From Nitrospira sp. KM1 (GTDB lineage: Bacteria; Nitrospirota; Nitrospiria; Nitrospirales; Nitrospiraceae): DNA of 64,000 bases. This document shows, piece after piece, positions 1 to 64,000 of the stretch (within the stretch, counting starts at the first letter, position 1; every line of letters begins with the position of its first letter). Location of the stretch: the NCBI RefSeq assembly GCF_011405515.1, contig NZ_AP022671.1:2232001-2296000 (forward strand). The letters are read 5' to 3'. The position numbers and the translations under genes were made by a program. The notes under the pieces are model-generated. The model was not told the origin of the DNA. It saw only the letters and a list, made by a program, of their open reading frames with translations, and did not search any database.

Positions 1-1101
1 AACCGTCCTCGTCAACACCCGACGGCGGAATTGCTGATAGGTCGAAAGCGCATAACCTGCATCGGCTGAATGAAGATGGTCGCTGATGGTAAGGGGAGCG
101 GCCGTTAGTACACCGCCTTGTTGCGCCTCTCCAAGGCCTTGATCCCTCGTTGTTTGCCGTGCCACCACATTGACCTGAACCAAGCGGATCGTAGCCGGAT
201 CGAATGTCAATGGCGCCCAGACGCGATTCGTCTGCCAATCCGCGGCATCAAAGGTGTTATTCGAATTCCAATCGTCAATGACACCATCCGGCACACCAGA
301 CTTAATCGCGGCATTACATCCGTCACATCCAAGAGCGAATTGGATGTCCTCTACCCCATCCACTATATTGGTAGTCGTTGGCTGGGCAGTTCCTGTATCC
401 ACCGTCCGAAGAAGGCATGGCCCGGTCGTGTCGCATACAGCGGCATCCTGACCGATGGAATAAGTAATACATTGCAGTAAGTACACTTGTGTGTTCTGCG
501 GAAATGTGACAGGGAGGGTCTGAGCGGGACTTAGATTGATCGTTCCGCCACTGGCGGTCGTTACCTGAGCCGTCACCACACCACCGATAGATATATAGGC
601 ACCGCTGCTGTCCGCCATGCCTTCGCCTTGCATCTCGGTTACGGCAGTGGCGCTAAGATTGATAGCCGAAAAGGACGAAGACGGAGAGACGGGCACTCCC
701 TGCGACAGTTTCCACCCTGGATTCGTACGCGGCACAATCAGGGAAATGGTATCCGGACCGTCGTCATTCGGAGCGACAGATGCAGTTGAGATTTTGTCAA
801 CCGGTCTAATTGCCGAGCTCGTACCGCTCGGAGCACAATTTCCCGCCGTCCCGCCCACGGGCACATTTGGGGTTAGGGGCATTCGAAACCCCGCAAGCTT
901 GACATCTCGAGCAATAAGCTCCATGGCCAGTCTGGCATTTTGTTGAGTCGCCGCTGTCTGTTCGTTCGCTTTTGTGGACTTATCCGTCGTCGTCAGGACC
1001 GTAAAGCCTGCAATGATGATGATGCTTGCCACGGCAAGCCCAATCATCAACTCAACCAATGTGACGCCTGCCTCACAGAATTCAGAAGGTCGATGTTTCA
1101 T
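1..1101 (-). CDS. pilW: PilW-like minor pilin, C-terminal end cut by window edge
   Basis: Predicted minor pilin of the type IV pilus, placed in the inner membrane and taken up into the pilus after processing. The ATG at 1101 opens a short basic leader ending in Gly12, followed by V-T-L-V-E with Glu17 at mature position +5 and a hydrophobic stretch, the class III prepilin signal. After it comes R-L-A-M-E-L-I-A-R-D-V-K-L-A-G, the segment typical of PilW/PilX-type pseudopilins. The reading frame is open for 367 codons to base 1 and ends in an Arg-rich stretch, so probably only a few residues are missing. It is the last gene of fimT-pilV-pilW, 25 bases after pilV. Confidence 0.8.
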   Translation of the reverse strand, partial: MKHRPSEFCEAGVTLVELMIGLAVASIIIIAGFTVLTTTDKSTKANEQTAATQQNARLAMELIARDVKLAGFRMPLTPNVPVGGTAGNCAPSGTSSAIRPVDKISTASVAPNDDGPDTISLIVPRTNPGWKLSQGVPVSPSSSFSAINLSATAVTEMQGEGMADSSGAYISIGGVVTAQVTTASGGTINLSPAQTLPVTFPQNTQVYLLQCITYSIGQDAAVCDTTGPCLLRTVDTGTAQPTTTNIVDGVEDIQFALGCDGCNAAIKSGVPDGVIDDWNSNNTFDAADWQTNRVWAPLTFDPATIRLVQVNVVARQTTRDQGLGEAQQGGVLTAAPLTISDHLHSADAGYALSTYQQFRRRVLTRTV

Positions 1102-1126
1102 ACGACTCTTGCTCCGAACCGTCGCG

Positions 1127-1633
1127 CTACTCTGGAGCTACCACTGTCACGAGAGAGATGGTTTTGGTGGCCGACAGCGCACTCCCTGCATTCGAATTCG
1201 CAAGCCAATCAAGGCGCACGGTAACCGTGCTTCGTGTGAGTCCAGTGGCATCGACGACCGGTGGGACGGGATTGAGCGAAACGGTTCCAACGACATTTGC
1301 CAATCCTGCGTTGAGCAACAAGGTCGCCCATTGGCTACAATCGCCATTGGCCATGACGTTCGTCGCAGTTGTCGGGCACGATGTGGTTGAGGAACTGACT
1401 GTGATGTTGTGATAGGCCGTCACATTGCGTCGATTGAACTGAATACGTTCCACCATATCCGCAGCAAGATTGGTGACTTTTGTCATCTCGCTGGAGCCGA
1501 TATTTTTCTTCATGGTGATGGACTGCATCCCCGATAAGGCAAGGAGCCCAATCGCCAAAATTACGGCCGCCAGCATGGTCTCAATCAATGTAAAACCTGA
1601 TTGCGACTCCAGCCGTTTTATTCCAGAGCTCAT
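1127..1633 (-). CDS. pilV: PilV-like type IV pilus modification protein / minor pilin
   Basis: Protein of 168 residues with a class III prepilin leader: Gly13 followed by F-T-L-I-E (Glu18) and a hydrophobic helix containing L-A-A-V-I-L-A-I-G-L-L-A-L-S-G-M-Q, the pattern of PilV/GspI pseudopilins. The remainder is a small Cys-containing globular domain (Cys pair near residues 85-100). Minor pilins of this family prime pilus assembly and are processed by PilD, whose gene is at 7697-8494. It lies 19 bases after fimT and 25 bases before pilW, so the three genes are probably co-transcribed. The assignment rests on the N-terminal signal and gene order; the C-terminal domain is not diagnostic. Confidence 0.85.
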   Translation of the reverse strand: MSSGIKRLESQSGFTLIETMLAAVILAIGLLALSGMQSITMKKNIGSSEMTKVTNLAADMVERIQFNRRNVTAYHNITVSSSTTSCPTTATNVMANGDCSQWATLLLNAGLANVVGTVSLNPVPPVVDATGLTRSTVTVRLDWLANSNAGSALSATKTISLVTVVAPE

Positions 1634-1652
1634 CGATCCATTGTCCTCTCAA

Positions 1653-2120
1653 TTATGGACAAGTGGCTTTTGCACACCACGACACTTTTCCAGACGGCAT
1701 GACCGATACGGAGTAGGTGATCCCTTTCTCGTTCTGCAATTGAATCGTTTGGGGTACTGTCGAGGTGCTGAGTCCCATGGAAGAGAAATTCACGGTCGTC
1801 GGTCCGCCGGGCAGGGCTGTGACCCGTGGCATCAAAGTAGCCGTCTGAAAAATTGCCCGACCACCGGATGTCCCACTCACCTCAACCAGCGCTCCTGACA
1901 TTTGAATCGTGACCGTGGCTTGCCGGTTTCGGTTTATCGCTGCCAGTTTTGCCAGGTTCATATCTCCCACGAGTTCCGTAACGCCTTGCTTTAAGTGATG
2001 CCCAGCCAACCAGTCACTGACAGCGGGTATTGCGATGGCAGAAGCGATTCCAATAATGGCCGTCACAATCATGATTTCGACCAGCGTGAAACCGTTTGTT
2101 TGAATCTGCTTGCAGTCCAT
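1653..2120 (-). CDS. fimT: FimT/GspH-like minor pilin
   Basis: Pseudopilin of 155 residues. The chosen ATG at 2120 gives a ten-residue leader ending in Gly10 followed by F-T-L-V-E (Glu15), a hydrophobic helix and a GspH-type domain that ends with a C-A-K-A-T-C-P cysteine pair. A longer in-frame reading from a TTG at 2195 would add 25 residues, but it would begin upstream of the sigma-54 promoter at 2166-2181 and its expected transcription start, so it is rejected. First gene of the fimT-pilV-pilW operon. The family initiates pilus assembly at the inner membrane. Confidence 0.83.
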   Translation of the reverse strand: MDCKQIQTNGFTLVEIMIVTAIIGIASAIAIPAVSDWLAGHHLKQGVTELVGDMNLAKLAAINRNRQATVTIQMSGALVEVSGTSGGRAIFQTATLMPRVTALPGGPTTVNFSSMGLSTSTVPQTIQLQNEKGITYSVSVMPSGKVSWCAKATCP

Positions 2121-2165
2121 AACGTGGATCGGGCATCTATAGATACAAAAGCCCTCACGGGTTCG

Positions 2166-2181
2166 AGCAAACAGCGTGCCA
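2166..2181 (-). promoter_or_regulatory. Sigma-54 (RpoN) promoter of the fimT-pilV-pilW operon
   Basis: Read on the minus strand the site is TGGCACGCTGTTTGCT, an exact match to the core consensus TGGCACG-N4-TTGCT, with ten bases between the -24 GG and the -12 GC. The expected start is near 2155, giving a leader of about 35 bases before the fimT ATG at 2120. Type IV pilin genes in Pseudomonas, Myxococcus and Geobacter are known to use sigma-54 with the PilR activator. No activator gene is visible in this window. Confidence 0.82.
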
Positions 2182-2364
2182 TTTGACAGGAACAAATCAT
2201 CAATCTTAAGCTATTGATTTTTATATAATTATTTACAATTTGTCTGACCATATATAGACACCTCCCTAACCTACTGACAAATTTCGTCAAGAAGAGTTCG
2301 GGTTTAGCGCCATCCAGATCGAACTGAGGTGAGGATTGTAAAGAGGACGAGGGGAGAGCAGGGA

Positions 2365-2399
2365 GCTTTTCTTGCCTGACGTGGATAGGTCAGGAAGCT
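2365..2399 (-). terminator. Stem-loop after the PilB/GspE gene
   Basis: Just beyond the stop of the ATPase gene (2412) there is a six-base stem, CCTGAC/GTCAGG at 2375-2380 and 2389-2394, with an eight-base loop. An outer AGCTT/AAGCT pairing adds to it, separated by a bulge. No uridine run follows on the minus strand, so intrinsic termination is doubtful; it could equally be a processing or protective hairpin. The rest of 2200-2411 holds no convincing gene. Confidence 0.3.
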
Positions 2400-2411
2400 G
2401 GGTACACAGAA

Positions 2412-4244
2412 CTATTTTGTCGCAACCGTTCGAACTTGACCGTATGTTGTTTCACCCTGAATCACTTTCACAATCCCATCCTGAAGTAATGTCAGCATGC
2501 CGCCATTCCTGGCCAGATGAAGCAAGTCACCCGTAGGAGCTCTGGATTGGATAAGTTGCTTCATCGGAGATGAGGTAGCGAGAAACTCGTGAATCGCGAC
2601 TCGACCCTTGAATCCTGAATGGTTGCAATTTTCGCAACCTCGACCGCGAGATAACCGCATGTTTTCCCCGCTTCTCTTTTCGTGAACTGGCCAATCCGTT
2701 GGTCCTGCTGCCTGGACTAACTCCTCCCACTCCTCTCGGGTAGGAGTGTACTGCTCCTTGCAATGAGCACAAATTCTTTTGCAAAGACGTTGTGCAAGCA
2801 CACCCAACATTGCATCGGCAAAATTGAAGGGATCACATCCCAGATCGAGAAGTCTGATAACCGTTTCGACCGCACTGTTGGTATGCAACGTGCTGAGGAC
2901 GAGATGCCCGGTCAAAGAGGCTTCAATGGCAATATCAGCAGTTTCCTTGTCCCGCATTTCACCGATCATAATCACGTCCGGGTCCGCTCGCAAAAACGCT
3001 CTCATCGCCGCAGCGAACGTCAGACCAATTTTCTGATGGACTTGCACCTGTCGTAAACCGTCTTGGGTGATTTCAATAGGGTCCTCTGCAGTCCATATTT
3101 TTCGCTCATCCGTATTGATGTGCTTAAGAATGGCATGCAACGTTGTCGTCTTTCCCGACCCGGTAGGGCCGACGCACAGGAGAAGGCCATGAGGTTTTTC
3201 TGAAAGCGCAATGAGAGAGCTCAGGGTTGCGGATGCGAAGTCCATCCCCTTCAATGACATCGGCTCTTTTGCCGTGAGAAGTCGCATGACGACATCTTCG
3301 TTGGACCCGGCGGTCGGCAGCGTGGCCACCCGCAATTCAATTTCTCGATCTCTCGCGAACTTGAATCTGATCTTTCCATCCTGTGGCTTGCGGCGCTCGG
3401 CAATATCGAGATCAGCCATAATTTTTATTCGTGACACCAGGGCTCGCCGATAGACTGCGGGGATTTTCATCGCGGTCGCACAGGTGCCGTCGACACGAAA
3501 ACGGACAACCGTGTCCTTGCGTTCTGAGTACGGCTCAATATGGACGTCTGAGGCGCCAATCCGATCGGCTTCGGCAATTACGTGGTTGGCGAGCCGCACT
3601 ATGGCCGAGTCATTTTCGTCGATGAGACCTGTCGAAGTGTCCGCCGTCTGAACAACGGGGATGTCATGAACCAAATCGTTCAGGATGGTTCCGAGCGGGG
3701 AAAGTTGTGCGTGTTCTCGTGCATGAGAAAGAAACTGTTCGATATCGGTTCTCAGTCCTACATTGAACCGGATTGTAGAACCTGGGAATGCGCGGCGGAT
3801 ATCCCAGACCTTGTCCGAATCGTTTGGGTCGCTTGTGAGAACGTCAAGAACCTGGCCTCGGCGAGCAATCGGCAGCCACAGGTGTTTTCTCAGGTATTCC
3901 TCGTTGAGTGTTTTGAACAGCTCCGCTTCAACGATCGTCCGCTCGTCATACGGAAGATAGGGGCATTGATAAAAATCACTGAGCGCACTTCCTAGATCGT
4001 GCTTGGATAAATGGCAGCGCTCCAACAAGACCGTCTCAAGGTGCTCGGAACCGTTTTCAACCTCTTCCAATGCGGCTTCAAGCCTCTCCCGGCTTATGGA
4101 ACCTCGAAATACCAGCGCGTCTAATACGTTCTGTTCAATCTCCGGACGAACCCGTGCAGTTAGCCTCCCTGTAGTCTGTGTTGTGTTGCTGTTGTATGGT
4201 TCATCCTTTCTACGATTTTTACGAATGCGCTCGTGAAGGAGCAA
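2412..4244 (-). CDS. pilB: PilB/GspE-type secretion ATPase (pilus extension motor)
   Basis: Cytoplasmic ATPase that powers pilus or pseudopilus assembly. About 610 residues from a TTG at 4244, chosen because AGGTGGGG precedes it and it lies 22 bases after the upstream gene; the frame stays open to 4379 but that would overlap the neighbour by over 100 bases. An N-terminal MshEN-like domain (about 30-180) precedes the motor domain with Walker A G-P-T-G-S-G-K-T-T-T near 359, Walker B D-V-I-M-I-G-E near 423 and the T-L-H-T motif near 453. A zinc site follows, with Cys pairs near 492/495 and 537/540. It follows a minor-pilin set, as in type IV pilus or type II secretion loci. Confidence 0.88.
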   Translation of the reverse strand: MLLHERIRKNRRKDEPYNSNTTQTTGRLTARVRPEIEQNVLDALVFRGSISRERLEAALEEVENGSEHLETVLLERCHLSKHDLGSALSDFYQCPYLPYDERTIVEAELFKTLNEEYLRKHLWLPIARRGQVLDVLTSDPNDSDKVWDIRRAFPGSTIRFNVGLRTDIEQFLSHAREHAQLSPLGTILNDLVHDIPVVQTADTSTGLIDENDSAIVRLANHVIAEADRIGASDVHIEPYSERKDTVVRFRVDGTCATAMKIPAVYRRALVSRIKIMADLDIAERRKPQDGKIRFKFARDREIELRVATLPTAGSNEDVVMRLLTAKEPMSLKGMDFASATLSSLIALSEKPHGLLLCVGPTGSGKTTTLHAILKHINTDERKIWTAEDPIEITQDGLRQVQVHQKIGLTFAAAMRAFLRADPDVIMIGEMRDKETADIAIEASLTGHLVLSTLHTNSAVETVIRLLDLGCDPFNFADAMLGVLAQRLCKRICAHCKEQYTPTREEWEELVQAAGPTDWPVHEKRSGENMRLSRGRGCENCNHSGFKGRVAIHEFLATSSPMKQLIQSRAPTGDLLHLARNGGMLTLLQDGIVKVIQGETTYGQVRTVATK

Positions 4245-4266
4245 CTCCCCACCTTTCAATCGTTCG

Positions 4267-5727
4267 TCAGAACACGCTCCACGATCCTGGAGCACGATAC
4301 ACAATTGGAAGGCCAGGGAAGTGCCCTCTTGCAAAATCCGAGTTGTACCATACCTCCATCGTCGTTCCAGCCGCGTCAACTATAATATCTCCTCCCGCCA
4401 TGATTGCTCCGAAGACGCGAACCGGTTTTTCTATGGTGATTGCTCCGGCAGCCCATACCAGGCCATTCATGTGAATCCCGGATAGTTGAACGGGAATCCT
4501 TGTTCCCTGACTATTCGTTCCTTCCACCGGCGGAGTTAATGTCGCTAAAGATCGTCCGGGACCATTAGGCTTTAATGTGACATGACCTTGCACAACCAGA
4601 ATGGCCTCCAGGTAGTCGGTCTCAACAACGATTTTTGCAAGGTTGTCCGTTCTTGGCGGGGTTCCATCGGTCGTATCAATGAAAATGATGCCTCGATGAT
4701 CTCCGGCTGTCCGGGAAAACAACACATCACCGGGCGGACTTCCCGAGTCTCCCTCCGGGGCGTCGGAAGAATGCAACAGTCCATTGGAGTCAGCTCGAAA
4801 ATATGTACCGTAGCGTAGCGCGACTTTTTTGAGGGATTCATATTCCCATGCATCCACGTGGAGGCCTGGCACCGGAATCTGTCGAATATGAACATTGGAG
4901 GGCAGAATCGGATGAATACTTTGACCAGGGGGCGGAAGAGTCACAGTTACCTCGCCTCCGATCCAATACTCCGCCCAACGATCGGATAACGGGCTGTTGG
5001 GATCGTATGGCTGGCCCGTCACAGGAGCTGCTCCAGACTTCGTGACGATGTCATCAAGACTTCTCGCAACGAGGTCCCCCATAATGCGTTGATCACCCCA
5101 ATGGACTCTGATTGAAGACTCACGTCCAGGCGGAAGACTGCCCAGGGACTTGCCTGCTTGTAGAGCAGCCCGAACGGACGGGATTGACAGCGCCCCAAGC
5201 TGAAGCTTGACGGTTCTAGTCACAGGCTTGCGACTACCGCTCGTAGCGGATACCTCCAAAGTGCCTAACAAACCCGGTACCTCAGGCGCATAGATTTTTA
5301 CTCTGTCTAAGCGGCCATTTTCCCTTAGACTCTCGGGGAGCCCGCTCGGGGCTCCATTGAGCACCTGATAGTCTGACGTTTTGGCAGAGTCCAACAGGAT
5401 GTCTGGACGGTCTGCAGTTCCTACAAATTGCGATCGACGAGCAGAATCAAAATACGAAGGTCCAGTAAGCACGTCCCCCTGACGTTTGGACAGGACCTCG
5501 GTCAACCCAGACGGCGTCACCGCAGGGTCATGGAACCATGCGACAACCAATTCCGCGGCGGCATCCGCCAGATCTCGTGCAATAGTTTCTTCTTTGATTG
5601 CTGTAACACCAGGCACATCCTGACCCGCGAGGAAAAGGGAAGTGAGACCAAGCAGAGACGTGGCCATGATGAGCATAAGTGCCACCAGAAGAACATGACC
5701 GGCATTGGTGGATATTGAACGGAGCAT
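4267..5727 (-). CDS. PilX-like pilus assembly protein with long exported domain
   Basis: Protein of 486 residues. The ATG at 5727 is preceded by AAGGA at seven bases; an upstream GTG at 5766 is less likely. The N-terminus, A-G-H-V-L-L-V-A-L-M-L-I-M-A-T-S-L-L-G, fits the PilX N-terminal transmembrane segment, which lacks the F-T-L-x-E cleavage core of true pilins. The rest is a large predicted periplasmic or extracellular domain. Near residues 430-470 it contains a G-A-I-T-I...V-R-V-F-G-A-I-M-A-G-G-D-I-I-V-D stretch resembling a polymer-forming beta-helix. It sits between pilW and the ATPase. Far larger than classical PilX, so the exact role is uncertain. Confidence 0.65.
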   Translation of the reverse strand: MLRSISTNAGHVLLVALMLIMATSLLGLTSLFLAGQDVPGVTAIKEETIARDLADAAAELVVAWFHDPAVTPSGLTEVLSKRQGDVLTGPSYFDSARRSQFVGTADRPDILLDSAKTSDYQVLNGAPSGLPESLRENGRLDRVKIYAPEVPGLLGTLEVSATSGSRKPVTRTVKLQLGALSIPSVRAALQAGKSLGSLPPGRESSIRVHWGDQRIMGDLVARSLDDIVTKSGAAPVTGQPYDPNSPLSDRWAEYWIGGEVTVTLPPPGQSIHPILPSNVHIRQIPVPGLHVDAWEYESLKKVALRYGTYFRADSNGLLHSSDAPEGDSGSPPGDVLFSRTAGDHRGIIFIDTTDGTPPRTDNLAKIVVETDYLEAILVVQGHVTLKPNGPGRSLATLTPPVEGTNSQGTRIPVQLSGIHMNGLVWAAGAITIEKPVRVFGAIMAGGDIIVDAAGTTMEVWYNSDFARGHFPGLPIVYRAPGSWSVF

Positions 5728-5771
5728 ATAGGCTTCCTTGACGATGATGTGAATCAGATGGTTCACCGTCG

Positions 5772-6515
5772 TTAGAGTCGAAGAGCAATTTCCCGAACAG
5801 TCTCGAAAGCGCCGCGCGGGAGTGTTACGCTCACCACGACCCTTCGGATCGATCCACTCTGAGCAGCCATCTGACCCTTCTCATTCCAGTAGGAAAATCG
5901 CACATCCTGAATATCTCCAACCAGAACACTCGCTCCACCGTCTATCTGACGAAGCAATCTCGGCACGCCGTTGTCGTCCCGCTTGGTATAGTAACGAATG
6001 CGATTCACGACCGAGACCCAAGCTCCGGCCGGAATGGGTTTCAGAACCGGCTGCGTTACGATCAGCAGGTTCATTTGACCATTCTGAGCCAACGTCATCG
6101 CCTGACATTGATCCTGCCAGCAGGCGAGAATGGGCTTGCGTTCAGCCCATCCTCTGCCGTCAACCACAGATATGGTCGTCTGTCCTACAGAGACCGGCGT
6201 CGCGACTGTCGTTCTAAGGCCATGAATGTTAGCCGAGAATTCAACCTCATTGGTGTGGGTGATCGAGAAGCCAGTTGGTTCTGCCATATGAAGTTCCTGT
6301 TCCAACACTTCCAATGCCAACCGCAAATCCTGTTGCTGTGCTGACATCGATTGCTGATGTGAAAACTGTCTTTGAAAGAACACTAGGGCCTGCATCATGC
6401 TCCCAATCACAATCAAGCCGGCGACCATCGCGAGCAATAACTCCAGCAGGCTGGTCCCGGTTTCTCCGGATTGAGGAAACCGCTGCCCTGGGACACTGGC
6501 GTTACCCTCGTTCAT
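5772..6515 (-). CDS. pilW: PilW-like minor pilin, second set
   Basis: Protein of 247 residues. The ATG at 6515 is chosen because it gives a 20-residue leader ending in Gly20 followed by T-S-L-L-E (Glu25) and a hydrophobic helix; a GTG-initiated frame 55 codons longer would overlap the preceding pilV gene entirely at its end. The motif Q-Q-D-L-R-L-A-L-E-V-L-E-Q-E-L after the helix fits PilW/GspJ-type pseudopilins. A Cys pair (C-W-Q-D-Q-C) lies mid-protein. It is 17 bases after pilV and 44 bases before pilX, in a fimT-pilV-pilW-pilX-pilB order. Confidence 0.75.
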   Translation of the reverse strand: MNEGNASVPGQRFPQSGETGTSLLELLLAMVAGLIVIGSMMQALVFFQRQFSHQQSMSAQQQDLRLALEVLEQELHMAEPTGFSITHTNEVEFSANIHGLRTTVATPVSVGQTTISVVDGRGWAERKPILACWQDQCQAMTLAQNGQMNLLIVTQPVLKPIPAGAWVSVVNRIRYYTKRDDNGVPRLLRQIDGGASVLVGDIQDVRFSYWNEKGQMAAQSGSIRRVVVSVTLPRGAFETVREIALRL

Positions 6516-6532
6516 GATAGAGCCATACACCG

Positions 6533-7021
6533 TTATTGCCCTACGAAGGACGGGTTCGAGCGGATAGTGGTGACATTGATTGCTCTGCGTCGATCTGTTT
6601 TGCCAAATTGAGCTTGTGCTTGAAGTACCACATAGCCCCATAAACGTTGAGGGCCTGTCCGGTTCGGAGAGACCGACCATGTGAGTAAGACGTTGTCTAA
6701 TTCCTTTCTGGCTGAATACACACCGTCGGCAGCTTGGAGGTCTCCTTCCTGGCCATCGTCGTGCATGACAATTTCATGAATGCCATCATAATTCAGGTCA
6801 TCGACCAACAACAGGTCCCACTTAGCAGCACGCTTGGCCTCAATTCGTGACTCCGCCATAGCCAGTGCACGGTTGGCTAGGACTCCTTCTCCAATCGTCT
6901 GTTCCGCTGTATGAAACGCTCCCATGGCTCCAACGAGTGCGATCGGGATCAATGCCATGGCGATCAAGACTTCTGAGAAACTCGCTCCTCGTAAAGAGCC
7001 AAGTCCAAGATAGGGTGTCAT
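6533..7021 (-). CDS. pilV: PilV/GspI-like minor pilin, second set
   Basis: Protein of 162 residues whose leader ends at Gly12, followed by A-S-F-S-E (Glu17) and a hydrophobic helix, L-I-A-M-A-L-I-P-I-A-L-V-G-A-M-G-A-F. This is a somewhat divergent class III prepilin signal. The soluble part contains D-D-L-N-Y-D-G-I-H-E and A-A-D-G-V-Y-S-A-R, reminiscent of calcium-loop-like acidic segments, but no named motif is claimed. Its start codon overlaps the fimT stop by four bases (ATGA), which shows translational coupling. Calling it PilV rests on its place between fimT and pilW and on its N-terminus. Confidence 0.7.
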   Translation of the reverse strand: MTPYLGLGSLRGASFSEVLIAMALIPIALVGAMGAFHTAEQTIGEGVLANRALAMAESRIEAKRAAKWDLLLVDDLNYDGIHEIVMHDDGQEGDLQAADGVYSARKELDNVLLTWSVSPNRTGPQRLWGYVVLQAQAQFGKTDRRRAINVTTIRSNPSFVGQ

Positions 7022-7467
7022 GACAGGGTCACTCGTCCAGTCAGACTTACGGTGAGCACGATTTTCTTTCCTTCTTTGTCGACGATGGCAATAGTCGTCG
7101 CCGTGGCGGAACGTCCGCTGGGGTGAAATAACACCTCCGACCCACCCGTAGGCTCATCCAGTGCAATGCCTTTCTCTGCATAGCGATAGATATCGAGCAC
7201 GCCTCCCGCATCCGCACGCTCGAGCGTGATAGTTTGTCGCACCCTGTCAAACCGAACGCGCAGGCGCTCTCGGCGCGACATAGCAAGCTGTCTTGCCATC
7301 CGCAACTCACTCGCGATCTCTGTTGCCGCACTCTTAGACTGCATCCGTATCAGCATCCTGTTATAACTTGGCATGGCAATGGCCACGAGGATCCCGATAA
7401 TGACCAATACTGTCATCAACTCTGTCAGCGTTCCTCCGAATGGCGGTGATTGCTGACGCGTCTTCAT
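7018..7467 (-). CDS. fimT: FimT/GspH-like minor pilin, second set
   Basis: Pseudopilin of 149 residues from the ATG at 7467, which has GGAAG just upstream. A longer reading to 7575 places an implausible 36 residues before the prepilin leader. The leader ends P-P-F-G-G; Gly11 is the probable processing site, which puts Glu16 at +5. A hydrophobic helix, V-L-V-I-I-G-I-L-V-A-I-A-M-P, and a GspH-type domain follow. First gene of the second minor-pilin set and coupled to pilV. About 230 bases separate it from the prepilin peptidase stop; that gap shows only a short G-C hairpin near 7620 and no clear sigma-54 site. Confidence 0.75.
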   Translation of the reverse strand: MKTRQQSPPFGGTLTELMTVLVIIGILVAIAMPSYNRMLIRMQSKSAATEIASELRMARQLAMSRRERLRVRFDRVRQTITLERADAGGVLDIYRYAEKGIALDEPTGGSEVLFHPSGRSATATTIAIVDKEGKKIVLTVSLTGRVTLS

Positions 7468-7696
7468 CTTGCTTCCAAGTCGGTCTCTTGCCGTCCGAAG
7501 CTGTTGCATCTTCCAAGACTCGTGCCTTTCTCCCACAAATAACTCAACTGCGTGCAATCCACAGGAGGAGATCAACAGACAGAAGATCTTTTGAGAAAAA
7601 TCGTCGAAGGGATTATTGGCCCGAACCGGGCAGAATCTTTTGTGAGGGGGTCACGGTAGATACAGTAGCCCGCTGATTGGATACAACGGGAGCAAG

Positions 7697-8494
7697 TTAG
7701 TTGGCGGGATTGAGAAGATGTTGATACCAACTCAGAATCGGCTGAGAGAAGAACAAAGATATGACCGCCGCGATGACGAGGAACGGACCGAAGGGGATGT
7801 AGTCGTCTCTCTGGATTATTCTCAACCCGATCAGACCAATGCCGACCATCGAACCGACAAGTGATCCGATCATGATAGTCAGAAGTGCCGGTTTCCATCC
7901 AAGGAAGGCACCGATCATGGCCAACAATTTAATATCTCCGCCGCCCATACCTTCTTTTCCAAAGAGATAAGGACTGATCCATGCCAGAGCCCATAGAATA
8001 CCGCCTCCGACCAGAATTCCTAAAATGGAGTTCCAGGGGCCGACCGGCAGGACGGTTATGGCACCAAGAAGTCCTATGAAGATTCCCGGAATCGTAATCA
8101 CATCCGGAATGATTTTATGCGACAAATCCGTTCCTGCCACCACCAATAACCCTGAAAACAGCATCGCATAGAACGTTGCCGTCCATGTAAAGCCAAATAC
8201 CCAAACAAGCGTTACGTACCCGATGCCGTTCAGCACCTCGACGATCGGGTAGCGAACAGAAATTTTGCTTCGGCAGAATCTGCATTGGCCACCCAAAAGG
8301 ATAAAACTGATCACTGGAACATTGTCATAGGGTTTAATCGATACCCCACATTTAGGGCACTTGGATCCCGGCCACACAATAGATTCTCCTTCCGGCAGCC
8401 TGACAATACATACATTAAGAAAGCTGCCAATGAGAGAGCCAATCACCCCGACCGACGCATACATCATCCCTGGGGCCGACCAGAATTCACTCAT
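7697..8494 (-). CDS. pilD: Prepilin peptidase / N-methyltransferase (type A24)
   Basis: Inner-membrane aspartic protease that cleaves prepilin leaders and methylates the new N-terminus. It has 265 residues with multiple transmembrane segments. The N-terminal cytoplasmic methylase loop carries two CxxC pairs (Cys46/49, Cys71/74), and the two catalytic aspartates are in G-T-D (Asp123) and G-G-G-D (Asp187). It probably processes all the minor pilins encoded downstream at 1-7467. It is divergent from the LuxR-type gene at 8695, with about 200 bases between them containing a palindrome and promoter elements. The full domain set and length make this assignment firm. Confidence 0.95.
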   Translation of the reverse strand: MSEFWSAPGMMYASVGVIGSLIGSFLNVCIVRLPEGESIVWPGSKCPKCGVSIKPYDNVPVISFILLGGQCRFCRSKISVRYPIVEVLNGIGYVTLVWVFGFTWTATFYAMLFSGLLVVAGTDLSHKIIPDVITIPGIFIGLLGAITVLPVGPWNSILGILVGGGILWALAWISPYLFGKEGMGGGDIKLLAMIGAFLGWKPALLTIMIGSLVGSMVGIGLIGLRIIQRDDYIPFGPFLVIAAVISLFFSQPILSWYQHLLNPAN

Positions 8495-8546
8495 AGCTTG
8501 TGGCCTTCAGCGTTCTTCATGGTTATCAAACATGAGATATTTACGT

Positions 8547-8565
8547 GTTTGCCCTAGGGCCAAAA
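8547..8565. promoter_or_regulatory. Palindrome (possible operator) between pilD and the LuxR-type gene
   Basis: The core GCCCTAGGGC at 8551-8560 is a perfect ten-base palindrome; flanking TTT and AAA extend it to near symmetry with one extra C. It lies about ten bases upstream of the -35 of the rightward promoter and in the leftward pilD upstream region, so a regulator bound there could affect both genes. The regulator is unknown. Confidence 0.35.
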
Positions 8566-8574
8566 TCCTTCCAT

Positions 8575-8602
8575 TTACAGAAGAATGCGCAACTCCTATA
8601 AT
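8575..8602 (+). promoter_or_regulatory. Sigma-70-type promoter for the LuxR-type gene
   Basis: TTACAG at 8575-8580 and a perfect TATAAT at 8597-8602 are separated by 16 bases. The predicted start near 8609 leaves a leader of about 86 bases before the ATG at 8695. Confidence 0.55.
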
Positions 8603-8694
8603 CTATTTCTGCTACTCAGGGTTTGTTCTCCGGGATTTATACGTCGAGTCAAATTATCGCGGATTTCTTTGCCAGTCAAAGGAGAACAGGGATC

Positions 8695-8970
8695 ATGACG
8701 CGAACCGCCAAGACAAAACCCAGAGCTTCCCTCGTTGACCTCTCACCTCCTCCACGGAAAAAGCGACCTGAGTCGCTCACCAGCCGGGAGCAGGAAATCC
8801 TCGAGCTGATTTGGGCAGGATTCAAGAATAAGGAAATCGGTCAGCGGCTCAAGATCAGTGTGAAGACGGTTGAGGCGCATCGAGCTAACATGATGAAGAA
8901 GATGCGTGTGTCCAATACGGCCCAGCTCCTCAAGACCGCCATACAGGGAAGCCTGATCCGGGTCAGGTAG
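8695..8970 (+). CDS. Solo LuxR/GerE-type DNA-binding protein
   Basis: Small regulator of 91 residues, made of a basic N-terminal tail and one LuxR-type helix-turn-helix at about residues 27-85. Hallmarks are L-T-x-R-E-x-E-I-L near the start and the recognition helix region N-K-E-I-G-Q-R-L-K-I-S-V-K-T-V-E-A-H. There is no receiver or autoinducer domain, so it either depends on protein level or works with a partner. The ATG at 8695 follows AAGGAG at nine bases; an upstream in-frame start at 8623 lacks such a site. It is divergent from pilD, and its 3' end overlaps the end of rlmB by eight bases. Control of pilus genes is an inference from position only. Confidence 0.85.
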   Translation: MTRTAKTKPRASLVDLSPPPRKKRPESLTSREQEILELIWAGFKNKEIGQRLKISVKTVEAHRANMMKKMRVSNTAQLLKTAIQGSLIRVR

Positions 8971-9745
8971 AAACTGCCGCTTTTGTCTTAGTCTTGCGTT
9001 GCCGGACAGCCTCATACAATATTACCGCGGCGGCGGCCGACACATTTAGAGAAGCTACTTTTCCTTTCATTGGGATACTGATCCGCTCGTCACACTCGTT
9101 CAATACCCCAGGACGAATCCCTTGCCCTTCTCCTCCCAGTACCACGGCGATAGGCCCCGTCATGTCGATCTCGTCATACGCGACTTGGGCCGATGGTTCG
9201 ACCCCATAAACCCATAGCCCCGACTCCTTTAACTCGCTGATAAGCCGACTCACATTTACCACACGTCCAACTGACATATGGTCGAGTGCTCCCGCTGAGG
9301 CTTTGGCCACGGCGGAAGTCAGTCCCGCCGCCCGGCGCTCTGGAATAAACACACCGTGGACGCCTCCAGCTTCAGCCGTACGTACGATCGCGCCCAAGTT
9401 ATGCGGGTCTTCAACACCGTCGAGGATGACTAGCAGCGGCGCTTCCCGACGATCTTGAGCCAGCTGCAAGATAGACTCTGGAGTACTGTATGATTTCGCA
9501 GCAACCTGAGCGATGATGCCTTGATGGCGCCCATTGGGCACGAGTCGATCGAATGCGCTGGAAGGCTCCACATGGACCGGAACCCCTCTCGCCTTTGCCG
9601 AACGGACGATCTCTGCATACTGGCGATCGGTCCTCATGACTAGTATGCGTTGAAACGGTCGAGACTCAGACTTTAACGCCTCGCGGACGGCGTGCAACCC
9701 GTAGAGCAGTTCCGTCGGGCTATCGCTTCCAGCGGCTGGTCCCAT
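8963..9745 (-). CDS. rlmB: 23S rRNA (guanosine-2'-O-)-methyltransferase, SpoU/TrmH family
   Basis: AdoMet-dependent RNA 2'-O-methyltransferase, probably RlmB acting at G2251 of 23S rRNA. About 260 residues from the ATG at 9745. An N-terminal substrate-binding part starts L-Y-G-L-H-A-V-R-E-A-L. It is followed by the knotted SPOUT domain with motif 1 N-L-G-A-I-V-R-T-A, motif 2 L-G-G-E-G-Q-G-I and motif 3 I-P-M-K-G-K-V-A-S-L-N-V-S. The start lies inside the last 26 bases of cysS, so the two are translationally linked; rlmB next to cysS is a common arrangement. RNA specificity within the family cannot be read with certainty. Confidence 0.88.
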   Translation of the reverse strand: MGPAAGSDSPTELLYGLHAVREALKSESRPFQRILVMRTDRQYAEIVRSAKARGVPVHVEPSSAFDRLVPNGRHQGIIAQVAAKSYSTPESILQLAQDRREAPLLVILDGVEDPHNLGAIVRTAEAGGVHGVFIPERRAAGLTSAVAKASAGALDHMSVGRVVNVSRLISELKESGLWVYGVEPSAQVAYDEIDMTGPIAVVLGGEGQGIRPGVLNECDERISIPMKGKVASLNVSAAAAVILYEAVRQRKTKTKAAVST

Positions 9746-11156
9746 CGGATCGGTCCTCCAAGATGATTCCCCGTGCACTGAGCTCGTGTCGAATCTGGTC
9801 TGCTCGCTTGAAATCCTTCCGTCGTTTTGCCTCAGCGCGCTCGGCTATTTGAGCTTCAATCTCGGCAACCGACTGCTCTTCGGATCCGGATCGCGCTTTG
9901 CCCGTATATTCCCAACCATCCGCCTGAAATAGCCCCAAGACGGCACCTAGTGAACGAAACGCATCCCGTGCACGGCGTCTTTCCTGAGTCGAGAGTCCTT
10001 CGGACAGTGATTTGTTCACCTCGCTACGAAGCATTTGGAGCTCAGCGAGAGCGACAGGCGTGTTGAGATCGTTATCCATTCCGTTGTCGAATGACCGTCC
10101 CGTATCGTTAAGCGCCTCAAGAAGACGCCCTTCTGATTGCGGCGAGGCCGGTCCGGGTTCGGCGAGTCGAGCAAACAGATCGTAAAATCCGTCCAAGGCT
10201 TGCTTGGCATCATGCAGCCCTTGATCAGAAAATTCGAGCGGGCTGTGGTAGTGAGTGGAAAGGAGAAAATATCTGAGTATCTCTCCCGTGACGAAGTCCG
10301 ACCAATTGGATTTCTCAAAAATCTCTCTGATAGTAAAAAAGTTGCCGAGGGATTTCGACATTTTCTCGCGATTCACCTGCACAAACCCATTGTGGACCCA
10401 ATAACGGGCGAACTCTTTCCCGGTTGCTGCACAGGACTGTGCGATCTCATTTTCGTGATGAGGAAAGATCAAATCCATCCCTCCTCCATGGATATCGAAT
10501 GTCTCTCCCAAGTGTTTGATCGACATGGCCGAACATTCAATATGCCACCCAGGTCGACCTGGCCCCCAGGGGCTAGGCCACGAAGGCTCGCCGGGTTTTC
10601 GGTGCTTCCACAATGCAAAGTCCATCGGATGCCGTTTGCGCTCATCAATTTCTACCCTGGCGCCAGCCTGAAGATCTTCCGGCCGTCGCTTGGAAAGTCG
10701 CCCATAGGCGGGATAGGCGTCGACTTGGAAATACACATCGCCATTAAGTTGATAGGCAAACCCCTTGCGCACCAAGGTGTCAGTCAGGGATACGATATCC
10801 TGCATATGGTCGGTGGCTTTCGGCTCTCGTGAAGCGTGAGCGATTCCAAGCCGATGCATGTCGTCATGATACGCGTCAATATATTTACTCGTCAGCTCTT
10901 CCCATGACACCTCCAGTTGCTGGGCCCGTCCGATGATCTTATCGTCCACGTCGGTGAAGTTCTTAACGAACGTCACAGCATAGCCCGACCGTTCAAGATG
11001 GCGCCGTAGGACCTCGAACACAAGCGCGCTTCGTGCGTGACCGACGTGGCAATAGTCGTAGACGGTCACTCCGCACACATACATTCGGACGTGCTTGGGC
11101 TCAAGGGATTCGAAAGGCTCTTTGACACCCGTGAGCGTATTGAATAGTTTCAACAT
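9720..11156 (-). CDS. cysS: Cysteinyl-tRNA synthetase
   Basis: Class I synthetase that charges tRNA-Cys. It has 478 residues from the ATG at 11156, the start that matches the family N-terminus L-K-L-F-N-T-L-T-G. The HIGH-type signature is H-V-G-H in Y-D-Y-C-H-V-G-H-A-R-S, and the KMSKS loop is R-E-K-M-S-K-S-L-G-N. The zinc ligands include the Cys in Y-V-C-G-V-T-V and the later W-H-I-E-C-S and H-H-E-N segments. Length is typical. It follows dedA with only seven bases between and overlaps rlmB. The Shine-Dalgarno match is weak. Confidence 0.97.
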   Translation of the reverse strand: MLKLFNTLTGVKEPFESLEPKHVRMYVCGVTVYDYCHVGHARSALVFEVLRRHLERSGYAVTFVKNFTDVDDKIIGRAQQLEVSWEELTSKYIDAYHDDMHRLGIAHASREPKATDHMQDIVSLTDTLVRKGFAYQLNGDVYFQVDAYPAYGRLSKRRPEDLQAGARVEIDERKRHPMDFALWKHRKPGEPSWPSPWGPGRPGWHIECSAMSIKHLGETFDIHGGGMDLIFPHHENEIAQSCAATGKEFARYWVHNGFVQVNREKMSKSLGNFFTIREIFEKSNWSDFVTGEILRYFLLSTHYHSPLEFSDQGLHDAKQALDGFYDLFARLAEPGPASPQSEGRLLEALNDTGRSFDNGMDNDLNTPVALAELQMLRSEVNKSLSEGLSTQERRRARDAFRSLGAVLGLFQADGWEYTGKARSGSEEQSVAEIEAQIAERAEAKRRKDFKRADQIRHELSARGIILEDRSDGTSRWKR

Positions 11157-11163
11157 CGAAAGA

Positions 11164-11802
11164 CTAGACCTTGCGCTGCGACCCTCGCTTAGGCCAATGC
11201 GACCACAGAAAATATCCAAGCACTATGACGAGGCCGACCCCGATCACAATGTCGAAGCGATGGAAATATTCCCGTAGACTGTCCCACTGTTCGCCCATGC
11301 GAAGCCCGATATATGCCAACAGGTAGCACCACGGCAGCGCACCGATAAAGGTAAATGCCACGAAGCGGGGAAAGTTCATCCTTGCAATACCCGCCGGGAG
11401 AGAGATGAAGGTGCGAATCACTGGCATCATTCGACTGAAACACACTGCCGCGTCCCCGTAGCGGGCGAACCAACGATCGGCCAGATCCAAATCTTTCTGC
11501 GAGATAAGCATGTAAGGGCCATACTGCTCTACAAAAGGACGCCCGCCCCATACCCCGACATAGTAAGCGACTATCGAACCGAGCACATTCCCCACCGCAC
11601 CGGCGAAAGTCACGCCCCACAAAGTGAATTGCCCGGTTGTAACCAGGTAGCCAGCAAACGGCATGATGATTTCACTGGGGAGTGGAATGCAGGCGCTCTC
11701 AATGGCCATGGTAACCAACACCCCGACATAACCGAAAGATGAGATCATGGCGATGACGAATCGGCTCAGTTCCGCGATGATACTTTCGATCAGCTGTCCC
11801 AT
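11164..11802 (-). CDS. DedA-family membrane protein
   Basis: Inner-membrane protein of 212 residues of the DedA (VTT domain) superfamily, whose members support membrane homeostasis, undecaprenyl-phosphate or lipid flipping and envelope integrity. Signature stretches include S-A-C-I-P-L-P-S-E-I-I-M-P near residue 40, G-N-V-L-G-S near 70, and the R-M-M-P-V-I-R-T-F-I-S-L-P-A-G motif near 124, characteristic of the family. It is followed at once by cysS and preceded five bases upstream by the end of surE. Substrate is not deducible. Confidence 0.9.
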   Translation of the reverse strand: MGQLIESIIAELSRFVIAMISSFGYVGVLVTMAIESACIPLPSEIIMPFAGYLVTTGQFTLWGVTFAGAVGNVLGSIVAYYVGVWGGRPFVEQYGPYMLISQKDLDLADRWFARYGDAAVCFSRMMPVIRTFISLPAGIARMNFPRFVAFTFIGALPWCYLLAYIGLRMGEQWDSLREYFHRFDIVIGVGLVIVLGYFLWSHWPKRGSQRKV

Positions 11803-11807
11803 CTGCT

Positions 11808-12626
11808 TCAGCCCCTCTTTCTTGTTGGCTCGCCGGCTTGACGGCGTCTAGGGCGAGAACCACCGCGAAGAACTGGCTCCCAGGACCTGAACCGATCAAG
11901 GACGCCGTAATGCGTGCTATCGAGATAAATCGGCGTGAGGGAGACTGAGCCCTCAGCTATCGCTTCATGATCTGCATCCTTATTACGGCTCCAAGATATC
12001 CGAGTCCCGGCTATCCAGTAATAGGTCCGCCCGTGTGGATCGATTTTTTCAACAATGGGATTGTCAAAACGCCGCCTGCTCAGGCAGGTGATGCGAACAC
12101 CTGGAATAGAACTGGCGGGACAATCTGGAATGTTCAGATTGATGAGCGTTTCTTCCGGAAGGCCTTGCTTCAAGATCAGTCGCGCGACACGAACGGCGAA
12201 ATGAGCCCCGACATCGAAGCGGAATCTGTCCTTCCCCTCTTGCGATACGGCCATGGAAGGAATGCCAAGAATCGTGCCCTCAACCGCAGCGGAAACAGTT
12301 CCAGAATAGAGAACATCATCACCCAAGTTTACGCCCTTATTAATGCCCGAAACCAACAGATGCGGCTTCGAACGCATGATCGTGGCCAGAGCAAGGTTTA
12401 CGCAATCGACGGGCGTTCCGTTGATTGCATAGACGCGCTTTCCAAATTGATGGACTCGCAACGGCTTATGCAACGTGACGGCATGCGCCACCGCTGTCCG
12501 TTCCCGGTCCGGCGCGACCACCCATACCTCAGCCACTCGCGCGAGAGCCTTCGCCAGTGCAGAAAGTCCCGCGGAATGTATCCCGTCATCATTCGTGACG
12601 AGAATCCGTATGCGGCTGCTAGACAT
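11808..12626 (-). CDS. surE: 5'/3'-nucleotidase SurE
   Basis: Metal-dependent nucleoside monophosphatase and exopolyphosphatase of the stationary-phase survival family, 272 residues. The N-terminal I-L-V-T-N-D-D-G carries the Asp-Asp metal ligands, S-G-I-N-K-G-V-N-L-G-D-D the conserved Asn/Gly loop, and Y-S-G-T-V-S-A-A-V-E-G the following helix. The C-terminus is a little longer than E. coli SurE. The ATG at 12626 is the only possible start; an in-frame TGA lies shortly upstream, and no Shine-Dalgarno sequence is present because the ATG directly follows the T-run of a terminator hairpin. It heads surE-dedA-cysS-rlmB. Confidence 0.93.
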   Translation of the reverse strand: MSSSRIRILVTNDDGIHSAGLSALAKALARVAEVWVVAPDRERTAVAHAVTLHKPLRVHQFGKRVYAINGTPVDCVNLALATIMRSKPHLLVSGINKGVNLGDDVLYSGTVSAAVEGTILGIPSMAVSQEGKDRFRFDVGAHFAVRVARLILKQGLPEETLINLNIPDCPASSIPGVRITCLSRRRFDNPIVEKIDPHGRTYYWIAGTRISWSRNKDADHEAIAEGSVSLTPIYLDSTHYGVLDRFRSWEPVLRGGSRPRRRQAGEPTRKRG

Positions 12627-12650
12627 AAAAAAAGCTGCTCATGGCAGCTC
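12627..12650 (-). terminator. Intrinsic terminator between tRNA-Pro and surE
   Basis: On the minus strand AGCTGC-CATGA-GCAGCT forms a six-base stem with a five-base loop, followed by seven T residues that run straight into the surE ATG. It can end the tRNA-Pro transcript; how surE is then transcribed is not obvious. Confidence 0.65.
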
Positions 12651-12713
12651 CATTTCCTAACTCAATTTGTTCTCTGCAGACTCGAAACACCGTGAATACA
12701 CAACGGCGCACTT

Positions 12714-12790
12714 TGGTCGGGGCGAGCCGATTTGAACGGCCGACCACTCGCACCCCAAGCGAGTACGCTACCGGGCTGCGCCACGCCCCG
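12714..12790 (-). tRNA. tRNA-Pro (anticodon GGG)
   Basis: The minus strand folds as a full cloverleaf. The acceptor CGGGGCG at 12784-12790 pairs with CGCCCCG at 12718-12724. The D arm is G-C-G-C...G-C-G-T-like, and the anticodon stem CTCGC/GCGAG encloses the loop TTGGGGT, giving anticodon GGG. The T arm contains GTTCAAAT. Discriminator A and an encoded CCA (12714-12716) complete the 3' end, for a total of 77 bases. It lies between the MerR-type gene and surE, with a terminator downstream. Confidence 0.97.
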
Positions 12791-12876
12791 ACTGAAGACA
12801 TTCTCGTTTCGTATTGTGTCCTTGAACAGACCTGGATTGCAACCCGTCCAGGTAAGAAATCCAGTCCGTCATGATG

Positions 12877-13227
12877 CTAGGCAGAATGAGATTCGAGCAT
12901 TTTCAGAATGGCTTGCAAATTTCCACGCAGCTTCTGGGCCAGCTCTTTAGGCCTCATTTTATGGGCCGAAACCCTGCCACGCCTCGCCCAGTATCGTTTG
13001 ACACCCTCGATCGTATGCCCCTCATCGTAGAGCATGCGCTTGATCTCAAGAACGGTCTCCACATCGCGCCGTTCGTACAAGCGCTGATTTCCTCGACTCT
13101 TTTTTGGTTTGAGGAAAGGAAACTGAGATTCCCAAAATCGCAAGACATAAGCCGGGAGCTTGGTCACATGACTGACTTCACCGATTTTGTAGAAGACCTT
13201 ACTTCCCAGCCGGGGTTCATTCCCCAT
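12877..13227 (-). CDS. MerR-family transcriptional regulator
   Basis: DNA-binding protein of 116 residues. The MerR-type winged helix covers about residues 12-80: F-Y-K-I-G-E-V, then [12 protein letters not shown] as the family's R-Y-W-E-like segment, and R-L-Y-E-R-R-D-V in the wing. The C-terminal helix is short, without Cys ligands, so it is not a metal-sensing MerR. Genes of this type commonly follow ihfA, as here (41 bases). The ATG at 13227 has GAGG at seven bases. The target is unknown. Confidence 0.9.
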
Positions 13228-13268
13228 GACCGGTCCTCGCGGCAGGCTAATGGAGGTGAGTAAACGAT

Positions 13269-13544
13269 TTATGAATTGACGTATTTCTTGAATACCTGAC
13301 TGGGACGAAACGTGACGACGCGCCGGGGGGTAATGCCAATTTCCTCTCCTGTTCGTGGATTTCGGCCTTTCCGAGCGCCCTTGCTTCTGACGACAAAATT
13401 TCCAAATCCTGCAATTTTTACCGATTCGCCCTTTTGCAATACCGCCTTGAGCATATTCAGGACCAGCTCAACAATATCTGCGGCCTCGTTCTTAGAAATT
13501 CCCACTTGTTTATATATTTCATTCGCAATGTCGGCCTTTCTCAT
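13269..13544 (-). CDS. ihfA: Integration host factor alpha / HU-type DNA-bending protein
   Basis: Protein of 91 residues of the HU/IHF family, a nucleoid protein that bends DNA and helps sigma-54 promoters and recombination. M-R-K-A-D-I-A-N-E-I-Y opens it; the arm region has G-F-G-N-F-V-V-R-S-K, then R-N-P-R-T-G-E-E-I, the intercalating Pro segment, and a C-terminal F-R-P-S-Q-V-F-K-K. The order ihfA-merR supports IHF-alpha rather than HU. A GGGGGA ribosome site precedes the ATG. A sigma-54 pilin promoter elsewhere in the window is the kind of site IHF often assists; that link is inference. Confidence 0.9.
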   Translation of the reverse strand: MRKADIANEIYKQVGISKNEAADIVELVLNMLKAVLQKGESVKIAGFGNFVVRSKGARKGRNPRTGEEIGITPRRVVTFRPSQVFKKYVNS

Positions 13545-13611
13545 GCGTCCCCCTTACGCAACTCTCTCAGGGCTATTTTCACCTCGGAAAGATGAGAGCC
13601 ACTTTCGCTAT

Positions 13612-13640
13612 AAGTTACGTGAGGTTACGGGGGCTGTCAA
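13612..13640 (-). promoter_or_regulatory. Candidate sigma-70 promoter for ihfA-merR
   Basis: A perfect TTGACA (minus strand, 13635-13640) is followed after 17 bases by TAACTT (13612-13617). The -35 overlaps the end of the citramalate synthase gene. The -10 is weak, hence moderate confidence. Confidence 0.45.
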
Positions 13641-15322
13641 GGACAAATTCCGTGGTGGGGAACCGGAGGGCAATCCTCGGCAAGAAGTTTATATTCAATG
13701 CTGTCCGCCAAAGCCTGCCAACTGGCCTCCATCACGTTCTCTGAAACTCCTACGGTTCCCCATTTATCCTTATGATCACCGGATTCAATGAGTACCCTGA
13801 CTTTTGATTCAGTTCCGCGGTTGGCCGATAGAACACGGACTTTATAATCGAGTAGCTTCACTTCTCGAAGTTGCGGATAAAATTTCTCAAGAGCCTTCCG
13901 GAGGGCATGGTCCAATGCGTTGACAGGTCCCTTTCCCACCGCCGCAGCATGCTCGACGACTTCTCCAACCCTTACCATAACGGTCGCCTCCGATAAGGGC
14001 GACCCATCGTCTTGCTTCTTTTCGATGATGACGCGAAAGCCAAGCAACTGGAATGAAGGTTTGTGAGTACCCATCGCCTTTCGCATCAACAATTCGAAGG
14101 AACCTTCCGCTCCTTCGAACTGGTAGCCCTCATTTTCGCGATCCTTGAGGGTCTCGACCAGTTCTTGGACCTTCGAGTGGTCTCGAGAGAGCTTGATCCC
14201 GTAAGATTCGATTTTTTCCAGCAATCCGCTGCGTCCCGCATAGTCAGAAACCAGCATGCGCTGTCTATTTCCAACACGAGTCGGATCAATGTGTTCGTAT
14301 GTGGCCGGATTTTTTAGTACGGCATGGATATGAACTCCCCCTTTGTGTGCAAAGGCCGCATCACCTACATAGGGTTGATGTTTATTCGGCATCAAATTAG
14401 CGATTTCGGTCACAAATCCCGAGACGTCCTTTAAGCGGTCAAGCCGGTCACCCAAGGCTTTCCGATCCATCTTCAACTGGAGATTAGGAATAATGGACGT
14501 CAGATTGGCATTTCCACAGCGTTCACCGATTCCGTTGATAGTTCCCTGTACCTGCACCACACCGGTTTCAACGGCAATGAGGGAGTTCGCCACGGCCATC
14601 TCACAATCATTATGGGCGTGAATGCCTAATGGAATAGACACTTCTTTTTGAACCGTCTGACAGATCTTCTTGATTTCCCATGGCATCGTTCCTCCATTGG
14701 TGTCGCAGAGGACGAGGCGTTCTGCTCCCGCAGCTGCAGCGGCACGTATGGTCTTCATGGCATAGTCAGGGTTCGCCTTAAAGCCGTCGAAAAAATGCTC
14801 TGCGTCGTAGAAGACTCTTCGGCCTTTACCGCGCAGAAATTCGATTGAATCTCCGATGAGTTCGAGATTGCTCGCCAAGGATATTCCAAGTGCGTCAGTG
14901 ACCTGAAAGGTCCAGCTTTTACCGAAAATGGTGATGATTTGTGTCTCAGCCGAAAGCAGCGCCTGAATTGTGGGATCCCTTTTGACTGGATTACTGGCCT
15001 TCCGCGTCGAACCGAACGCCACGATCGCGGCGTGCTGGAGTGGGATGCTTTTCATCATCCGAAAGAATTCAATGTCTTTGGGGTTCGCTCCCGGCCAGCC
15101 ACCTTCAATAAAGGTCACCCCCAATTCATCCAGTTTCTGAGCAACGCGGACTTTGTCCTCTGCCGAAAAACTCACGTCCTCGGCCTGAGCACCGTCCCTC
15201 AGCGTGGTGTCGTAGATCTCAAGATGGGCGAGACGGCGAGACCGGATCGCGTCGGATGAAATGGTTGCGTCCGTTCGTCTCGTCTTGACTGACGGTGAAC
15301 TTGTCGCGCGGCGGGAACGCAT
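13637..15322 (-). CDS. cimA: (R)-citramalate synthase
   Basis: Condenses pyruvate and acetyl-CoA to citramalate, the threonine-independent entry to isoleucine through 2-oxobutyrate. About 561 residues. The catalytic TIM barrel begins [11 protein letters not shown] near residue 34 and carries the metal-binding G-I-H-A-H-N-D; the C-terminal third is a LeuA-type allosteric domain. Full-length similarity along the CimA branch ([21 protein letters not shown]) separates it from 2-isopropylmalate synthase. The ATG at 15322 was chosen because longer starts overlap lysC; no clear ribosome site is seen. Last gene of the aspartate-family operon, 40 bases after lysC. Confidence 0.9.
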
Positions 15323-15362
15323 AGGGAAGGGTAACAGGATGCGTGGCACCCTGTCGAGACTC

Positions 15363-16619
15363 TTACCGGACCGTCGATGAGACACCTGAACGGTCCCCGG
15401 ACGATCCCCGGTCCAGTTCAAAGGCGGTATGAAGGGCCCGCATGGCCAACTCCAGGTATTTTTCGTCAATGACACACGAAATTTTGATTTCCGACGTACT
15501 AATCATCATGATATTGACTCCTTCGCGAGCCAATATCTCGAACATTTTGGCCGCGACGCCAGAATGCGAACGCATACCCACCCCGACCAAAGACACTTTG
15601 GCAATGGCATCTGTCACCGACACGGACTTGGCTCCAATGTCCTTCGAGGCAGCTTCAATGATCGGCACAGCTCGTTTGACGTCGACACGTGGAATCGTAA
15701 ATGAAAAATCCGTGAGAGAAGCGTGACTGACGTTCTGAATGATCATGTCGACCACAATATTTGCCTTGGCCACCGTGCCCAATAACGCTGCCGCGATGCC
15801 CGGTTTATCAGGCACACCCACAATGGTCACTTTGGCCTGATTGCGATCACCCGTTACTCCCGAAACGGCGACGGCTTCCATATCGGTATCTTCGCGAGTC
15901 ACGAGCGTCCCCTTCCCCTCCTTAAAACTGGAGTTCACTTCCAATGGTACATTGAATTTTGCCGCGAATTCCACCGACCGGCTCTGTAGCACTTTAGCAC
16001 CGAGACTTGCCATTTCCAGCATTTCTTCATATGAGATTTTTTCCAGACGTCTCGCTGCAGGAACAATGTTCGGATCCGTCGTGTACACCCCATCAACGTC
16101 CGTAAAAATCACACACCGATCCGCCCGTAAGGCTCCTGCCAATGCAACAGCGGTGAGATCAGACCCTCCGCGTCCAAGTGTCGTCACATCGGACTGTTGA
16201 TTGATCCCTTGAAAACCGGCCACAACGGGGGTAACGCCCCTCTCCAGAGCTTCTCGAATGCGATCCGCGGTCACTCTGGTAATGCGGGCCTTCGTATGCG
16301 CATTGTCAGTCATGATTCCGACCTGTCGGCCGGTAAATGATCGGGCATCGAGTCCACGGCCGCGCAATGCCATCGCCAGGAGCGCGATGGTGACGCGTTC
16401 GCCCGTTGACAGAAGCATATCCAGCTCACGTTCATCAGGAAGGGCGGTCATTTCGTGTGCGAGCTTCAGCAGTCGGTCGGTCTCTCCGCTCATCGCAGAC
16501 AATACGACCACCACGCGATTGCCGTCCTTGACCGCCCGTTCGATCCGATCCGCAACTCGATGGATGCGTTCGATCGTTCCGACGGATGTTCCGCCGTATT
16601 TCTGAACGACCAGAGCCAT
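15363..16619 (-). CDS. lysC: Aspartate kinase with tandem ACT domains
   Basis: Phosphorylates aspartate, the first step to lysine, threonine and methionine. It has 418 residues from the ATG at 16619, which opens with the family start [13 protein letters not shown]. The kinase domain (about 1-245) shows [16 protein letters not shown] and [12 protein letters not shown]. Two C-terminal ACT domains (about 265-400) include V-P-D-K-P-G-I-A and [11 protein letters not shown]. That layout suggests feedback by lysine and/or threonine. The start lies four bases after the ApgM-like stop, consistent with one operon. Confidence 0.96.
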
Positions 16620-16623
16620 GGGA

Positions 16624-17859
16624 TCAGGCGCTCTTTGAGAAAAGGCGCACGACGAACTTCGTGGCATCACGTTGAGGTAAGGGCGAAGATTGCGCGTCGG
16701 CTTCTGTGAAGCGCCGTTTGGTCGGTGACTCGGATTTCTGTGAGCTGTCGTAGTATGCATAAAACCACTGGCCTGGCAGCACCTTATCCTGCGCGGTTCC
16801 AGGGTCACAGACAATGAGCAGACGATAGGGTCCGAGCGCATTGAGCCCTTCGACGAACGGCCCGATATATTCACGATCGATGTCTTCGATCGCGCGGAGC
16901 TTGGCCTTGACCTCCGTGCCGTACACCACTTCATCGGGTAGTTCCAGATGGATATAGGCGAAGTCCTTCGCACGCAGTTGTTCAAGTGCCCTGCGCGCCT
17001 GTGTGCGCCAATCCGCCGCTGCCAGATTTTCTCCGTCCGTCCCATTGCCGAGACCGGCCATCATTCCCAATCCACGATGAACATCACTGGACGACACGAC
17101 AGCTCCCGATACCCGGAACCGTTCCGTCAAGCTCGGCCAGACAACGGCACGTCCTTCTCCCCACAGCCACAGGCAGTTGGCCGGTTTGTTCCCCGCCTCA
17201 ATCCGTTCGTCATTTAGCGGATGGCCTCTGAGAATCAACAGGGACGCATCCATCAATTTACGCAACATGTCCGCTCCGTCGCCGCTGGGCAGGGCGTCCC
17301 CCAACGGTCGGCCAACCAATGACTGCGGATCCATACAAACCGCCCTCGGTTTACCATTGACCCACACCATGAGATGACGGTGACCGGATCCTGGATAGAA
17401 CTGAATAACCTCTGACCCAAGTTGTTCATTCACCGCATCGATCAATTCACGCGCCTCTGCCGTGGTAATGAGCCCGGCCGTGGCGTCATCCATCACCAGT
17501 TGAGGGCCTAATTTCTTGAATTCGTTCCCTGTCTTACTGCTTGAATGGGGTTCGCCTTTCAGCGTGACCATCGTGCACCGATACACCACGTCATGTTCTC
17601 CGACCGCCACGCCGAGGCTGACCGCTTCCAACGGTCCGGGGCCTTGATAATGCTTCTTCGGCTCGTACCCGAGAATCGCGGTTCCGGTCCATCCGCTGCC
17701 GTATCGGCTACTCTCGGGAAGCATCAACAGCCCGAGCTCTCCTGTCTGGGTAATTCGATCCAGGTTTGGAGTGGACGCTGCCTGAAGTGGCGTTGCACCG
17801 GCCAATTCTTGCCGCGGGGCATCGGCCATCCCTCCGGCGTGCAGAATTACATATTTCAT
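16624..17859 (-). CDS. ApgM-family protein, metal site degenerate; candidate homoserine-phosphorylating enzyme
   Basis: About 411 residues along the cofactor-independent phosphoglycerate mutase (ApgM) fold, with conserved landmarks such as A-S-T-P-N-L-D and L-G-Y-E-P-K-K-H-Y. Key metal or catalytic positions differ: the P-D-G-M aspartate is Gly9 (A-G-G-M), the GSDxAN nucleophile loop reads G-S-G-W-T-G around Ser55, D-E-x-G-H has Tyr313 in place of His, and the D-H pair is Asp352-Pro353. Normal mutase chemistry is therefore doubtful. It sits between thrC and lysC in an operon that lacks thrB. ApgM-like genes next to thrC have been proposed as functional replacements for homoserine kinase. The ATG at 17859 is preferred over a GTG three codons earlier. 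Confidence 0.75.
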
Positions 17860-17882
17860 CGAACGCACACGTGCATCATGCT

Positions 17883-18941
17883 TTAGACGCTAAGGAGACG
17901 AGCGACATCCTCCTTATTGGCCCGAACCGTTTTCGGTTGAACTGATATGCTCATGGCGGTGTCTGCGTCTTTGAGCCCATGACCGGTCAGCGTACACACG
18001 ACAGTCTCACCTTCCCGTAGGACGCCCTGCCGACTCAATACGGCCACACCGGCGACCGAGGCAGCCGATGCCGGTTCACAGAATACTCCCTCCGTTGCCG
18101 CTACCGCAGCATACGCTTGAAGAATGTCGTTATCACTCACGGCATCAATGGCGCCTGACGATTCCTTCACCACTGACAGAGCCGATTGCCAGCTCGCGGG
18201 ATTCCCGATCCGAATGGCCGTCGCCACGGTCTGAGGATCATCGACAATATGCCCCAACACAATCGGCGCGGCACCTGCCGCTTGGAATCCCATCATTCGC
18301 GGTGTTCGCGTCGTCTGATTGGCTGCCCGGTATTCCTGATACCCCTTCCAATATGCGGTAATGTTTCCGGCATTGCCCACCGGAAGAACATGCACGGCCG
18401 GGGCATCTCCCAACTGATCGCAAATTTCCATGGCTGCGGTTTTCTGGCCTTCGATGCGATACGGATTCAAGGAATTCACTAACTCGATATGGTGGGTTGC
18501 AGAGAGATCTTTGACGATGGAAAGGGCCTGATCGAAATTTCCGTCAATCTGGATCACGGTCGCCTGATGCATCATGGCTTGAGACAACTTGCCCATAGCA
18601 ATTTTCCCGGCCGGGATCAACACGTACACGGCCAATCCGGCCCGAGCGCCATACGCCGCTGCCGAGGCCGATGTATTGCCCGTCGATGCACAGATGACGG
18701 CGCGGGCTCCTGCTTCGATCGCTTTGGAAATCGCCAGGGTCATCCCCCGGTCCTTGAACGATCCTGTGGGGTTGGCCCCTTCAAACTTCAGATACAAATC
18801 GATCCCCGGTGCAATTTTCTTGGCGAGACGGCTTGCCCGGATGAGGGGAGTATTGCCCTCACCCAATGTCACTACCGGCGTCCGCTCCGTGACGGGGAGA
18901 AATTTCCTATACTCTTCGATGAGACCACGCCACTGATTCAT
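17883..18941 (-). CDS. thrC: Threonine synthase
   Basis: PLP enzyme that converts O-phosphohomoserine to threonine, 352 residues, the compact bacterial type without the long N-terminal domain. L-G-E-G-N-T-P-L precedes the PLP-lysine segment G-S-F-K-D-R-G near residue 62. S-T-G-N-T-S-A-S is the phosphate-binding loop and [10 protein letters not shown] the second glycine-rich loop. It starts five bases after hom and is followed by the ApgM-like gene. Because its substrate is phosphohomoserine, the cell must have a homoserine kinase activity, which this operon does not supply in recognised form. Confidence 0.96.
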
Positions 18942-18946
18942 GATCG

Positions 18947-20263
18947 CTACTCGTCCTTACCCTCGACGCGAATCAGCGTGGTAGGCTCGGACATGAATGG
19001 CATACGATTGATCTCTCGCAGTGCCGACTGGACGTCCCGCTCTTTGGCTACATGCGTCTTAATAACGATTGGCACTGTCTGTCCCTCCCGTCTGCCCTTT
19101 TGGAGCATCGAGGAAATGCTAATGTCGCACCGACCGAGTTCACCCGCGATATGGCCCAACACACCGGGGCGATCGAGCACCATGAATCGCATGTAGTAGA
19201 GTGAACTGATTTCTTCCATGGGGCGCATGCGAAGGGGACGGCGCTGGTCCTGCTGGAATGAGGCGGGCGGCACCCGACCCGCTCCACCTTTGATGAGATT
19301 GCGGGCAGTAGCTATAATGTCGCTGACGACCGCGCTCCCGGCAGCCAGGTCCCCGGCGCCTCGACCGCACAAGATTACATCACCCACGGCATCACCGACT
19401 AATTGAATGGCGTTATAGACACCTTCGATTTTCGCCAAAGGAGAATCGCTTGCCACCATCGTAGGATGGACTCGTGCCTCGACCTCCCCCTCCACCAACT
19501 TGGCAATGCCAAGCAGTTTGATGACGAACCCGAATTCGCGGGCCGATGCGATGTCATGTGGCGTAATGTGCGTAATCCCCTCGGTGTAGAGTTCTTTAAA
19601 GTTAATCGGGGTACCGAAGGCCAGATTGGCCAGCACTGCCAACTTATGCGCAGAGTCCGTTCCGGCGATATCGAATGTGGGATCGGCTTCGGCATATCCT
19701 GCCCGCTGGGCTTCGGCCAATGTCTCCGCAAATCCATGACCTTCATTGCTCATGCGGGAGAGAATATAATTCGAAGTTCCATTGATGATGCCGTAGATCG
19801 ATTGAATGGCATTGGCCGCCAGTCCCTCAGTCAGCGCACGGATAACGGGAATGCCTCCACCTACGCTGGCTTCAAATCCCAGATCCACCCCTTTGCGGGA
19901 TGACGCCTCGAACAGTTCCTCTCCGTGGAGTGCGAGGAGGGCTTTATTGGCCGTCACGACATGTTTGCCAGACGCAATGGCATCGGTGATCAGACGCTTG
20001 GCATAGTCGTATCCGCCGATGAGTTCGACGACGATGTCGACAGACGGATCGTTCAGGACTTGCTTGGCATCATTCACCAATACTCCTGGAGGAAGTTGGA
20101 TGCCGCGATCGCGTGTAATGTCCAGGTCTGCAATGCGGACCAGTTCAACGGGAACCCCGACACGCCGACGGATCAGCCTTGCATTCTCTAATATGATCCT
20201 TGCGACGCCGGACCCCACGGTGCCAAATCCGATGATGCCCACTCCGACCCGCCGGGCCATCAT
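18947..20263 (-). CDS. hom: Homoserine dehydrogenase with ACT domain
   Basis: NAD(P)H-dependent reduction of aspartate semialdehyde to homoserine. It has 438 residues: a Rossmann domain ([14 protein letters not shown]), a catalytic region with the [12 protein letters not shown] and [11 protein letters not shown] motifs and the conserved Glu/Asp/Lys set ([15 protein letters not shown]). A C-terminal ACT domain (about 358-430) begins [12 protein letters not shown]. The ACT domain suggests threonine feedback. The start codon overlaps the aminotransferase stop by four bases. Confidence 0.96.
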
Positions 20264-21468
20264 TCCTCCTCTCCCTCAAGCTTCAGGGTCTTCCTGATTC
20301 CGCGTACGGCTTGACGGGTGCGGTGCTCGTTCTCGACCAAGGCGAATCTGACGTACTCATCTCCGCCTTCTCCGAACCCGATCCCAGGAGACACGGCCAC
20401 TTTGGCCTCCCGGAGAAGAAGTTTGGAAAACTCCAAAGACCCCATGTGACGATAGGGCAATGGTATCCGCGCCCAGACAAACATCGTGGCAAGCGGCTTA
20501 TTGACATTCCATCCGATACGGTTCAGGCCGCTGACAAGGACGTCGCGACGCTTTTGATAACGCTGGACCGTTTCCTTGACACACTCCTGTGGTCCATTCA
20601 AGGCAATCACACTGGCAATCTGAAGCGGTTGAAAAATTCCATAATCCAGATAGCTCTTGATCTTGGCCAGCGCGCCGACCACCTCGCGATTTCCCACACA
20701 GAACCCGACTCGCCAGCCCGGCATATTGTAGGCTTTCGATAAGGTATAAAATTCCACGCCTACATCCTTCGCTCCCTGCACCTGAAGAAAACTCGGGGCC
20801 TTGTACCCGTCGAACACGAGATCGGCGTAGGCCAGGTCGTGGATCACGATAACCTGGTGTTCCTTGGCAAATGCCACAATTTTTTTGAAAAACTCCAGGT
20901 CCGCGATGGCCGTGGTCGGATTATGTGGAAAGTTTATGACGAGGATGCGAGGCCGTGGAAACGTCTGGCGGTAGACTCGTTGAAGATCATCAAAAAAATC
21001 ACTGTCCTGACGCAGTTCGATACCACGCACTTCGCCGCCGGCAATGATGAAACTGTACATATGGATAGGGTACGTAGGCGTGGGGGTCAGCACAACGTCT
21101 CCCGGTCCAATCATGGCAAGGGATAAATGCGCCAGCCCTTCTTTGGATCCGATGGTGACGATAGCTTCGGATTCCGGATCGAGATCGACATCATAATTGC
21201 GCTTATACCAACCCGTGATGGCATGCCGCAGCTTCGTGATGCCTCGTGAGGCCGAATAGCGGTGGTTCCTTCCCTTCCTCGCCGCCTCCACCATCTTATC
21301 GACGATGTGTGAGGGCGTCGGCTGATCGGGGTTGCCCATTCCGAAATCTATAATGTCTTCGCCACGGTGACGAGCTTCGAGCTTCAGGCTTTGCACCTGG
21401 GCGAAGACGTACGGAGGAAGCCGTTTCAATCGATAAAAGTGATCTGAAAGTCCCATCGTGGACGCCAT
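20260..21468 (-). CDS. alaC: Class I/II aminotransferase, AlaC-like
   Basis: PLP-dependent transaminase of about 402 residues, close to glutamate-pyruvate aminotransferase AlaC. Landmarks are [12 protein letters not shown] near the start, N-F-P-H-N-P-T for carboxylate binding, and the PLP-lysine segment [13 protein letters not shown]. It is the first gene of the operon hom-thrC-ApgM-lysC-cimA and overlaps hom by four bases. In this setting it may supply alanine or another amino-group transfer; aspartate, alanine or LL-diaminopimelate specificity cannot be settled by eye. The ATG at 21468 is preferred; a TTG six codons earlier and an ATG four codons later are possible. Confidence 0.88.
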
Positions 21469-21529
21469 CAAAGCGGTCTCGGTCAAGAGCGTATCCGTGG
21501 GTAAGACGTACCTGACCGCACGGGGGCCT

Positions 21530-21559
21530 ATTCTAATTGCGCCAGACCTGTCTAGTCAA
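21530..21559 (-). promoter_or_regulatory. Sigma-70-type promoter of the aspartate-family operon
   Basis: Minus strand TTGACT (21554-21559), an 18-base spacer, then TAGAAT (21530-21535). The predicted start near 21523 gives a leader of about 55 bases. No leader peptide or attenuator hairpin was recognised. Confidence 0.55.
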
Positions 21560-21738
21560 ATTGTCACGTGTTTCTGTGGGGTTCCACCAACCAGATCGGA
21601 TGACAGGTCAAACACTGCCTGCGATAAGTCTGGGGTCTCTTTCTTGCCCATTCTGAACGATTTCTGTTACAACAGCCTCGACTGCTTTCTTTTCTTCGCC
21701 CCGACCCGATTTTCTTGCCGCATAGGTATGGAGGATTC

Positions 21739-22452
21739 ATGCCGAGACTCGGTGTTAACATCGATCATGTTGCGACCCTTCGTCAGGCGCGCGGAGGACA
21801 CGAACCGGACCCCGTTGCCGCTGCCGTTCTCGTCGAACTGGCCGGAGCAGATGGGATCGTCGTTCATCTGAGAGAAGACCGACGCCATATTCAGGATCGC
21901 GACCTACGCCTGCTCCGCGACTCAATTCACACCAAGCTGGACCTCGAAATGGCGGCTGAAGAGACGATGGCGAAAATCGCCCTATCGATCAAACCCGATA
22001 TGGTCACGCTCGTTCCGGAGCGCCGGCAGGAGCTGACGACGGAAGGCGGCTTGGATGTCGCAACACATAAGGACCGCGTGCAGCACATCGTTACCATGCT
22101 CCACCAAGGCGGCATTCCCGTCAGTCTTTTCATCGAACCGGATCTCGCTTTGGTCAAGGCCGCCCACAAAGTTTCAGCCGATTTCGTCGAACTACATACG
22201 GGACGTTACGCCAACGCCAAACGGGCGAAGGAAGCCGACGGGGAGTTCGAAGCCATCACTCAGGCCGCCAAGCTCGCGTATAAGTTGGGGCTAGGGGTGA
22301 ATGCCGGCCATGGACTGAATTATCAAAACGTCAAACGGCTTACACACATTCCAGAGATTGTGGAATATAACATCGGACACAGCATCATTGCCCGATCGGT
22401 ACTCATCGGACTTGATCGAGCCGTCACCGAAATGAAGGCATTATTGGCCTGA
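21739..22452 (+). CDS. pdxJ: Pyridoxine 5'-phosphate synthase
   Basis: Condenses 1-deoxyxylulose 5-phosphate with 3-amino-2-oxopropyl phosphate in vitamin B6 synthesis. It has 237 residues, a TIM barrel with family motifs [16 protein letters not shown] at the N-terminus, [11 protein letters not shown] and G-H-G-L-N-Y-Q-N near the C-terminus. The ATG at 21739 is preceded by GGAGG at six bases. It is divergent from the transaminase-threonine operon, whose enzymes need PLP, and starts a rightward set with the NAD(P)HX-repair gene. Length is typical. Confidence 0.97.
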
Positions 22453-22494
22453 CCACGTCTCATTGACATCCTTTCCTATAACGACGGCCTTTTT

Positions 22495-24042
22495 ATGAAA
22501 CTTGTTTCAGCTGAACAGATGCGGGAACTGGATCACCGTACCATATCGGAAGCAGGCATCCCCGGAACGGTTCTCATGGAACGGGCTGGCGAACGGGTAG
22601 TGGAAATCCTATTGCTGCGGTATGGGCCGCTCAAAGGAAAAGTCGTCACCATTTTCTGTGGCAAGGGAAACAATGGAGGGGATGGCCTCGTCGTCGCCCG
22701 CCTGCTCCGTCGTCATCACGCACAGAGCAAGGTACTCCTCGTAGGAATAGCGTCAGATCTGAGCAAGGATGCCGGCGCAATGTATCGCCGGCTGATCCGT
22801 AGCGCCGGCAAATCCGCTGTCGTTCAGTTCAGAGATAATTCGCGAGCTCGAGAACTTTTATCTTCCAGCGATCTCGTCATTGACGCACTCCTCGGCACTG
22901 GTCTTTCAACCGAAGTCGTAAGCGACTTTCGTGCAGCGATCGAGCTGATGAACTCCAGCAGACGGCCCATCATCGCAGTCGACATTCCTTCTGGAATACA
23001 CGCCGACACCGGTGCTGTTTTGGGAACAGCTGTTCGAGCCTCTCTCACCATAACGTTCGGCCTACCCAAAAGAGGCCTGTATATCGGCAGCGGGATTGAC
23101 CACACCGGCTCTGTTCTGGTAGCCGACATTGGAATCCCCACACCCTTTGTCGATAGCGTCGCCACACAGGAATTCCTGATAACTCAGGATGCGGCCTCGC
23201 AAGGGGTGCCCTTTAGAAGTCTATCCTCACACAAGGGAACGTTCGGACATGCCGGGATAATTGCCGGATCGGTTGGCAAGACGGGCGCTGCGGCCTTGAC
23301 GGCACAGGCTGCCCTAAGAATGGGGACCGGACTTGTGACGGTGGCGACTCCAAGCAGCATCAACGACGTGTTGGAAGCCAAGCTTCTCGAAGTCATGACC
23401 GTCCCGCTGCCCGAAACGTCTGCCCGAACTCTGGCCCGATCCGCATTCAAGCGATTAGAATCGTTTATAAAAGCGAGGGATGCCATTGCCATAGGGCCCG
23501 GTCTGTCTACCCATGAGGAGACGAGGGGGTTGATTCAGGAATTGGTGCCGAAATTGGACCGACCATCTGTCCTTGACGCCGATGCACTGAATGCTGTGGC
23601 AGGTCGGAGTACTCTGCTCAAACAATGCAAAGTTCCTCCGGTGCTGACCCCACATCCCGGTGAAATGGCGCGTCTGTCCGGATCGACGGTGCAATCGGTG
23701 AATGCCGATCGCATTGGCACTGCCAGACGATTCGCCGCCGAGTTCGGTTGCATCATGGTTCTGAAAGGCGCAAGGACAGTCCTTTCGCGTCACGATGGAA
23801 CCATCGCCATCTGTCCGACAGGCAATCCCGGCATGGCCACAGCCGGCACGGGCGATGTGTTAACGGGGATGATCGCTGGCTTGTTGGCCCAAGGGATCGA
23901 GCCATGGCAGGGAGCCTGTTCAGCGGTCTACTTTCATGGTCTCGCCGGCGATCTCGCGTCAGCCAAGTTGGGACAGGCAGGAATGTTGGCCGGCGACCTT
24001 CTAGACCGCATTCCTGATGCACTTCTCTCAGCACATGCGTAG
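22495..24042 (+). CDS. nnr: Bifunctional NAD(P)H-hydrate epimerase / ADP-dependent dehydratase
   Basis: Repairs hydrated NAD(P)H. The 515-residue protein fuses an N-terminal YjeF epimerase domain (about 1-215; G-K-G-N-N-G-G-D-G-L-V-V, D-A-L-L-G-T-G-L and D-I-P-S-G-I) with a C-terminal ribokinase-like dehydratase (about 230-510). The second domain has G-H-A-G-I-I-A-G-S, L-T-P-H-P-G-E-M and the catalytic G-T-G-D-V-L-T-G loop. It is 42 bases after pdxJ and overlaps tsaE by eight bases; this pairing with tsaE is common. No Shine-Dalgarno motif precedes the ATG, only a T-rich stretch. Confidence 0.95.
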   Translation: MKLVSAEQMRELDHRTISEAGIPGTVLMERAGERVVEILLLRYGPLKGKVVTIFCGKGNNGGDGLVVARLLRRHHAQSKVLLVGIASDLSKDAGAMYRRLIRSAGKSAVVQFRDNSRARELLSSSDLVIDALLGTGLSTEVVSDFRAAIELMNSSRRPIIAVDIPSGIHADTGAVLGTAVRASLTITFGLPKRGLYIGSGIDHTGSVLVADIGIPTPFVDSVATQEFLITQDAASQGVPFRSLSSHKGTFGHAGIIAGSVGKTGAAALTAQAALRMGTGLVTVATPSSINDVLEAKLLEVMTVPLPETSARTLARSAFKRLESFIKARDAIAIGPGLSTHEETRGLIQELVPKLDRPSVLDADALNAVAGRSTLLKQCKVPPVLTPHPGEMARLSGSTVQSVNADRIGTARRFAAEFGCIMVLKGARTVLSRHDGTIAICPTGNPGMATAGTGDVLTGMIAGLLAQGIEPWQGACSAVYFHGLAGDLASAKLGQAGMLAGDLLDRIPDALLSAHA

Positions 24043-24631
24043 ACCCGCGTTGAGACGTCGCCCCAGACGACGATCCCGTCCCGCTCGATCTTTTCGATCC
24101 CTATTGACCGCTTCGTCCTGGGAACTTGAGTCTCGAAATGCCAGGGAGACGGATCGCCTCGGTGTGGCTATTGGCCGAGCGCTGAAAGGAGGAGAGACCC
24201 TCGCGTTATTTGGCCAACTCGGAGCCGGGAAAACCGCACTGGTGAAAGGAATCGCCAAGGGGATCGGGTCCGATACATCACGCGTCAGTAGTCCCACCTT
24301 CGTGTTCATCAATGAATACGGCGGACGGCTTCCTCTCGCCCACGTCGACCTATACCGTACTGAATCCCTTCACCAGGTCGAGTCCACAGGCATTCAAGAT
24401 CACTGGATTGGAAATACGGTTGTGGCAATTGAATGGGCTGATAAAGGATTGCAGCTGTTACCAGATGACCGTCTTGAAATTGAGTTGCGCCACAATTCCA
24501 TACGGAGTAGAACCGTTCGACTACATGCGACCGGCCGTCTCGCGGCCAGACTGCTGCGGCGAGCCAAGGAACTCCATCGCCGATCCACATCCGTGGGACG
24601 GGGACAGAGGAAGAAGACCCTGCCGTCATGA
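24035..24631 (+). CDS. tsaE: tRNA t6A biosynthesis ATPase TsaE
   Basis: ATPase partner of TsaB/TsaD in making N6-threonylcarbamoyladenosine at tRNA position 37. It has 198 residues with an unusually Arg-rich N-terminal tail of about 30 residues. The P-loop is F-G-Q-L-G-A-G-K-T-A-L-V-K-G, followed by V-S-S-P-T-F-V-F-I-N-E-Y and H-V-D-L-Y-R, then I-E-W-A-D-K, all typical. The ATG at 24035 overlaps the end of the NAD(P)HX-repair gene; another ATG at 24017 would add six residues. The C-terminal basic extension is also longer than in E. coli. Confidence 0.93.
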   Translation: MRRPALRRRPRRRSRPARSFRSLLTASSWELESRNARETDRLGVAIGRALKGGETLALFGQLGAGKTALVKGIAKGIGSDTSRVSSPTFVFINEYGGRLPLAHVDLYRTESLHQVESTGIQDHWIGNTVVAIEWADKGLQLLPDDRLEIELRHNSIRSRTVRLHATGRLAARLLRRAKELHRRSTSVGRGQRKKTLPS

Positions 24632-24963
24632 TACGACTGATTCTCGTAGGAATTTTACTTCTGTTGTGCCTGGCATTCTTTCTTCAAAACCAGGAGCAAG
24701 AGGTTACCCTCCGTTACTTCTTCGGCCTGTTTGAAGCGTCCGCTCCGATTTATAAGCCGATACTCGCAGGTTTTGCGGTCGGTCTGCTCGTGGCAGGCAT
24801 ACTCCTCTTTCCTCCCTGGGTTCGAGGGCGTATTGAGCTGCGTCGAAAAACCAAGGCCCTTCAGGAAGCAGAAGTGGACCTGGAAAGACTTCGACATGAG
24901 ATAGAACGGATGACGGGAAAACTGTCTCCGCCGCCTCCCGGAGACGGCATCCTCAGAGAATGA
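24628..24963 (+). CDS. LapA-domain (DUF1049) membrane protein
   Basis: Protein of 111 residues with two hydrophobic segments (about 1-18 and 40-62) around a short loop containing N-Q-E-Q-E-V-T-L-R-Y-F-F-G. That matches the LapA/LapB-type DUF1049 pattern of an inner-membrane hairpin followed by a cytoplasmic coiled coil (about 70-100, Leu/Glu/Arg rich). LapA in E. coli helps link lipopolysaccharide synthesis control to LapB; whether this homologue does so is unknown. Its ATG overlaps the tsaE stop by four bases (ATGA), and mutS begins 12 bases later. Confidence 0.8.
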   Translation: MIRLILVGILLLLCLAFFLQNQEQEVTLRYFFGLFEASAPIYKPILAGFAVGLLVAGILLFPPWVRGRIELRRKTKALQEAEVDLERLRHEIERMTGKLSPPPPGDGILRE

Positions 24964-24975
24964 CCCAGTGACCCG

Positions 24976-27612
24976 ATGACACACAGCGACGCAAGTCCTC
25001 TCATCCGGCAGTACCGTGAGATCAAACGCGGCTATCCCGATAGTGTGCTGTTCTTTCGCGTCGGGGATTTTTACGAAATGTTTGACGAAGACGCTCGAGA
25101 GGCTTCACGTCTTCTCTCGATTGCACTGACATCACGGGACAAGAGCAGCACCGACCCTGTGCCGCTCTGCGGCATTCCTTATCATGCGTCCCAGGGCTAC
25201 ATCGCCAAACTCTTGAAGGCTGGGCGGACCGTCGCGCTGTGCGAGCAAGTGGAGGATCCTAAGTCTGCCAAAGGTTTAGTGCGACGTGAAGTCGTCCGTC
25301 TTTACACACCAGGCACATTGGTAGACACGGAATTTTTGTCTCCGAGCGAATCGAACTTTCTGACCGCCATATGTCGCTCGAGTCGTTCTGCGGCTGACGG
25401 CCATTTTCTGTGGGGTCTAGCAGGACTGGATGTCTCCACAGGTGAATTCTGGGTGATGGAGTTTGGAGGAATCGCAGGTACCGCGCAGATGCTTGACGAA
25501 CTGGTACGCGTGGAACCTCGGGAGGTTCTCTATCCGGAATCGGCACAATCGATCCTGTCATTCGTCACGGATCTGCGTGGTATCAAGGTGTGCCCTCAGC
25601 CCGCCACGAAGTTCAATGCTGAACATGCATCCATCACCCTCCAAACCCACTTCCAAGTTCATTCCCTCGACGGATTTGGGTGTCAGGGCCTCACCGTTGC
25701 ACTAGGCTCGGCCGGTGCCGTGTGGCAGTATTTTCGAGAAACCCAGCCGACGGCTTCTTTCGATCATGTTCGCCGTGTGCAACGACGATGGAATCATGAC
25801 GCCATGCACCTGGATCAGGCAACAATTCGTAACCTTGAACTGGTGCGCCCGCTCAACGGTGATCAGCCTGGAGTTGAACGAGGGAAAACCGTCCTATCGG
25901 TGTTGGACCGCACGGTGACGTCAATGGGCGGCCGCCTTCTGCGTGACTGGCTTCTCCGGCCATTACTTGATCGGGAGGCCATTCAGCGACGACTCGATGC
26001 TGTGGCGGAACTTAAGAATGCCGTTCCTCAACGCGTAGCCATTCGAACTATTTTGCGCTCTGTGCAGGACATAGCGAGGTTGAGCAGCCGCATGACGCTT
26101 CGCGCCGCTGGGCCTCGGGAATGCATTGCGCTCAAAGAATCGCTGAGCACCCTGCCCGAATTGCGCGCTCAGCTCGAGACTTTCAATTCCTCCCTACTCA
26201 CGACGCTTCGTGATCAGTGGGACGACTGCCGGGATATATCCACGTTGATCGAGGATGCGATTCACCCTGAGGCTCCGCTCGTACTCCGAGACGGGAATAT
26301 CATCCGTGAGGGATACCACGGCGCAGTCGATGATTTGCGTAAAACCCGCGTTGAAGGCAAAGAATGGATTGCCGCCTTGGAGGCGAGAGAGCGGAACAGG
26401 ACCGGGATCGATTCGTTGAAAATCCGCTATAATCAAGTATTCGGCTACTATATCGAGATCACCAAGGCCAACCTGCAGAAAGTTCCTCCTGACTATTCCC
26501 GCAAGCAGACGCTCGTCAATGCCGAACGATTCATGACGCATGAGCTGAGCGAACTGGAACGGCGGGTCACCGGATCAGAGGCGCAATTAGCGAGCCTCGA
26601 AGAAGAGCTTTTCGGACAGGTACGTGACCGTATTGCTCGCGAGGTCTCTCGGCTCCAATCCATGTCCGGATTACTTGCAACCGTTGACGTGTTGACTGGC
26701 CTAGCTGAAGCCGCCGCTCTCGGTCGCTATGTGCAACCGACGGTCGACAATTCAGATGTGATTGCCATTGTTGACGGTCGTCATCCGGTCGTCGAATCGC
26801 TTAATCACGAGCAGATGTTTGTGGCCAACGACACCAGGCTCGACGGAAACGATAATCGACTTCTCATTCTCACCGGACCTAATATGGCGGGGAAGAGCAC
26901 GTATCTCCGGCAAGTCGCCCTGATAGTCCTCCTGGCACAAATAGGGAGTTTCGTCCCCGCAACGGAAGCGCGGATCGGTCTTGCGGACCGAGTCTTCACA
27001 CGCGTGGGAGCGTCGGATAATCTGGCGGGTGGACAGAGCACGTTTATGGTCGAGATGACCGAAAGTGCTCATATCCTGAACTCTGCGACGAACCGCAGCC
27101 TGATTCTCCTTGACGAAATTGGTCGTGGCACGAGTACCTACGATGGTTTAAGCATCGCCTGGGCAATAGCCGAATATATTCATGACCAACACTACCTAGG
27201 CGCACGAACGCTCTTTGCCACTCATTACCATGAGATGACTCAACTTGAGTCACTACGTGATGGAATCAAAAATTACAGGGTGGCCGTCCGGGAACAGGAC
27301 GGAGATGTAGTATTTCTCAGAAAGATTATGCCGGGAGGAGCCGACCGAAGCTACGGCATCCATGTGGCGAAATTGGCCGGTCTCCCAGGCCCTGTGATCA
27401 CCCGAGCGCAAGAGGTGCTTACCCGACTTGAGCAGCCAGATTCTTCGTCCGAGAGCACGACGACACCCCTCCAGCATGACGACCGAAGGACTCTCCCCCA
27501 GCCACACTCTGTCATTGACGAAGTTCGACAGATCGACTTGTTTTCTATGACACCGCTCGATGCGCTGAATCGTCTAGCGGAACTTCAGAAGCGTGTCACA
27601 CAACCTCAATAA
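24976..27612 (+). CDS. mutS: DNA mismatch repair protein MutS
   Basis: Recognises mismatches and recruits MutL. It has 878 residues with the N-terminal mismatch-binding domain carrying the F-Y-E motif in G-D-F-Y-E-M-F near residue 36. Connector, lever and clamp domains follow, then an ABC-type ATPase with Walker A G-P-N-M-A-G-K-S-T near 640, signature-like S-T-F-M-V-E-M-T and Walker B L-I-L-L-D-E-I-G-R-G-T-S-T-Y-D. Length and motifs are those of MutS1. MutL is not in the window. A hairpin terminator for the facing gene follows the stop by about 15 bases. Confidence 0.97.
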   Translation: MTHSDASPLIRQYREIKRGYPDSVLFFRVGDFYEMFDEDAREASRLLSIALTSRDKSSTDPVPLCGIPYHASQGYIAKLLKAGRTVALCEQVEDPKSAKGLVRREVVRLYTPGTLVDTEFLSPSESNFLTAICRSSRSAADGHFLWGLAGLDVSTGEFWVMEFGGIAGTAQMLDELVRVEPREVLYPESAQSILSFVTDLRGIKVCPQPATKFNAEHASITLQTHFQVHSLDGFGCQGLTVALGSAGAVWQYFRETQPTASFDHVRRVQRRWNHDAMHLDQATIRNLELVRPLNGDQPGVERGKTVLSVLDRTVTSMGGRLLRDWLLRPLLDREAIQRRLDAVAELKNAVPQRVAIRTILRSVQDIARLSSRMTLRAAGPRECIALKESLSTLPELRAQLETFNSSLLTTLRDQWDDCRDISTLIEDAIHPEAPLVLRDGNIIREGYHGAVDDLRKTRVEGKEWIAALEARERNRTGIDSLKIRYNQVFGYYIEITKANLQKVPPDYSRKQTLVNAERFMTHELSELERRVTGSEAQLASLEEELFGQVRDRIAREVSRLQSMSGLLATVDVLTGLAEAAALGRYVQPTVDNSDVIAIVDGRHPVVESLNHEQMFVANDTRLDGNDNRLLILTGPNMAGKSTYLRQVALIVLLAQIGSFVPATEARIGLADRVFTRVGASDNLAGGQSTFMVEMTESAHILNSATNRSLILLDEIGRGTSTYDGLSIAWAIAEYIHDQHYLGARTLFATHYHEMTQLESLRDGIKNYRVAVREQDGDVVFLRKIMPGGADRSYGIHVAKLAGLPGPVITRAQEVLTRLEQPDSSSESTTTPLQHDDRRTLPQPHSVIDEVRQIDLFSMTPLDALNRLAELQKRVTQPQ

Positions 27613-27622
27613 TTCATTCACC

Positions 27623-27655
27623 AAAAAAAACGGCCGCTCAGACTAGAGCGGCCGT
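27623..27655 (-). terminator. Intrinsic terminator, minus strand (possibly bidirectional)
   Basis: A perfect ten-base stem, ACGGCCGCTC/GAGCGGCCGT (27630-27639 and 27646-27655), with a six-base loop, followed on the minus strand by eight T residues. It ends the two-gene secreted-protein operon; the stem also lies just after mutS but lacks a T-run in that direction. Confidence 0.88.
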
Positions 27656-27680
27656 CTCCTCAACGCATCTGATTCTATGC

Positions 27681-28346
27681 TTATTTTCCTTCGTTGTACT
27701 TTGCCGTCCAAGGCACCAGACCCGCGAGGGGCTTACCACCTGGAAGCAATACGTCATACTGCATCGGCAACAGCGCTCCATCTGGAGTCTTCGGGGAAGT
27801 ATTCAACTTTTGGATCGCAGCATAACAACCGGTATCAGTTACCTGGTTCTTTCCTTGGCATTCCTTCAGCCGAAGGGCAGAGATGCTCACAGTTTTCCCC
27901 GGAGTCCCTGCGTTTTCAGGAAGCTTTTTCACAGAAGAGATCACACGATGGTTCTGCTCGGTTTCCGTCACCGTAAACTCGATCAGATCCGTCGTGCTGC
28001 CTGGAGGCACTTCCTTAGCTGCTGCAGGGCCTGCGTGAACACGACCCATTTTCTTTAATTCTTCCCATGCCCCCTTGTCAGCATAGAACTTGAGATTTTT
28101 ACCAGGATGAATCTTTTGCCAAAATAGACCGCTCTCGGCATTACCACCAAATACGGCAACATTGATCCAAACAGCCTCGTCGTACGGATCAAGGACGATA
28201 ACCCGCCCCTGGAGCGTAGTCGGTTTGCTCATATCGCCCCACTCGAAGCGTTCTTGAAATGATTCAATAGCCATAGCGGTGGAGGCCACGGAGCCCACCA
28301 GCGCAACTGCTGCCGCGACGGCCCAACCTCTGGTATGAAACTTCAT
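27681..28346 (-). CDS. Secreted protein of unknown function (larger member of a pair)
   Basis: Not recognised. 221 residues. The ATG at 28346 is preceded by AAGGAGG, and the N-terminus is a clear Sec signal peptide (K-F-H-T-R-G, hydrophobic core, A-M-A before I-E-S). The mature part starts with a T-L-Q-G-R-V segment followed by acidic and aromatic residues, and later has a Lys/Cys-containing half with C-Q-G-K-N...G-C-Y-A that may hold one disulfide. It lies 58 bases after the second secreted gene and ends in a strong terminator. The strong ribosome site and isolated operon suggest high expression; function cannot be inferred. Confidence 0.75.
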   Translation of the reverse strand: MKFHTRGWAVAAAVALVGSVASTAMAIESFQERFEWGDMSKPTTLQGRVIVLDPYDEAVWINVAVFGGNAESGLFWQKIHPGKNLKFYADKGAWEELKKMGRVHAGPAAAKEVPPGSTTDLIEFTVTETEQNHRVISSVKKLPENAGTPGKTVSISALRLKECQGKNQVTDTGCYAAIQKLNTSPKTPDGALLPMQYDVLLPGGKPLAGLVPWTAKYNEGK

Positions 28347-28404
28347 AATCGCGCCCTCCTTCAACAGCATATAAAATATTAAGAATCTTGTCGAAGTCGA
28401 TTAT

Positions 28405-28920
28405 TTAGTCGCCTTTAATGACTTTGAAACCAGTAATGGTCCGACCGTCCAAGCTGACTTCCATGGCAACTAATTCTTGAGAAGCCTTGATGATTTGATC
28501 CATGAGAGCCTTGTCTTTTACGGCAAGCCTAACTGTTGTTGCAGCATGGTACCAACCTGCGTACGGGTTGTTCTTATCCGTACCACCGGTGAAGCCCCAT
28601 GCGCAGCAAGTGAACAATGGATCTGGAGGCTTGACATCCAAGTCTGTAGAAGTACGACCGCCGGGCGACCCGGATGCAGGATCACCAGTGTTCCAATACT
28701 GAATGCCAAAAAGAAGTTCATTGTCAGGGTTGTCTGCCCACTGTGACCACACACGACCCTTCAAGGTCTTTGTAGGCTCTCCCTTGAGTGGTTTTCCTCC
28801 AACAACCGAATCGGCCGGACCCGTTGGGCCTGGCGCAGCATCGGCAGCGGCGGCAAACTCAGCCGTCAGCAAGCCGACAGAGAACACTCCAACTGCGGCT
28901 AGAAGTACGACCCTTTTCAT
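28405..28920 (-). CDS. Secreted protein of unknown function (smaller member of a pair)
   Basis: Not recognised. 171 residues from the ATG at 28920, which has AAGGAGGG at a good distance; a TTG two codons earlier would sit too close. A Sec signal peptide ends near A-A-A-D-A-A. The mature protein has T-L-K-G-R-V-W-S-Q-W-A-D, like the T-L-Q-G-R-V segment of its neighbour, then an adjacent Cys pair (F-T-C-C-A-W-G-F-T) and a C-terminal half resembling a small mixed alpha/beta domain. Upstream gene of the two-gene operon. The shared motif suggests the two proteins share a beta-strand module or act together; this is inference. Confidence 0.75.
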   Translation of the reverse strand: MKRVVLLAAVGVFSVGLLTAEFAAAADAAPGPTGPADSVVGGKPLKGEPTKTLKGRVWSQWADNPDNELLFGIQYWNTGDPASGSPGGRTSTDLDVKPPDPLFTCCAWGFTGGTDKNNPYAGWYHAATTVRLAVKDKALMDQIIKASQELVAMEVSLDGRTITGFKVIKGD

Positions 28921-28926
28921 ACCCAA

Positions 28927-29260
28927 TCCCTCCTTATAAAAATAACTACCAAACTAAATGGAAACATTATTTAAGTACGATGAAAAGAGAACCGGTTGAG
29001 CATTAGGCATCCACGAGAGTGCGAATATCAGCCACCTCCTTTACTTGCTCTCGGAATGCATTCAATGACTTCATGAGGTTTTACTAATAAACCGGGCTCA
29101 TGGTACTGAAAAGGGAAAATGGAGTCAAGAGATTGTTTAGACATCGTCGCTTGCCAGAAAATATTTAAATTACCCTAATATTTCAGCATCTTAAATATCT
29201 GTACGTTCTCGGTATTAATCGTCTTACGATCATTATCGATGGTCATCTATTAGAAATCTC
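28927..29260. other. Intergenic stretch, no firm gene
   Basis: About 330 AT-richer bases between the secreted pair and the M16 peptidase gene. On the minus strand an ATG-initiated 23-codon frame runs 29074-29003, but nothing resembling a ribosome site precedes it. A T-L-rich stretch near 28965-28980 could hold the promoter of the secreted pair; no hexamer pair was convincing. Confidence 0.4.
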
Positions 29261-30514
29261 TCATCTATATGACGCCAGAGCACGTGATTGAATCGGGCCC
29301 AACCCGGTTATAGCGAGCCGATCCATATTCAACAATCTTTGTCCGACATCATGTACGTGTTCCACAGTCACTCGATCGATGTGAGAGATTATATCCTTCA
29401 TCGTGCTGCGCGATCCATAGATGAGTTCGTCCTTTGCGAGTTTGCTCATGCGACTATGCGAGCTTTCTAGACTAAGCATCAAACTACCCTTCATCTGGTT
29501 TTTGGCCCGTACAAGCTCATTTTTTTCGACGCCTTTGCTATTGATCCGTTTGATCTCTCGACAAACGAGGTCTACAACGTGGTCCACTTCTTTGGCTCTG
29601 GTTCCGGCATAGACCGTCATGGTGCCCGCATCTGAATAGCCCGAAAGAAATGAGTAAATCGAATACACTAATCCACGCTTTTCACGCACTTCCTGAAAGA
29701 GCCTGGAACTGACGCTCCCGCCGAGAATGCTGTTCAGTGCATATACGGCATACCGGTCTCTGTGCCCCGCCGCAATCCCTTTCAACCCGATACAGAGATG
29801 CGCTTGCTCGAGCGGTTTCTGCTTGAGAAGCACTCCTCCGTGGATATCTGGCGGGCGCCGGTTCAACTCAGACGAATTGTTGGTGAGACGCCGTTTGCCA
29901 AAATACCGTGAGACCAATCGATAGGATTCTTGCGGATTGAAATTACCCGCGATTGCAATGACAATTCTTCGAGGATCGTAATGTGCATCGATATATTCCA
30001 TGAGATCTTGCCGACGGAGCCGACGAATCGTATCTTCTTTCCCCAGGATAGAGGAGCCAAGCGGATGAGGTCCTAGGACCTGTCCCGTATGCAACTCCTG
30101 AACAAAATCCTCAGGATCGTCTTGGACCATGCGAATTTCTTCAAGGACAACCTGCTTTTCCTTTTCAAGTTCCTTAGGGTCGAACTGTGAATGATGAAAC
30201 AGATCGGAGAGAAGTTCTAGCGCACGGGGCAATTGTTGGTCGAGAACCTTGACGTAAAAGGTCGTCGTTTCACGAGTGGTAAACGCATTCATTTCTCCGC
30301 CCAAACCGTCGATCTCACGAGAAATTTCGACGGCCGTGCGTGAGCGCGTGCCCTTAAAGAACATATGCTCGATGAAATGGGAGTAACCTGCCTGGCGAGG
30401 CAACTCATCACGCGAGCCGGTATTGACCCAAATACCGACGGTGACTGACTTGAGCGTGGGAATTCGCTCGGTCACCACTCGCATACCGTTGTCGAGGACG
30501 AACTTGCGGTACAA
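29261..30514 (-). CDS. M16-family zinc peptidase (PepR/MPP-beta type)
   Basis: Processing-type metallopeptidase of 417 residues. The inverted zinc motif H-F-I-E-H (His46, Glu49, His50) lies in Y-S-H-F-I-E-H-M-F-F-K-G-T, followed by the conserved E-I-D-G-L-G-G-E-M-N-A-F-T segment; a C-terminal M16 domain is present from about residue 170. The start is a TTG at 30514 giving the family N-terminus Y-R-K-F-V-L-D-N-G-M-R-V-V. It follows pnp by five bases, the gene order (rpsO-pnp-M16 peptidase) seen in many bacteria. The substrate is not known. Confidence 0.93.
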   Translation of the reverse strand: MYRKFVLDNGMRVVTERIPTLKSVTVGIWVNTGSRDELPRQAGYSHFIEHMFFKGTRSRTAVEISREIDGLGGEMNAFTTRETTTFYVKVLDQQLPRALELLSDLFHHSQFDPKELEKEKQVVLEEIRMVQDDPEDFVQELHTGQVLGPHPLGSSILGKEDTIRRLRRQDLMEYIDAHYDPRRIVIAIAGNFNPQESYRLVSRYFGKRRLTNNSSELNRRPPDIHGGVLLKQKPLEQAHLCIGLKGIAAGHRDRYAVYALNSILGGSVSSRLFQEVREKRGLVYSIYSFLSGYSDAGTMTVYAGTRAKEVDHVVDLVCREIKRINSKGVEKNELVRAKNQMKGSLMLSLESSHSRMSKLAKDELIYGSRSTMKDIISHIDRVTVEHVHDVGQRLLNMDRLAITGLGPIQSRALASYR

Positions 30515-30519
30515 GATCG

Positions 30520-32640
30520 TTACCCGACAGTTGAGTCTTTCGTCCCAGCACCGGTCGGTGCGGGCATGGTTTCCTTTCGACTAAGCCGGATCTTACCCTG
30601 ACGGTCGACTTCCAATACCTTAACCAAGATTTGATCCCCTTCTGCAACCTCGTCCGAAACCGATTTTACCCGATGATGCGCGAGTTGCGAGATATGCACC
30701 AATCCATCTGTTCCAGGAAGTACCTCAACAAATGCGCCGAAATCCATGATTTTCCTAACCGTCCCAAGGTAGGTCTTTCCGATTTCCACTTCCTCCACAA
30801 TCCGATTAACCATCTCCTTGGCCTTTTCAAGCGATGCCTCATCAGCTGAAGCGATGGTCACAATTCCGGTATCCTCGATATTGATTTTCACTCCGCAATC
30901 GGCCTGGATACTTCGGATGGTTTTTCCGCCCGGGCCGATGACTTCACGAATCTTGTCCTGTTTCACCTTCATCGTGAATATGCGAGGAGCGAATGCCGAC
31001 ATGTTTGTTCTCGGAGAACGAATTGCGCTCTGCATGCATCCGAGAATATGGAGTCGTCCCGCCCTGGCTTGCTCCAAGGCCTGCTGCATCAAGCTCGCAG
31101 AGAGACCGCCGATCTTGATGTCCATCTGAAGTGCGGTCACTCCGTTCTTCGTTCCGCAGACCTTGAAGTCCATATCGCCAAGATGATCTTCAAGTCCGAG
31201 AATGTCCGACAGAATCATGACACGATCGCCCTCCTTGATCAGACCCATTGCGATACCGGCCACAGGTTCCTTAATCGGCACTCCGGCGTCCATCATGCCA
31301 AGGGTTCCACCGCACACGGTAGCCATCGAGGAAGACCCGTTGGACTCTAGAATATCCGACACGATGCGTAGGGTATAGGGGAACACATCCTTCCCGGGTA
31401 TGACCGGTTTCAATGCACGCTCCGCCAATGCGCCATGACCGACCTCGCGTCGCCCCGGTGAGCGCAACGGCCGCGCCTCTCCCACGCTGAATGGAGGGAA
31501 ATTATAATGGAGCATGAACGTCCGGGTATACTCACCCTCCAACGCATCGATCCGCTGCTCGTCATCCGTGGTGCCCAACGTGATGACGGCCAGACTCTGC
31601 GTTTCTCCTCTTGTGAAGAGGGCAGATCCATGAGTCCGGGGCAGCACACCGACTTCGCACGTGATCGGCCGGATGTCCGCGGGGCCCCGCCCGTCAGCGC
31701 GTGAGCCTTTTTCAAGAATCATGTTCCGGACTTCAGTGTATTCCAATCCGTGAAAGACAAGCTTCACATGCCGCTCACGGTTAGGATCGTCAGGTTGCTT
31801 GAGCTTCTCCACCGCATCTTTCAGGATCAAATCCAATCTCTCCTGGCGAGCCGTCTTGTTCGGAATCATGATGGCATCACGAATACCCTGCGCAACGAGG
31901 GATTTGACCTGGTCCGCAAGGACTGGACTGATCTGCTCGGTTACCACTGGTCGCTTCGGTTTGTTACCGGCGGCCGCTCGAAGCTCGTTAATTTTCGCCA
32001 CTATCTTTTTGATTTCGGCATGCGCTAATTCAATCGCCGCGAGCATCGTGGATTCGGGCAATTCATTGGCACCGGCTTCGACCATCATCACGGCGTCGGC
32101 GGTACCGGCCACCACGAGATGGAGTTCGCTTTTCTCGAGGGTCTCCAAATCGGGATTGACGAGGAACTGTCCGTTCACTCGACCAATTTTCACACCAGCC
32201 ACGGGTCCCAGAAACGGAATGTTCGACACGGCTAAGGCTGCCGATGCCGCTGTAATGGCGATCACATCGGAAGAGCCAGTCTTGTCTGCGGATAGTACTG
32301 CTGCAATGACTTGAGTCTCGAAATAGTACCCTTCGGGGAAGAGAGGACGTAGCGGCCGATCAATCAACCGGCTGGTCAACACTTCTTTTTCAGAGGGACG
32401 CCCTTCACGCTTGAAATATCCGCCGGGAATCTTACCCGCTGCGTACGCCTTTTCCTGATAGTCGACAGTGAGTGGAAGAAAATCGACGCCGGCTTTGGCG
32501 TTCTGAGAGGCGACCGCTGTCGCTAATACGACCGTATCACCATAGGACGCCCAAATTGATCCGTCGGCCTGTTTCGCCACTCGACCGGTCTCCAGTCTGA
32601 GCGGGCGCCCCGCAATGTCGAGTTCTACCGAGTGTATCAT
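30520..32640 (-). CDS. pnp: Polyribonucleotide nucleotidyltransferase
   Basis: Phosphorolytic 3'-5' exoribonuclease of the RNA degradation machinery. It has 706 residues with two RNase PH-like domains separated by an all-alpha domain, then a KH domain (I-G-P-G-G-K-T-I near 562) and an S1 domain (about 620-690; G-T-V-R-K-I-M-D-F-G-A-F-V-E-V). Motifs such as F-S-V-G-E-A-R-P-L-R-S-P-G-R-R-E-V-G-H-G confirm the catalytic repeat. AAGGAG precedes the ATG by seven bases. rpsO lies 143 bases upstream; that gap may carry processing hairpins as in E. coli, though none was firmly identified. Confidence 0.97.
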   Translation of the reverse strand: MIHSVELDIAGRPLRLETGRVAKQADGSIWASYGDTVVLATAVASQNAKAGVDFLPLTVDYQEKAYAAGKIPGGYFKREGRPSEKEVLTSRLIDRPLRPLFPEGYYFETQVIAAVLSADKTGSSDVIAITAASAALAVSNIPFLGPVAGVKIGRVNGQFLVNPDLETLEKSELHLVVAGTADAVMMVEAGANELPESTMLAAIELAHAEIKKIVAKINELRAAAGNKPKRPVVTEQISPVLADQVKSLVAQGIRDAIMIPNKTARQERLDLILKDAVEKLKQPDDPNRERHVKLVFHGLEYTEVRNMILEKGSRADGRGPADIRPITCEVGVLPRTHGSALFTRGETQSLAVITLGTTDDEQRIDALEGEYTRTFMLHYNFPPFSVGEARPLRSPGRREVGHGALAERALKPVIPGKDVFPYTLRIVSDILESNGSSSMATVCGGTLGMMDAGVPIKEPVAGIAMGLIKEGDRVMILSDILGLEDHLGDMDFKVCGTKNGVTALQMDIKIGGLSASLMQQALEQARAGRLHILGCMQSAIRSPRTNMSAFAPRIFTMKVKQDKIREVIGPGGKTIRSIQADCGVKINIEDTGIVTIASADEASLEKAKEMVNRIVEEVEIGKTYLGTVRKIMDFGAFVEVLPGTDGLVHISQLAHHRVKSVSDEVAEGDQILVKVLEVDRQGKIRLSRKETMPAPTGAGTKDSTVG

Positions 32641-32783
32641 CTATGGTCTCCTTCTCATTGTGCCCCACAGATGCCCACGGAGAGAAGTTCGAGCATGGTC
32701 TGCTCCAACCACTTTCAGTGTTCACCTGTGCGACAGATGGGTTCCGCCGTTGCCGCGCATCTGCGCAACAACGTGGCCAGTGT

Positions 32784-33053
32784 CTATTTCCGAATTCCTA
32801 ATCGATCAATGACGGCCCGATACCGTGCGTCGTCGATATCCCGCAGGTAATCAAGAAGTCGCCGGCGTCTCCCCACGAGTTGCAAAAGACCCCGGCGGGA
32901 GTGATGATCCTTTTTGTGGAGCTTGAAATGCTCCGTTAAATACGTGATCCGGTTCGTCAATACTGCGATCTGCACTTCCGGGGAACCGGAATCTCCATCA
33001 TGCTGCCGGTACTGCTTGATCAATTCCGTCTTCGCTTCCTTCAACAATGCCAT
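32784..33053 (-). CDS. rpsO: 30S ribosomal protein S15
   Basis: Primary 16S rRNA-binding protein of 89 residues, the canonical length, from the ATG at 33053 (a TTG two codons earlier is not needed). Family motifs include [29 protein letters not shown] and R-R-R-L-L-D-Y-L. It lies between truB and pnp, the usual order. GAGGAG precedes the start. Confidence 0.98.
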
Positions 33054-33073
33054 CGTCAATCTCCTCTCTCTAT

Positions 33074-34054
33074 TTACAATTCTCTCCTACTTACTGAACC
33101 GTGGTCTCGATCGACCAGAACCTTTTCGATCGCATACACCGCGCCTGATCGGTCCGGACCTCTTCCAATCGCCAGCAGCGTTCCGCCTTCGTCATGGATA
33201 CGGACGATCGAGTCCTGCCGTGGCGTACAGTCCGTCGCGGTTTCCCGATTGAGTACATCAGCAAAAGGAACGGAGACTCCGTTCCGCACTCTCGCGGCCG
33301 TCTGACCATTTACCACCAGCACAGGAAATTCGTTCAGTGCTCGATCCAGCGAGAGCATCGTGTGTGAAAGAATTCCCAGTGCTTGACGCCTGGCAATCTC
33401 TTCGACGGACATGGCATGATCGAGGGTGAGCGGGCCTACGCGAGAACGTTCCAACGCGAGAAGGTGCCCTCCGACGCCCAGGATCTCACCGATATCAGCA
33501 CACAGCGTACGAACATATGTGCCTTTGGAACACACCACACGAAGCGTCGCGTCAGTTCCATCGAACGACAGCAAATCCAAGTGACTGACGGTGATCGATC
33601 TGGCCTCGCGGACAATGGTTTTTCCCGCACGCGCCGATCTATACAATGGAACGCCGTCGACCTTGAGTGCGGAATACATCGGCGGCACTTGCTGAATAAC
33701 TCCTCGAAATCTTTCAAGCGCGTGCTCGATTTCCGGTCCTGTGATATGACCGGCGAGGTGCCTGGACAAGACCATCCCGGTGGCATCTTGCGTATCCGTC
33801 GTTTCTCCGAGACGCAGCACGGCTCGATATTCCTTGTCCCATTCCACCAAATACTCGGCGATTCGAGTACCTCGTCCCGTGAGCACGGGTAACACGCCTG
33901 TTGCGGCGGGATCCAATGTGCCGGCATGACCGACCTTGCTGACGCCAAGGACAGAACGCAGCTTTGCCACGACATCGTGCGAGGTCCATCCGGCCTCTTT
34001 GTGTACGATAAGGACACCGTCCATCACAGCCGCTGCCTGATCAAGGCAAGTCAT
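33074..34054 (-). CDS. truB: tRNA pseudouridine-55 synthase
   Basis: Makes pseudouridine 55 in the T loop of tRNAs. 326 residues from an ATG at 34054 that overlaps rbfA by 14 bases and has AAGG five bases upstream; an ATG ten codons later (34024) gives the minimal family N-terminus M-D-G-V-L-I-V-H-K. The catalytic aspartate is in [18 protein letters not shown]. The C-terminal part is PUA-like. The position in nusA-infB-ylxP-rbfA-truB-rpsO-pnp is canonical. Confidence 0.95.
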
Positions 34055-34466
34055 TGTCGCCTTTATTGCCCGGCATCTCGTTCACGTGCTGAAACCGCGG
34101 CTTTGCCCCCTCGGAATCCACGTGGAGTTCGTCCAGCAGTTGCAAAACCCGATCCCCCCGTGCTCCGCTGACGTCCTTCACAAAGACGACTTCAGGCAGA
34201 TATCGAAGCGAAAGCCGGCGCCCCAACTCGCTACGGACAAATCCGCTCGCTCTTGCAAGTCCCGCAAACACGTCGCGCGTGACCGCATCCTCGCCGAATG
34301 CGGTCACGAAAACCCTGGCAATCCGAAGATCACTAGTCAATTCGACGTCCGTGACCGTGACCGATCTGACGCGAGGATCCTTGATCTTTCGCATCAAAAT
34401 GTCGGCTACCTCCATCCGGATTTGGTCTGCGACTCGATCGGCTCGACTAAAACCCGTCTTGGCCAT
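34041..34466 (-). CDS. rbfA: Ribosome-binding factor A
   Basis: KH-fold factor for late 30S assembly. About 141 residues from the ATG at 34466, which opens M-A-K-T-G-F-S-R-A-D-R-V-A and has GAGG nine bases upstream; an ATG two codons earlier is possible, and the frame is open to 34532 but would overlap the DUF503 gene. Family features are D-I-L-M-R-K-I-K-D-P-R-V and S-D-L-R-I-A-R-V-F-V-T. It is translationally coupled to truB. Confidence 0.93.
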   Translation of the reverse strand: MAKTGFSRADRVADQIRMEVADILMRKIKDPRVRSVTVTDVELTSDLRIARVFVTAFGEDAVTRDVFAGLARASGFVRSELGRRLSLRYLPEVVFVKDVSGARGDRVLQLLDELHVDSEGAKPRFQHVNEMPGNKGDNDLP

Positions 34467-34518
34467 GTGCATCGTCCTCGACTCGACCGGTTCAGACACC
34501 GTACTGAGGCAGCCTTGC

Positions 34519-34806
34519 TCACAATAGTTCAATGCGAGAGTTGACGATCTCGACGGTCGGATTATTTCGTATCAGATTCAAGGCCTGATCCAACACTTGA
34601 TTCACGTATCGACCGTCATTGGCCACGCAGGCCAGTCCCAGAATAGATTTTTGCCAGAGATCCTGCTCGCCGACTTCTGCCACCGAGAGGTTAAATTTGT
34701 CATGAAGGCGGTCCTTCACGCTCAAAAGCACATGCCGCTTGTCTTTGAGCGATTGACTGTCAGGGAAAAATAATTCGATCGTGCAGAGACCGACAACAAT
34801 GCTCAC
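34519..34806 (-). CDS. ylxP: DUF503 (YlxP-like) protein
   Basis: Protein of 95 residues of the DUF503 family, found between infB and rbfA in many bacteria and proposed to aid ribosome assembly. Conserved features are the start V-V-G-L-C-T-I-E-L-F-F-P and S-L-K-D-K-R-H-V-L-L-S-V-K-D-R-L, then S-V-A-E-V and the late D-G-R-Y-V-N-Q-V-L-D. It follows infB by 20 bases. Biochemical function remains unproven for the family. Confidence 0.88.
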   Translation of the reverse strand: MSIVVGLCTIELFFPDSQSLKDKRHVLLSVKDRLHDKFNLSVAEVGEQDLWQKSILGLACVANDGRYVNQVLDQALNLIRNNPTVEIVNSRIELL

Positions 34807-34826
34807 GGTCCGAACCGGATCACGCG

Positions 34827-37376
34827 TTACAGCTTTGCGGCAATCTTATCGATTGCGTACGCTTCGATGACATCCCCGGCTTTGATATCATTAAAATTCT
34901 CGATGCCGATCCCGCACTCATATCCCTGCTGAACCTCGCGGACATCGTCTTTGAATCGCCGAAGCGATCCCAGCTTGCCTTCATAGACGACCACGTTATC
35001 GCGAATAACCCGCGTTCCAGCGCTGGATCGAGTAATCGTCCCGTCTACAACGTACGATCCCGCGATCGTTCCTGCTTTTGACACCGTAAAGACTTGGCGC
35101 ACCTCTGCTCTTCCCAAAACCCGTTCTTTGAGAGTGGGATCCAGCAGACCTTCCATGGCTGCCTTGATGTCAGATAGGGCGTCATAAATGATCGTATATA
35201 GTCGTATATCCACCCGCTCTTTCTCGGCGAGCGAGGACGCTTTCGACTCCGGCCTGATATTGAACCCAATGATGATGGCATTGGAGGCGGCTGCCAATAG
35301 GACGTCCGATTCCGTGATACCGCCGACGCCATTGTGAATGACGCGCAGCTTCACCAACTCCGTGGGCAGCTTTTCAATTGCCGCAGCGAGAGCTTCGGAG
35401 GACCCCTGGACGTCGGCCTTGATAACGAGGGAGAGTTCCTTCACCGATCCTTCTTGTATTTTGGCAAACAGATCATCCAACGATACTTTACCGGCTCCTG
35501 CCAATTCTGCGGCCCGTTGCTTTCGCGAACGATCCTCTGCAATTTCTCGTGCGATTCGCTCATCCTTCACGACCTGGAACACATCACCGGCGGAGGGCAC
35601 ACCCGGCAATCCGATGACCTCTACAGGGATGGAGGGACCGGCTTCTTGAACTTTTACACCTGCGTGATTGACGAGCGCGCGGACTTTGCCGCTAAAGGAT
35701 CCGACAACAAACACGTCTCCGACACGCAGCGTTCCGTTCTGAACCAGGACCGTCGCTACCGGCCCGCGTCCACGCTCGAGCTTCGCCTCGACCACCGCTC
35801 CTTTGGCCAATTGATTCGGGTCCGCTTTCAACTCCGAGACCTCAGCCTGCAAAAGAATCATTTCCAACAGGTGATCCAAACCCGTCCTTTGTTTGGCAGA
35901 GACCTCGACCATAATCGTGTCCCCTCCCCAGGCCTCTGAAATGAGGCCGTGCTCGGAAAGGGCGTTACGGACTCGATCGGGATTGGCACCGGGCTTATCG
36001 ATCTTGTTCATGGCGACAATAAGCGGGACTCCCGCGGCCTTCGCATGGTGAATGGCTTCGACGGTTTGGGGCATGACACCGTCATCGGCCGCTACGACCA
36101 AAATCACGATGTCTGTTACCTTCGCTCCGCGTGCCCGCATCGCTGTAAATGCTTCGTGGCCCGGTGTATCCAGAAAGGTTACCTGTTTGCCGTGCACAGT
36201 GACCGTATACGCGCCGATATGTTGGGTGATGCCGCCAGCCTCTCCTTCTGCGACTTTCGTTTCCCGAATTGCGTCAAGCAAGGATGTCTTGCCATGATCG
36301 ACGTGGCCCATAATGGTGACCACCGGGGGTCGAGGCTGAAGATGAATCTCTCCTTCTATCCGAACGACTTCGTCCAGTAATTGCTCACCAGCCTTTTCGA
36401 TCGAAACTTCCATCTTGATTCCGGCCTCCTCGGCAATCATCGCGGCGACGTCGAGGTTCATCGGCTGATTCATCGTAATCATTTGGCCCATATCCATGAG
36501 CTTTCGCACGATGTCCGCAGGACGCTGACCGATTGATTCGGCAAACTCCTTCACCGTCGCGCCAGGCATCAGTTTCACGCTTTTCTTGCGCGGCTTGGTG
36601 ATTTCAGACGGTGCGCTGTGATGCACATGCTTGACCCGATCATCACGACGCTGAACCGGAATGGCTCTCAGATCTTGCCATCGTGCGGCGTCTTCCCGAA
36701 CACGCGCGTCGTCCTCTTCACGAGGGCGTCCGGGTTTCCGGACTTTCTTCAGTTTATCCTTGAGATTTTCCGCTTGCAGCTCTTCCAAGACTTTTTTCTT
36801 CCCGGTGAGCGTGTCGACGGCGGGAACAGCTGCCGGCTTTGAAGTCGGAGCAGGCGTCGATGGCTGAACAGTAGCACTTGGCTGTGCGCTGGGAGGCTGA
36901 GCGGTTTCATGTTGGGAGGCCGGTGGCGCTTCGAGGTGCGGCTGGACTCCTACTGGCTGCATCGAAGGAACGGCGGATTCCGACACAAGAGATGCGGCCG
37001 TATCACCTCCAAGAGGTGGAAGTCCCTCTTCAGAAGTTGAGTCTTCAGACTTCTTACGTTTAATCAGGATCCGGCGCTTATCTGGTTTTGACGCATCCTC
37101 CGTGATTGAAGGACTGCTCCACGGCTTGGCGGTCGCATGGTGAGTCCCCGGGTCACCGCTGTCCTTGTGACGTTGCCCGGTCTCACCCTCTGTACCCTTC
37201 GTGACAAGTTTTTGAGGGGACTTCTGCTTGGGAACGAGCTTCGCCAATGCGGTTTGCACGGCCTCCTCCTCTAAGGCACTGCTATGCGAGGCCACGGCAA
37301 TACCCAGTCGCTTGAGCTCCGGAATCAACTCCCGGTTCTCCATTCCAAGTTGTTTGGCAAGTTCATATACGCGCAT
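34827..37376 (-). CDS. infB: Translation initiation factor IF-2
   Basis: GTPase that brings initiator tRNA to the 30S subunit. 849 residues: an N-terminal IF2_N domain (about 1-52, [10 protein letters not shown]), a long Pro/Ala/Gln-rich linker (about 60-250), a second short IF2_N-like segment, and the G domain with G1 G-H-V-D-H-G-K-T-S near 360, G3 D-T-P-G-H-E and G4 N-K-I-D-K. Domains II to IV complete the C-terminus. It follows nusA by 39 bases, as in most bacteria. Confidence 0.97.
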
Positions 37377-37415
37377 GGATCAGACACCTGTTTCAATGAC
37401 GGGACAAGCGGCCTA

Positions 37416-38570
37416 TCACTCGGATTCGGCCTGAGCTTGAGCCTTTTCCTGCTGTCGCGCTTCTTCCTGCTGCCGCTGTGCTTCAGCCTCTTCTGCCAAG
37501 GCGGCCTTGATCTCTTTGTCCCGTTCAGCCTTTTCCTTCTCGTATTCAGTCGCGCTGATGATATCAATCTTCCAGCCCGTCAACCGGGCGGCAAGACGGA
37601 CGTTCTGACCGTTCTTTCCGATGGCCAGCGACAACTGGGAATCGGCGACCACGACCAACGCCGACTTTTTCTCCTCATCCACACCGACCTTCTCAATCGT
37701 CGCAGGATTCAATGCTTCGGCGATAAAGACGCGAGGATCCGACGTCCATGTAATGATATCGATTTTCTCTCCACGGAGCTCGCGCACGACGGCTTGCACG
37801 CGTGACCCTTTGATGCCGACACACGCGCCGACCGGATCAACCGCCTTCTCTCTCGAGGTCACGGCAATCTTTGTCCGGTCCCCTGGCTCCCTCACGACGG
37901 CCTTGATCTCGACGATTTTCTCCATCACCTCGGGCACTTCCAATTCAAACAGTTTCGAGACAAATTGGGGATGGCTCCGCGTGAGAATGACCTGTACGTC
38001 TTTGGGAGTGCGTCGCACCTCGAGAAGCATGGCTTTGACTCGGTCTCCTCGTCGATAGGTCTCTCGCGGGATCTGTTCCTGAATCGGGAGGATGGCCTCG
38101 GTTTTACCGAGATCAACTAGATAATTCCTGCGCTCCATCCCAAGAACGACGCCGTTCACCAAGTCTCCCTGCCGGGTAGAATACTCTTTCTGCACCGCCT
38201 CCCATTCGGCCTCACGGACCTTTTGAAAAATCACCTGCTTGGCCGTTTGTGCGGCAATACGACCCAATTCGTCCATTTCGATGAGGGACCCGATTTCGTC
38301 CCCGACTTCCGCCTCGCTGTCATACTGACGCGCCTCTTTCAGCGAGATTTCCGCTTTGGGGTTGGTAACCGCATCGACTATGATTTTTTTGGATACGACG
38401 GAGATTTCACCCGTCTTCGAGTCGATTTCTACCTGGATATTCTCAGCCTGCCCAAATCGCTTTTTGGCTGCCGTTTGGAGAGCCGCCTCAATAGCCCCTA
38501 GGACCTTACTCTTGTCGATACCCTTCTGGCGTCCGATTTCGTCGATGACGGAAATGAGTTCCCGGTTCAT
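37416..38570 (-). CDS. nusA: Transcription termination/antitermination factor NusA
   Basis: RNA polymerase-binding elongation factor of 384 residues: N-terminal polymerase-binding domain (about 1-125), S1 domain (about 135-200, G-D-L-V-N-G-V-V-L-G) and KH domains (about 230-345; V-G-A-C-V-G-I-K-G-S-R-V and I-G-K-N-G-Q-N-V-R-L-A-A). It ends in a short Gln/Glu/Ala-rich tail without the acidic repeats of E. coli NusA. It lies between rimP and infB. NusA affects termination at hairpins, relevant to the hairpin in the rimP leader. Confidence 0.97.
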   Translation of the reverse strand: MNRELISVIDEIGRQKGIDKSKVLGAIEAALQTAAKKRFGQAENIQVEIDSKTGEISVVSKKIIVDAVTNPKAEISLKEARQYDSEAEVGDEIGSLIEMDELGRIAAQTAKQVIFQKVREAEWEAVQKEYSTRQGDLVNGVVLGMERRNYLVDLGKTEAILPIQEQIPRETYRRGDRVKAMLLEVRRTPKDVQVILTRSHPQFVSKLFELEVPEVMEKIVEIKAVVREPGDRTKIAVTSREKAVDPVGACVGIKGSRVQAVVRELRGEKIDIITWTSDPRVFIAEALNPATIEKVGVDEEKKSALVVVADSQLSLAIGKNGQNVRLAARLTGWKIDIISATEYEKEKAERDKEIKAALAEEAEAQRQQEEARQQEKAQAQAESE

Positions 38571-38602
38571 GATTCGCTCTCCACGCTGGTTCTCTCAGAC
38601 AC

Positions 38603-39118
38603 CTACAATTTCACGACTAACCTGGCTTCGGCAATCAACTCAAGTTCCAAACTGACAGAACGCGGAGGAGGCGGCTCCGTCACGGCAAGTATGACCGTGT
38701 GCTCCGCTGCCTCTTCCAATATTCCGAACACGCGCCAGTGCCCGTCTAGCGGCTCTTTCAGCTTGACGCTCACGCGCTTGCCGACCGCTCGTCGGTAATC
38801 CTGTAGGCGCTTGAATGGGCGATCCAGACCCGGAGAGGAGACTTCAAGCGTATAGGAATGCGGAAAGGGATCCGCCACATCCAATGCAGGACCAAGTGCC
38901 ATATGGGCACGCTCACAGTCGGCCAGCGTAACCCCCCCGTCCTTATGGATAAACACCCGGACAACGGAGCGAGGGCCTTGACCAGCACAGGCGACATCGA
39001 CCAATTCCAGCCCCAATGTCCATAGGATCGGTAATATCGCTTCGGTAATACGGTCGATGACCGGCCGGGAATCCTTCACCGACGCTCGCGGATCACTTGA
39101 TCTGGTTGGTCCATTCAC
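38603..39118 (-). CDS. rimP: Ribosome maturation factor RimP
   Basis: Needed for 30S maturation. About 171 residues from a GTG at 39118; TTG (39130) and a second GTG (39079) are alternatives, and none has a ribosome site. Family motifs include L-G-L-E-L-V-D-V, V-R-V-F-I-H-K-D-G-G-V and the hallmark L-E-V-S-S-P-G-L-D-R-P-F. First gene of rimP-nusA-infB-ylxP-rbfA-truB-rpsO-pnp. The start region directly follows a terminator-like hairpin whose T-run overlaps the possible TTG start, so leader control or leaderless initiation is plausible. Confidence 0.93.
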   Translation of the reverse strand: MNGPTRSSDPRASVKDSRPVIDRITEAILPILWTLGLELVDVACAGQGPRSVVRVFIHKDGGVTLADCERAHMALGPALDVADPFPHSYTLEVSSPGLDRPFKRLQDYRRAVGKRVSVKLKEPLDGHWRVFGILEEAAEHTVILAVTEPPPPRSVSLELELIAEARLVVKL

Positions 39119-39128
39119 GAGATCAAAC

Positions 39129-39152
39129 AAAAAAGTGGGCCTGAGCCCACTT
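39129..39152 (-). terminator. Intrinsic terminator / leader hairpin before rimP
   Basis: Minus-strand stem AAGTGGGC/GCCCACTT (39145-39152 and 39133-39140), loop of four, then six T residues ending at 39129. It can end the class IV aminotransferase transcript, but it also lies between a promoter-like element and rimP, so it could act as an attenuator. Confidence 0.75.
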
Positions 39153-39163
39153 CACAGCGCGGC

Positions 39164-39192
39164 ACAATAACATGTCACCCCCGCCAAAGCAA
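39164..39192 (-). promoter_or_regulatory. Candidate promoter of the rimP-nusA-infB operon
   Basis: Minus strand TTGCTT (39187-39192), 17-base spacer, TATTGT (39164-39169). The predicted start near 39157 would put the hairpin within the first 25 bases of the RNA. Hexamers are imperfect. Confidence 0.35.
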
Positions 39193-39201
39193 GAGGACCA
39201 G

Positions 39202-40041
39202 CTACGCAATTCGGTCACGAAACCTCTTGGACAACTGCAGGGTCAGACGTCCGGGTTTGGCGCTCCCAATCGCCTTTCCGTCCACACCAACGACCCCGAG
39301 AACCTCCACGGTCGTACCGGTGAGAAATACCTCGTCAGCATCGCGAAGCTCGGAAATTGACAAATAGCGCTCCTCGATTCGAAAACCATCCTCACGCGCC
39401 AGCCGCAGAATGACCGATCTCGTCACGCCCGACAGAATGCGGTGGCCCTCTGGCGCCGTCACCAAGGTGCCTCCTTGTATCGCCATGACGTTACTCACCG
39501 CACCTTCGGTGACAAGTCCGTCTTTGACGAGGATCGCTTCGAAGGCACCGGCTATTTTAGCCTGCTGGCGCGCGAATACATTTGCCAAGAGATTCACGCT
39601 TTTGATATCGCAGCGGCCCCACCGGACGTCCTCTGTCGAGACAACCTCCACCCCGGAGGCCATCACCTTCGGATCTAACGAGTGGAGCTGCCGTACGGTC
39701 ATCACGGTCGTAGGTACCAGGTCAGAACTGTATGCATGATCTCGGGGAGCCGACCCTCTGGTGATTTGGATGTAGATCTTCGCTTCAGAATGGCTGGAAC
39801 GACCAACAGCCTCATCAATCAACTGCTTCCATCTCGAATGAGAATACGGTTGAGGGAGATTCAACGCCCGGGAACTCTTATCGAGACGCTCCAGGTGGGC
39901 CTCCACTTCAAAAGGACGCCCTCGGTAGGTGCGAATTACCTCGTACACACCATCACCGAACTGAAATCCACGATCCTCGATGGATATAACCGCATCGGCA
40001 AGCGGAAGGAAGCGGCCGTTGACAAAGGCAATGTCGGGCAT
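39202..40041 (-). CDS. Class IV aminotransferase (D-amino-acid / branched-chain type)
   Basis: PLP enzyme of fold type IV, 279 residues from the ATG at 40041 (family start A-F-V-N-G-R-F). F-G-D-G-V-Y-E-V-I-R-T-Y is the early motif; the PLP lysine is in C-D-I-K-S-V-N-L-L near residue 145; E-G-A-V-S-N-V and L-S-G-V-T-R follow; and a T-G-T-T-V-E-V phosphate-loop motif is near 250. R-W-G-R-C-D-I-K-S favours the D-alanine aminotransferase branch, which supplies D-glutamate or D-alanine for peptidoglycan, but a branched-chain enzyme is not excluded. The chagasin-like gene ends only two bases upstream. Confidence 0.87.
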   Translation of the reverse strand: MPDIAFVNGRFLPLADAVISIEDRGFQFGDGVYEVIRTYRGRPFEVEAHLERLDKSSRALNLPQPYSHSRWKQLIDEAVGRSSHSEAKIYIQITRGSAPRDHAYSSDLVPTTVMTVRQLHSLDPKVMASGVEVVSTEDVRWGRCDIKSVNLLANVFARQQAKIAGAFEAILVKDGLVTEGAVSNVMAIQGGTLVTAPEGHRILSGVTRSVILRLAREDGFRIEERYLSISELRDADEVFLTGTTVEVLGVVGVDGKAIGSAKPGRLTLQLSKRFRDRIA

Positions 40042-40043
40042 GA

Positions 40044-40391
40044 CTATGGTTTCTGGGGATTTGAGACCGGGACAACAGAAACTTGGAAGATGCGCCGGTC
40101 TTCTGCGGTGAATTTCCATCCCATACGCTTTTCGAACACCACTCGATAAGTACCAGGCTTAACGGCTCGAAACTCGAATGTACGACGGCCGTTATCCACG
40201 GCATTATTACCGGCGATCCGCAGGTAGTCGTCAGCTATCAGGGTAAGTTCATTTCCATCATAGGTAGGAACCCACAGCTCACCTCGCGTACGATCTTCCC
40301 ACAAATGGATCCTGATGGGACTATGGAGAGATCCCTCGACCAGTTTGACGCCGCCCGACGGTACACCTCGGCCTTCCTCTGGCTGCGTCAT
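40044..40391 (-). CDS. Chagasin/I42-like protease-inhibitor-fold protein
   Basis: 115 residues, apparently without a signal peptide. The order of motifs resembles the I42 (chagasin) family: an E-D-R-T-R-G-E-L-W segment in the place of N-P-T-T-G-Y-x-W, a G-R-R-T-F-E-F-R-A...P-G-T-Y-R-V-V-F beta hairpin, and M-G-W-K-F in place of the R-P-W loop. Chagasins block papain-like cysteine proteases. The loops are only partly conserved, so an inhibitor role is tentative. It lies between the Rieske and aminotransferase genes. No ribosome site is clear at the ATG. Confidence 0.5.
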   Translation of the reverse strand: MTQPEEGRGVPSGGVKLVEGSLHSPIRIHLWEDRTRGELWVPTYDGNELTLIADDYLRIAGNNAVDNGRRTFEFRAVKPGTYRVVFEKRMGWKFTAEDRRIFQVSVVPVSNPQKP

Positions 40392-40446
40392 ACGTCCGAA
40401 CGCCCCCTACCGCGATCGCTTGTCCGCTTTTCTGCTCGATTCAACA

Positions 40447-40770
40447 TTATGTTTTCCGTCGCGGACCGACAAAGACTTCCCCGCCATCCACCCGCACTTC
40501 GTAACTCCCCACGCAATAGCCCCCACCGTCTGTTCCCTGTCCGTTCCGGATGTCGAAGGCCAAGTCATGCCATGGACAAGACACGACAAATCCTTTGACT
40601 CGCCCCTCATTCAAAGGCCCTCCTTCATGCGGACAGATGTTATAGATCGCAAAGTATTGCCCGTCCACATTGAATAGAGCGATCGAGCGGTTATTGATCG
40701 TCACGACTTTAGATTGCCCCGGCGCTAAGTCTTCAATCCGACCGACGGGATGAAATCCTTCGATGGCCAC
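40447..40770 (-). CDS. Rieske-type [2Fe-2S] ferredoxin
   Basis: Small electron-transfer protein. About 107 residues from a GTG at 40770 that has AAGGAG eight bases upstream; a TTG ten codons earlier lacks such a site. Cluster ligands are C-P-H-E-G-G-P-L and C-P-W-H-D, the two Cys and two His of a Rieske centre, in a soluble NirD/BphF-like single domain. It lies 32 bases after the DUF192 gene. It could serve a dioxygenase, nitrite reductase or another oxidoreductase; no partner is nearby. Confidence 0.88.
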   Translation of the reverse strand: MAIEGFHPVGRIEDLAPGQSKVVTINNRSIALFNVDGQYFAIYNICPHEGGPLNEGRVKGFVVSCPWHDLAFDIRNGQGTDGGGYCVGSYEVRVDGGEVFVGPRRKT

Positions 40771-40802
40771 AACCAGAACTCCTTCCTTCGACCCTTCCAA
40801 TT

Positions 40803-41294
40803 TTACATGCGAAGAGTGTACTTCAACTCCTCACCGGTCGCGAGCCCCTGCCTTTTCACAAAACCGGCTTCTGTCTGAATGACGTAGCGGACCGGCTCTC
40901 CTGATCCATATTTGGGACAGGCATGTTCCCGGCAGGGTGGAACATTTTCGGTCAAGGACACGATATGGTGACTTTCGTCGACCCAGATCAAATCAACAGG
41001 AAATCGATATTCTTTCGTCGTAACACGGTTCAGTCCCGTCGATTCGAAGATATAAATCATCCCTCCATTCGGAGGCAATGCCTCTTGAAATGCCAAGCCG
41101 AACAATAACTTTTCCGGTGTGTCGGCAACTTCCACTTCGATTTCAGACTTGTTTGGAAACGTCACAATGATGGTTTTCGTCTCCTCCCGCTGCATCAAAA
41201 ATGTTGAGAGGCTGAGAAGAAGAAATGCGAGTAGAATGAGCGTAATAATACGCTTCTTTTTTTGCGCCGCATCGCTCATCTGGACTGACGTCAT
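40803..41294 (-). CDS. DUF192 protein with N-terminal membrane anchor
   Basis: About 163 residues. An N-terminal transmembrane helix or uncleaved signal (about 15-35) is followed by a DUF192 domain: I-E-V-E-V-A-D-T-P-E-K...G-L-A-F-Q-E-A-L-P, then G-M-I-Y-I-F-E and F-P-V-D-L-I-W-V-D-E, ending in a G-L-A-T-G-E-E-L region. It includes an extra C-R-E-H-A-C pair. The ATG at 41294 is preferred over a GTG five codons earlier. The family has no settled role. It is divergent from the ferredoxin gene at 41508. Confidence 0.83.
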   Translation of the reverse strand: MTSVQMSDAAQKKKRIITLILLAFLLLSLSTFLMQREETKTIIVTFPNKSEIEVEVADTPEKLLFGLAFQEALPPNGGMIYIFESTGLNRVTTKEYRFPVDLIWVDESHHIVSLTENVPPCREHACPKYGSGEPVRYVIQTEAGFVKRQGLATGEELKYTLRM

Positions 41295-41371
41295 ACTGAC
41301 ATTCCGCACATGTTCACTGAGGTGTCAATCTGGGCCCAAAGCCCCATAATAACAGGGGATCTAGGGCTTAT

Positions 41372-41386
41372 GAACGGGAGCCGTTC
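41372..41386. promoter_or_regulatory. Inverted repeat upstream of the ferredoxin promoter
   Basis: GAACGG-GAG-CCGTTC is a perfect six-base inverted repeat with a three-base centre. It ends two bases before the -35 hexamer of the ferredoxin promoter, a usual place for an activator or repressor site. The protein that would bind is unknown. Confidence 0.4.
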
Positions 41387-41388
41387 TG

Positions 41389-41418
41389 TTGACTTGGAAA
41401 AGATGAGCAGACTAGAAT
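41389..41418 (+). promoter_or_regulatory. Sigma-70-type promoter of the ferredoxin gene
   Basis: TTGACT (41389-41394), 18-base spacer, TAGAAT (41413-41418); predicted start near 41425, leader of about 80 bases. The hexamers and spacing are identical to those of the promoter at 21530-21559. Confidence 0.6.
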
Positions 41419-41507
41419 GACGCCACGTTACGTCACGCACTATGTCGATGACGGGGCGGGGTTGTCAACCGTCTAAGTTTTTCCTGCGTGAGAAGGAGGC
41501 GTGGGTC

Positions 41508-41855
41508 ATGGCACTGTTGATTACTGATGAATGTATTTCCTGTGGAGCCTGCCTGCCTGAATGTCCAAACGAGGCTATTTTTGAAACTCGCAGCGATGCG
41601 GAAACCAAAGGTAACCATGTTGGTGACGGACAGGGTGTTGGCGACAACATCTACGTGATTACCCATGATCGTTGCACGGAATGTGTTGGGCACTTCGACG
41701 AACCTCAGTGCGCTGCGGTCTGTCCGGTGGATAATTGTTGCATTTCTGACCCGGCATATCCTGAGACCACTGATGTATTGTTGGACAAAGCCACGAAGCT
41801 CAATCCTGACAAGAGCATTGACTCGGCCAAGGTCTGGAGCGGGGTTCGCAATTGA
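41508..41855 (+). CDS. 2[4Fe-4S] ferredoxin, YfhL-like
   Basis: Electron carrier of 115 residues from the ATG at 41508 (AAGGAGG upstream). First cluster motif C-I-S-C-G-A-C-L-P-E-C-P (Cys9, 12, 15, 19). The second is C-T-E-C-V-G-H-F-D-E-P-Q-C-A-A-V-C-P, with the long spacer between second and third Cys typical of the YfhL/Alvin ferredoxin group, which have low-potential clusters. A further Cys pair follows (D-N-C-C). It stands alone between the DUF192 gene and a small secreted gene, with its own promoter and a downstream hairpin. Confidence 0.93.
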   Translation: MALLITDECISCGACLPECPNEAIFETRSDAETKGNHVGDGQGVGDNIYVITHDRCTECVGHFDEPQCAAVCPVDNCCISDPAYPETTDVLLDKATKLNPDKSIDSAKVWSGVRN

Positions 41856-41880
41856 ACTCTTAGCCTAATCGTTCGCAGTT

Positions 41881-41916
41881 CAAGGCCCTGCCGTTCTTGT
41901 GAGCGGCAGGGCCTTG
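41881..41916 (+). terminator. Strong hairpin after the ferredoxin gene
   Basis: A 13-base perfect stem (41881-41893 with 41904-41916) and ten-base loop. No T-run follows, so it may terminate weakly or stabilise the mRNA end. Confidence 0.5.
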
Positions 41917-42021
41917 ATGTAATTGCGCCATCATCTTGACTTCGTAGACATCTCCGCTGCAGCCGCAGTATGATTCATCATATGCCATGTCTTTGCTTAC
42001 GCCTGCTCACGGAGGTAAGCC

Positions 42022-42357
42022 ATGCTACACCGATGGATCATTGGAGCGATGTTATTGTCCGGATCTCTGAGCGTATCCTCCCCTATCCATGCCAGCACCG
42101 GGGACGTTGGGACTATTATTGAGCGGTTTGTCCTCGGTCAGTTTCCTCAGTCTGTCAGCCACTATTGGGTCATCAATGAGACTCAATGGGATGGCGACGA
42201 GATGATCGTTGACGTCAATGCCGTCGTCAGCGATCGGCAGGAACAGGAACCTACCCAAAATCGGTACTTGCTATTGATCGTCGCGGGAGAACTCAAAGGA
42301 GCTCAAAACGTTCCGCTCGAACAGGAAGCTGAATGCACAGTGGAAAAGCAAGCATAG
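42022..42357 (+). CDS. Small secreted protein of unknown function
   Basis: Not recognised. 111 residues, ATG with GGAGGT upstream. A Sec signal peptide (about 1-24; W-I-I-G-A-M-L-L-S-G, cleavage near I-H-A-S) is followed by a compact domain with V-S-H-Y-W-V-I-N-E-T-Q-W and M-I-V-D-V-N-A-V-V, suggesting alternating beta strands and one helix. One Cys near the end (A-E-C-T). It follows the ferredoxin gene by 166 bases and faces the cupredoxin gene across a shared hairpin. Confidence 0.65.
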   Translation: MLHRWIIGAMLLSGSLSVSSPIHASTGDVGTIIERFVLGQFPQSVSHYWVINETQWDGDEMIVDVNAVVSDRQEQEPTQNRYLLLIVAGELKGAQNVPLEQEAECTVEKQA

Positions 42358-42381
42358 TGGACAGGGTTGAGATGTGACCGT

Positions 42382-42414
42382 TGAACGCCCCCGCATTCTT
42401 TGCGGGGGCGTTCA
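42382..42414. terminator. Hairpin between converging genes
   Basis: A 14-base stem, 42382-42395 with 42401-42414, with a five-base loop, lies between the stops of the small secreted gene (plus) and the cupredoxin gene (minus). T-runs are poor on both sides; a bidirectional role is plausible. Confidence 0.5.
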
Positions 42415-42428
42415 AGTATATGTGCGCC

Positions 42429-42908
42429 CTACTTAATCATGACTAACTTGCCGCCGACATGGGCCGGATGGAGATGACAACGATAGCTCAGAGTGTTTCC
42501 CATCGTCGCGTAGAACAGGTCGCTGGTGGGAATGCCGATGTATTTCGTCTCCCCCGGCTTCAGGACGAGCTTCGCATTCACCGCCGTCGGGGCTGCCTGC
42601 GTGGTCGTATCGGTGAGTTGGAACCCATGTTCGGTAGTGCCGTTATTGGTGATCTTGATCAGGACGGGACGCCCGGGGCGAACTTTGAAGTCGATAACGG
42701 TGGTGGGCGGATACCAGGCCTTCATGTTCCCGATTTCAACTGAATAGAGTTCTGCATCCACTTCCAATTCCTTGAACGACTGACCGACGACGGAGCCGGT
42801 TTCCCAATCGCCGATTTCGACTCCTCCCGCCTGGAGCGCATACGCTGCATTTGCACCAGCTACGACCATCCCGAGGCCGAAGAAGACCATAAACATCGTC
42901 TTGCCCAT
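42429..42908 (-). CDS. Periplasmic cupredoxin-like (blue copper) protein
   Basis: 159 residues with a signal peptide ending near Y-A-L-Q; AGGAGG precedes the ATG. The fold features fit a type I copper protein: an early His ligand in T-E-H-G-F-Q-L and the C-terminal ligand loop Y-R-C-H-L-H-P-A-H-V-G-G. The loop has a Cys and two candidate His and lacks the usual Met at its normal distance. It has a single Cys, so a binuclear CuA site is excluded. It could carry electrons in the periplasm, relevant for a chemolithotroph. The partner is not in the window. Confidence 0.75.
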   Translation of the reverse strand: MGKTMFMVFFGLGMVVAGANAAYALQAGGVEIGDWETGSVVGQSFKELEVDAELYSVEIGNMKAWYPPTTVIDFKVRPGRPVLIKITNNGTTEHGFQLTDTTTQAAPTAVNAKLVLKPGETKYIGIPTSDLFYATMGNTLSYRCHLHPAHVGGKLVMIK

Positions 42909-43183
42909 GACCTACCTCCTTATGAAGAAGAAGAGATGTGATTAGGTTGGTGAATAACTACCGACTTTACCATGCGACCTTGACCGATTCAGGCAACGGA
43001 AATAAAATTTATGTTCAACCATGATGGCATGACAGCCCTCAAGGAGGATCCTTATATCACAGGGTGGAAAATGGAAGCAACATGTTATGCGTAGCTATAG
43101 GTCCGGAAATCATCGGCGTCGCCAGTGAATTATCAACAAGACAATGACATTGATTTCAATACCTTACTAACAGTCAGTCGTAA

Positions 43184-44737
43184 TCAGTCCGGGCGATTCT
43201 CGCCGACTGATGCACCTATCAAGAGGTCGTAGGGTGCAAAGTCATCCGTCAATACAGTCCCAGATTTTCCGAATTCAGTACGGTGGGTACTCAGGTGAGT
43301 CACCGAATCTGGCGGGACCCTCTGCCGATCGATCATGGCCATCACCGCCTCCACACGGTTACTCCGGCTTATACGCTCAATCGGAAGACCAGCAAAAAAA
43401 ATCAGGTTCTCTGCCTTTCCACGAGACACCCACGGCCCCTTCACTCCATAAGCTTCCACGACCTGAAACGATTGCTTCATCGTCTGAACCACCGCGTTTG
43501 CCCTCAAGATATCCCCGCTTTCTCCGGATGAAGCAAGATTGACGGCAAGCACACCTTCAGGCTTCAGATGCGCACGGAGCGCGGCAAAGAACTCCGCCGT
43601 AGTCAGGTGGAAGGGAATCATATGCCGGGCGAAGACGTCGACCCAAATGACGTCGTACATCTGATTGGTTGAATTCAGAAACATTCTTCCGTCTCTGACA
43701 TAGATGTGATGTGAGTCGGGCGCGCGATATGAAAAGTACTCGGCAGCCATGCGCACCACAACGGGATCGAATTCGACGACGTCAAGTTCGAGGTCAGGCC
43801 ATCGGTCCGCCAGCCATTTTGCCAGCGAACCTCCTCCGTGCCCCAATATTAATCCACGTTTCGGCTCTTGCACCCAAGCCAAAGAGGCCACCATCAACTG
43901 ACTGTAGGGGAGAAACAATGTCACCGGTTCGGCCTTCCACATCACCGCATGGAACGTTCGGTCCAGGATGAGGTAACGGAAGAGGTCGTCCTCCCGAATT
44001 CTCACTTGTTGATAGGGACTATCCTCCTGGTAAATTGGGGTTTTCAACACCTGTACCGGGTGCAGTGCCCCATACCCGGACGCCCCCAAGGGAAGGATCA
44101 AAAGCGCTAAGATAAGGGGACGAAGTGACCCCTCTCGCACAGCCCACCAGAGTCCAAGCGCCGTTTGAATCGCCCCAAGCCACCCCACGAGCGCCTGACT
44201 GCCGATCCAGGACAAAAAGAAAAATGCCGTTCCCCATGTTCCCGCCAGACTTCCCACAGTTGACAGTGCAATCATTTTCCCCGTATTACGCCCGAGATAA
44301 TCGAGATCCGAGACGGCCAAGCGCAGCATCGCAGGGAGCACGCCACTGAGCCCGAAAGCGGGAGGAGCGAGCAATATGGCGGCTGCGGTGCAAGGTCCCC
44401 ATCGGGGGTCTTCGATGGCGGCCGCGACTTTCATCAACACCGGCTGATTCAGCCATGCGATCAAGAATGTCCATGCTCCTGAAAACAGAAGAAGTCCTGC
44501 CAGCACGCGCGCGCCCGAATATCGATCGGAGACCCATCCTCCAAAGGCATACCCGCTGCTCATGGCCGCCAAAATCACTCCGATCAAAGCGCCCCACACA
44601 AAAAGTGAATTGCCGAATACAGGCGCCAACAACCGGCTGCCCAGTATCTCCAAGGCCATGACGACCGATCCGGTCACAAAGGCCGTCGTGAGCAAAAACC
44701 AGCGGGGCGTATGATGGTCGGTCGGCGAAGAATTCAT
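43184..44737 (-). CDS. Membrane-fused spermidine-synthase-like protein
   Basis: 517 residues: about six to eight transmembrane segments (about 12-215) followed by a Rossmann methyltransferase-fold domain (about 225-500) of the spermidine synthase type. The latter has G-L-I-L-G-H-G-G-G-S, an acidic V-V-E-F-D-P-V-V-V, R-D-G-R-M-F-L, D-V-I-W-V-D-V-F and a late L-T-D-D-F-A-P-Y-D. Such fused proteins are widespread; most are not proven polyamine enzymes, and the first Gly loop is altered relative to true SpeE. It is divergent from UDP-glucose dehydrogenase. Confidence 0.85.
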   Translation of the reverse strand: MNSSPTDHHTPRWFLLTTAFVTGSVVMALEILGSRLLAPVFGNSLFVWGALIGVILAAMSSGYAFGGWVSDRYSGARVLAGLLLFSGAWTFLIAWLNQPVLMKVAAAIEDPRWGPCTAAAILLAPPAFGLSGVLPAMLRLAVSDLDYLGRNTGKMIALSTVGSLAGTWGTAFFFLSWIGSQALVGWLGAIQTALGLWWAVREGSLRPLILALLILPLGASGYGALHPVQVLKTPIYQEDSPYQQVRIREDDLFRYLILDRTFHAVMWKAEPVTLFLPYSQLMVASLAWVQEPKRGLILGHGGGSLAKWLADRWPDLELDVVEFDPVVVRMAAEYFSYRAPDSHHIYVRDGRMFLNSTNQMYDVIWVDVFARHMIPFHLTTAEFFAALRAHLKPEGVLAVNLASSGESGDILRANAVVQTMKQSFQVVEAYGVKGPWVSRGKAENLIFFAGLPIERISRSNRVEAVMAMIDRQRVPPDSVTHLSTHRTEFGKSGTVLTDDFAPYDLLIGASVGENRPD

Positions 44738-44876
44738 GCGGGGGAGTTGCAGAATCTGACGAACGCGTGATCGGCTTTCATAGAAGATTCTGTGGAACCG
44801 AAGGAACTCATACTACGCACGGCTGAATGGGACTGTCAACGAATGCTCCGATGAGGGAACGCTTTCGACACATTCG

Positions 44877-44905
44877 TTGCTCCAACATGGGAAGAAAGAT
44901 ATACT
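44877..44905 (+). promoter_or_regulatory. Sigma-70-type promoter of ugd
   Basis: TTGCTC (44877-44882), 17-base spacer, TATACT (44900-44905); predicted start near 44912, about 30 bases before the ATG at 44943. Confidence 0.55.
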
Positions 44906-44942
44906 CCACTTTTCGAATCACGACTATCAGGGAGGACAGCCA

Positions 44943-46271
44943 ATGCAGATCAGTGTGATCGGAACGGGTTACGTCGGGCTCGTGACCGGAGCCTGTTTCG
45001 CGGAGTTCGGAGTCAACGTGCTCTGTATGGATTCGGATGCCAAACGTATTGCCAGATTAGAAAAGGGCGATGTCCCATTCTACGAACCCGGGATCACGGA
45101 ACTTGTCGCCAAAGGCATCAGCCAGAGCCGTCTGAGTTTCACCACGGACCTGACGCGCGCAGTCGATCACGGACAGGTCATTTTCATAGCTGTCGGGACT
45201 CCTCCCAAGAAAGATGGCTCGGCGGATCTGTCATTTGTTGAAGAAGTAGGCAGGGGCATTGCGCGCACCATGACATCGTATAAGGTGGTCGTCACCAAAT
45301 CGACCGTCCCGGTTGGAACGGGGGAACTGCTGCGAAAGGTTATCTCCTCAAGCCAGACGAAAAAAATCCTCTATGACGTAGCCTCTAATCCCGAGTTTCT
45401 GCGTGAGGGATCGGCGATAGAAGATTTCATGCGTCCCAACCGAGTGGTCATCGGAGCCGACAGCGAGCAGGCCGCGGCCGTGATGAAGGATCTCTATCGT
45501 CCGTTGTATTTGATTGAAACGCCATTTGTCGTAACCGACGTCCCCACCGCTGAAATGATCAAATACGCATCAAACGCCTTCCTCGCCACCAAGATTTCCT
45601 TTATCAATGAGATTGCGACGCTCTGCGAACGCGTCGGGGCCGATGTGCAAATGGTCGCGAAAGGCATGGGACTCGACCACCGGATCGGTTCCAAGTTCCT
45701 GCACGCCGGTCCCGGATTCGGCGGCTCATGCTTTCCAAAAGATCTGGCGGCGCTTGTACAGATGGGAGAGCGGGCCGGATATCCTATGCAGATCGCAGGC
45801 GCGGCGGCCGTGGTGAACCAACAGCAGCGGGACCGCATGGTCGTAAAAATTCAGGAAGCCTTGGGAGGGCTGAACGGCGCGGCGATCGGGATGCTGGGAT
45901 TGTCGTTCAAGCCCAATACGAACGACCTTCGCGAGGCCCCGGCGCTGGCCATTGCACAGGAATTGATGAAGCAGGGAGCTACTGTCCGCGCCTATGATCC
46001 GGCGGCAATGGAAGAAGCCACGCAACTGCTCGGCGGCATCATTCCGTGCAAAGATCCATATGAAGTAGCCACCGGCGTGGATGCCTTGATCATCATGACC
46101 GAATGGAACGAATTTCGAAACCTTGACTTCGAAACGCTCAAAACGCTCATGCGCAAGCTGAACCTGATCGACTTACGGAACGTCTACGAATCCAGCCGCG
46201 TCACGGGATTTGGTTTTCGCCATATTTCGGTTGGGCGGCGAGCACAGAATCCCGATCCCAAGTCCCACTGA
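44943..46271 (+). CDS. ugd: UDP-glucose 6-dehydrogenase
   Basis: Oxidises UDP-glucose to UDP-glucuronate for polysaccharides. 442 residues from the ATG at 44943 (GGAGG upstream). N-terminal NAD-binding G-T-G-Y-V-G-L-V-T-G-A-C, then E-F-L-R-E-G-S-A-I and the catalytic Cys in G-P-G-F-G-G-S-C-F-P-K-D near residue 263. The C-terminal domain has S-F-K-P-N-T-N-D-L-R. It stands alone, not in an exopolysaccharide cluster, and converges on the last HEAT gene with four bases between stops. Confidence 0.95.
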   Translation: MQISVIGTGYVGLVTGACFAEFGVNVLCMDSDAKRIARLEKGDVPFYEPGITELVAKGISQSRLSFTTDLTRAVDHGQVIFIAVGTPPKKDGSADLSFVEEVGRGIARTMTSYKVVVTKSTVPVGTGELLRKVISSSQTKKILYDVASNPEFLREGSAIEDFMRPNRVVIGADSEQAAAVMKDLYRPLYLIETPFVVTDVPTAEMIKYASNAFLATKISFINEIATLCERVGADVQMVAKGMGLDHRIGSKFLHAGPGFGGSCFPKDLAALVQMGERAGYPMQIAGAAAVVNQQQRDRMVVKIQEALGGLNGAAIGMLGLSFKPNTNDLREAPALAIAQELMKQGATVRAYDPAAMEEATQLLGGIIPCKDPYEVATGVDALIIMTEWNEFRNLDFETLKTLMRKLNLIDLRNVYESSRVTGFGFRHISVGRRAQNPDPKSH

Positions 46272-46275
46272 TCTG

Positions 46276-46983
46276 TCAGGTCAGCCGAGGCACCTCCGAC
46301 TTGGATGCATCCTTGGTCTTGGGCTTGTAACCCATCCGGTCCAAGACCTTGAGTACACGCGTCTTCAACCGATCGTCAGCCTCGGCTAACGCGGTGGCCA
46401 ACGGCTCGACGGCCGGTTTCCCGATCTTCCTGATGATTTCGGTCACCGACTGGCGCACTTCGTCTTCCTCGGACACCAATAATGGAACGAGCGATGGCAC
46501 CGCAATTCCGCCGATCTTGATGAGCGAATCGTATGCCCGTTGGCGCACGTCCCCCACTTCATCGGTCAAGGCGTCGACCAAGGGCTTCACGGCTCTGGCG
46601 TCCTTCAACTCCCCAAGGATTTCTGCCGCATATTTCCGGTTGAGCCAATGAGAGTCCTTGAGGTCCAGCAACATGGCATCCGCCCGTTCCGCGTTGGGAT
46701 CCTTGGCTCTGACTCTCAGATTCTTGGCGATCCGCCGACCGCCCTCCTCCACAACCCGTATGGTAGCCCCATCGCCAACCTTGACCCGTTGCAGGTCTTC
46801 CACTGCCTCATCGTCGACATCCAACACGACCGTCTTTCCGTCATACGCCAGCAATTCGACTTCGATCTGCTTAAGCGCTGGGTTGACGGCTACCACGCGT
46901 TCGGTCACGAGATTGAATCCGTCCTTCTTCGGACCTCCTTTGGGGCCGATTTGAATCAATTTCGCAGGTGCTTCGTCTGCCAT
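46276..46983 (-). CDS. HEAT-repeat protein with N-terminal beta domain
   Basis: 235 residues. The first 95 or so form a beta-rich segment (V-V-A-V-N-P-A-L-K-Q-I-E-V-E-L, V-V-L-D-V-D-D-E-A-V, V-G-D-G-A-T-I-R-V-V) not found in its neighbours. Three to four PBS-lyase-type HEAT repeats follow, with the helix signature A-A-E-I-L-G-E-L-K-D-A-R-A-V-K-P-L. Such repeats bind proteins. Last of five HEAT genes on this strand, 32 bases after the previous one. Function unknown; the N-terminal domain could be the specific part. Confidence 0.8.
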   Translation of the reverse strand: MADEAPAKLIQIGPKGGPKKDGFNLVTERVVAVNPALKQIEVELLAYDGKTVVLDVDDEAVEDLQRVKVGDGATIRVVEEGGRRIAKNLRVRAKDPNAERADAMLLDLKDSHWLNRKYAAEILGELKDARAVKPLVDALTDEVGDVRQRAYDSLIKIGGIAVPSLVPLLVSEEDEVRQSVTEIIRKIGKPAVEPLATALAEADDRLKTRVLKVLDRMGYKPKTKDASKSEVPRLT

Positions 46984-47015
46984 AATTGAGTTCCTTTATC
47001 TATCCGGATATAGAT

Positions 47016-47786
47016 TTACGATGCCGATTTCCATCCTAGACTAGCGAGGACACCTTCGACGGTTTCTTGAACCATCGTATTTTCATCTTCCAACAGAGGC
47101 AGCAGAGGATCAATCGCTTGTTTGGCTCCAAGCCGGGCCAGTGACTCCGCAGCATTCCGGCGCACCAACCAATCTTCGTCCTTTAGCGAATCAATCAGCG
47201 GACCGACACCGCGCTGGTCTCCGATCTTGCCCAGTGCCTCCGCCGCGTGACGCCGGACCATCCAATTGTTCCCCAGCAATCCGTCAATGAGTGCGTCGAC
47301 GGCGCGGGCGTCACCGATTTTTTTCAGGACGCGGGCAGCGTCCTCCCGCACAGTACTGTCCGTCAATGCCTCGACCAGCCCGGGAACGGCGCGTGGATCA
47401 CCGATCCGTTCGAGTGCCCACACGGCTGCCGTTCGCACGGCTCCATCCTTGTCTTTGAGCGCCTTGATGAGTGGTTCGATTCCTCGAGGATCCTTCAGCT
47501 TTCCCAAGCCTGACGCCGCTTGCTCGCGGATCGCCCATTCGTCGTCCTCGATAGCCTCGATCAATCGGCCGACGACCGATGGCCCGATTCGAACGACCGC
47601 CGTTGTCGCAGCTTCACGTATCACTACATCTTCATCGGCCATGAGGCCGATCAGAGGAGAGACCGCCTCTTCCCCGAGCTGACTCAGGCTCGCGATGGCA
47701 TGGTCGCGCAAAGCCTCATTGTCGTCGCGCAATGCACCGATCAGCTGTTCAATGCGGTCGGATGACTCGCTGTCATTCATCGTCAT
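47016..47786 (-). CDS. HEAT-repeat protein
   Basis: About 256 residues, nearly all regular HEAT repeats of about 31 residues (roughly seven), with consensus A-x-x-A-L-G-K-I-G-D-x-R-G-V-x-P-L-I-D-S-L-K-D-E-D. No signal peptide or membrane segment, so cytoplasmic. The ATG at 47786 overlaps the end of the preceding HEAT gene by 14 bases and has AGGA upstream, so the two are translationally coupled. No enzymatic motif. Relatives include phycobilin lyases (CpcE type), but no bilin system is seen here. Confidence 0.82.
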   Translation of the reverse strand: MTMNDSESSDRIEQLIGALRDDNEALRDHAIASLSQLGEEAVSPLIGLMADEDVVIREAATTAVVRIGPSVVGRLIEAIEDDEWAIREQAASGLGKLKDPRGIEPLIKALKDKDGAVRTAAVWALERIGDPRAVPGLVEALTDSTVREDAARVLKKIGDARAVDALIDGLLGNNWMVRRHAAEALGKIGDQRGVGPLIDSLKDEDWLVRRNAAESLARLGAKQAIDPLLPLLEDENTMVQETVEGVLASLGWKSAS

Positions 47787-48870
47787 GTCCTTCCTGAGCC
47801 AGGGCATGCTCGCCCGCCAAGGCGTCCAGTTTGTCGGCAATCAATCCGGCATTATAGGCCACGAGGCCGTCGCGGTCCGATCTCAGTCGATCGAATAGTT
47901 CTTTGTGCGGCCTCAGGACTTCCACATCCTTGATTTTTGCCAACGCCTCCATCGCATAGACTCGCAACGGACGGATTGGAATCGATTCCAAATACAGGTT
48001 CGTCGGGCGGGCATCACCGATCAAGCCAAGGGCTTTGATGGCCAACTCCTTGACCCCGGTATCCTTGTCCTGCTGTAAGCGTTTCATCAACGGTTCGACC
48101 GCCCGTACGTCCGCGATCTTGCCGAGCAAATCCGCCGCCGCCTCCCGGACAAGCCAATCTTCATCCTCGAGGTATTCAATGAGAATCTCCACGCTCGGAC
48201 GTCCAATGCCGAGCAATCCGATGACCGTCGACATACGGGCTTCTTCCCGTTCACTGGCCCCTTCGATTTCCCGCAGCACGTTGAACGATTCGTCGATCCG
48301 TTCCCGAATGGCTCCCAATTTTTTCAGCGTACCGACGGCAATATCACGAACAGCCGGCTGCCCCATCGCATCGATGAACGCGTCGACCGATCGCGGGTCG
48401 AGCAGCTGATTGAGCATTGTTGCAGCTGTGATTTGCGCCTCATGATCGCCTTGCTTCATCATGGCACACAGGGGAACGACCGCGGTCGGAATCGCCCCCA
48501 CGAGATGCGCGACGAGCTGCCTGCCCTCACCGGATTTCATATTCGGGAGCAGGGAGACCAGCGCTGTCGCAGTTTCCGTGTTCAAGACACCCGCCATCTG
48601 CTCCAATGCCATGGCTCCTGATTTTCGAACCGATTCATCTCCGTCTTCCAACAAACGGACGAGCGCCACGCCGGCATGCGGATCCTTGATTCGGGCCAGC
48701 ATGGCCGCAGCCTCTTTTTTCAGCTCGCCTCCTCCCGATTCCAAAACACCAATTAAGGCCTGGACCGCTCTGGGTCCGCCGGCCAGACAGGCGGCCGTCG
48801 CCCGCATCCGTCGCCAGTCCTCTTCATGGACCAGCTCGGTTACTAGCGTTTCGATGCTCTCCTTCGCCAT
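47773..48870 (-). CDS. HEAT-repeat protein
   Basis: About 365 residues from the ATG at 48870. HEAT repeats cover residues of about 5-165 and 230-330, separated by a less regular stretch (about 170-230) containing E-S-F-N-V-L-R-E-I-E-G-A-S-E-R. The second half has W-L-V-R-E-A-A-A-D-L-L-G-K-I-A-D-V-R-A-V-E-P-L. Coupled to the next HEAT gene by a 14-base overlap; 19 bases after the previous one. Predicted cytoplasmic scaffold; partner unknown. No clear ribosome site at the chosen ATG. Confidence 0.82.
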   Translation of the reverse strand: MAKESIETLVTELVHEEDWRRMRATAACLAGGPRAVQALIGVLESGGGELKKEAAAMLARIKDPHAGVALVRLLEDGDESVRKSGAMALEQMAGVLNTETATALVSLLPNMKSGEGRQLVAHLVGAIPTAVVPLCAMMKQGDHEAQITAATMLNQLLDPRSVDAFIDAMGQPAVRDIAVGTLKKLGAIRERIDESFNVLREIEGASEREEARMSTVIGLLGIGRPSVEILIEYLEDEDWLVREAAADLLGKIADVRAVEPLMKRLQQDKDTGVKELAIKALGLIGDARPTNLYLESIPIRPLRVYAMEALAKIKDVEVLRPHKELFDRLRSDRDGLVAYNAGLIADKLDALAGEHALAQEGHDDE

Positions 48871-48889
48871 GTATATGTACCGGTAGTCG

Positions 48890-49972
48890 TTAGACCCGGC
48901 CCGTCCGCCAGCCAACCCTGGCCAGGGTTTCTTTCACATGAAATCGTACATTGTCGTCTGATTCTTTAGATAAAAGGGTCAATAGGGGTGCGACTACTTT
49001 AGACCCGAACCGCGATAAGGCATCTGCTGCATCGCTCCTGGTGACCGTATGACGCAGTGCGCCCACCAGCGATGGAATGGCCGACTCATCGCCGATGGAA
49101 CCGAGAGCCCGTACCGCCGCTCCCATGACGATCATCTCTTCACTCCATGTGTCTCCGCAACCAGCCACGGTGCGCGAACCTTCCGGCCGCCCGGTTCCTT
49201 CCAGGACTCCGATCAACACCGGCACGGCCTGTCGATCCCCAATCTGTCCCAAGGCTTCGACCGCCAATGGTCTTAGTCCCGCCTCTTTCATCACCGTCAC
49301 GAGAAATGGAACTGCGCGTCCGTCTCCGATTTGCCCCAACGCACGGATGGTGTCTTCTCGCACCGCCGCATCGTGATCATTGAACAGCGCCGACAGGAGC
49401 GGCTCAACCGCCTGTGGCGATTTGGTCTTTCCCAACGCCTCGACAGCATGTAATCGAACGAGCCATTCTGAGTGAGTCAATGCAGCCAATAGCGATGGGA
49501 TAGCGGCATCTCCGATAGCGGCGAGCGTGGCTGACACCTCCTCACGTACGGCCTTGACCTTATCCTGCAGCAAAGGAACAAGCGGTCCGACTGCGCTCGA
49601 ATTCCGGATGCGGGCCAAGGCTTTCGCGGCATGCATACGCACAATCCAATCGCGGTTGACGAGAGAGGTGATCAGCTGAGGAAGGACTCTGGCATCGGCA
49701 ATTGACGCCAGAACGGCCGACGCCGCTTCCTGCACCTCCAACTGAGGATCGGATAGGCAGATTCCTAATGCGGGAACCGACGGCTCCCCGATCGCGGTCA
49801 ATGCTCCAATGGCAGCTTCACGGACGGCCCGATCGGAGTCTTTCAGCAAGCACACCAGCGGGGAAACTGCCCGGGGATCCCTTAGCGTTCCCAGCTTCTG
49901 AGCGGCTTCTTCGCGGATGGACCAATCTTCATCTTTCAGCGCCGCGATGTGTTCCGCTACGGCATCGGCCAT
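48890..49972 (-). CDS. HEAT-repeat protein with cysteine-bearing insert
   Basis: About 360 residues from an ATG at 49972 (G-rich stretch upstream; ATG codons at 50011 and nearby would add up to 13 residues). Ten or so HEAT repeats. Between two late repeats an insert of about 20 residues contains G-R-P-E-G-S-R-T-V-A-G-C, encoded at about 49157-49192, which resembles an insert at the same relative place in the HEAT protein at 50282-51649. The following helix ends A-A-V-R-A-L-G-S-I-G-D. The insert may form a binding loop. Function unknown. Confidence 0.82.
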   Translation of the reverse strand: MADAVAEHIAALKDEDWSIREEAAQKLGTLRDPRAVSPLVCLLKDSDRAVREAAIGALTAIGEPSVPALGICLSDPQLEVQEAASAVLASIADARVLPQLITSLVNRDWIVRMHAAKALARIRNSSAVGPLVPLLQDKVKAVREEVSATLAAIGDAAIPSLLAALTHSEWLVRLHAVEALGKTKSPQAVEPLLSALFNDHDAAVREDTIRALGQIGDGRAVPFLVTVMKEAGLRPLAVEALGQIGDRQAVPVLIGVLEGTGRPEGSRTVAGCGDTWSEEMIVMGAAVRALGSIGDESAIPSLVGALRHTVTRSDAADALSRFGSKVVAPLLTLLSKESDDNVRFHVKETLARVGWRTGRV

Positions 49973-50281
49973 CCCTGCCCCCATAGGAACCAAGGAGCGT
50001 AACATAGGCATTTTCTGACGGTCAACGGAAGGCTTCTCACTCCAGGTAACGACTGCCGGTCGTTGCGCTCCGCATTTCCTACCGACAGCATCGCTTGGAG
50101 ATCGGTTGTTTTAATGCCGCGCCGCGTACAGTATTCAAGCCGCTCGCCTTTTGTTGAGACGGCAAGGAGTACCCCACGGTACTAGCGAGAGGGGAATGGA
50201 CACAAGCGAAGCGGGCGAGGAAGACTCTCAGAACCCAGCATGCGGAATTCGACAGCGGGCGAGTCCATCAGGGTCTTCGGC

Positions 50282-51649
50282 CTACCCGGAGCCCTTCGCA
50301 TAGTCTCCAGATGGTCCGAACCGTCCGATTTCACCGAGCGGCATATCCACTCGCGCATTGTCGGTCGAACTGGAGTCAAGCGCTTGAGCCTCTTCCGGCA
50401 GGACCCAGCCCAATTTTTCCAACGTCTCCAGCACCAGTTGGCGCAATGCATCTTTGGCACTAAGCCGAACCGACGCATAGGACAAGACGCGCTCACCTTC
50501 CACCGCAACTTCCGAGGCTTTCGGGTCGTAAAGAAAGGCGATGAGTGGTTCGATTGCCGTATCGCCGATCGCCGCCAAGGCCGCGCTGGCTTTTTCGCGA
50601 AGTACGCCGTCTTTTAACAACATGATCAAGTCAGGAATCACGCGAGGATCCCTGAATTGTCCAAGTGCCGTCGCTGCCGCCTCTTTGATAAAGGCATCTT
50701 CGCTGACGATGCAGCCGGGCGTGGGCGTTCCTTCCTGACGGATGCCCTTTCCCTTCAACGCATCGAGCACAGGAGGGAGGGCACGCGGATCACCGATCAT
50801 GCCGAGCGAGGCAATGGCATGTCGCTTCACGGCTCCATCCTTCATGGCCTCGATCAACGCATCGATCGCACTCGGATCACCGATCATGCCGAGAGCGATG
50901 GTTGCATCTTCCCGTACCGCACGATCCGGATCCTTGAGCGCGGCGATCAACGCGTCGACAACCCTCGGCTCACGTACCCACGTCCTTCCGATCTGATAGT
51001 CCGTCGTCATGCCGCCGAGCGCTCTGGCGGCATGACAGCGGACGACAAAATCCTTGTCGGTAAAGCATGCAATCAGAGGATCCACCGAAGGTGGACCGAT
51101 ATAGACCAACGCGGTGCCGGCGGTCTCGCGAACGATCTTCGATGTATCCCGAAACAGTTTGATCAGCGGGGCGATGGCCTTGGGATCGCCGATTTTACCC
51201 AGCGCTTCCGCCGCCGCGCTCTTCACCGCACCATCCCGATCGCGGCAGGCCGCGATCAGGGCATCGACGACTCGGTGGTCTCGGATCTCACCACAGGTCT
51301 TGGCCGCGTGTTCTCGTACGCGCCACCGTTCATCTTTCATCGCAGTGATCATGCGGTCCAGCACGACCGGACCCATTTTGGCCGCAGCATCGACGGCTTG
51401 ATTGCGGACCTCCATGATAGGGTCATTGAAAAGGCCGACGAGAGCCTCAAGGGCTCTGGGGCCGCCGATCTTTCCGACCGCATTGCCGGCGTGGGCCCGT
51501 ACGGACCAATATTCGTCTCCGCACGCTCCGATCAGCGCATCCAGACTCTTGGGATCGCTGATGTCGGCAAGGGCCCTGGCCGCCTCTTCCCGCGTGGCAT
51601 CATCGACATCTTCAAGTGCGTCCAGCAAATCGTCCAACGCCTGCGCCAT
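50282..51649 (-). CDS. Large HEAT-repeat protein with cysteine-bearing insert
   Basis: 455 residues with about twelve HEAT repeats from residue 5 to 430. One insert near residues 215-230 (T-T-D-Y-Q-I-G-R-T-W) and another at 302-313, G-I-R-Q-E-G-T-P-T-P-G-C, which aligns with the insert of the next HEAT gene. A hydrophilic tail ends the protein. GAGG seven bases before the ATG. First of the five HEAT genes, separated from the second by about 310 bases without an evident gene or terminator, so it may be its own unit. Scaffold or regulatory role is inference. Confidence 0.83.
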   Translation of the reverse strand: MAQALDDLLDALEDVDDATREEAARALADISDPKSLDALIGACGDEYWSVRAHAGNAVGKIGGPRALEALVGLFNDPIMEVRNQAVDAAAKMGPVVLDRMITAMKDERWRVREHAAKTCGEIRDHRVVDALIAACRDRDGAVKSAAAEALGKIGDPKAIAPLIKLFRDTSKIVRETAGTALVYIGPPSVDPLIACFTDKDFVVRCHAARALGGMTTDYQIGRTWVREPRVVDALIAALKDPDRAVREDATIALGMIGDPSAIDALIEAMKDGAVKRHAIASLGMIGDPRALPPVLDALKGKGIRQEGTPTPGCIVSEDAFIKEAAATALGQFRDPRVIPDLIMLLKDGVLREKASAALAAIGDTAIEPLIAFLYDPKASEVAVEGERVLSYASVRLSAKDALRQLVLETLEKLGWVLPEEAQALDSSSTDNARVDMPLGEIGRFGPSGDYAKGSG

Positions 51650-51670
51650 GGTGAAACCTCGCTAATGGCC

Positions 51671-52114
51671 TTAGTAGGTGTAGTCTCGTTGACCGCCGTG
51701 GGGGTAGGTCCGTGAACAACGGACCACCAGCATCTGCGTGCCCCGCCCCTCCACACACTGATCGAGCGATGCGGCGAAATCCAGCTTGCCTTCGAGATTC
51801 ACGGCAAAAGGAAAGTCGAACGTGAAACTCAAGAACTTATATTTACCAGGCTTCAACGAGAGCGTGCGTTTCTCGCTTGTCCTAAACGCATCCATCGACT
51901 CGGGATCCGAATTGTAGATCGAAGGTGTGACGCCGGGGACCTGCCACCAAGTAGGCGGCACAAGTATCGTCGCGTCGATCGTGATCGCATGCTCGGTCGT
52001 GTAGGCGGCCGGCGGACCCGCCGTCACGGTGGCCGCCCCTGTCCAAAGGCCGATGAGGCCAATGCCCAAGCTGAACCACCATCGCCGTGCCAGCAGAGAA
52101 TGGATGCGATCCAT
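51671..52114 (-). CDS. Small exported protein of unknown function
   Basis: Not recognised. 147 residues from the ATG at 52114: an N-terminal signal segment (about 1-32, W-W-F-S-L-G-I-G-L-I-G-L-W-T-G-A, cleavage near V-T-A-G) and a mature domain rich in beta strands with L-S-L-K-P-G-K-Y-K-F-L-S-F-T-F-D-F and two Cys (D-Q-C, V-R-C) that could pair. It is eight bases after the phosphodiesterase-like gene and 21 bases before the large HEAT gene, so it links the exported and HEAT groups. Confidence 0.65.
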   Translation of the reverse strand: MDRIHSLLARRWWFSLGIGLIGLWTGAATVTAGPPAAYTTEHAITIDATILVPPTWWQVPGVTPSIYNSDPESMDAFRTSEKRTLSLKPGKYKFLSFTFDFPFAVNLEGKLDFAASLDQCVEGRGTQMLVVRCSRTYPHGGQRDYTY

Positions 52115-52122
52115 CGTCGTCC

Positions 52123-53151
52123 CTACGGAATCATATCCGGCACATTGGAGTTCGGCGCGGCCGCGACGAAGGCGTGCTGAAAGATTTCCTCCACTGCCCG
52201 GCTTTCCCATTCAGTATGCGTTTGAAGTCCCAACGTGCGCATGACCGTGGCGCCGGTATCGATGATTGAAACCGGTTGGTGAATGGCGTGCCCGTGCTTG
52301 ATCCCGACCCCGGAAGCGATCCATGGCACAACCGGTGTAGATCCATCCGTGCGGTCCTGGGCGGCATCCATCCCTTCCGCCGTCAAGGACGTGACAAATA
52401 CGGTCGTCCGGTTGAGCAGGCTCTGGGTCTTATAGATGTCCAGAACTGAGCCAATCGCCTTATCGACGGAGCGAAGAGCTTCCCGGTATTCCTTTGAGGC
52501 CCATCCACGGGAGGCGCCGACCCGTCCGGCTTCCGGCAAATGGACGACGAGAAGATGAGGCAACGAAGGAATCGCATGACCATATCCGTGGCCGCTGGTC
52601 GCTTTCTTGAAATATTGCTGGATATAGGACACGATTCGCTCTGTGCTACATTCCGGTTTGAGCGGCCCGCACATTTGATAATCTGTATACGGTTCGGGTC
52701 TCGCCAATTGATACAGCGATTCGTCCATGAAAAAGATTGCGCTGTCTCGCCCCCCGCTCAAATCGAGGTAATCGAACACGCTTGGAGAGCGTGGGTAACC
52801 ACGGCTGAACTCGAAGGCGTTCCAGGTAATGCCATGTTTTTCAACCGGCATGCCGGTAATTAACGATGCCATGGTGGGTAACCGCAGAGCAGGTTTTACT
52901 GCTGTCGCAGACCACGTCACCGACCCGTCCTTAATCAGGCGACCCAGCGTGGGCATGGTGCTGCCTTTCAGCGATTCCTGACTGAACCCCTCGAGGACAA
53001 ATAAGACGACGTATTCCGTCGGAGGAGTGGAAGGAGCAGCGGTCTGGGGCTGGGAAACAGGTGCCGGAGCAGAGATACCGGATTGGGGTTCAAGGAAAAG
53101 TAGCATAAGTCCGACAAGAAGAACGGGAATGCGCCAAGATCCGCTCGTCAT
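52123..53151 (-). CDS. Exported phosphodiesterase-fold protein, catalytic residues lost
   Basis: 342 residues; ATG at 53151 with AGAGGG six bases upstream. Signal peptide about 1-28, Pro-rich linker, then an alkaline-phosphatase-superfamily (type I phosphodiesterase) domain recognisable from P-T-L-G-R-L-I-K-D-G, L-I-T-G-M-P-V-E-K-H-G-I and S-K-E-Y-R-E-A-L-R-S-V-D-K-A-I. Expected catalytic positions are changed: the first metal Asp is Glu54, the Thr nucleophile position is Arg90, the D-x-x-G-H segment reads P-E-A-G-R-V-G, and S-D-H-G-M reads S-L-T-A-E-G-M near 255-261. Probably a non-catalytic binding protein. Divergent from the FlgT-like gene. Confidence 0.75.
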   Translation of the reverse strand: MTSGSWRIPVLLVGLMLLFLEPQSGISAPAPVSQPQTAAPSTPPTEYVVLFVLEGFSQESLKGSTMPTLGRLIKDGSVTWSATAVKPALRLPTMASLITGMPVEKHGITWNAFEFSRGYPRSPSVFDYLDLSGGRDSAIFFMDESLYQLARPEPYTDYQMCGPLKPECSTERIVSYIQQYFKKATSGHGYGHAIPSLPHLLVVHLPEAGRVGASRGWASKEYREALRSVDKAIGSVLDIYKTQSLLNRTTVFVTSLTAEGMDAAQDRTDGSTPVVPWIASGVGIKHGHAIHQPVSIIDTGATVMRTLGLQTHTEWESRAVEEIFQHAFVAAAPNSNVPDMIP

Positions 53152-53355
53152 AGGGAACCCTCTGTGCATAATTGGACTCAAAAGAAAAGGTACCTTAGCA
53201 TGCGAATTTTCGGGAAGGCAAGACGCCAGCAAGGACCCCGGCGCCTCTATTCAAAGGGGTTGGCGGGTGTTATGCTCGAAGTGATCCGATCGCATGACGG
53301 AGCCGTCGGACGGAGGATGATCCAGACACCCGCATCCCTGACGAGGGTCTACTCG

Positions 53356-54441
53356 ATGCTCCTTCGGCCTTCCACGCAAGCGGTCCCGACCAGATCCACA
53401 CCTCGCTGCCTGCCCTACTGCATCGCCATGCTGCTGCCGTTCACCCTGTCTGTTTTCATACCAGATTTCGTCCGGGCCGAAGTGCGTATTGTCACAGCCC
53501 AGGGCAAACATCTGATGAGCGACCGCGATACGAGAGAGGATGCGGTCCGCATGGCGACAGAGGCCGCGAAACGGGACGCACTTGAGCAGGTAGCGACCTA
53601 TCTCGAAAGTGTGACGGTCGTCGACCAACTTCATATCACCAAGGACGAGATTCGAACCTACACAGCCGGGCTGGTACTGATCCTTGACCAACGGACGAAA
53701 GTGGACTTGGAAGCTCATCGGGTCGTCGTCACGGTCGATCTTGTCGCCCAAGTCGATAGCGACGAGGTCCGTCGGGCGATTTCCGCATTGCGACAGAACG
53801 AAGACGCGCGGCAACAGCTCATTACGCTCCGCCGTGAAATTGACGGTCTGCACCAACAATTACGCACTGTCAATCATGCACTGTCCCGGGCGTCCACGGC
53901 CGAACAGGCGACGCATGAGACAGAGCACCGTCAGAGGATCCTGGATCAGGTGCAATCCAACGCCATGGTATCTCAGGCCTGGACCGATTGGGTGCTGACT
54001 TCGCCAGTAGTGGCCCCCTTGGCCGGACTCGCTCAAACGCAGTCACTGTTGAACCTCGCCGGCGGGCTCTATCCAGGAAGCCCACATGTGCAAGCCGCGC
54101 GACAGGTCATGAGTGCGCCGCGGCCTCCGGTACCGCATCGCCCACCCACACCGCCGGCACCGGGAAGTACCGCTCCTGCGATACCGAGCTATCAACTCGT
54201 GCCTCCGCCCGGAGAGCGGGCCCATGCAAAAACATTGAACGAGATCACCGAGGACAATGGGGTACCGGCATCCCAAGGATCAGACATCGTCACCGACACA
54301 CGTCAATTGAGCCGGTCCTCTCGCATGTCGCGCGGCACATCGGCATCGTCATCACCAGCCTCGCGCTCAACTGGAACGGCTGAAACCATCATGCTGCAGA
54401 ATGAAGAAATCAGCATCGGCGGCGGGAACGGTCACCCGTGA
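53356..54441 (+). CDS. Exported FlgT/LPP20-like protein with Pro/Ser-rich tail
   Basis: About 361 residues from the ATG at 53356 (GAGGG eight bases upstream; earlier in-frame ATGs exist at 53317 and 53272). Signal peptide about 1-41, ending V-R-A before E-V-R-I-V-T-A-Q-G. Mature residues about 42-140 follow the FlgT-N/LPP20-like pattern of A-V-R-M-A-T-E-A-A-K-R-D-A-L-E-Q-V followed by alternating strands. A coiled-coil-like region (about 150-210) and a Pro-, Ser- and Arg-rich tail follow. FlgT-like domains occur in envelope proteins. It overlaps the next gene by four bases. Confidence 0.6.
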   Translation: MLLRPSTQAVPTRSTPRCLPYCIAMLLPFTLSVFIPDFVRAEVRIVTAQGKHLMSDRDTREDAVRMATEAAKRDALEQVATYLESVTVVDQLHITKDEIRTYTAGLVLILDQRTKVDLEAHRVVVTVDLVAQVDSDEVRRAISALRQNEDARQQLITLRREIDGLHQQLRTVNHALSRASTAEQATHETEHRQRILDQVQSNAMVSQAWTDWVLTSPVVAPLAGLAQTQSLLNLAGGLYPGSPHVQAARQVMSAPRPPVPHRPPTPPAPGSTAPAIPSYQLVPPPGERAHAKTLNEITEDNGVPASQGSDIVTDTRQLSRSSRMSRGTSASSSPASRSTGTAETIMLQNEEISIGGGNGHP

Positions 54442-54992
54442 AGACCATGGTGTTCCGGGCGGCGCTTTTTTTGCTGGTTATACATTTTCCGACAATACCC
54501 ATTCGCACAGCGGAAGCAGAAGTCGATGAGGTGAGGGGCCGCGCCGAACAGTCCTTTGATCGACTGCAAAGTCAGCAGCGATCGTCAGACCCCTCAAAAT
54601 CTGCCGTGGTCCCGCCACGAAGCGCCGGGGAACGAGCCTCATACTCTCCGGATCAATTTCTGATCGGCAAAGGTCAAGGCGATATGTCCAAAGGGACCAT
54701 CGTCTGTCAGCGGGTGTCAGAATTGTCAGCCAGGACCGATCTCGCCAAGCAGATCCGGATTCTTGTCAAAGAACATATGGTCGATCGCGTCCGCGAGCGG
54801 TCCGGGAAGGACGTCGATCAAGATATCGAAGTCACGAGAGAAGAAATCGTGCAAGAGTATTTGCAGGGCGTGAAGATCGTGGACCGACAGATCGACGAAT
54901 CGGGAAAAACCTGTTCTGCGACCGCCGTCATGCCGAAAACCCAGGCTCGAGCCGGATCGACAGACGGCCACGAAGCCTCGGCCAAACCATAG
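54438..54992 (+). CDS. Exported LPP20-like protein
   Basis: 184 residues; GTG at 54438 overlaps the previous stop, with an ATG three codons later as alternative. Signal peptide about 1-27 (cleavage near A-E-A-E). After a hydrophilic linker, residues of about 70-165 form an LPP20/FlgT-like module: F-L-I-G-K-G-Q-G-D, V-S-E-L-S-A-R-T-D-L-A-K-Q-I-R and V-T-R-E-E-I-V-Q-E-Y-L-Q-G-V-K-I-V-D-R. Two Cys (I-V-C-Q, T-C-S). The upstream gene carries a related module, so the pair probably acts together in the envelope; there is no lipobox Cys. Confidence 0.62.
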   Translation: MKTMVFRAALFLLVIHFPTIPIRTAEAEVDEVRGRAEQSFDRLQSQQRSSDPSKSAVVPPRSAGERASYSPDQFLIGKGQGDMSKGTIVCQRVSELSARTDLAKQIRILVKEHMVDRVRERSGKDVDQDIEVTREEIVQEYLQGVKIVDRQIDESGKTCSATAVMPKTQARAGSTDGHEASAKP

Positions 54993-55083
54993 CCTCCACT
55001 ACTCTCCGCAGGCCAGCGCGATCGTCTCCTACCTCCATCGACAGTTGCGGACGAAGACGCGATTGCGGTAAGTACGAGTCCTC

Positions 55084-56358
55084 ATGCCGATCGAAAATAA
55101 TTTTCAGCATGACGAGCTGTCGAGGAAAAATCCCGGCGAGCGTGTCGGCTATGCTCAACTGGCTGCCGGGCCCGCCCCCGATAGTCCACTCTGGCGCAAT
55201 GAGATGTCCCAATGCGCCGGCCGGCTGCACGAGGCAGGTGTCCGAGCCGTCGTTTTTTTCCATGGTGTCATCCATGGTAGCGATGTGTTCGGCATGCAAC
55301 GACTTGATGAAGCGGGAGGTTTGAAACGAGGGTATTCCCGCGGAGTGTCCGGCGTCGATGCGCTTCTCGCTTACATGCGCGAAGGCAACAACGGTATTCC
55401 TCCACTCGCTGGGAGCCTCAAGCCTCCGTTTGCCGGCGACGACAAGACACGGCAGGTGATCGATAGTCAGGTCGGAGACGCCGGCAACTTTACCGACGCC
55501 TATGTGACGCAGTGTCGCAGTGGGCTAAACAGCAATCCGGCGCATCCGATCACCGTCGTCCGGCGACTCTGGTCTTGCGAACACTTCCACCTCGGCCGGC
55601 TTCTCGCGTCCCTGCGGCTGCTCGGCGACCTCCGCGCCCTGTGTGAAAGTCAGAGCCTTAAACCAGATGACAGGATTCTCGTGTTGGCGCACGGACAGTC
55701 CGGGCTGGTGACCGCGCTTGCGTCCAATTTTCTTTGTCCAAGCCCAATCGTGGGCAGATCGACGCTTCTGCGGCTGATTGCTACCTATGCCGAACGGAAC
55801 AACCTGACGGACGTGACCCACCTGCTGAAAATCTTGGAACCGTTGTTCCCCACGGGATCAGTGCTCCATGGCGTCACGCTCGATATCGTCACGCTCGGGA
55901 CGCCGGTCCGTTACGGATGGGATCCGTCTGGCATCGGCAAGTTACTGCACGTCGTGAATCATCGTCAGCTACGCTCTGACGGCAAGGCTTGGCTGTCGAA
56001 AATGGAGCTTCCTCAAATCACGATGGAGATGCCCATTGCCTGGGGCGGCGACTATGTCCAGGAATTGGCGGTGGCCGGCAGCGACAGCATGCCGCCGACT
56101 GAACAGGCCAAGGCGGCGAACAAGGCGGTATGGGAACTGGTCGAGCCTTACGACGGGTTCGAGCGTTGGCTGGAATGCGCGCGCCGCGCCGTACGGATTC
56201 CGAGTGAGGGACACGGTCTGTTAATCGACTATCAAGACTCGACCGGCTCCGCCAACCCACGCGACCATTATTATGGCCACGCCGTGTACACTCGCCGCGA
56301 CATCATGCTCTTCAATCTCAAGCAAATCATCGATGGCATGTATCGTGCCGCCGCCTAA
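55084..56358 (+). CDS. Lipase-like alpha/beta-hydrolase-fold protein, unconfirmed
   Basis: 424 residues, no obvious signal peptide. V-V-F-F-H-G-V-I-H-G near 56-65 resembles the oxyanion strand of lipases, and L-V-L-A-H-G-Q-S-G-L-V near 199-209 resembles a nucleophile elbow (Ser206 in H-G-Q-S-G). L-G-T-P-V-R-Y-G-W-D near 272-281 is reminiscent of the lipase G-T-P segment. A C-terminal H-Y-Y-G-H-A-V-Y-T could give the His. Predicted serine hydrolase of unknown substrate. It follows the LPP20-like gene by 91 bases. The start has no strong ribosome site. Confidence 0.5.
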   Translation: MPIENNFQHDELSRKNPGERVGYAQLAAGPAPDSPLWRNEMSQCAGRLHEAGVRAVVFFHGVIHGSDVFGMQRLDEAGGLKRGYSRGVSGVDALLAYMREGNNGIPPLAGSLKPPFAGDDKTRQVIDSQVGDAGNFTDAYVTQCRSGLNSNPAHPITVVRRLWSCEHFHLGRLLASLRLLGDLRALCESQSLKPDDRILVLAHGQSGLVTALASNFLCPSPIVGRSTLLRLIATYAERNNLTDVTHLLKILEPLFPTGSVLHGVTLDIVTLGTPVRYGWDPSGIGKLLHVVNHRQLRSDGKAWLSKMELPQITMEMPIAWGGDYVQELAVAGSDSMPPTEQAKAANKAVWELVEPYDGFERWLECARRAVRIPSEGHGLLIDYQDSTGSANPRDHYYGHAVYTRRDIMLFNLKQIIDGMYRAAA

Positions 56359-56721
56359 AACCCTCACGGCTCGTTCGCGATTTGCCTACAACAACGTTCA
56401 GATCGTCCCGGACTGAACCATTTTCTGTCAGCACCTGAACATTTTTTGAATCTTCTCCTGCTCACGGAAGATCCCAAGCAATCGTCCATATCTAAGCTAT
56501 TGATTTCTCGTATCTGCGACATCTTCGTTTCTGTCTGTTGATTCATGTGTGCGGCCCAAAGCTTGCTCACTCTACCCCGGCTTTCAATTCACAGAAAGGA
56601 GGACTGCTTCGAGTAGATCCGACCAGCGAGTCACGCGGAAATTTTTGCCGCTTTGAGCTCCACGATCACATTCTTTACGACTCATCCCTATATCGTCAAA
56701 GATCAACCGAGGAGGAACCGA
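56359..56721. other. Intergenic stretch, no firm gene
   Basis: About 360 bases between the lipase-like and small secreted genes. It contains an AAAGGAGG motif near 56595 that is not followed by a usable start codon; short open frames on both strands have no recognisable composition or ribosome site. The promoter of the next gene probably lies here, but none was convincing. Confidence 0.35.
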
Positions 56722-57138
56722 ATGGTCCGCATGTCGAGTGTGCCCCGGAGAATTGGCATGACAACCGCTGCACTGACCCTTGCCGTCGCTCTGTTCCAAT
56801 CACCTGTCGAAGGCGCGACCGCCCGCACGGCAAAAGACGCGGGTGAACGGAGCAAAGCCGTCGCCACCGCAGCTCGATATCTTCAAGGTGCGGGCTTCAT
56901 CGATCCGATGCTCGCGGCGGAAAACGTCAACGACAGCCTCCTGGCCGTTGAAGTGGACCACAAGAGCTGGTCCAGGCTGGACAAGGGGCAGAAGCTGGAT
57001 TTTCTCGACCGGATCAACGGCGGAGCGCTCAACGCCAACGGGGGCGTGGCCATCGACATCCATGTTTCCATGAATGGCAGCAAAGTTGCGGCATCGACAT
57101 TCGCCGCCGGCCAGCAAGTCATCCGGCTACTCGAATAG
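56722..57138 (+). CDS. Small secreted protein of unknown function
   Basis: Not recognised. 138 residues from the ATG at 56722, which has AGGAGG six bases upstream; the frame is open further to 56653. Signal peptide about 1-34 (M-T-T-A-A-L-T-L-A-V-A-L-F, cleavage near V-E-G-A-T-A). The mature part is helical with A-A-R-Y-L-Q-G-A-G-F-I-D-P and V-D-H-K-S-W-S-R-L-D-K-G-Q-K-L-D-F-L-D-R-I-N-like segments, ending in Q-Q-V-I-R-L-L-E. The W-S-x-L-x-x-x-Q-K pattern is reminiscent of periplasmic stress proteins, but no family is claimed. Followed by a strong hairpin. Confidence 0.65.
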   Translation: MVRMSSVPRRIGMTTAALTLAVALFQSPVEGATARTAKDAGERSKAVATAARYLQGAGFIDPMLAAENVNDSLLAVEVDHKSWSRLDKGQKLDFLDRINGGALNANGGVAIDIHVSMNGSKVAASTFAAGQQVIRLLE

Positions 57139-57157
57139 TCAACCCGCGAACGGCCAA

Positions 57158-57192
57158 TGTAACAAGAGGTCGATGTGCGACCTCTTGTTACA
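57158..57192 (+). terminator. Strong hairpin after the small secreted gene
   Basis: A 15-base perfect stem (57158-57172 with 57178-57192) and a five-base loop. No T-run follows on either strand, so it is a probable but unproven terminator or mRNA-stabilising structure. Confidence 0.55.
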
Positions 57193-57405
57193 TCATCAAA
57201 CAGACCAAGATCTCAGATATTTTCTGGCAGGACGTGCTGACGCCGAGCCGGGATCGAACGCCTGGCCGCTCAGGTCATCCTATTGTGGTGAGATCATCCG
57301 CAGCAACCGATCGGCTGGGAGGCATGGCTGTCACCGGGGCAAATCGATCGGCAACTGGTTTTGATCAGTTGGTGAACCAACCCACGACTGGATTTCAACC
57401 TCGAA

Positions 57406-58284
57406 CTAGGCCACGCCGTATTGCTTGAACCACGCTTGCAACCGTTTCCATCCGTCCTCCGCCTGCTCCTTACGATAGCTGGGCCGGTAGTCGGCATGGA
57501 ATGCGTGAGGCGTGTTCGGATACACGACAATGCTCGATGGATCATTCGCCGCCTTGAGCGCACCCTGCATTCGCTCAACCGTGTCGAGTGGAATCCCTTG
57601 ATCGCTGCCGCCATATAGACCAAGAACGGGAGCATTCAAACTGCCGGCTACGTCGATTGGATGCTTGGGCTGAAGTTCGCCGGCTGCCCCGACAAGTCGG
57701 CCATACCAGGCCACGCCGGCTTTGAGGCGGCGGCTGTGAGCGGCATAGAGCCAGACTATCCTCCCGCCCCAGCAGAATCCCGTAATCGCAAGCTTGTCGA
57801 CATCGCCTTCAGGCGATGTTTCCACCCACTTTACGGTTGCATCGAGGTCGGCCATCACCTGGGCATCAGGGACTTTACCTACGATCTTGCGGATTTCGTC
57901 GATATCGGAAAGTTTCGATACATCGCCCTGTCTCGCATAGAGCTCCGGCGCCACCGCGAGATACCCCAGCTTCGCAAGACGCCGGCACACATCTTTGATA
58001 TGTTCGTGGACGCCGAAAATCTCCTGCACGACGAGCACGACCGGACACGATCGTCGCTGGGCCGGCATAGCTCGGTAGGCTGGAATACTGCCATTTTCAG
58101 TAGGAATGAGAACCTCTCCTGCCGTCATACCGGCGGAATCCGTCGTGATCGTCTCGCCCCATACAGGGCGCACGGCCATGGCAAAACCGACCGCCAGAGC
58201 TGATAGGATGATCCCGCGCCGAGTCACATCGTCAGCATCAAGATTGCTGAAAAGATGTTCTCCCGGTCGACCACCGTCTGTCAT
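57406..58284 (-). CDS. Exported dienelactone hydrolase-family protein
   Basis: 292 residues from the ATG at 58284 (AGGAG at five bases). N-terminal [13 protein letters not shown] (Arg22-Arg23) resembles a Tat or Sec signal, so the enzyme is probably periplasmic. The alpha/beta hydrolase domain carries the dienelactone hydrolase triad: Cys171 in G-F-C-W-G-G-R, Asp228 in G-G-S-D-Q-G, and His260 in [12 protein letters not shown] follows as usual. The natural substrate is not known; the family cleaves lactone or ester bonds. It stands alone. Confidence 0.88.
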
Positions 58285-58343
58285 ATTCACTCCTGCTCGG
58301 ACGAATGTACGTTGAGGCTCTGCATTTCCTTTAACGGAGATGG

Positions 58344-58601
58344 TTATTTCCTGAATATCATCCGCGGCGACGTGAGGTCTCCCGCACTGACGGTGACCAA
58401 CTCCCAGCCGCTGCCTCCGAATTCATTGAGCGTTCGCTGCATGGCATCTGTGTCGTGCAAGACCTCCACGATACGATACTGAATACGCTTCACTTCCTGA
58501 GCTTTAGCCGTAAAGGGCTGCACGAAGAGGAGCGAGAGCGTGCCCGCACAGAGAGTGACGCTCAAACCGAGCATGACGATTCCCAGCCGTTCCACTTTCA
58601 T
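58344..58601 (-). CDS. Small exported DUF4177-like protein
   Basis: 85 residues from the ATG at 58601 (GGGAGG upstream). An N-terminal hydrophobic segment (about 7-32, ending F-T-A-K-A-Q-E) acts as signal or anchor. The rest, I-Q-Y-R-I-V-E-V and [15 protein letters not shown], matches the DUF4177 pattern of a strand, a helix and a G-W-E-L-V strand. Function of the family is not known. It lies 59 bases upstream of the dienelactone hydrolase gene on the same strand order, with polA further upstream by 100 bases. Confidence 0.72.
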
Positions 58602-58704
58602 AATATTCCTCCCTTGGACGCAAAGATTCAATGCGGCCGGAGTGAACGCAGCTCGGATGACCTATCGATACAACACAATAGATTCCCAGCATTTGTCCAC
58701 TTTT

Positions 58705-61356
58705 TCACGGATGCGCCGCCCTCCAATTCTTTCCGACCCCGAGATCGACTTTCAACGGCACAGACAATCCCAGGTGTGTTCCGACATGTTCCATTTCTTC
58801 CCTCACCAGGAGCTTGGCTTCCTCGATTTCCCCCCCGGGCACCTCAAAGATCAATTCGTCGTGCACCTGCAATATCATTTTGACATGAGGCAGATCCTTC
58901 TGCAGCCGAGCATGGACGTTGAGCATGGCAACCTTGATCAAATCAGCCGCTGAACCTTGAATGGGACTGTTGACGGCCATCCGCTCGCCCAGCGCCCGTT
59001 GCATCGGATCACCGCTTTGGAGTTCAGGAATCGGCCGCCGTCTGCCAAGAATCGTCGTCGTATACCCCTTCGTCTTGGCATCGCTGATATTGCGGTCCAT
59101 CAATGCACGAACGGCTGCAAACTTCTCAAAAAATGTATTGATGTATGTTTTGGCATCGGACTGTGAAATCCCGATGTTCTGCGAAAGCCCAAACGGGCTG
59201 ATACCGTAGACGATGCCGAACACGACGGTTTTGGCCACGCGGCGCATGTCACGCGTAATATGGCCGGCCGATTGATTGAAAATCTCCATCGCCGTCGCCA
59301 TATGAATGTCCTCGCCTTTACTGAAAACATCGACCAGACGGGGGTCCTGCGACAAATGCGCGAGGATGCGCGGCTCAATCTGACTGTAATCCGCGCAGAG
59401 CAAGTGATGTTCTTTCGGCGCGATAAATGCCTCACGGATGCGGAGCCCATAATCCCCCTTCACCGGAATGTTCTGCAGATTCGGATCCGTCGAGGACAGA
59501 CGGCCGGTGGCCGCCACAGTCTGATTCATCGACGTGTGCAGGCGTTTCGTCTCCGGATACACCAATTGCGGCAGGGCATCAACATAGGTGGATTTGAGCT
59601 TGCTCAAACTGCGGTAGTTGAGAATTTGAGCCGGTAATTCGTGCTGCGAGGCCAGTTGACTGAGCGTGTCTTCATCGGTCGAGAATCCGGTTTTGGTTTT
59701 TCTGACCGGTTTCAGCCCCAACGTGTCGAACAACACGGCCGCGAGTTGCTTCGGGGAGTTAATGTTGAACGCACCGCCTGCTAATCGGGCGATCGTTTCC
59801 ATCATCGCATCGAGGTCCCGCTCCAGCTCTTTGCTGAGCCCCTGCAAGCCCTCGACATCGAGAAGAAATCCGTTCCGCTCAATCTCGACTAGCACCGGAA
59901 TAAGAGGCATCTCGACCTTGAGGAACAAATCGAGGCTCCCTTGGCCCGCTAACCGCTCGGTCAGAACTGGAGACAGTTGGGCCAACACGGCCGATGTCTG
60001 GGCCGCCTCGTCGCGTGACGCATTGTCGATTTCGAAGAGTGATTGCGGGATTTCCGCCGACGGCTTGGCCGCCCCGAGCTTGACGTCCAGCACCTCCGAG
60101 GCGATGGTTTCCAGCTGGTGGTCCCGCCGGTTGGGGTTGAGCAAGTAGTCTGCAACCATGACATCCAGACAGGGCGGCTCGAGCGGTATCCCGAGGCGAT
60201 GAAAGGCCAGCAGAGCCGTCTTCAGATCGTGCACGACTTTGGTTCTCGACCTGTCATGCAGAAGTGCGGTGATGGGGCGCATATACGTCCTCACATCGAG
60301 CGGAATGAATGCGGTCTTTCCTCCCGAGGTGAGGGCCATGCCCTGCATTTCCGCGGGTGTATGACCTTTCTCCGAAAAGAGGCAGCGAATTCCGAGATCT
60401 TCTCCATGAGGCAATCCCTCGACAAACTGCCGGGCGGCCTCTTCGTCGGTGATCGTCTGAGCCGGAGGCGGAGCTTCAACTGCGGAAGCAGGTTGAAGTG
60501 CTTTGAGAAGTGTTGTGAACTCAAGCTCCCGGAACAGGTCTCTCAGCTGCTCAGTGTGGGACGGCTTGAGGTCGAAGAGGCTCGGATCGAACTCGACCGG
60601 GCTGTTCACATCGATCATGGCCAGACTGCGGCTCAGCCGGGCATTGTCGGCCTGCTCCGACAGCAAGGCTTTCATGCGGGCAGGTGTCACGTCATCCAGA
60701 CGCTGGAGCAGGGCATCGATCGTTCCGAACTGCGCGATCAATTTTATTGCCGTTTTTTCACCGATTCCCTTCACACCCGGAATATTGTCAGTACTGTCTC
60801 CCATAAGACCCATGATTTCAACCACCCTGCCGGGTTCGACCCCGAAACGCTCGCGGCACTCTGTCTCGGCCAGCCATTTGTTTTTCACCGGATCAAAGAT
60901 GCGGGTGTGGGGCGTGAGCAGCTGCAGCATGTCCTTGTCGCCCGTGACAATCACGACGGAGTAGCCGGCCTGTTCCGCCCGTCTGGCCAGAGTGCCGATC
61001 AGATCGTCGGCCTCATACCCGGCAAGTTTGACGACGGGCATGGCGAATGCAGCGACCACGCGATGAATGTACGGAATCTGCGACTGCATGCCATCGGGCA
61101 TCGGAGGCCGCTGCGCCTTATACGCCTTGAACGCTTCATGCCTAAGCGTGGGACCCGGCTCGTCGAAGACGACCCCAAGACCGTCCGGCTTGTGCTCTCG
61201 AATGATCTTCATCAACGTCGTCGTAAATCCATAGACGGCGTTGGTCTGCATCCCCCGTGAATTATTCAGGGGCGGCAGCGCAAAGAATGCGCGATAGACA
61301 TAGGCGCTCCCGTCAATGAGATAGAGCGTCTTCCGCTTCGTCTCGGAGATCGTCAT
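58705..61356 (-). CDS. polA: DNA polymerase I, proofreading site apparently lost
   Basis: 883 residues. The N-terminal 5'-nuclease domain (about 1-290) has L-I-D-G-S-A-Y-V-Y-R-A, G-Y-E-A-D-D-L-I-G-T and G-D-K-D-M-L-Q-L-L. The middle exonuclease-fold domain (about 310-490) lacks the D-x-E and later Asp residues (L-G-I-R-C-L-F-S-E, V-V-H-D-L-K-T-A). The polymerase domain (about 500-883) has D-Y-S-Q-I-E-P-R-I, R-R-V-A-K-T-V-V-F-G-I-V-Y-G and Q-V-H-D-E-L. So gap filling and primer removal are expected without 3'-5' proofreading, as in Taq. Six bases separate it from the PGPGW gene. Confidence 0.96.
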   Translation of the reverse strand: MTISETKRKTLYLIDGSAYVYRAFFALPPLNNSRGMQTNAVYGFTTTLMKIIREHKPDGLGVVFDEPGPTLRHEAFKAYKAQRPPMPDGMQSQIPYIHRVVAAFAMPVVKLAGYEADDLIGTLARRAEQAGYSVVIVTGDKDMLQLLTPHTRIFDPVKNKWLAETECRERFGVEPGRVVEIMGLMGDSTDNIPGVKGIGEKTAIKLIAQFGTIDALLQRLDDVTPARMKALLSEQADNARLSRSLAMIDVNSPVEFDPSLFDLKPSHTEQLRDLFRELEFTTLLKALQPASAVEAPPPAQTITDEEAARQFVEGLPHGEDLGIRCLFSEKGHTPAEMQGMALTSGGKTAFIPLDVRTYMRPITALLHDRSRTKVVHDLKTALLAFHRLGIPLEPPCLDVMVADYLLNPNRRDHQLETIASEVLDVKLGAAKPSAEIPQSLFEIDNASRDEAAQTSAVLAQLSPVLTERLAGQGSLDLFLKVEMPLIPVLVEIERNGFLLDVEGLQGLSKELERDLDAMMETIARLAGGAFNINSPKQLAAVLFDTLGLKPVRKTKTGFSTDEDTLSQLASQHELPAQILNYRSLSKLKSTYVDALPQLVYPETKRLHTSMNQTVAATGRLSSTDPNLQNIPVKGDYGLRIREAFIAPKEHHLLCADYSQIEPRILAHLSQDPRLVDVFSKGEDIHMATAMEIFNQSAGHITRDMRRVAKTVVFGIVYGISPFGLSQNIGISQSDAKTYINTFFEKFAAVRALMDRNISDAKTKGYTTTILGRRRPIPELQSGDPMQRALGERMAVNSPIQGSAADLIKVAMLNVHARLQKDLPHVKMILQVHDELIFEVPGGEIEEAKLLVREEMEHVGTHLGLSVPLKVDLGVGKNWRAAHP

Positions 61357-61361
61357 GACGG

Positions 61362-61793
61362 TTAGGGGTCCGGGGCGAGCACGAGAGGGGGTTTCGCAAA
61401 TTTCTGTCGCATCGCATTGATGGCACCGAGGACGGTCGGGTGGCCGACGAGTTTGGCTTCGACCGTTCGTTTACCTGGAAAATCCAACATCGAAATCCCA
61501 ATCAGCATGGTCAAGACACCTTGCCCCGGCAGGAACAACATCAGAAATCCCGTGAAGACAAATACCGCTCCAATCAGGTTCTTGAGCACGTGGCCGGCGG
61601 TCCTCAGAACCGGATGATGGTCCTGCATCCACGGCCGGGGAACTCGGGTATCGAAGTAATTGGCCGGCAGCCGCACGAGGATGAACGGAATTGCGATCAA
61701 TGTGCCGATGAAAAAGACGACCGAGAGCACCGTCAGGGTAATCAATGTCTGAGCCGAAACATACTGTTGTGTGGTTGAAAGCAGCCAATCCAT
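61362..61793 (-). CDS. PGPGW-type putative membrane protein
   Basis: 143 residues with an N-terminal transmembrane segment (about 17-40) and a second hydrophobic pair (about 68-105) around F-L-P-G-Q-G-V-L-T-M-L-I-G-I-S-M-L-D-F, the pattern of the PGPGW family (here P-G-Q-G). Next it has P-G-K-R-T-V-E-A-K-L. No function is known for the family. It lies directly upstream of polA, six bases away, so they are probably co-transcribed. Confidence 0.78.
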   Translation of the reverse strand: MDWLLSTTQQYVSAQTLITLTVLSVVFFIGTLIAIPFILVRLPANYFDTRVPRPWMQDHHPVLRTAGHVLKNLIGAVFVFTGFLMLFLPGQGVLTMLIGISMLDFPGKRTVEAKLVGHPTVLGAINAMRQKFAKPPLVLAPDP

Positions 61794-61855
61794 GGATCGG
61801 GCATCCTAACATGCACCTTGGGGGCGCTCAAGGGAACGGCGCGCGGGCAAAGCCG

Positions 61856-61884
61856 TTTACTGCACTCTCGGCTGAAGTTATAAT
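61856..61884 (+). promoter_or_regulatory. Sigma-70-type promoter of a probable leaderless gene
   Basis: TTTACT (61856-61861), 17-base spacer, perfect TATAAT (61879-61884). The usual start, six to seven bases downstream, falls on the A of the ATG at 61891, so the mRNA would have no leader. Confidence 0.6.
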
Positions 61885-61890
61885 TTGTCC

Positions 61891-62241
61891 ATGGAGAAAA
61901 CGCCCAAGGCTCTAGGCATCGTCCTCGCGCAGTGCCTCTTTGTGCTTTCAGTGGGCGCGGCGTTCCCAAGCGCTCTCCAGGCTGGGGCGGACGAATTGAC
62001 TATAGAAATCACGAAGAAGGGTCTGGGAAAGGAAGTCCTGATCACACAAGGGTCACGCGAGTGGTACATGCTCGTGGAGGTGACGCCGGAGAACACCGTC
62101 GTGGTCCGTCAGGAAAAGGACCATGAAAAGTATCTGGTCGATGAAAGCGAAACGCATGATCGCCCGCTCGCCCCCGTTGAAGTGGACGGCGCAATCACCG
62201 ACTATGTCAACAGCGTCAAAGCGCGGGCACAGAAAAAGTAA
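61891..62241 (+). CDS. Small exported protein, probably from a leaderless mRNA
   Basis: Not recognised. 116 residues from the ATG at 61891, with a signal peptide (about 1-30; L-G-I-V-L-A-Q-C-L-F-V-L-S-V, cleavage near Q-A-G). The mature part is small, charged, with R-E-W-Y-M-L-V-E-V-T-P-E-N-T-V-V-V and a Lys-rich end. No Shine-Dalgarno sequence precedes the ATG and the -10 element ends seven bases before it. It is followed after three bases by a DsrE-like gene, so the two are an operon. Function unknown. Confidence 0.65.
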   Translation: MEKTPKALGIVLAQCLFVLSVGAAFPSALQAGADELTIEITKKGLGKEVLITQGSREWYMLVEVTPENTVVVRQEKDHEKYLVDESETHDRPLAPVEVDGAITDYVNSVKARAQKK

Positions 62242-62244
62242 GCC

Positions 62245-62667
62245 ATGAGTCAGGCCAATCCGAAGTTCGTCCTGTTTGCCCATAACGCAACCTACGACAA
62301 ACTCCATCAGGTCGCGACGCTCGGTCTCACCGCCGCCGCGCTCGACAAGGATGTCATTGTCGTGCTGCTGTTCTGGACGATCAAAAAACTCGCGGCCGGT
62401 GAAATCGATCACATTGATTTTCCGCCCGAGTACACCGCATCCGCGGACGAAGTCGCCGGGCTTCTCAAGGAGAAGAACGTCCCCACCATTTCTGAAATGT
62501 TTCACGAAGCCAGGCAGGTCGGACGGTTTCGTCTGATCGCGTGCAGCGCCGGGCTGGAGTACATGGGGGTGGACAGAGATACAGTGGCGAAGCACGTGGA
62601 TGACGTCATGGGCCTCCCTGCCATTCTCGCTCTCACCGCGCAGGCCGAAACCAAACTGTTCATCTGA
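62245..62667 (+). CDS. DsrE/DsrF-like protein
   Basis: 140 residues of the DsrE/F sulfur-relay fold: F-V-L-F-A-H-N-A-T-Y-D-K near the start, a central V-I-V-V-L-L-F-W-T-I, and a C-terminal I-A-C-S-A-G-L-E-Y-M-G with a Cys at the usual place. It is the single-domain peroxiredoxin-like DsrE type rather than TusD, and partner subunits are absent here. It is co-transcribed with a small exported protein. A sulfur carrier or peroxide role cannot be told by eye. It ends one base before the facing nth gene stop. Confidence 0.75.
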   Translation: MSQANPKFVLFAHNATYDKLHQVATLGLTAAALDKDVIVVLLFWTIKKLAAGEIDHIDFPPEYTASADEVAGLLKEKNVPTISEMFHEARQVGRFRLIACSAGLEYMGVDRDTVAKHVDDVMGLPAILALTAQAETKLFI

Positions 62668-62668
62668 T

Positions 62669-63328
62669 TTATCGGGACCGCGTGACCCCAACCCGGTCGC
62701 AATAGCGAGCAATCTTGCATCGGCTGCAAAATGGCGACACCGGCTGGCAGAGGTGCTGTCCGAATGGGACCAGCAAATCGTTCAAGATGATCCAATACCG
62801 CTTCGGTAACTTGGCACGCAACGCGACTTCCGACTTGTCCGGAGTCGCCGTCCGGATGTATCCCCAGCGGTTCGTAATACGGTGGACATGGATATCCACA
62901 CAAATACCGGGCTTGTGGTATCCAACCGTGACAACAAGGTTGGCGGTCTTGCGACCGACCCCGGGCAAAGTGACCAGGTCGTCGATCGAGTCAGGGACCC
63001 GTCCACCATACTGATCGATCAGTCGCCTGGAGATCGCATGTATAGATTTCGCCTTGGTTCGATAAAACCCGACAGGAAAGATCGTCTGTTCGATCCGTGC
63101 AGCGGGCACTTTCAGCAGTTCAGACGGAGTGTGGGCGAGCGCGAAGAGTCTCGCACTGGCTTCTGCGGTCGTTTTGTCCTTCGTTCGGAGACTCAGCAGG
63201 CAGGAGATGAGAATTCTGAAAGGGTCTCGGCCAGACTCCCGTGCGACCACTCCGACGACCGGTTCCTGCCATTGGCGGATTTCACGCTTGACGATCCGAA
63301 TCGCCGCTGGAACCTGATCCTGCCGCAT
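62669..63328 (-). CDS. nth: Endonuclease III (DNA glycosylase/AP lyase)
   Basis: Removes oxidised pyrimidines in base excision repair. 219 residues with helix-hairpin-helix L-P-G-V-G-R-K-T-A-N (catalytic Lys127), Asp145 in V-D-I-H-V, and a [4Fe-4S] cluster C-X6-C-X2-C-X5-C (Cys194, 201, 204, 210). All catalytic features are present. The start is at 63328, 43 bases after the rpsU stop. Confidence 0.95.
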   Translation of the reverse strand: MRQDQVPAAIRIVKREIRQWQEPVVGVVARESGRDPFRILISCLLSLRTKDKTTAEASARLFALAHTPSELLKVPAARIEQTIFPVGFYRTKAKSIHAISRRLIDQYGGRVPDSIDDLVTLPGVGRKTANLVVTVGYHKPGICVDIHVHRITNRWGYIRTATPDKSEVALRAKLPKRYWIILNDLLVPFGQHLCQPVSPFCSRCKIARYCDRVGVTRSR

Positions 63329-63371
63329 GGAGAGACTGAAGAGGCCAAACCCGAGAAGAAGTCGGCGAATC

Positions 63372-63566
63372 CTATTCGGGCTTACGCTTGGAGAGCCACT
63401 TCTGTCGACGCCGTTGCGCCTCGCGTTGTTTGGCCTTCTTCCTGACGCTCGGCTTCTCGTAGTACCGACGCCGCTTTAATTCCCTGAAGAGACCTTCCCC
63501 GGCGAGTTTTTTCTTGGCGACCTTGAGGGCTTTTTCAACGTTGTTGTTGAAGACCTTGATTTCCAT
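63372..63566 (-). CDS. rpsU: 30S ribosomal protein S21
   Basis: 64 residues with the S21 pattern V-E-K-A-L-K-V-A-K-K-K, L-F-R-E-L-K-R-R-R-Y-Y-E-K-P-S and a basic tail. Acts at initiation on the 30S subunit. The last 91 bases of the upstream cyclodeaminase reading frame overlap its start in another frame. No strong ribosome site precedes the ATG. Confidence 0.93.
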   Translation of the reverse strand: MEIKVFNNNVEKALKVAKKKLAGEGLFRELKRRRYYEKPSVRKKAKQREAQRRRQKWLSKRKPE

Positions 63567-64000
63567 TCGCGCTGTATCCGCACTTTCTCAGGCAAAGCCT
63601 GTACAGAAGATTCCTGACTCGCGGCCGGAGTGTAACACAGCCTCCGAAGTTCCTCAAGACAAACGGTGGTACGCTTGAATCTTTGACGAATCTTGGCCTT
63701 AAGCCGCTGATTTGGTTGTATTTTTATATTTTGAGCTACCGTATGCAGGCCAGCTTCGGCAGCAGCGAGGGCCAGCAGAAATCCGACCTTCAAATCAGAC
63801 TGCATCCTCGTTTTAGCGTATCGCGAACATTCATGAAGGAGCGTTCCAGCCTCGACGGCGCGCTCGGCGATCTCCAGCGGAATGTCCGTCGCACGGTGGA
63901 GCGCCGATGAGAGGGCGGCGGTGCGACGACGATTGGATTTCTCGAGTCCCGTAGCAAGGAGGTACCTGCGATAGGCCGCTCCGTCCGCCTGTGCCAATTC
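63476..64000 (-). CDS. Formiminotransferase-cyclodeaminase family protein, 5' end beyond window
   Basis: Partial; the 5' end lies beyond base 64000 and the visible TTG near 63997 is probably internal. The stretch includes A-T-D-I-P-L-E-I-A-E-R-A-V-E-A-G and D-L-K-V-G-F-L-L-A-L-A-A-A-E-A-G-L, matching the FTCD_C (cyclodeaminase / methenyl-THF cyclohydrolase, FchA-type) domain of folate one-carbon metabolism. After L-R-R-L-C-Y-T-P-A-A-S the frame continues into a Ser/Lys/Arg-rich end that overlaps rpsU by 91 bases; this tail could be non-native. Confidence 0.7.
   Translation of the reverse strand, partial: ELAQADGAAYRRYLLATGLEKSNRRRTAALSSALHRATDIPLEIAERAVEAGTLLHECSRYAKTRMQSDLKVGFLLALAAAEAGLHTVAQNIKIQPNQRLKAKIRQRFKRTTVCLEELRRLCYTPAASQESSVQALPEKVRIQREWKSRSSTTTLKKPSRSPRKNSPGKVSSGN

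Follow-up and report, generated by a model that had tools for sequence, protein, structure and literature searches.

A phosphodiesterase homologue with replaced catalytic residues is conserved beside a small partner gene in Nitrospirales

Introduction

The type I phosphodiesterase family (PF01663) includes bacterial and animal nucleotide pyrophosphatases/phosphodiesterases such as 7mw8, 2gsn and ENPP1. The protein studied here resembles these enzymes in sequence over parts of the domain, but it has other residues at every metal-ligand position and at that of the Thr nucleophile. Phosphonoacetate hydrolase (PhnA) provides the best-scoring NCBIfam model, TIGR02335, which aligns over residues 47-113 with 18.6 bits (cut-off 407.55); here too the likeness stops at the catalytic residues, which our protein lacks. 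In the way it might work, the protein is comparable to YejM (also PbgA or LapC), a protein whose periplasmic domain belongs to the same superfamily and has a regulatory job. According to PMC7576196, YejM regulates envelope lipid synthesis, and, once called inactive, was later reported to be a Mg-dependent phosphatase. It differs from the present protein in having five membrane helices and in retaining Asp268, Thr302 and a metal site (PMC7576196), and the corresponding model NF038282 gives our protein 15.9 bits against a cut-off of 825.

More similar are the intact enzymes of a sister family within the same order (f3 below). They are colinear with our protein, have the Cys pair 161/168 in common with it and carry an N-terminus that looks export-like by eye, but they possess the catalytic Thr, Asp, His and H-G-T and have no adjoining partner gene. 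Among titles and starts of abstracts in the open-licence literature, we found no description of this pseudoenzyme family or locus.

Results

A homologue of type I phosphodiesterases

We analysed a 64,000-nucleotide stretch of Nitrospira sp. KM1 DNA, referred to as the window, and focused on one minus-strand gene and its neighbours (Table 1). The first-pass annotation had described an exported protein with an intact frame, a ribosome site and the scaffold of a type I phosphodiesterase; the frame, the ribosome site and the scaffold are borne out, and export is likely. The frame runs from an ATG through 342 residues, an AGAGGG-like ribosome site lies just 5' of the start, and the N-terminus, judged by eye, has the short basic start and hydrophobic stretch of an export signal. 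PF01663 matches residues 48-255 with 72.9 bits (E 4.8e-20), above its curated cut-off of 23. Sulfatase (PF00884), which we take to belong to the same superfamily, barely makes its cut-off, and no other Pfam or NCBIfam domain scores above cut-off. Relatives in the PDB are nucleotide pyrophosphatases, with 7mw8 at E 1.5e-10. The AlphaFold2 model is poor (mean pLDDT 41.5), probably because the 80 close orthologues form a shallow alignment; the sequence is therefore our evidence for the fold, and the model does not allow a surface to be located. Promoter and terminator scans yielded about as much as scans of shuffled sequence. The same genome also encodes a canonical family member with its motifs in place (L002/L091, G000:C1:408291-409250).

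Table 1 Features of the locus, with residue numbers of the window protein. f1, f2 and f3 are families of the order.
Feature	Position in window	Strand	Description
Pseudo-phosphodiesterase (window protein)	52123..53151	-	342 aa, ATG start, stop included
Glu54 codon	52990..52992	-	First metal Asp position; E in 98/98 f1, 12/12 second copies and 25/26 f2; D in 6/7 f3
Arg90 codon	52882..52884	-	Thr nucleophile position; R in 98/98 f1 and 11/12 second copies; T in 24/26 f2 and 7/7 f3
Residues 113-170	52642..52815	-	Most conserved stretch: mean entropy 0.62 bits, 24/58 residues at >=97%; presumed new interface
Gly209 codon	52525..52527	-	Asp of D-x-x-x-H
Ala213 codon	52513..52515	-	His of D-x-x-x-H; variable across f1
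Leu256-Thr257 codons	52381..52386	-	Asp-His pair position (S-D-H = Ser255-Leu256-Thr257)
Residues 258-275	52327..52380	-	Loop with third His in intact sister; least conserved of mature domain: 2.42 bits, 0/18 at 97%
exp147	51671..52114	-	Small exported-looking protein, 147 aa; 8 nt past pseudoenzyme stop; weak CnaB/transthyretin-like beta-sandwich model
HEAT/PBS-lyase-repeat protein	50282..51649	-	455 aa; third gene of conserved run; export signal not seen by eye

All six alignable catalytic residues are replaced

Six sites were scored (54, 90, 209, 213, 256 and 257), numbered as in the window protein, and we assume for them the ligand and nucleophile roles of the type I phosphodiesterase family. 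Positions were mapped in two ways, by a gap-free alignment to a PDB nucleotide pyrophosphatase over the parts that it covers and by hhalign to the intact f3 sisters (285 columns, E 4.7e-55, 38% identity). Both alignments place Glu54 at the metal Asp, Arg90 at the Thr nucleophile, and Gly209 and Ala213 at the D-x-x-x-H motif. None of the six residues is kept. The third metal His, found in T-H-G-T in f3, is absent too, as residues 256-277 contain no His. The protein thus has Arg90 in place of the nucleophile that defines the enzymes, and their two-metal ligand set (Asp; Asp-x-x-x-His; Asp-His; His) is replaced by Glu54, Gly209, Ala213, Leu256 and Thr257. Most of the replacements listed in the first-pass annotation hold (Glu54, Arg90 and S-L-T at 255-257), but its reading of P-E-A-G-R as the D-x-x-G-H motif was shifted by three: the PDB and f3 alignments show that Pro206 and Arg210 are the wrong residues and Gly209 and Ala213 the right ones.

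Glu54 by itself would not be disabling, because one otherwise intact f3 protein has Glu at this position and EptA and LtaS have a metal-site Glu; Glu240 (EptA) and Glu255 (LtaS) appear among the metal-site residues given in PMC7576196. A precedent for caution is YejM, first called inactive and later reported to be a phosphatase (PMC7576196), and the window protein could likewise be a phosphodiesterase of the ancestral type whose shifted ligands were missed by the alignments. We consider this very unlikely, as the third His and all six scored residues are missing between flanks that align along the full 285 columns to the intact sisters, and f1 has an Arg at the nucleophile position.

Catalytic residues were probably lost in stages

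Sites were counted in 139 distinct proteins. L002 (the canonical enzyme) and five duplicate proteins were set aside. The 132 f1 loci include the same places under two identifiers and correspond to 98 distinct proteins. All 98 have zero of the six sites intact, as do all 12 second copies in f1 genomes, and the alignment of orthologues for shared replacements, which the first-pass annotation had proposed as a check, therefore agrees with its claim. Family f2 (n = 26) is intermediate, with one site intact in 20 proteins, two in 5 and none in 1; the residue retained is mostly the Thr (24/26), and His213 is kept in 5. In the sister family f3 (G286, G360, G376 and G461-G464), six of the seven proteins have all six sites, and the seventh has Glu for Asp54. 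The f3 data comprise three loci, each with 6/6 sites, and four short loci of ~4 kb. The four further proteins carry the Thr, D-x-x-x-H, D-H-G-G-H and H-G-T, with Glu for Asp54 in one; their D-H-G-G-H was read from the alignment rows, where a gap displaces the Asp-His columns.

A maximum-likelihood tree of 39 proteins, rooted by distant outgroups only and to be read with caution for its long outgroup branches, places f3 as sister to f1 and f2 (support 100/99 for f1 plus f2, 100/98 for all three and 97/99 for f2). Because the intact f3 proteins stand beside f1 plus f2, catalysis was probably lost once, on the branch leading to these two families, and the loss then completed stepwise, with Thr giving way to Arg in f1. 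Orthologues with intact catalytic residues, which had been named as evidence that would count against a pseudoenzyme, do literally exist in f3, but f3 is a sister lineage: its proteins reveal the ancestry and leave the inactivity of f1 and f2 unrefuted.

Constraint has probably moved away from the old active site

Pairwise dN/dS over residues 45-330 has a median of 0.066 (range 0.019-0.176), calculated from the 351 pairs, among 3,403, whose dS falls in the range 0.2-1.0. The window protein thus combines homology to enzymes and loss of their catalytic motif with purifying selection across lineages. The first-pass annotation had suggested dN/dS as a further check on its view that the gene is conserved rather than decaying, and this view is well supported by the low ratio, the shared loss in f1 and the near-universal presence of the gene in that family. 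Decay would account for the loss of all catalytic residues, but we rejected a relic under decay on the basis of the dN/dS and the distribution (113/114 good f1 genomes); with many invariant residues and an intact frame besides, this reading is barely credible.

We then interrogated where constraint sits, using the entropy of 136 f1 and f2 proteins in regions with hand-set borders. The lowest and highest values of the mature domain lie in the stretch 113-170 and the loop 258-275, respectively (Table 1), and this loop is mostly invariant among three f3 proteins. Thirty-three residues are conserved in f1 and f2 and absent from the three f3 proteins compared, and 18 of them lie between 121 and 186. 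Since constraint peaks at 113-170 and is lowest in the old metal loop, and since the residues specific to f1 and f2 cluster at 121-186, the working surface has probably moved to the stretch of about 113-170.

Residues D127, D130, D136, D143, Y147, Q148, Y155, D157 and Q159, which are kept in f1 and f2 and differ in the three f3 proteins, raise the alternative that the protein is an enzyme of another kind and that its active site is a new one, located in 113-170, where conserved Asp, Glu, Tyr and Gln abound. This seems doubtful to us: no catalytic motif was recognised there by eye, no Pfam or NCBIfam domain besides the phosphodiesterase and Sulfatase matches was found, and conserved acidic and aromatic residues would suit a protein interface equally well.

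A second alternative, similar to the binding role suggested in the first-pass annotation, retains the dead pocket for ligands. Arg90 is present in 109/110 and Arg210 in 110/110 f1 proteins and second copies, and the helix region around the nucleophile position is conserved in f1 (0.37 bits). These two near-invariant residues could bind an anionic ligand at the old pocket, and the f1 protein would then sense phosphate, sulfate or another anionic group through a basic pocket. Against this, f2 has Thr90 in 24/26 proteins and Asp at 210 in 14/26, leaving no common pocket chemistry; the loop 258-275 varies freely; and both Arg side chains are only presumed to face the pocket. We regard the basic pocket as possible but unlikely. 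The f1-specific Arg90 and the weak conservation of the last-ligand loop speak against one ligand shared by f1 and f2 at the former active site.

The family is restricted to one order in the sampled phylum

Among 395 genomes sampled across the phylum, 138 match the family and all fall within one order, in f1, f2 and f3. The gene is found in 166/175 genomes of f1, and named members among the best 80 of 128 relatives include Nitrospira moscoviensis and Ca. Nitrospira defluvii. When the intact f3 proteins were used as query, 214/235 genomes of the order matched, with 7/8 in f3 and 0/4 in f4 among those listed. Outside the order, the f3 profile finds its next-ranking matches at E 2e-10 and 1.5e-9, which suggests that within the sampled phylum, the scope of this profile search, the proteins of f1, f2 and f3 are more closely related to one another than to any others. 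The frame is intact in nearly all listed f1 members. Partial or weak members occur in G414, G451 and G455, the last matching at 4.3e-15 in the family search and without a match in the order search with the f3 query. The matched frames of G407 and G399 contain one TAG each, and one TGA lies within the listed match of L258, but its domain frame as read is free of TGA.

We also considered, and rejected, a tie between catalytic loss and nitrite oxidation. TIGR03479, which we take as a rough proxy for the nitrite oxidoreductase large molybdenum subunit, was run on 18 genomes. Most of the f1 and f2 genomes among them have matching frames of ~1,150 aa, all matches being below cut-off. Such frames also occur where the enzyme is intact (f3 genomes G286 and G376) and where the pseudoenzyme is missing (f1/f2 genomes G290 and G191), and the catalytic loss is therefore not tied to them. 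In the KM1 assembly itself, three frames of 1152-1539 aa match TIGR03479 below cut-off (G000:C1:1125969, 2319617 and 2446049) and are presumably of the nitrite oxidoreductase type.

An exp147 gene follows the pseudoenzyme gene in f1 and f2

Directly downstream of the pseudoenzyme, and on its strand, a homologue of exp147 is present in 132/132 f1 loci, 12/12 second-copy loci and 26/26 f2 loci (170/170 in total), whereas none adjoins the intact enzyme in the three f3 loci or within the four short ones (~4 kb). Of 137 f1 and f2 genomes in the 395-genome sample, 135 have both genes and two (G290, G191) have neither; extra pseudoenzyme matches in G118, G351 and G284 lack an equal number of partner matches. 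The first-pass annotation had pointed to a HEAT array and exported proteins as neighbours. A HEAT-repeat gene does come next after the partner in 75/80 main loci (of the other five, four are cut off by the end of a contig, and the partner gene of L082 contains a run of N), and the order pseudoenzyme, partner, HEAT gene recurs in 10/10 long f2 loci, but the neighbour that counts is exp147. Each of the 12 second copies is accompanied by its own partner copy, and no HEAT gene of this array was found near those at L152 and L153, which have long flanks, or at the shorter L010. Because second copies travel with the partner and, at these three loci, without the HEAT gene, the conserved unit, as judged from gene order, is the pair and not the HEAT array.

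The best VIA-align hit of the exp147 model (pLDDT 69) is 2x5p, with Z 5.8 and rmsd 2.7 over 77 residues, and Foldseek returned no match at E <= 0.001; the model weakly suggests a beta-sandwich of the CnaB/transthyretin-like type. Partner homologues also occur apart from the enzyme. In the f3 genomes G286 and G376 they are located away from the intact phosphodiesterase (L161:6582-6983 and L162:2908-3303, both minus strand), flanked by genes that their translations name as a LolD-type ABC ATPase and a dihydroorotate-dehydrogenase-like protein, and the partner therefore has some role without the enzyme. In another family of the class, five partner-like stretches lie in tandem inside frames of 874 and 1271 aa (L156-L160, G125:C2:168871-170158), where the domain may be a repeat module.

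Other genes surround the pair in the window. Five consecutive HEAT/PBS-lyase-repeat-like genes occupy 46276-51649 (-), a run kept in many f1 loci, of which the Pfam scan covered the first; the run ends at a gene read as UDP-glucose-dehydrogenase-like (44946-46271, +). On the other side, two exported-looking genes at 53206-54992 (+), the second with a weak LPP20 match (E 0.0012), are present in most f1 loci and absent from the 10 long f2 loci. A 424-aa protein at 55084-56358 (+), for which neither Pfam nor NCBIfam gives a match, contains the stretch AHGQSG, suggestive by eye of an alpha/beta-hydrolase; its gene stays upstream of the cassette in both f1 and f2, at 43-46% identity in f2.

Discussion

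The residues of the chemistry are lost, yet selection on the gene is strong and it stands beside one small partner gene; the function of the window protein is therefore probably to bind, not to catalyse. The explanation that we favour, with a probability of roughly 0.6, is a non-catalytic envelope scaffold that descends from a type I phosphodiesterase and docks exp147. According to this explanation, the protein would be a vertically inherited pseudoenzyme with the type I phosphodiesterase fold of the alkaline phosphatase superfamily, incapable of phosphoester hydrolysis through the ancestral two-metal mechanism. Both proteins would be exported to the periplasm and form a complex there, in which the reworked stretch of about 113-170, as part of a rigid scaffold, would dock the small beta-sandwich partner. 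The role in the envelope may be structural or regulatory. Against the scaffold stands the fact that shared regulation alone could explain the operon linkage.

More speculatively, and with considerable doubt on our part, an enzyme of the superfamily may have lost its activity a single time, close to where the main Nitrospirales lineages begin, and then been remodelled, with 113-170 and an exported partner newly joined to it at the centre, into a core apparatus of the envelope that is specific to these bacteria and acts as a sensor, as an assembly factor or as a novel kind of enzyme.

Pseudoenzymes are already known; here, intact, intermediate and fully replaced forms are found within one bacterial order. 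A family match alone would annotate these proteins as phosphodiesterases. That an exp147 gene comes after that of the pseudoenzyme in f1 and f2 is a new observation. With the partner gene adjoining only in lineages without catalysis, the families form a clear natural series, which opens to experiment the question of how enzymes turn into binding proteins, and which points to a two-protein envelope module in the group that includes N. moscoviensis and Ca. N. defluvii.
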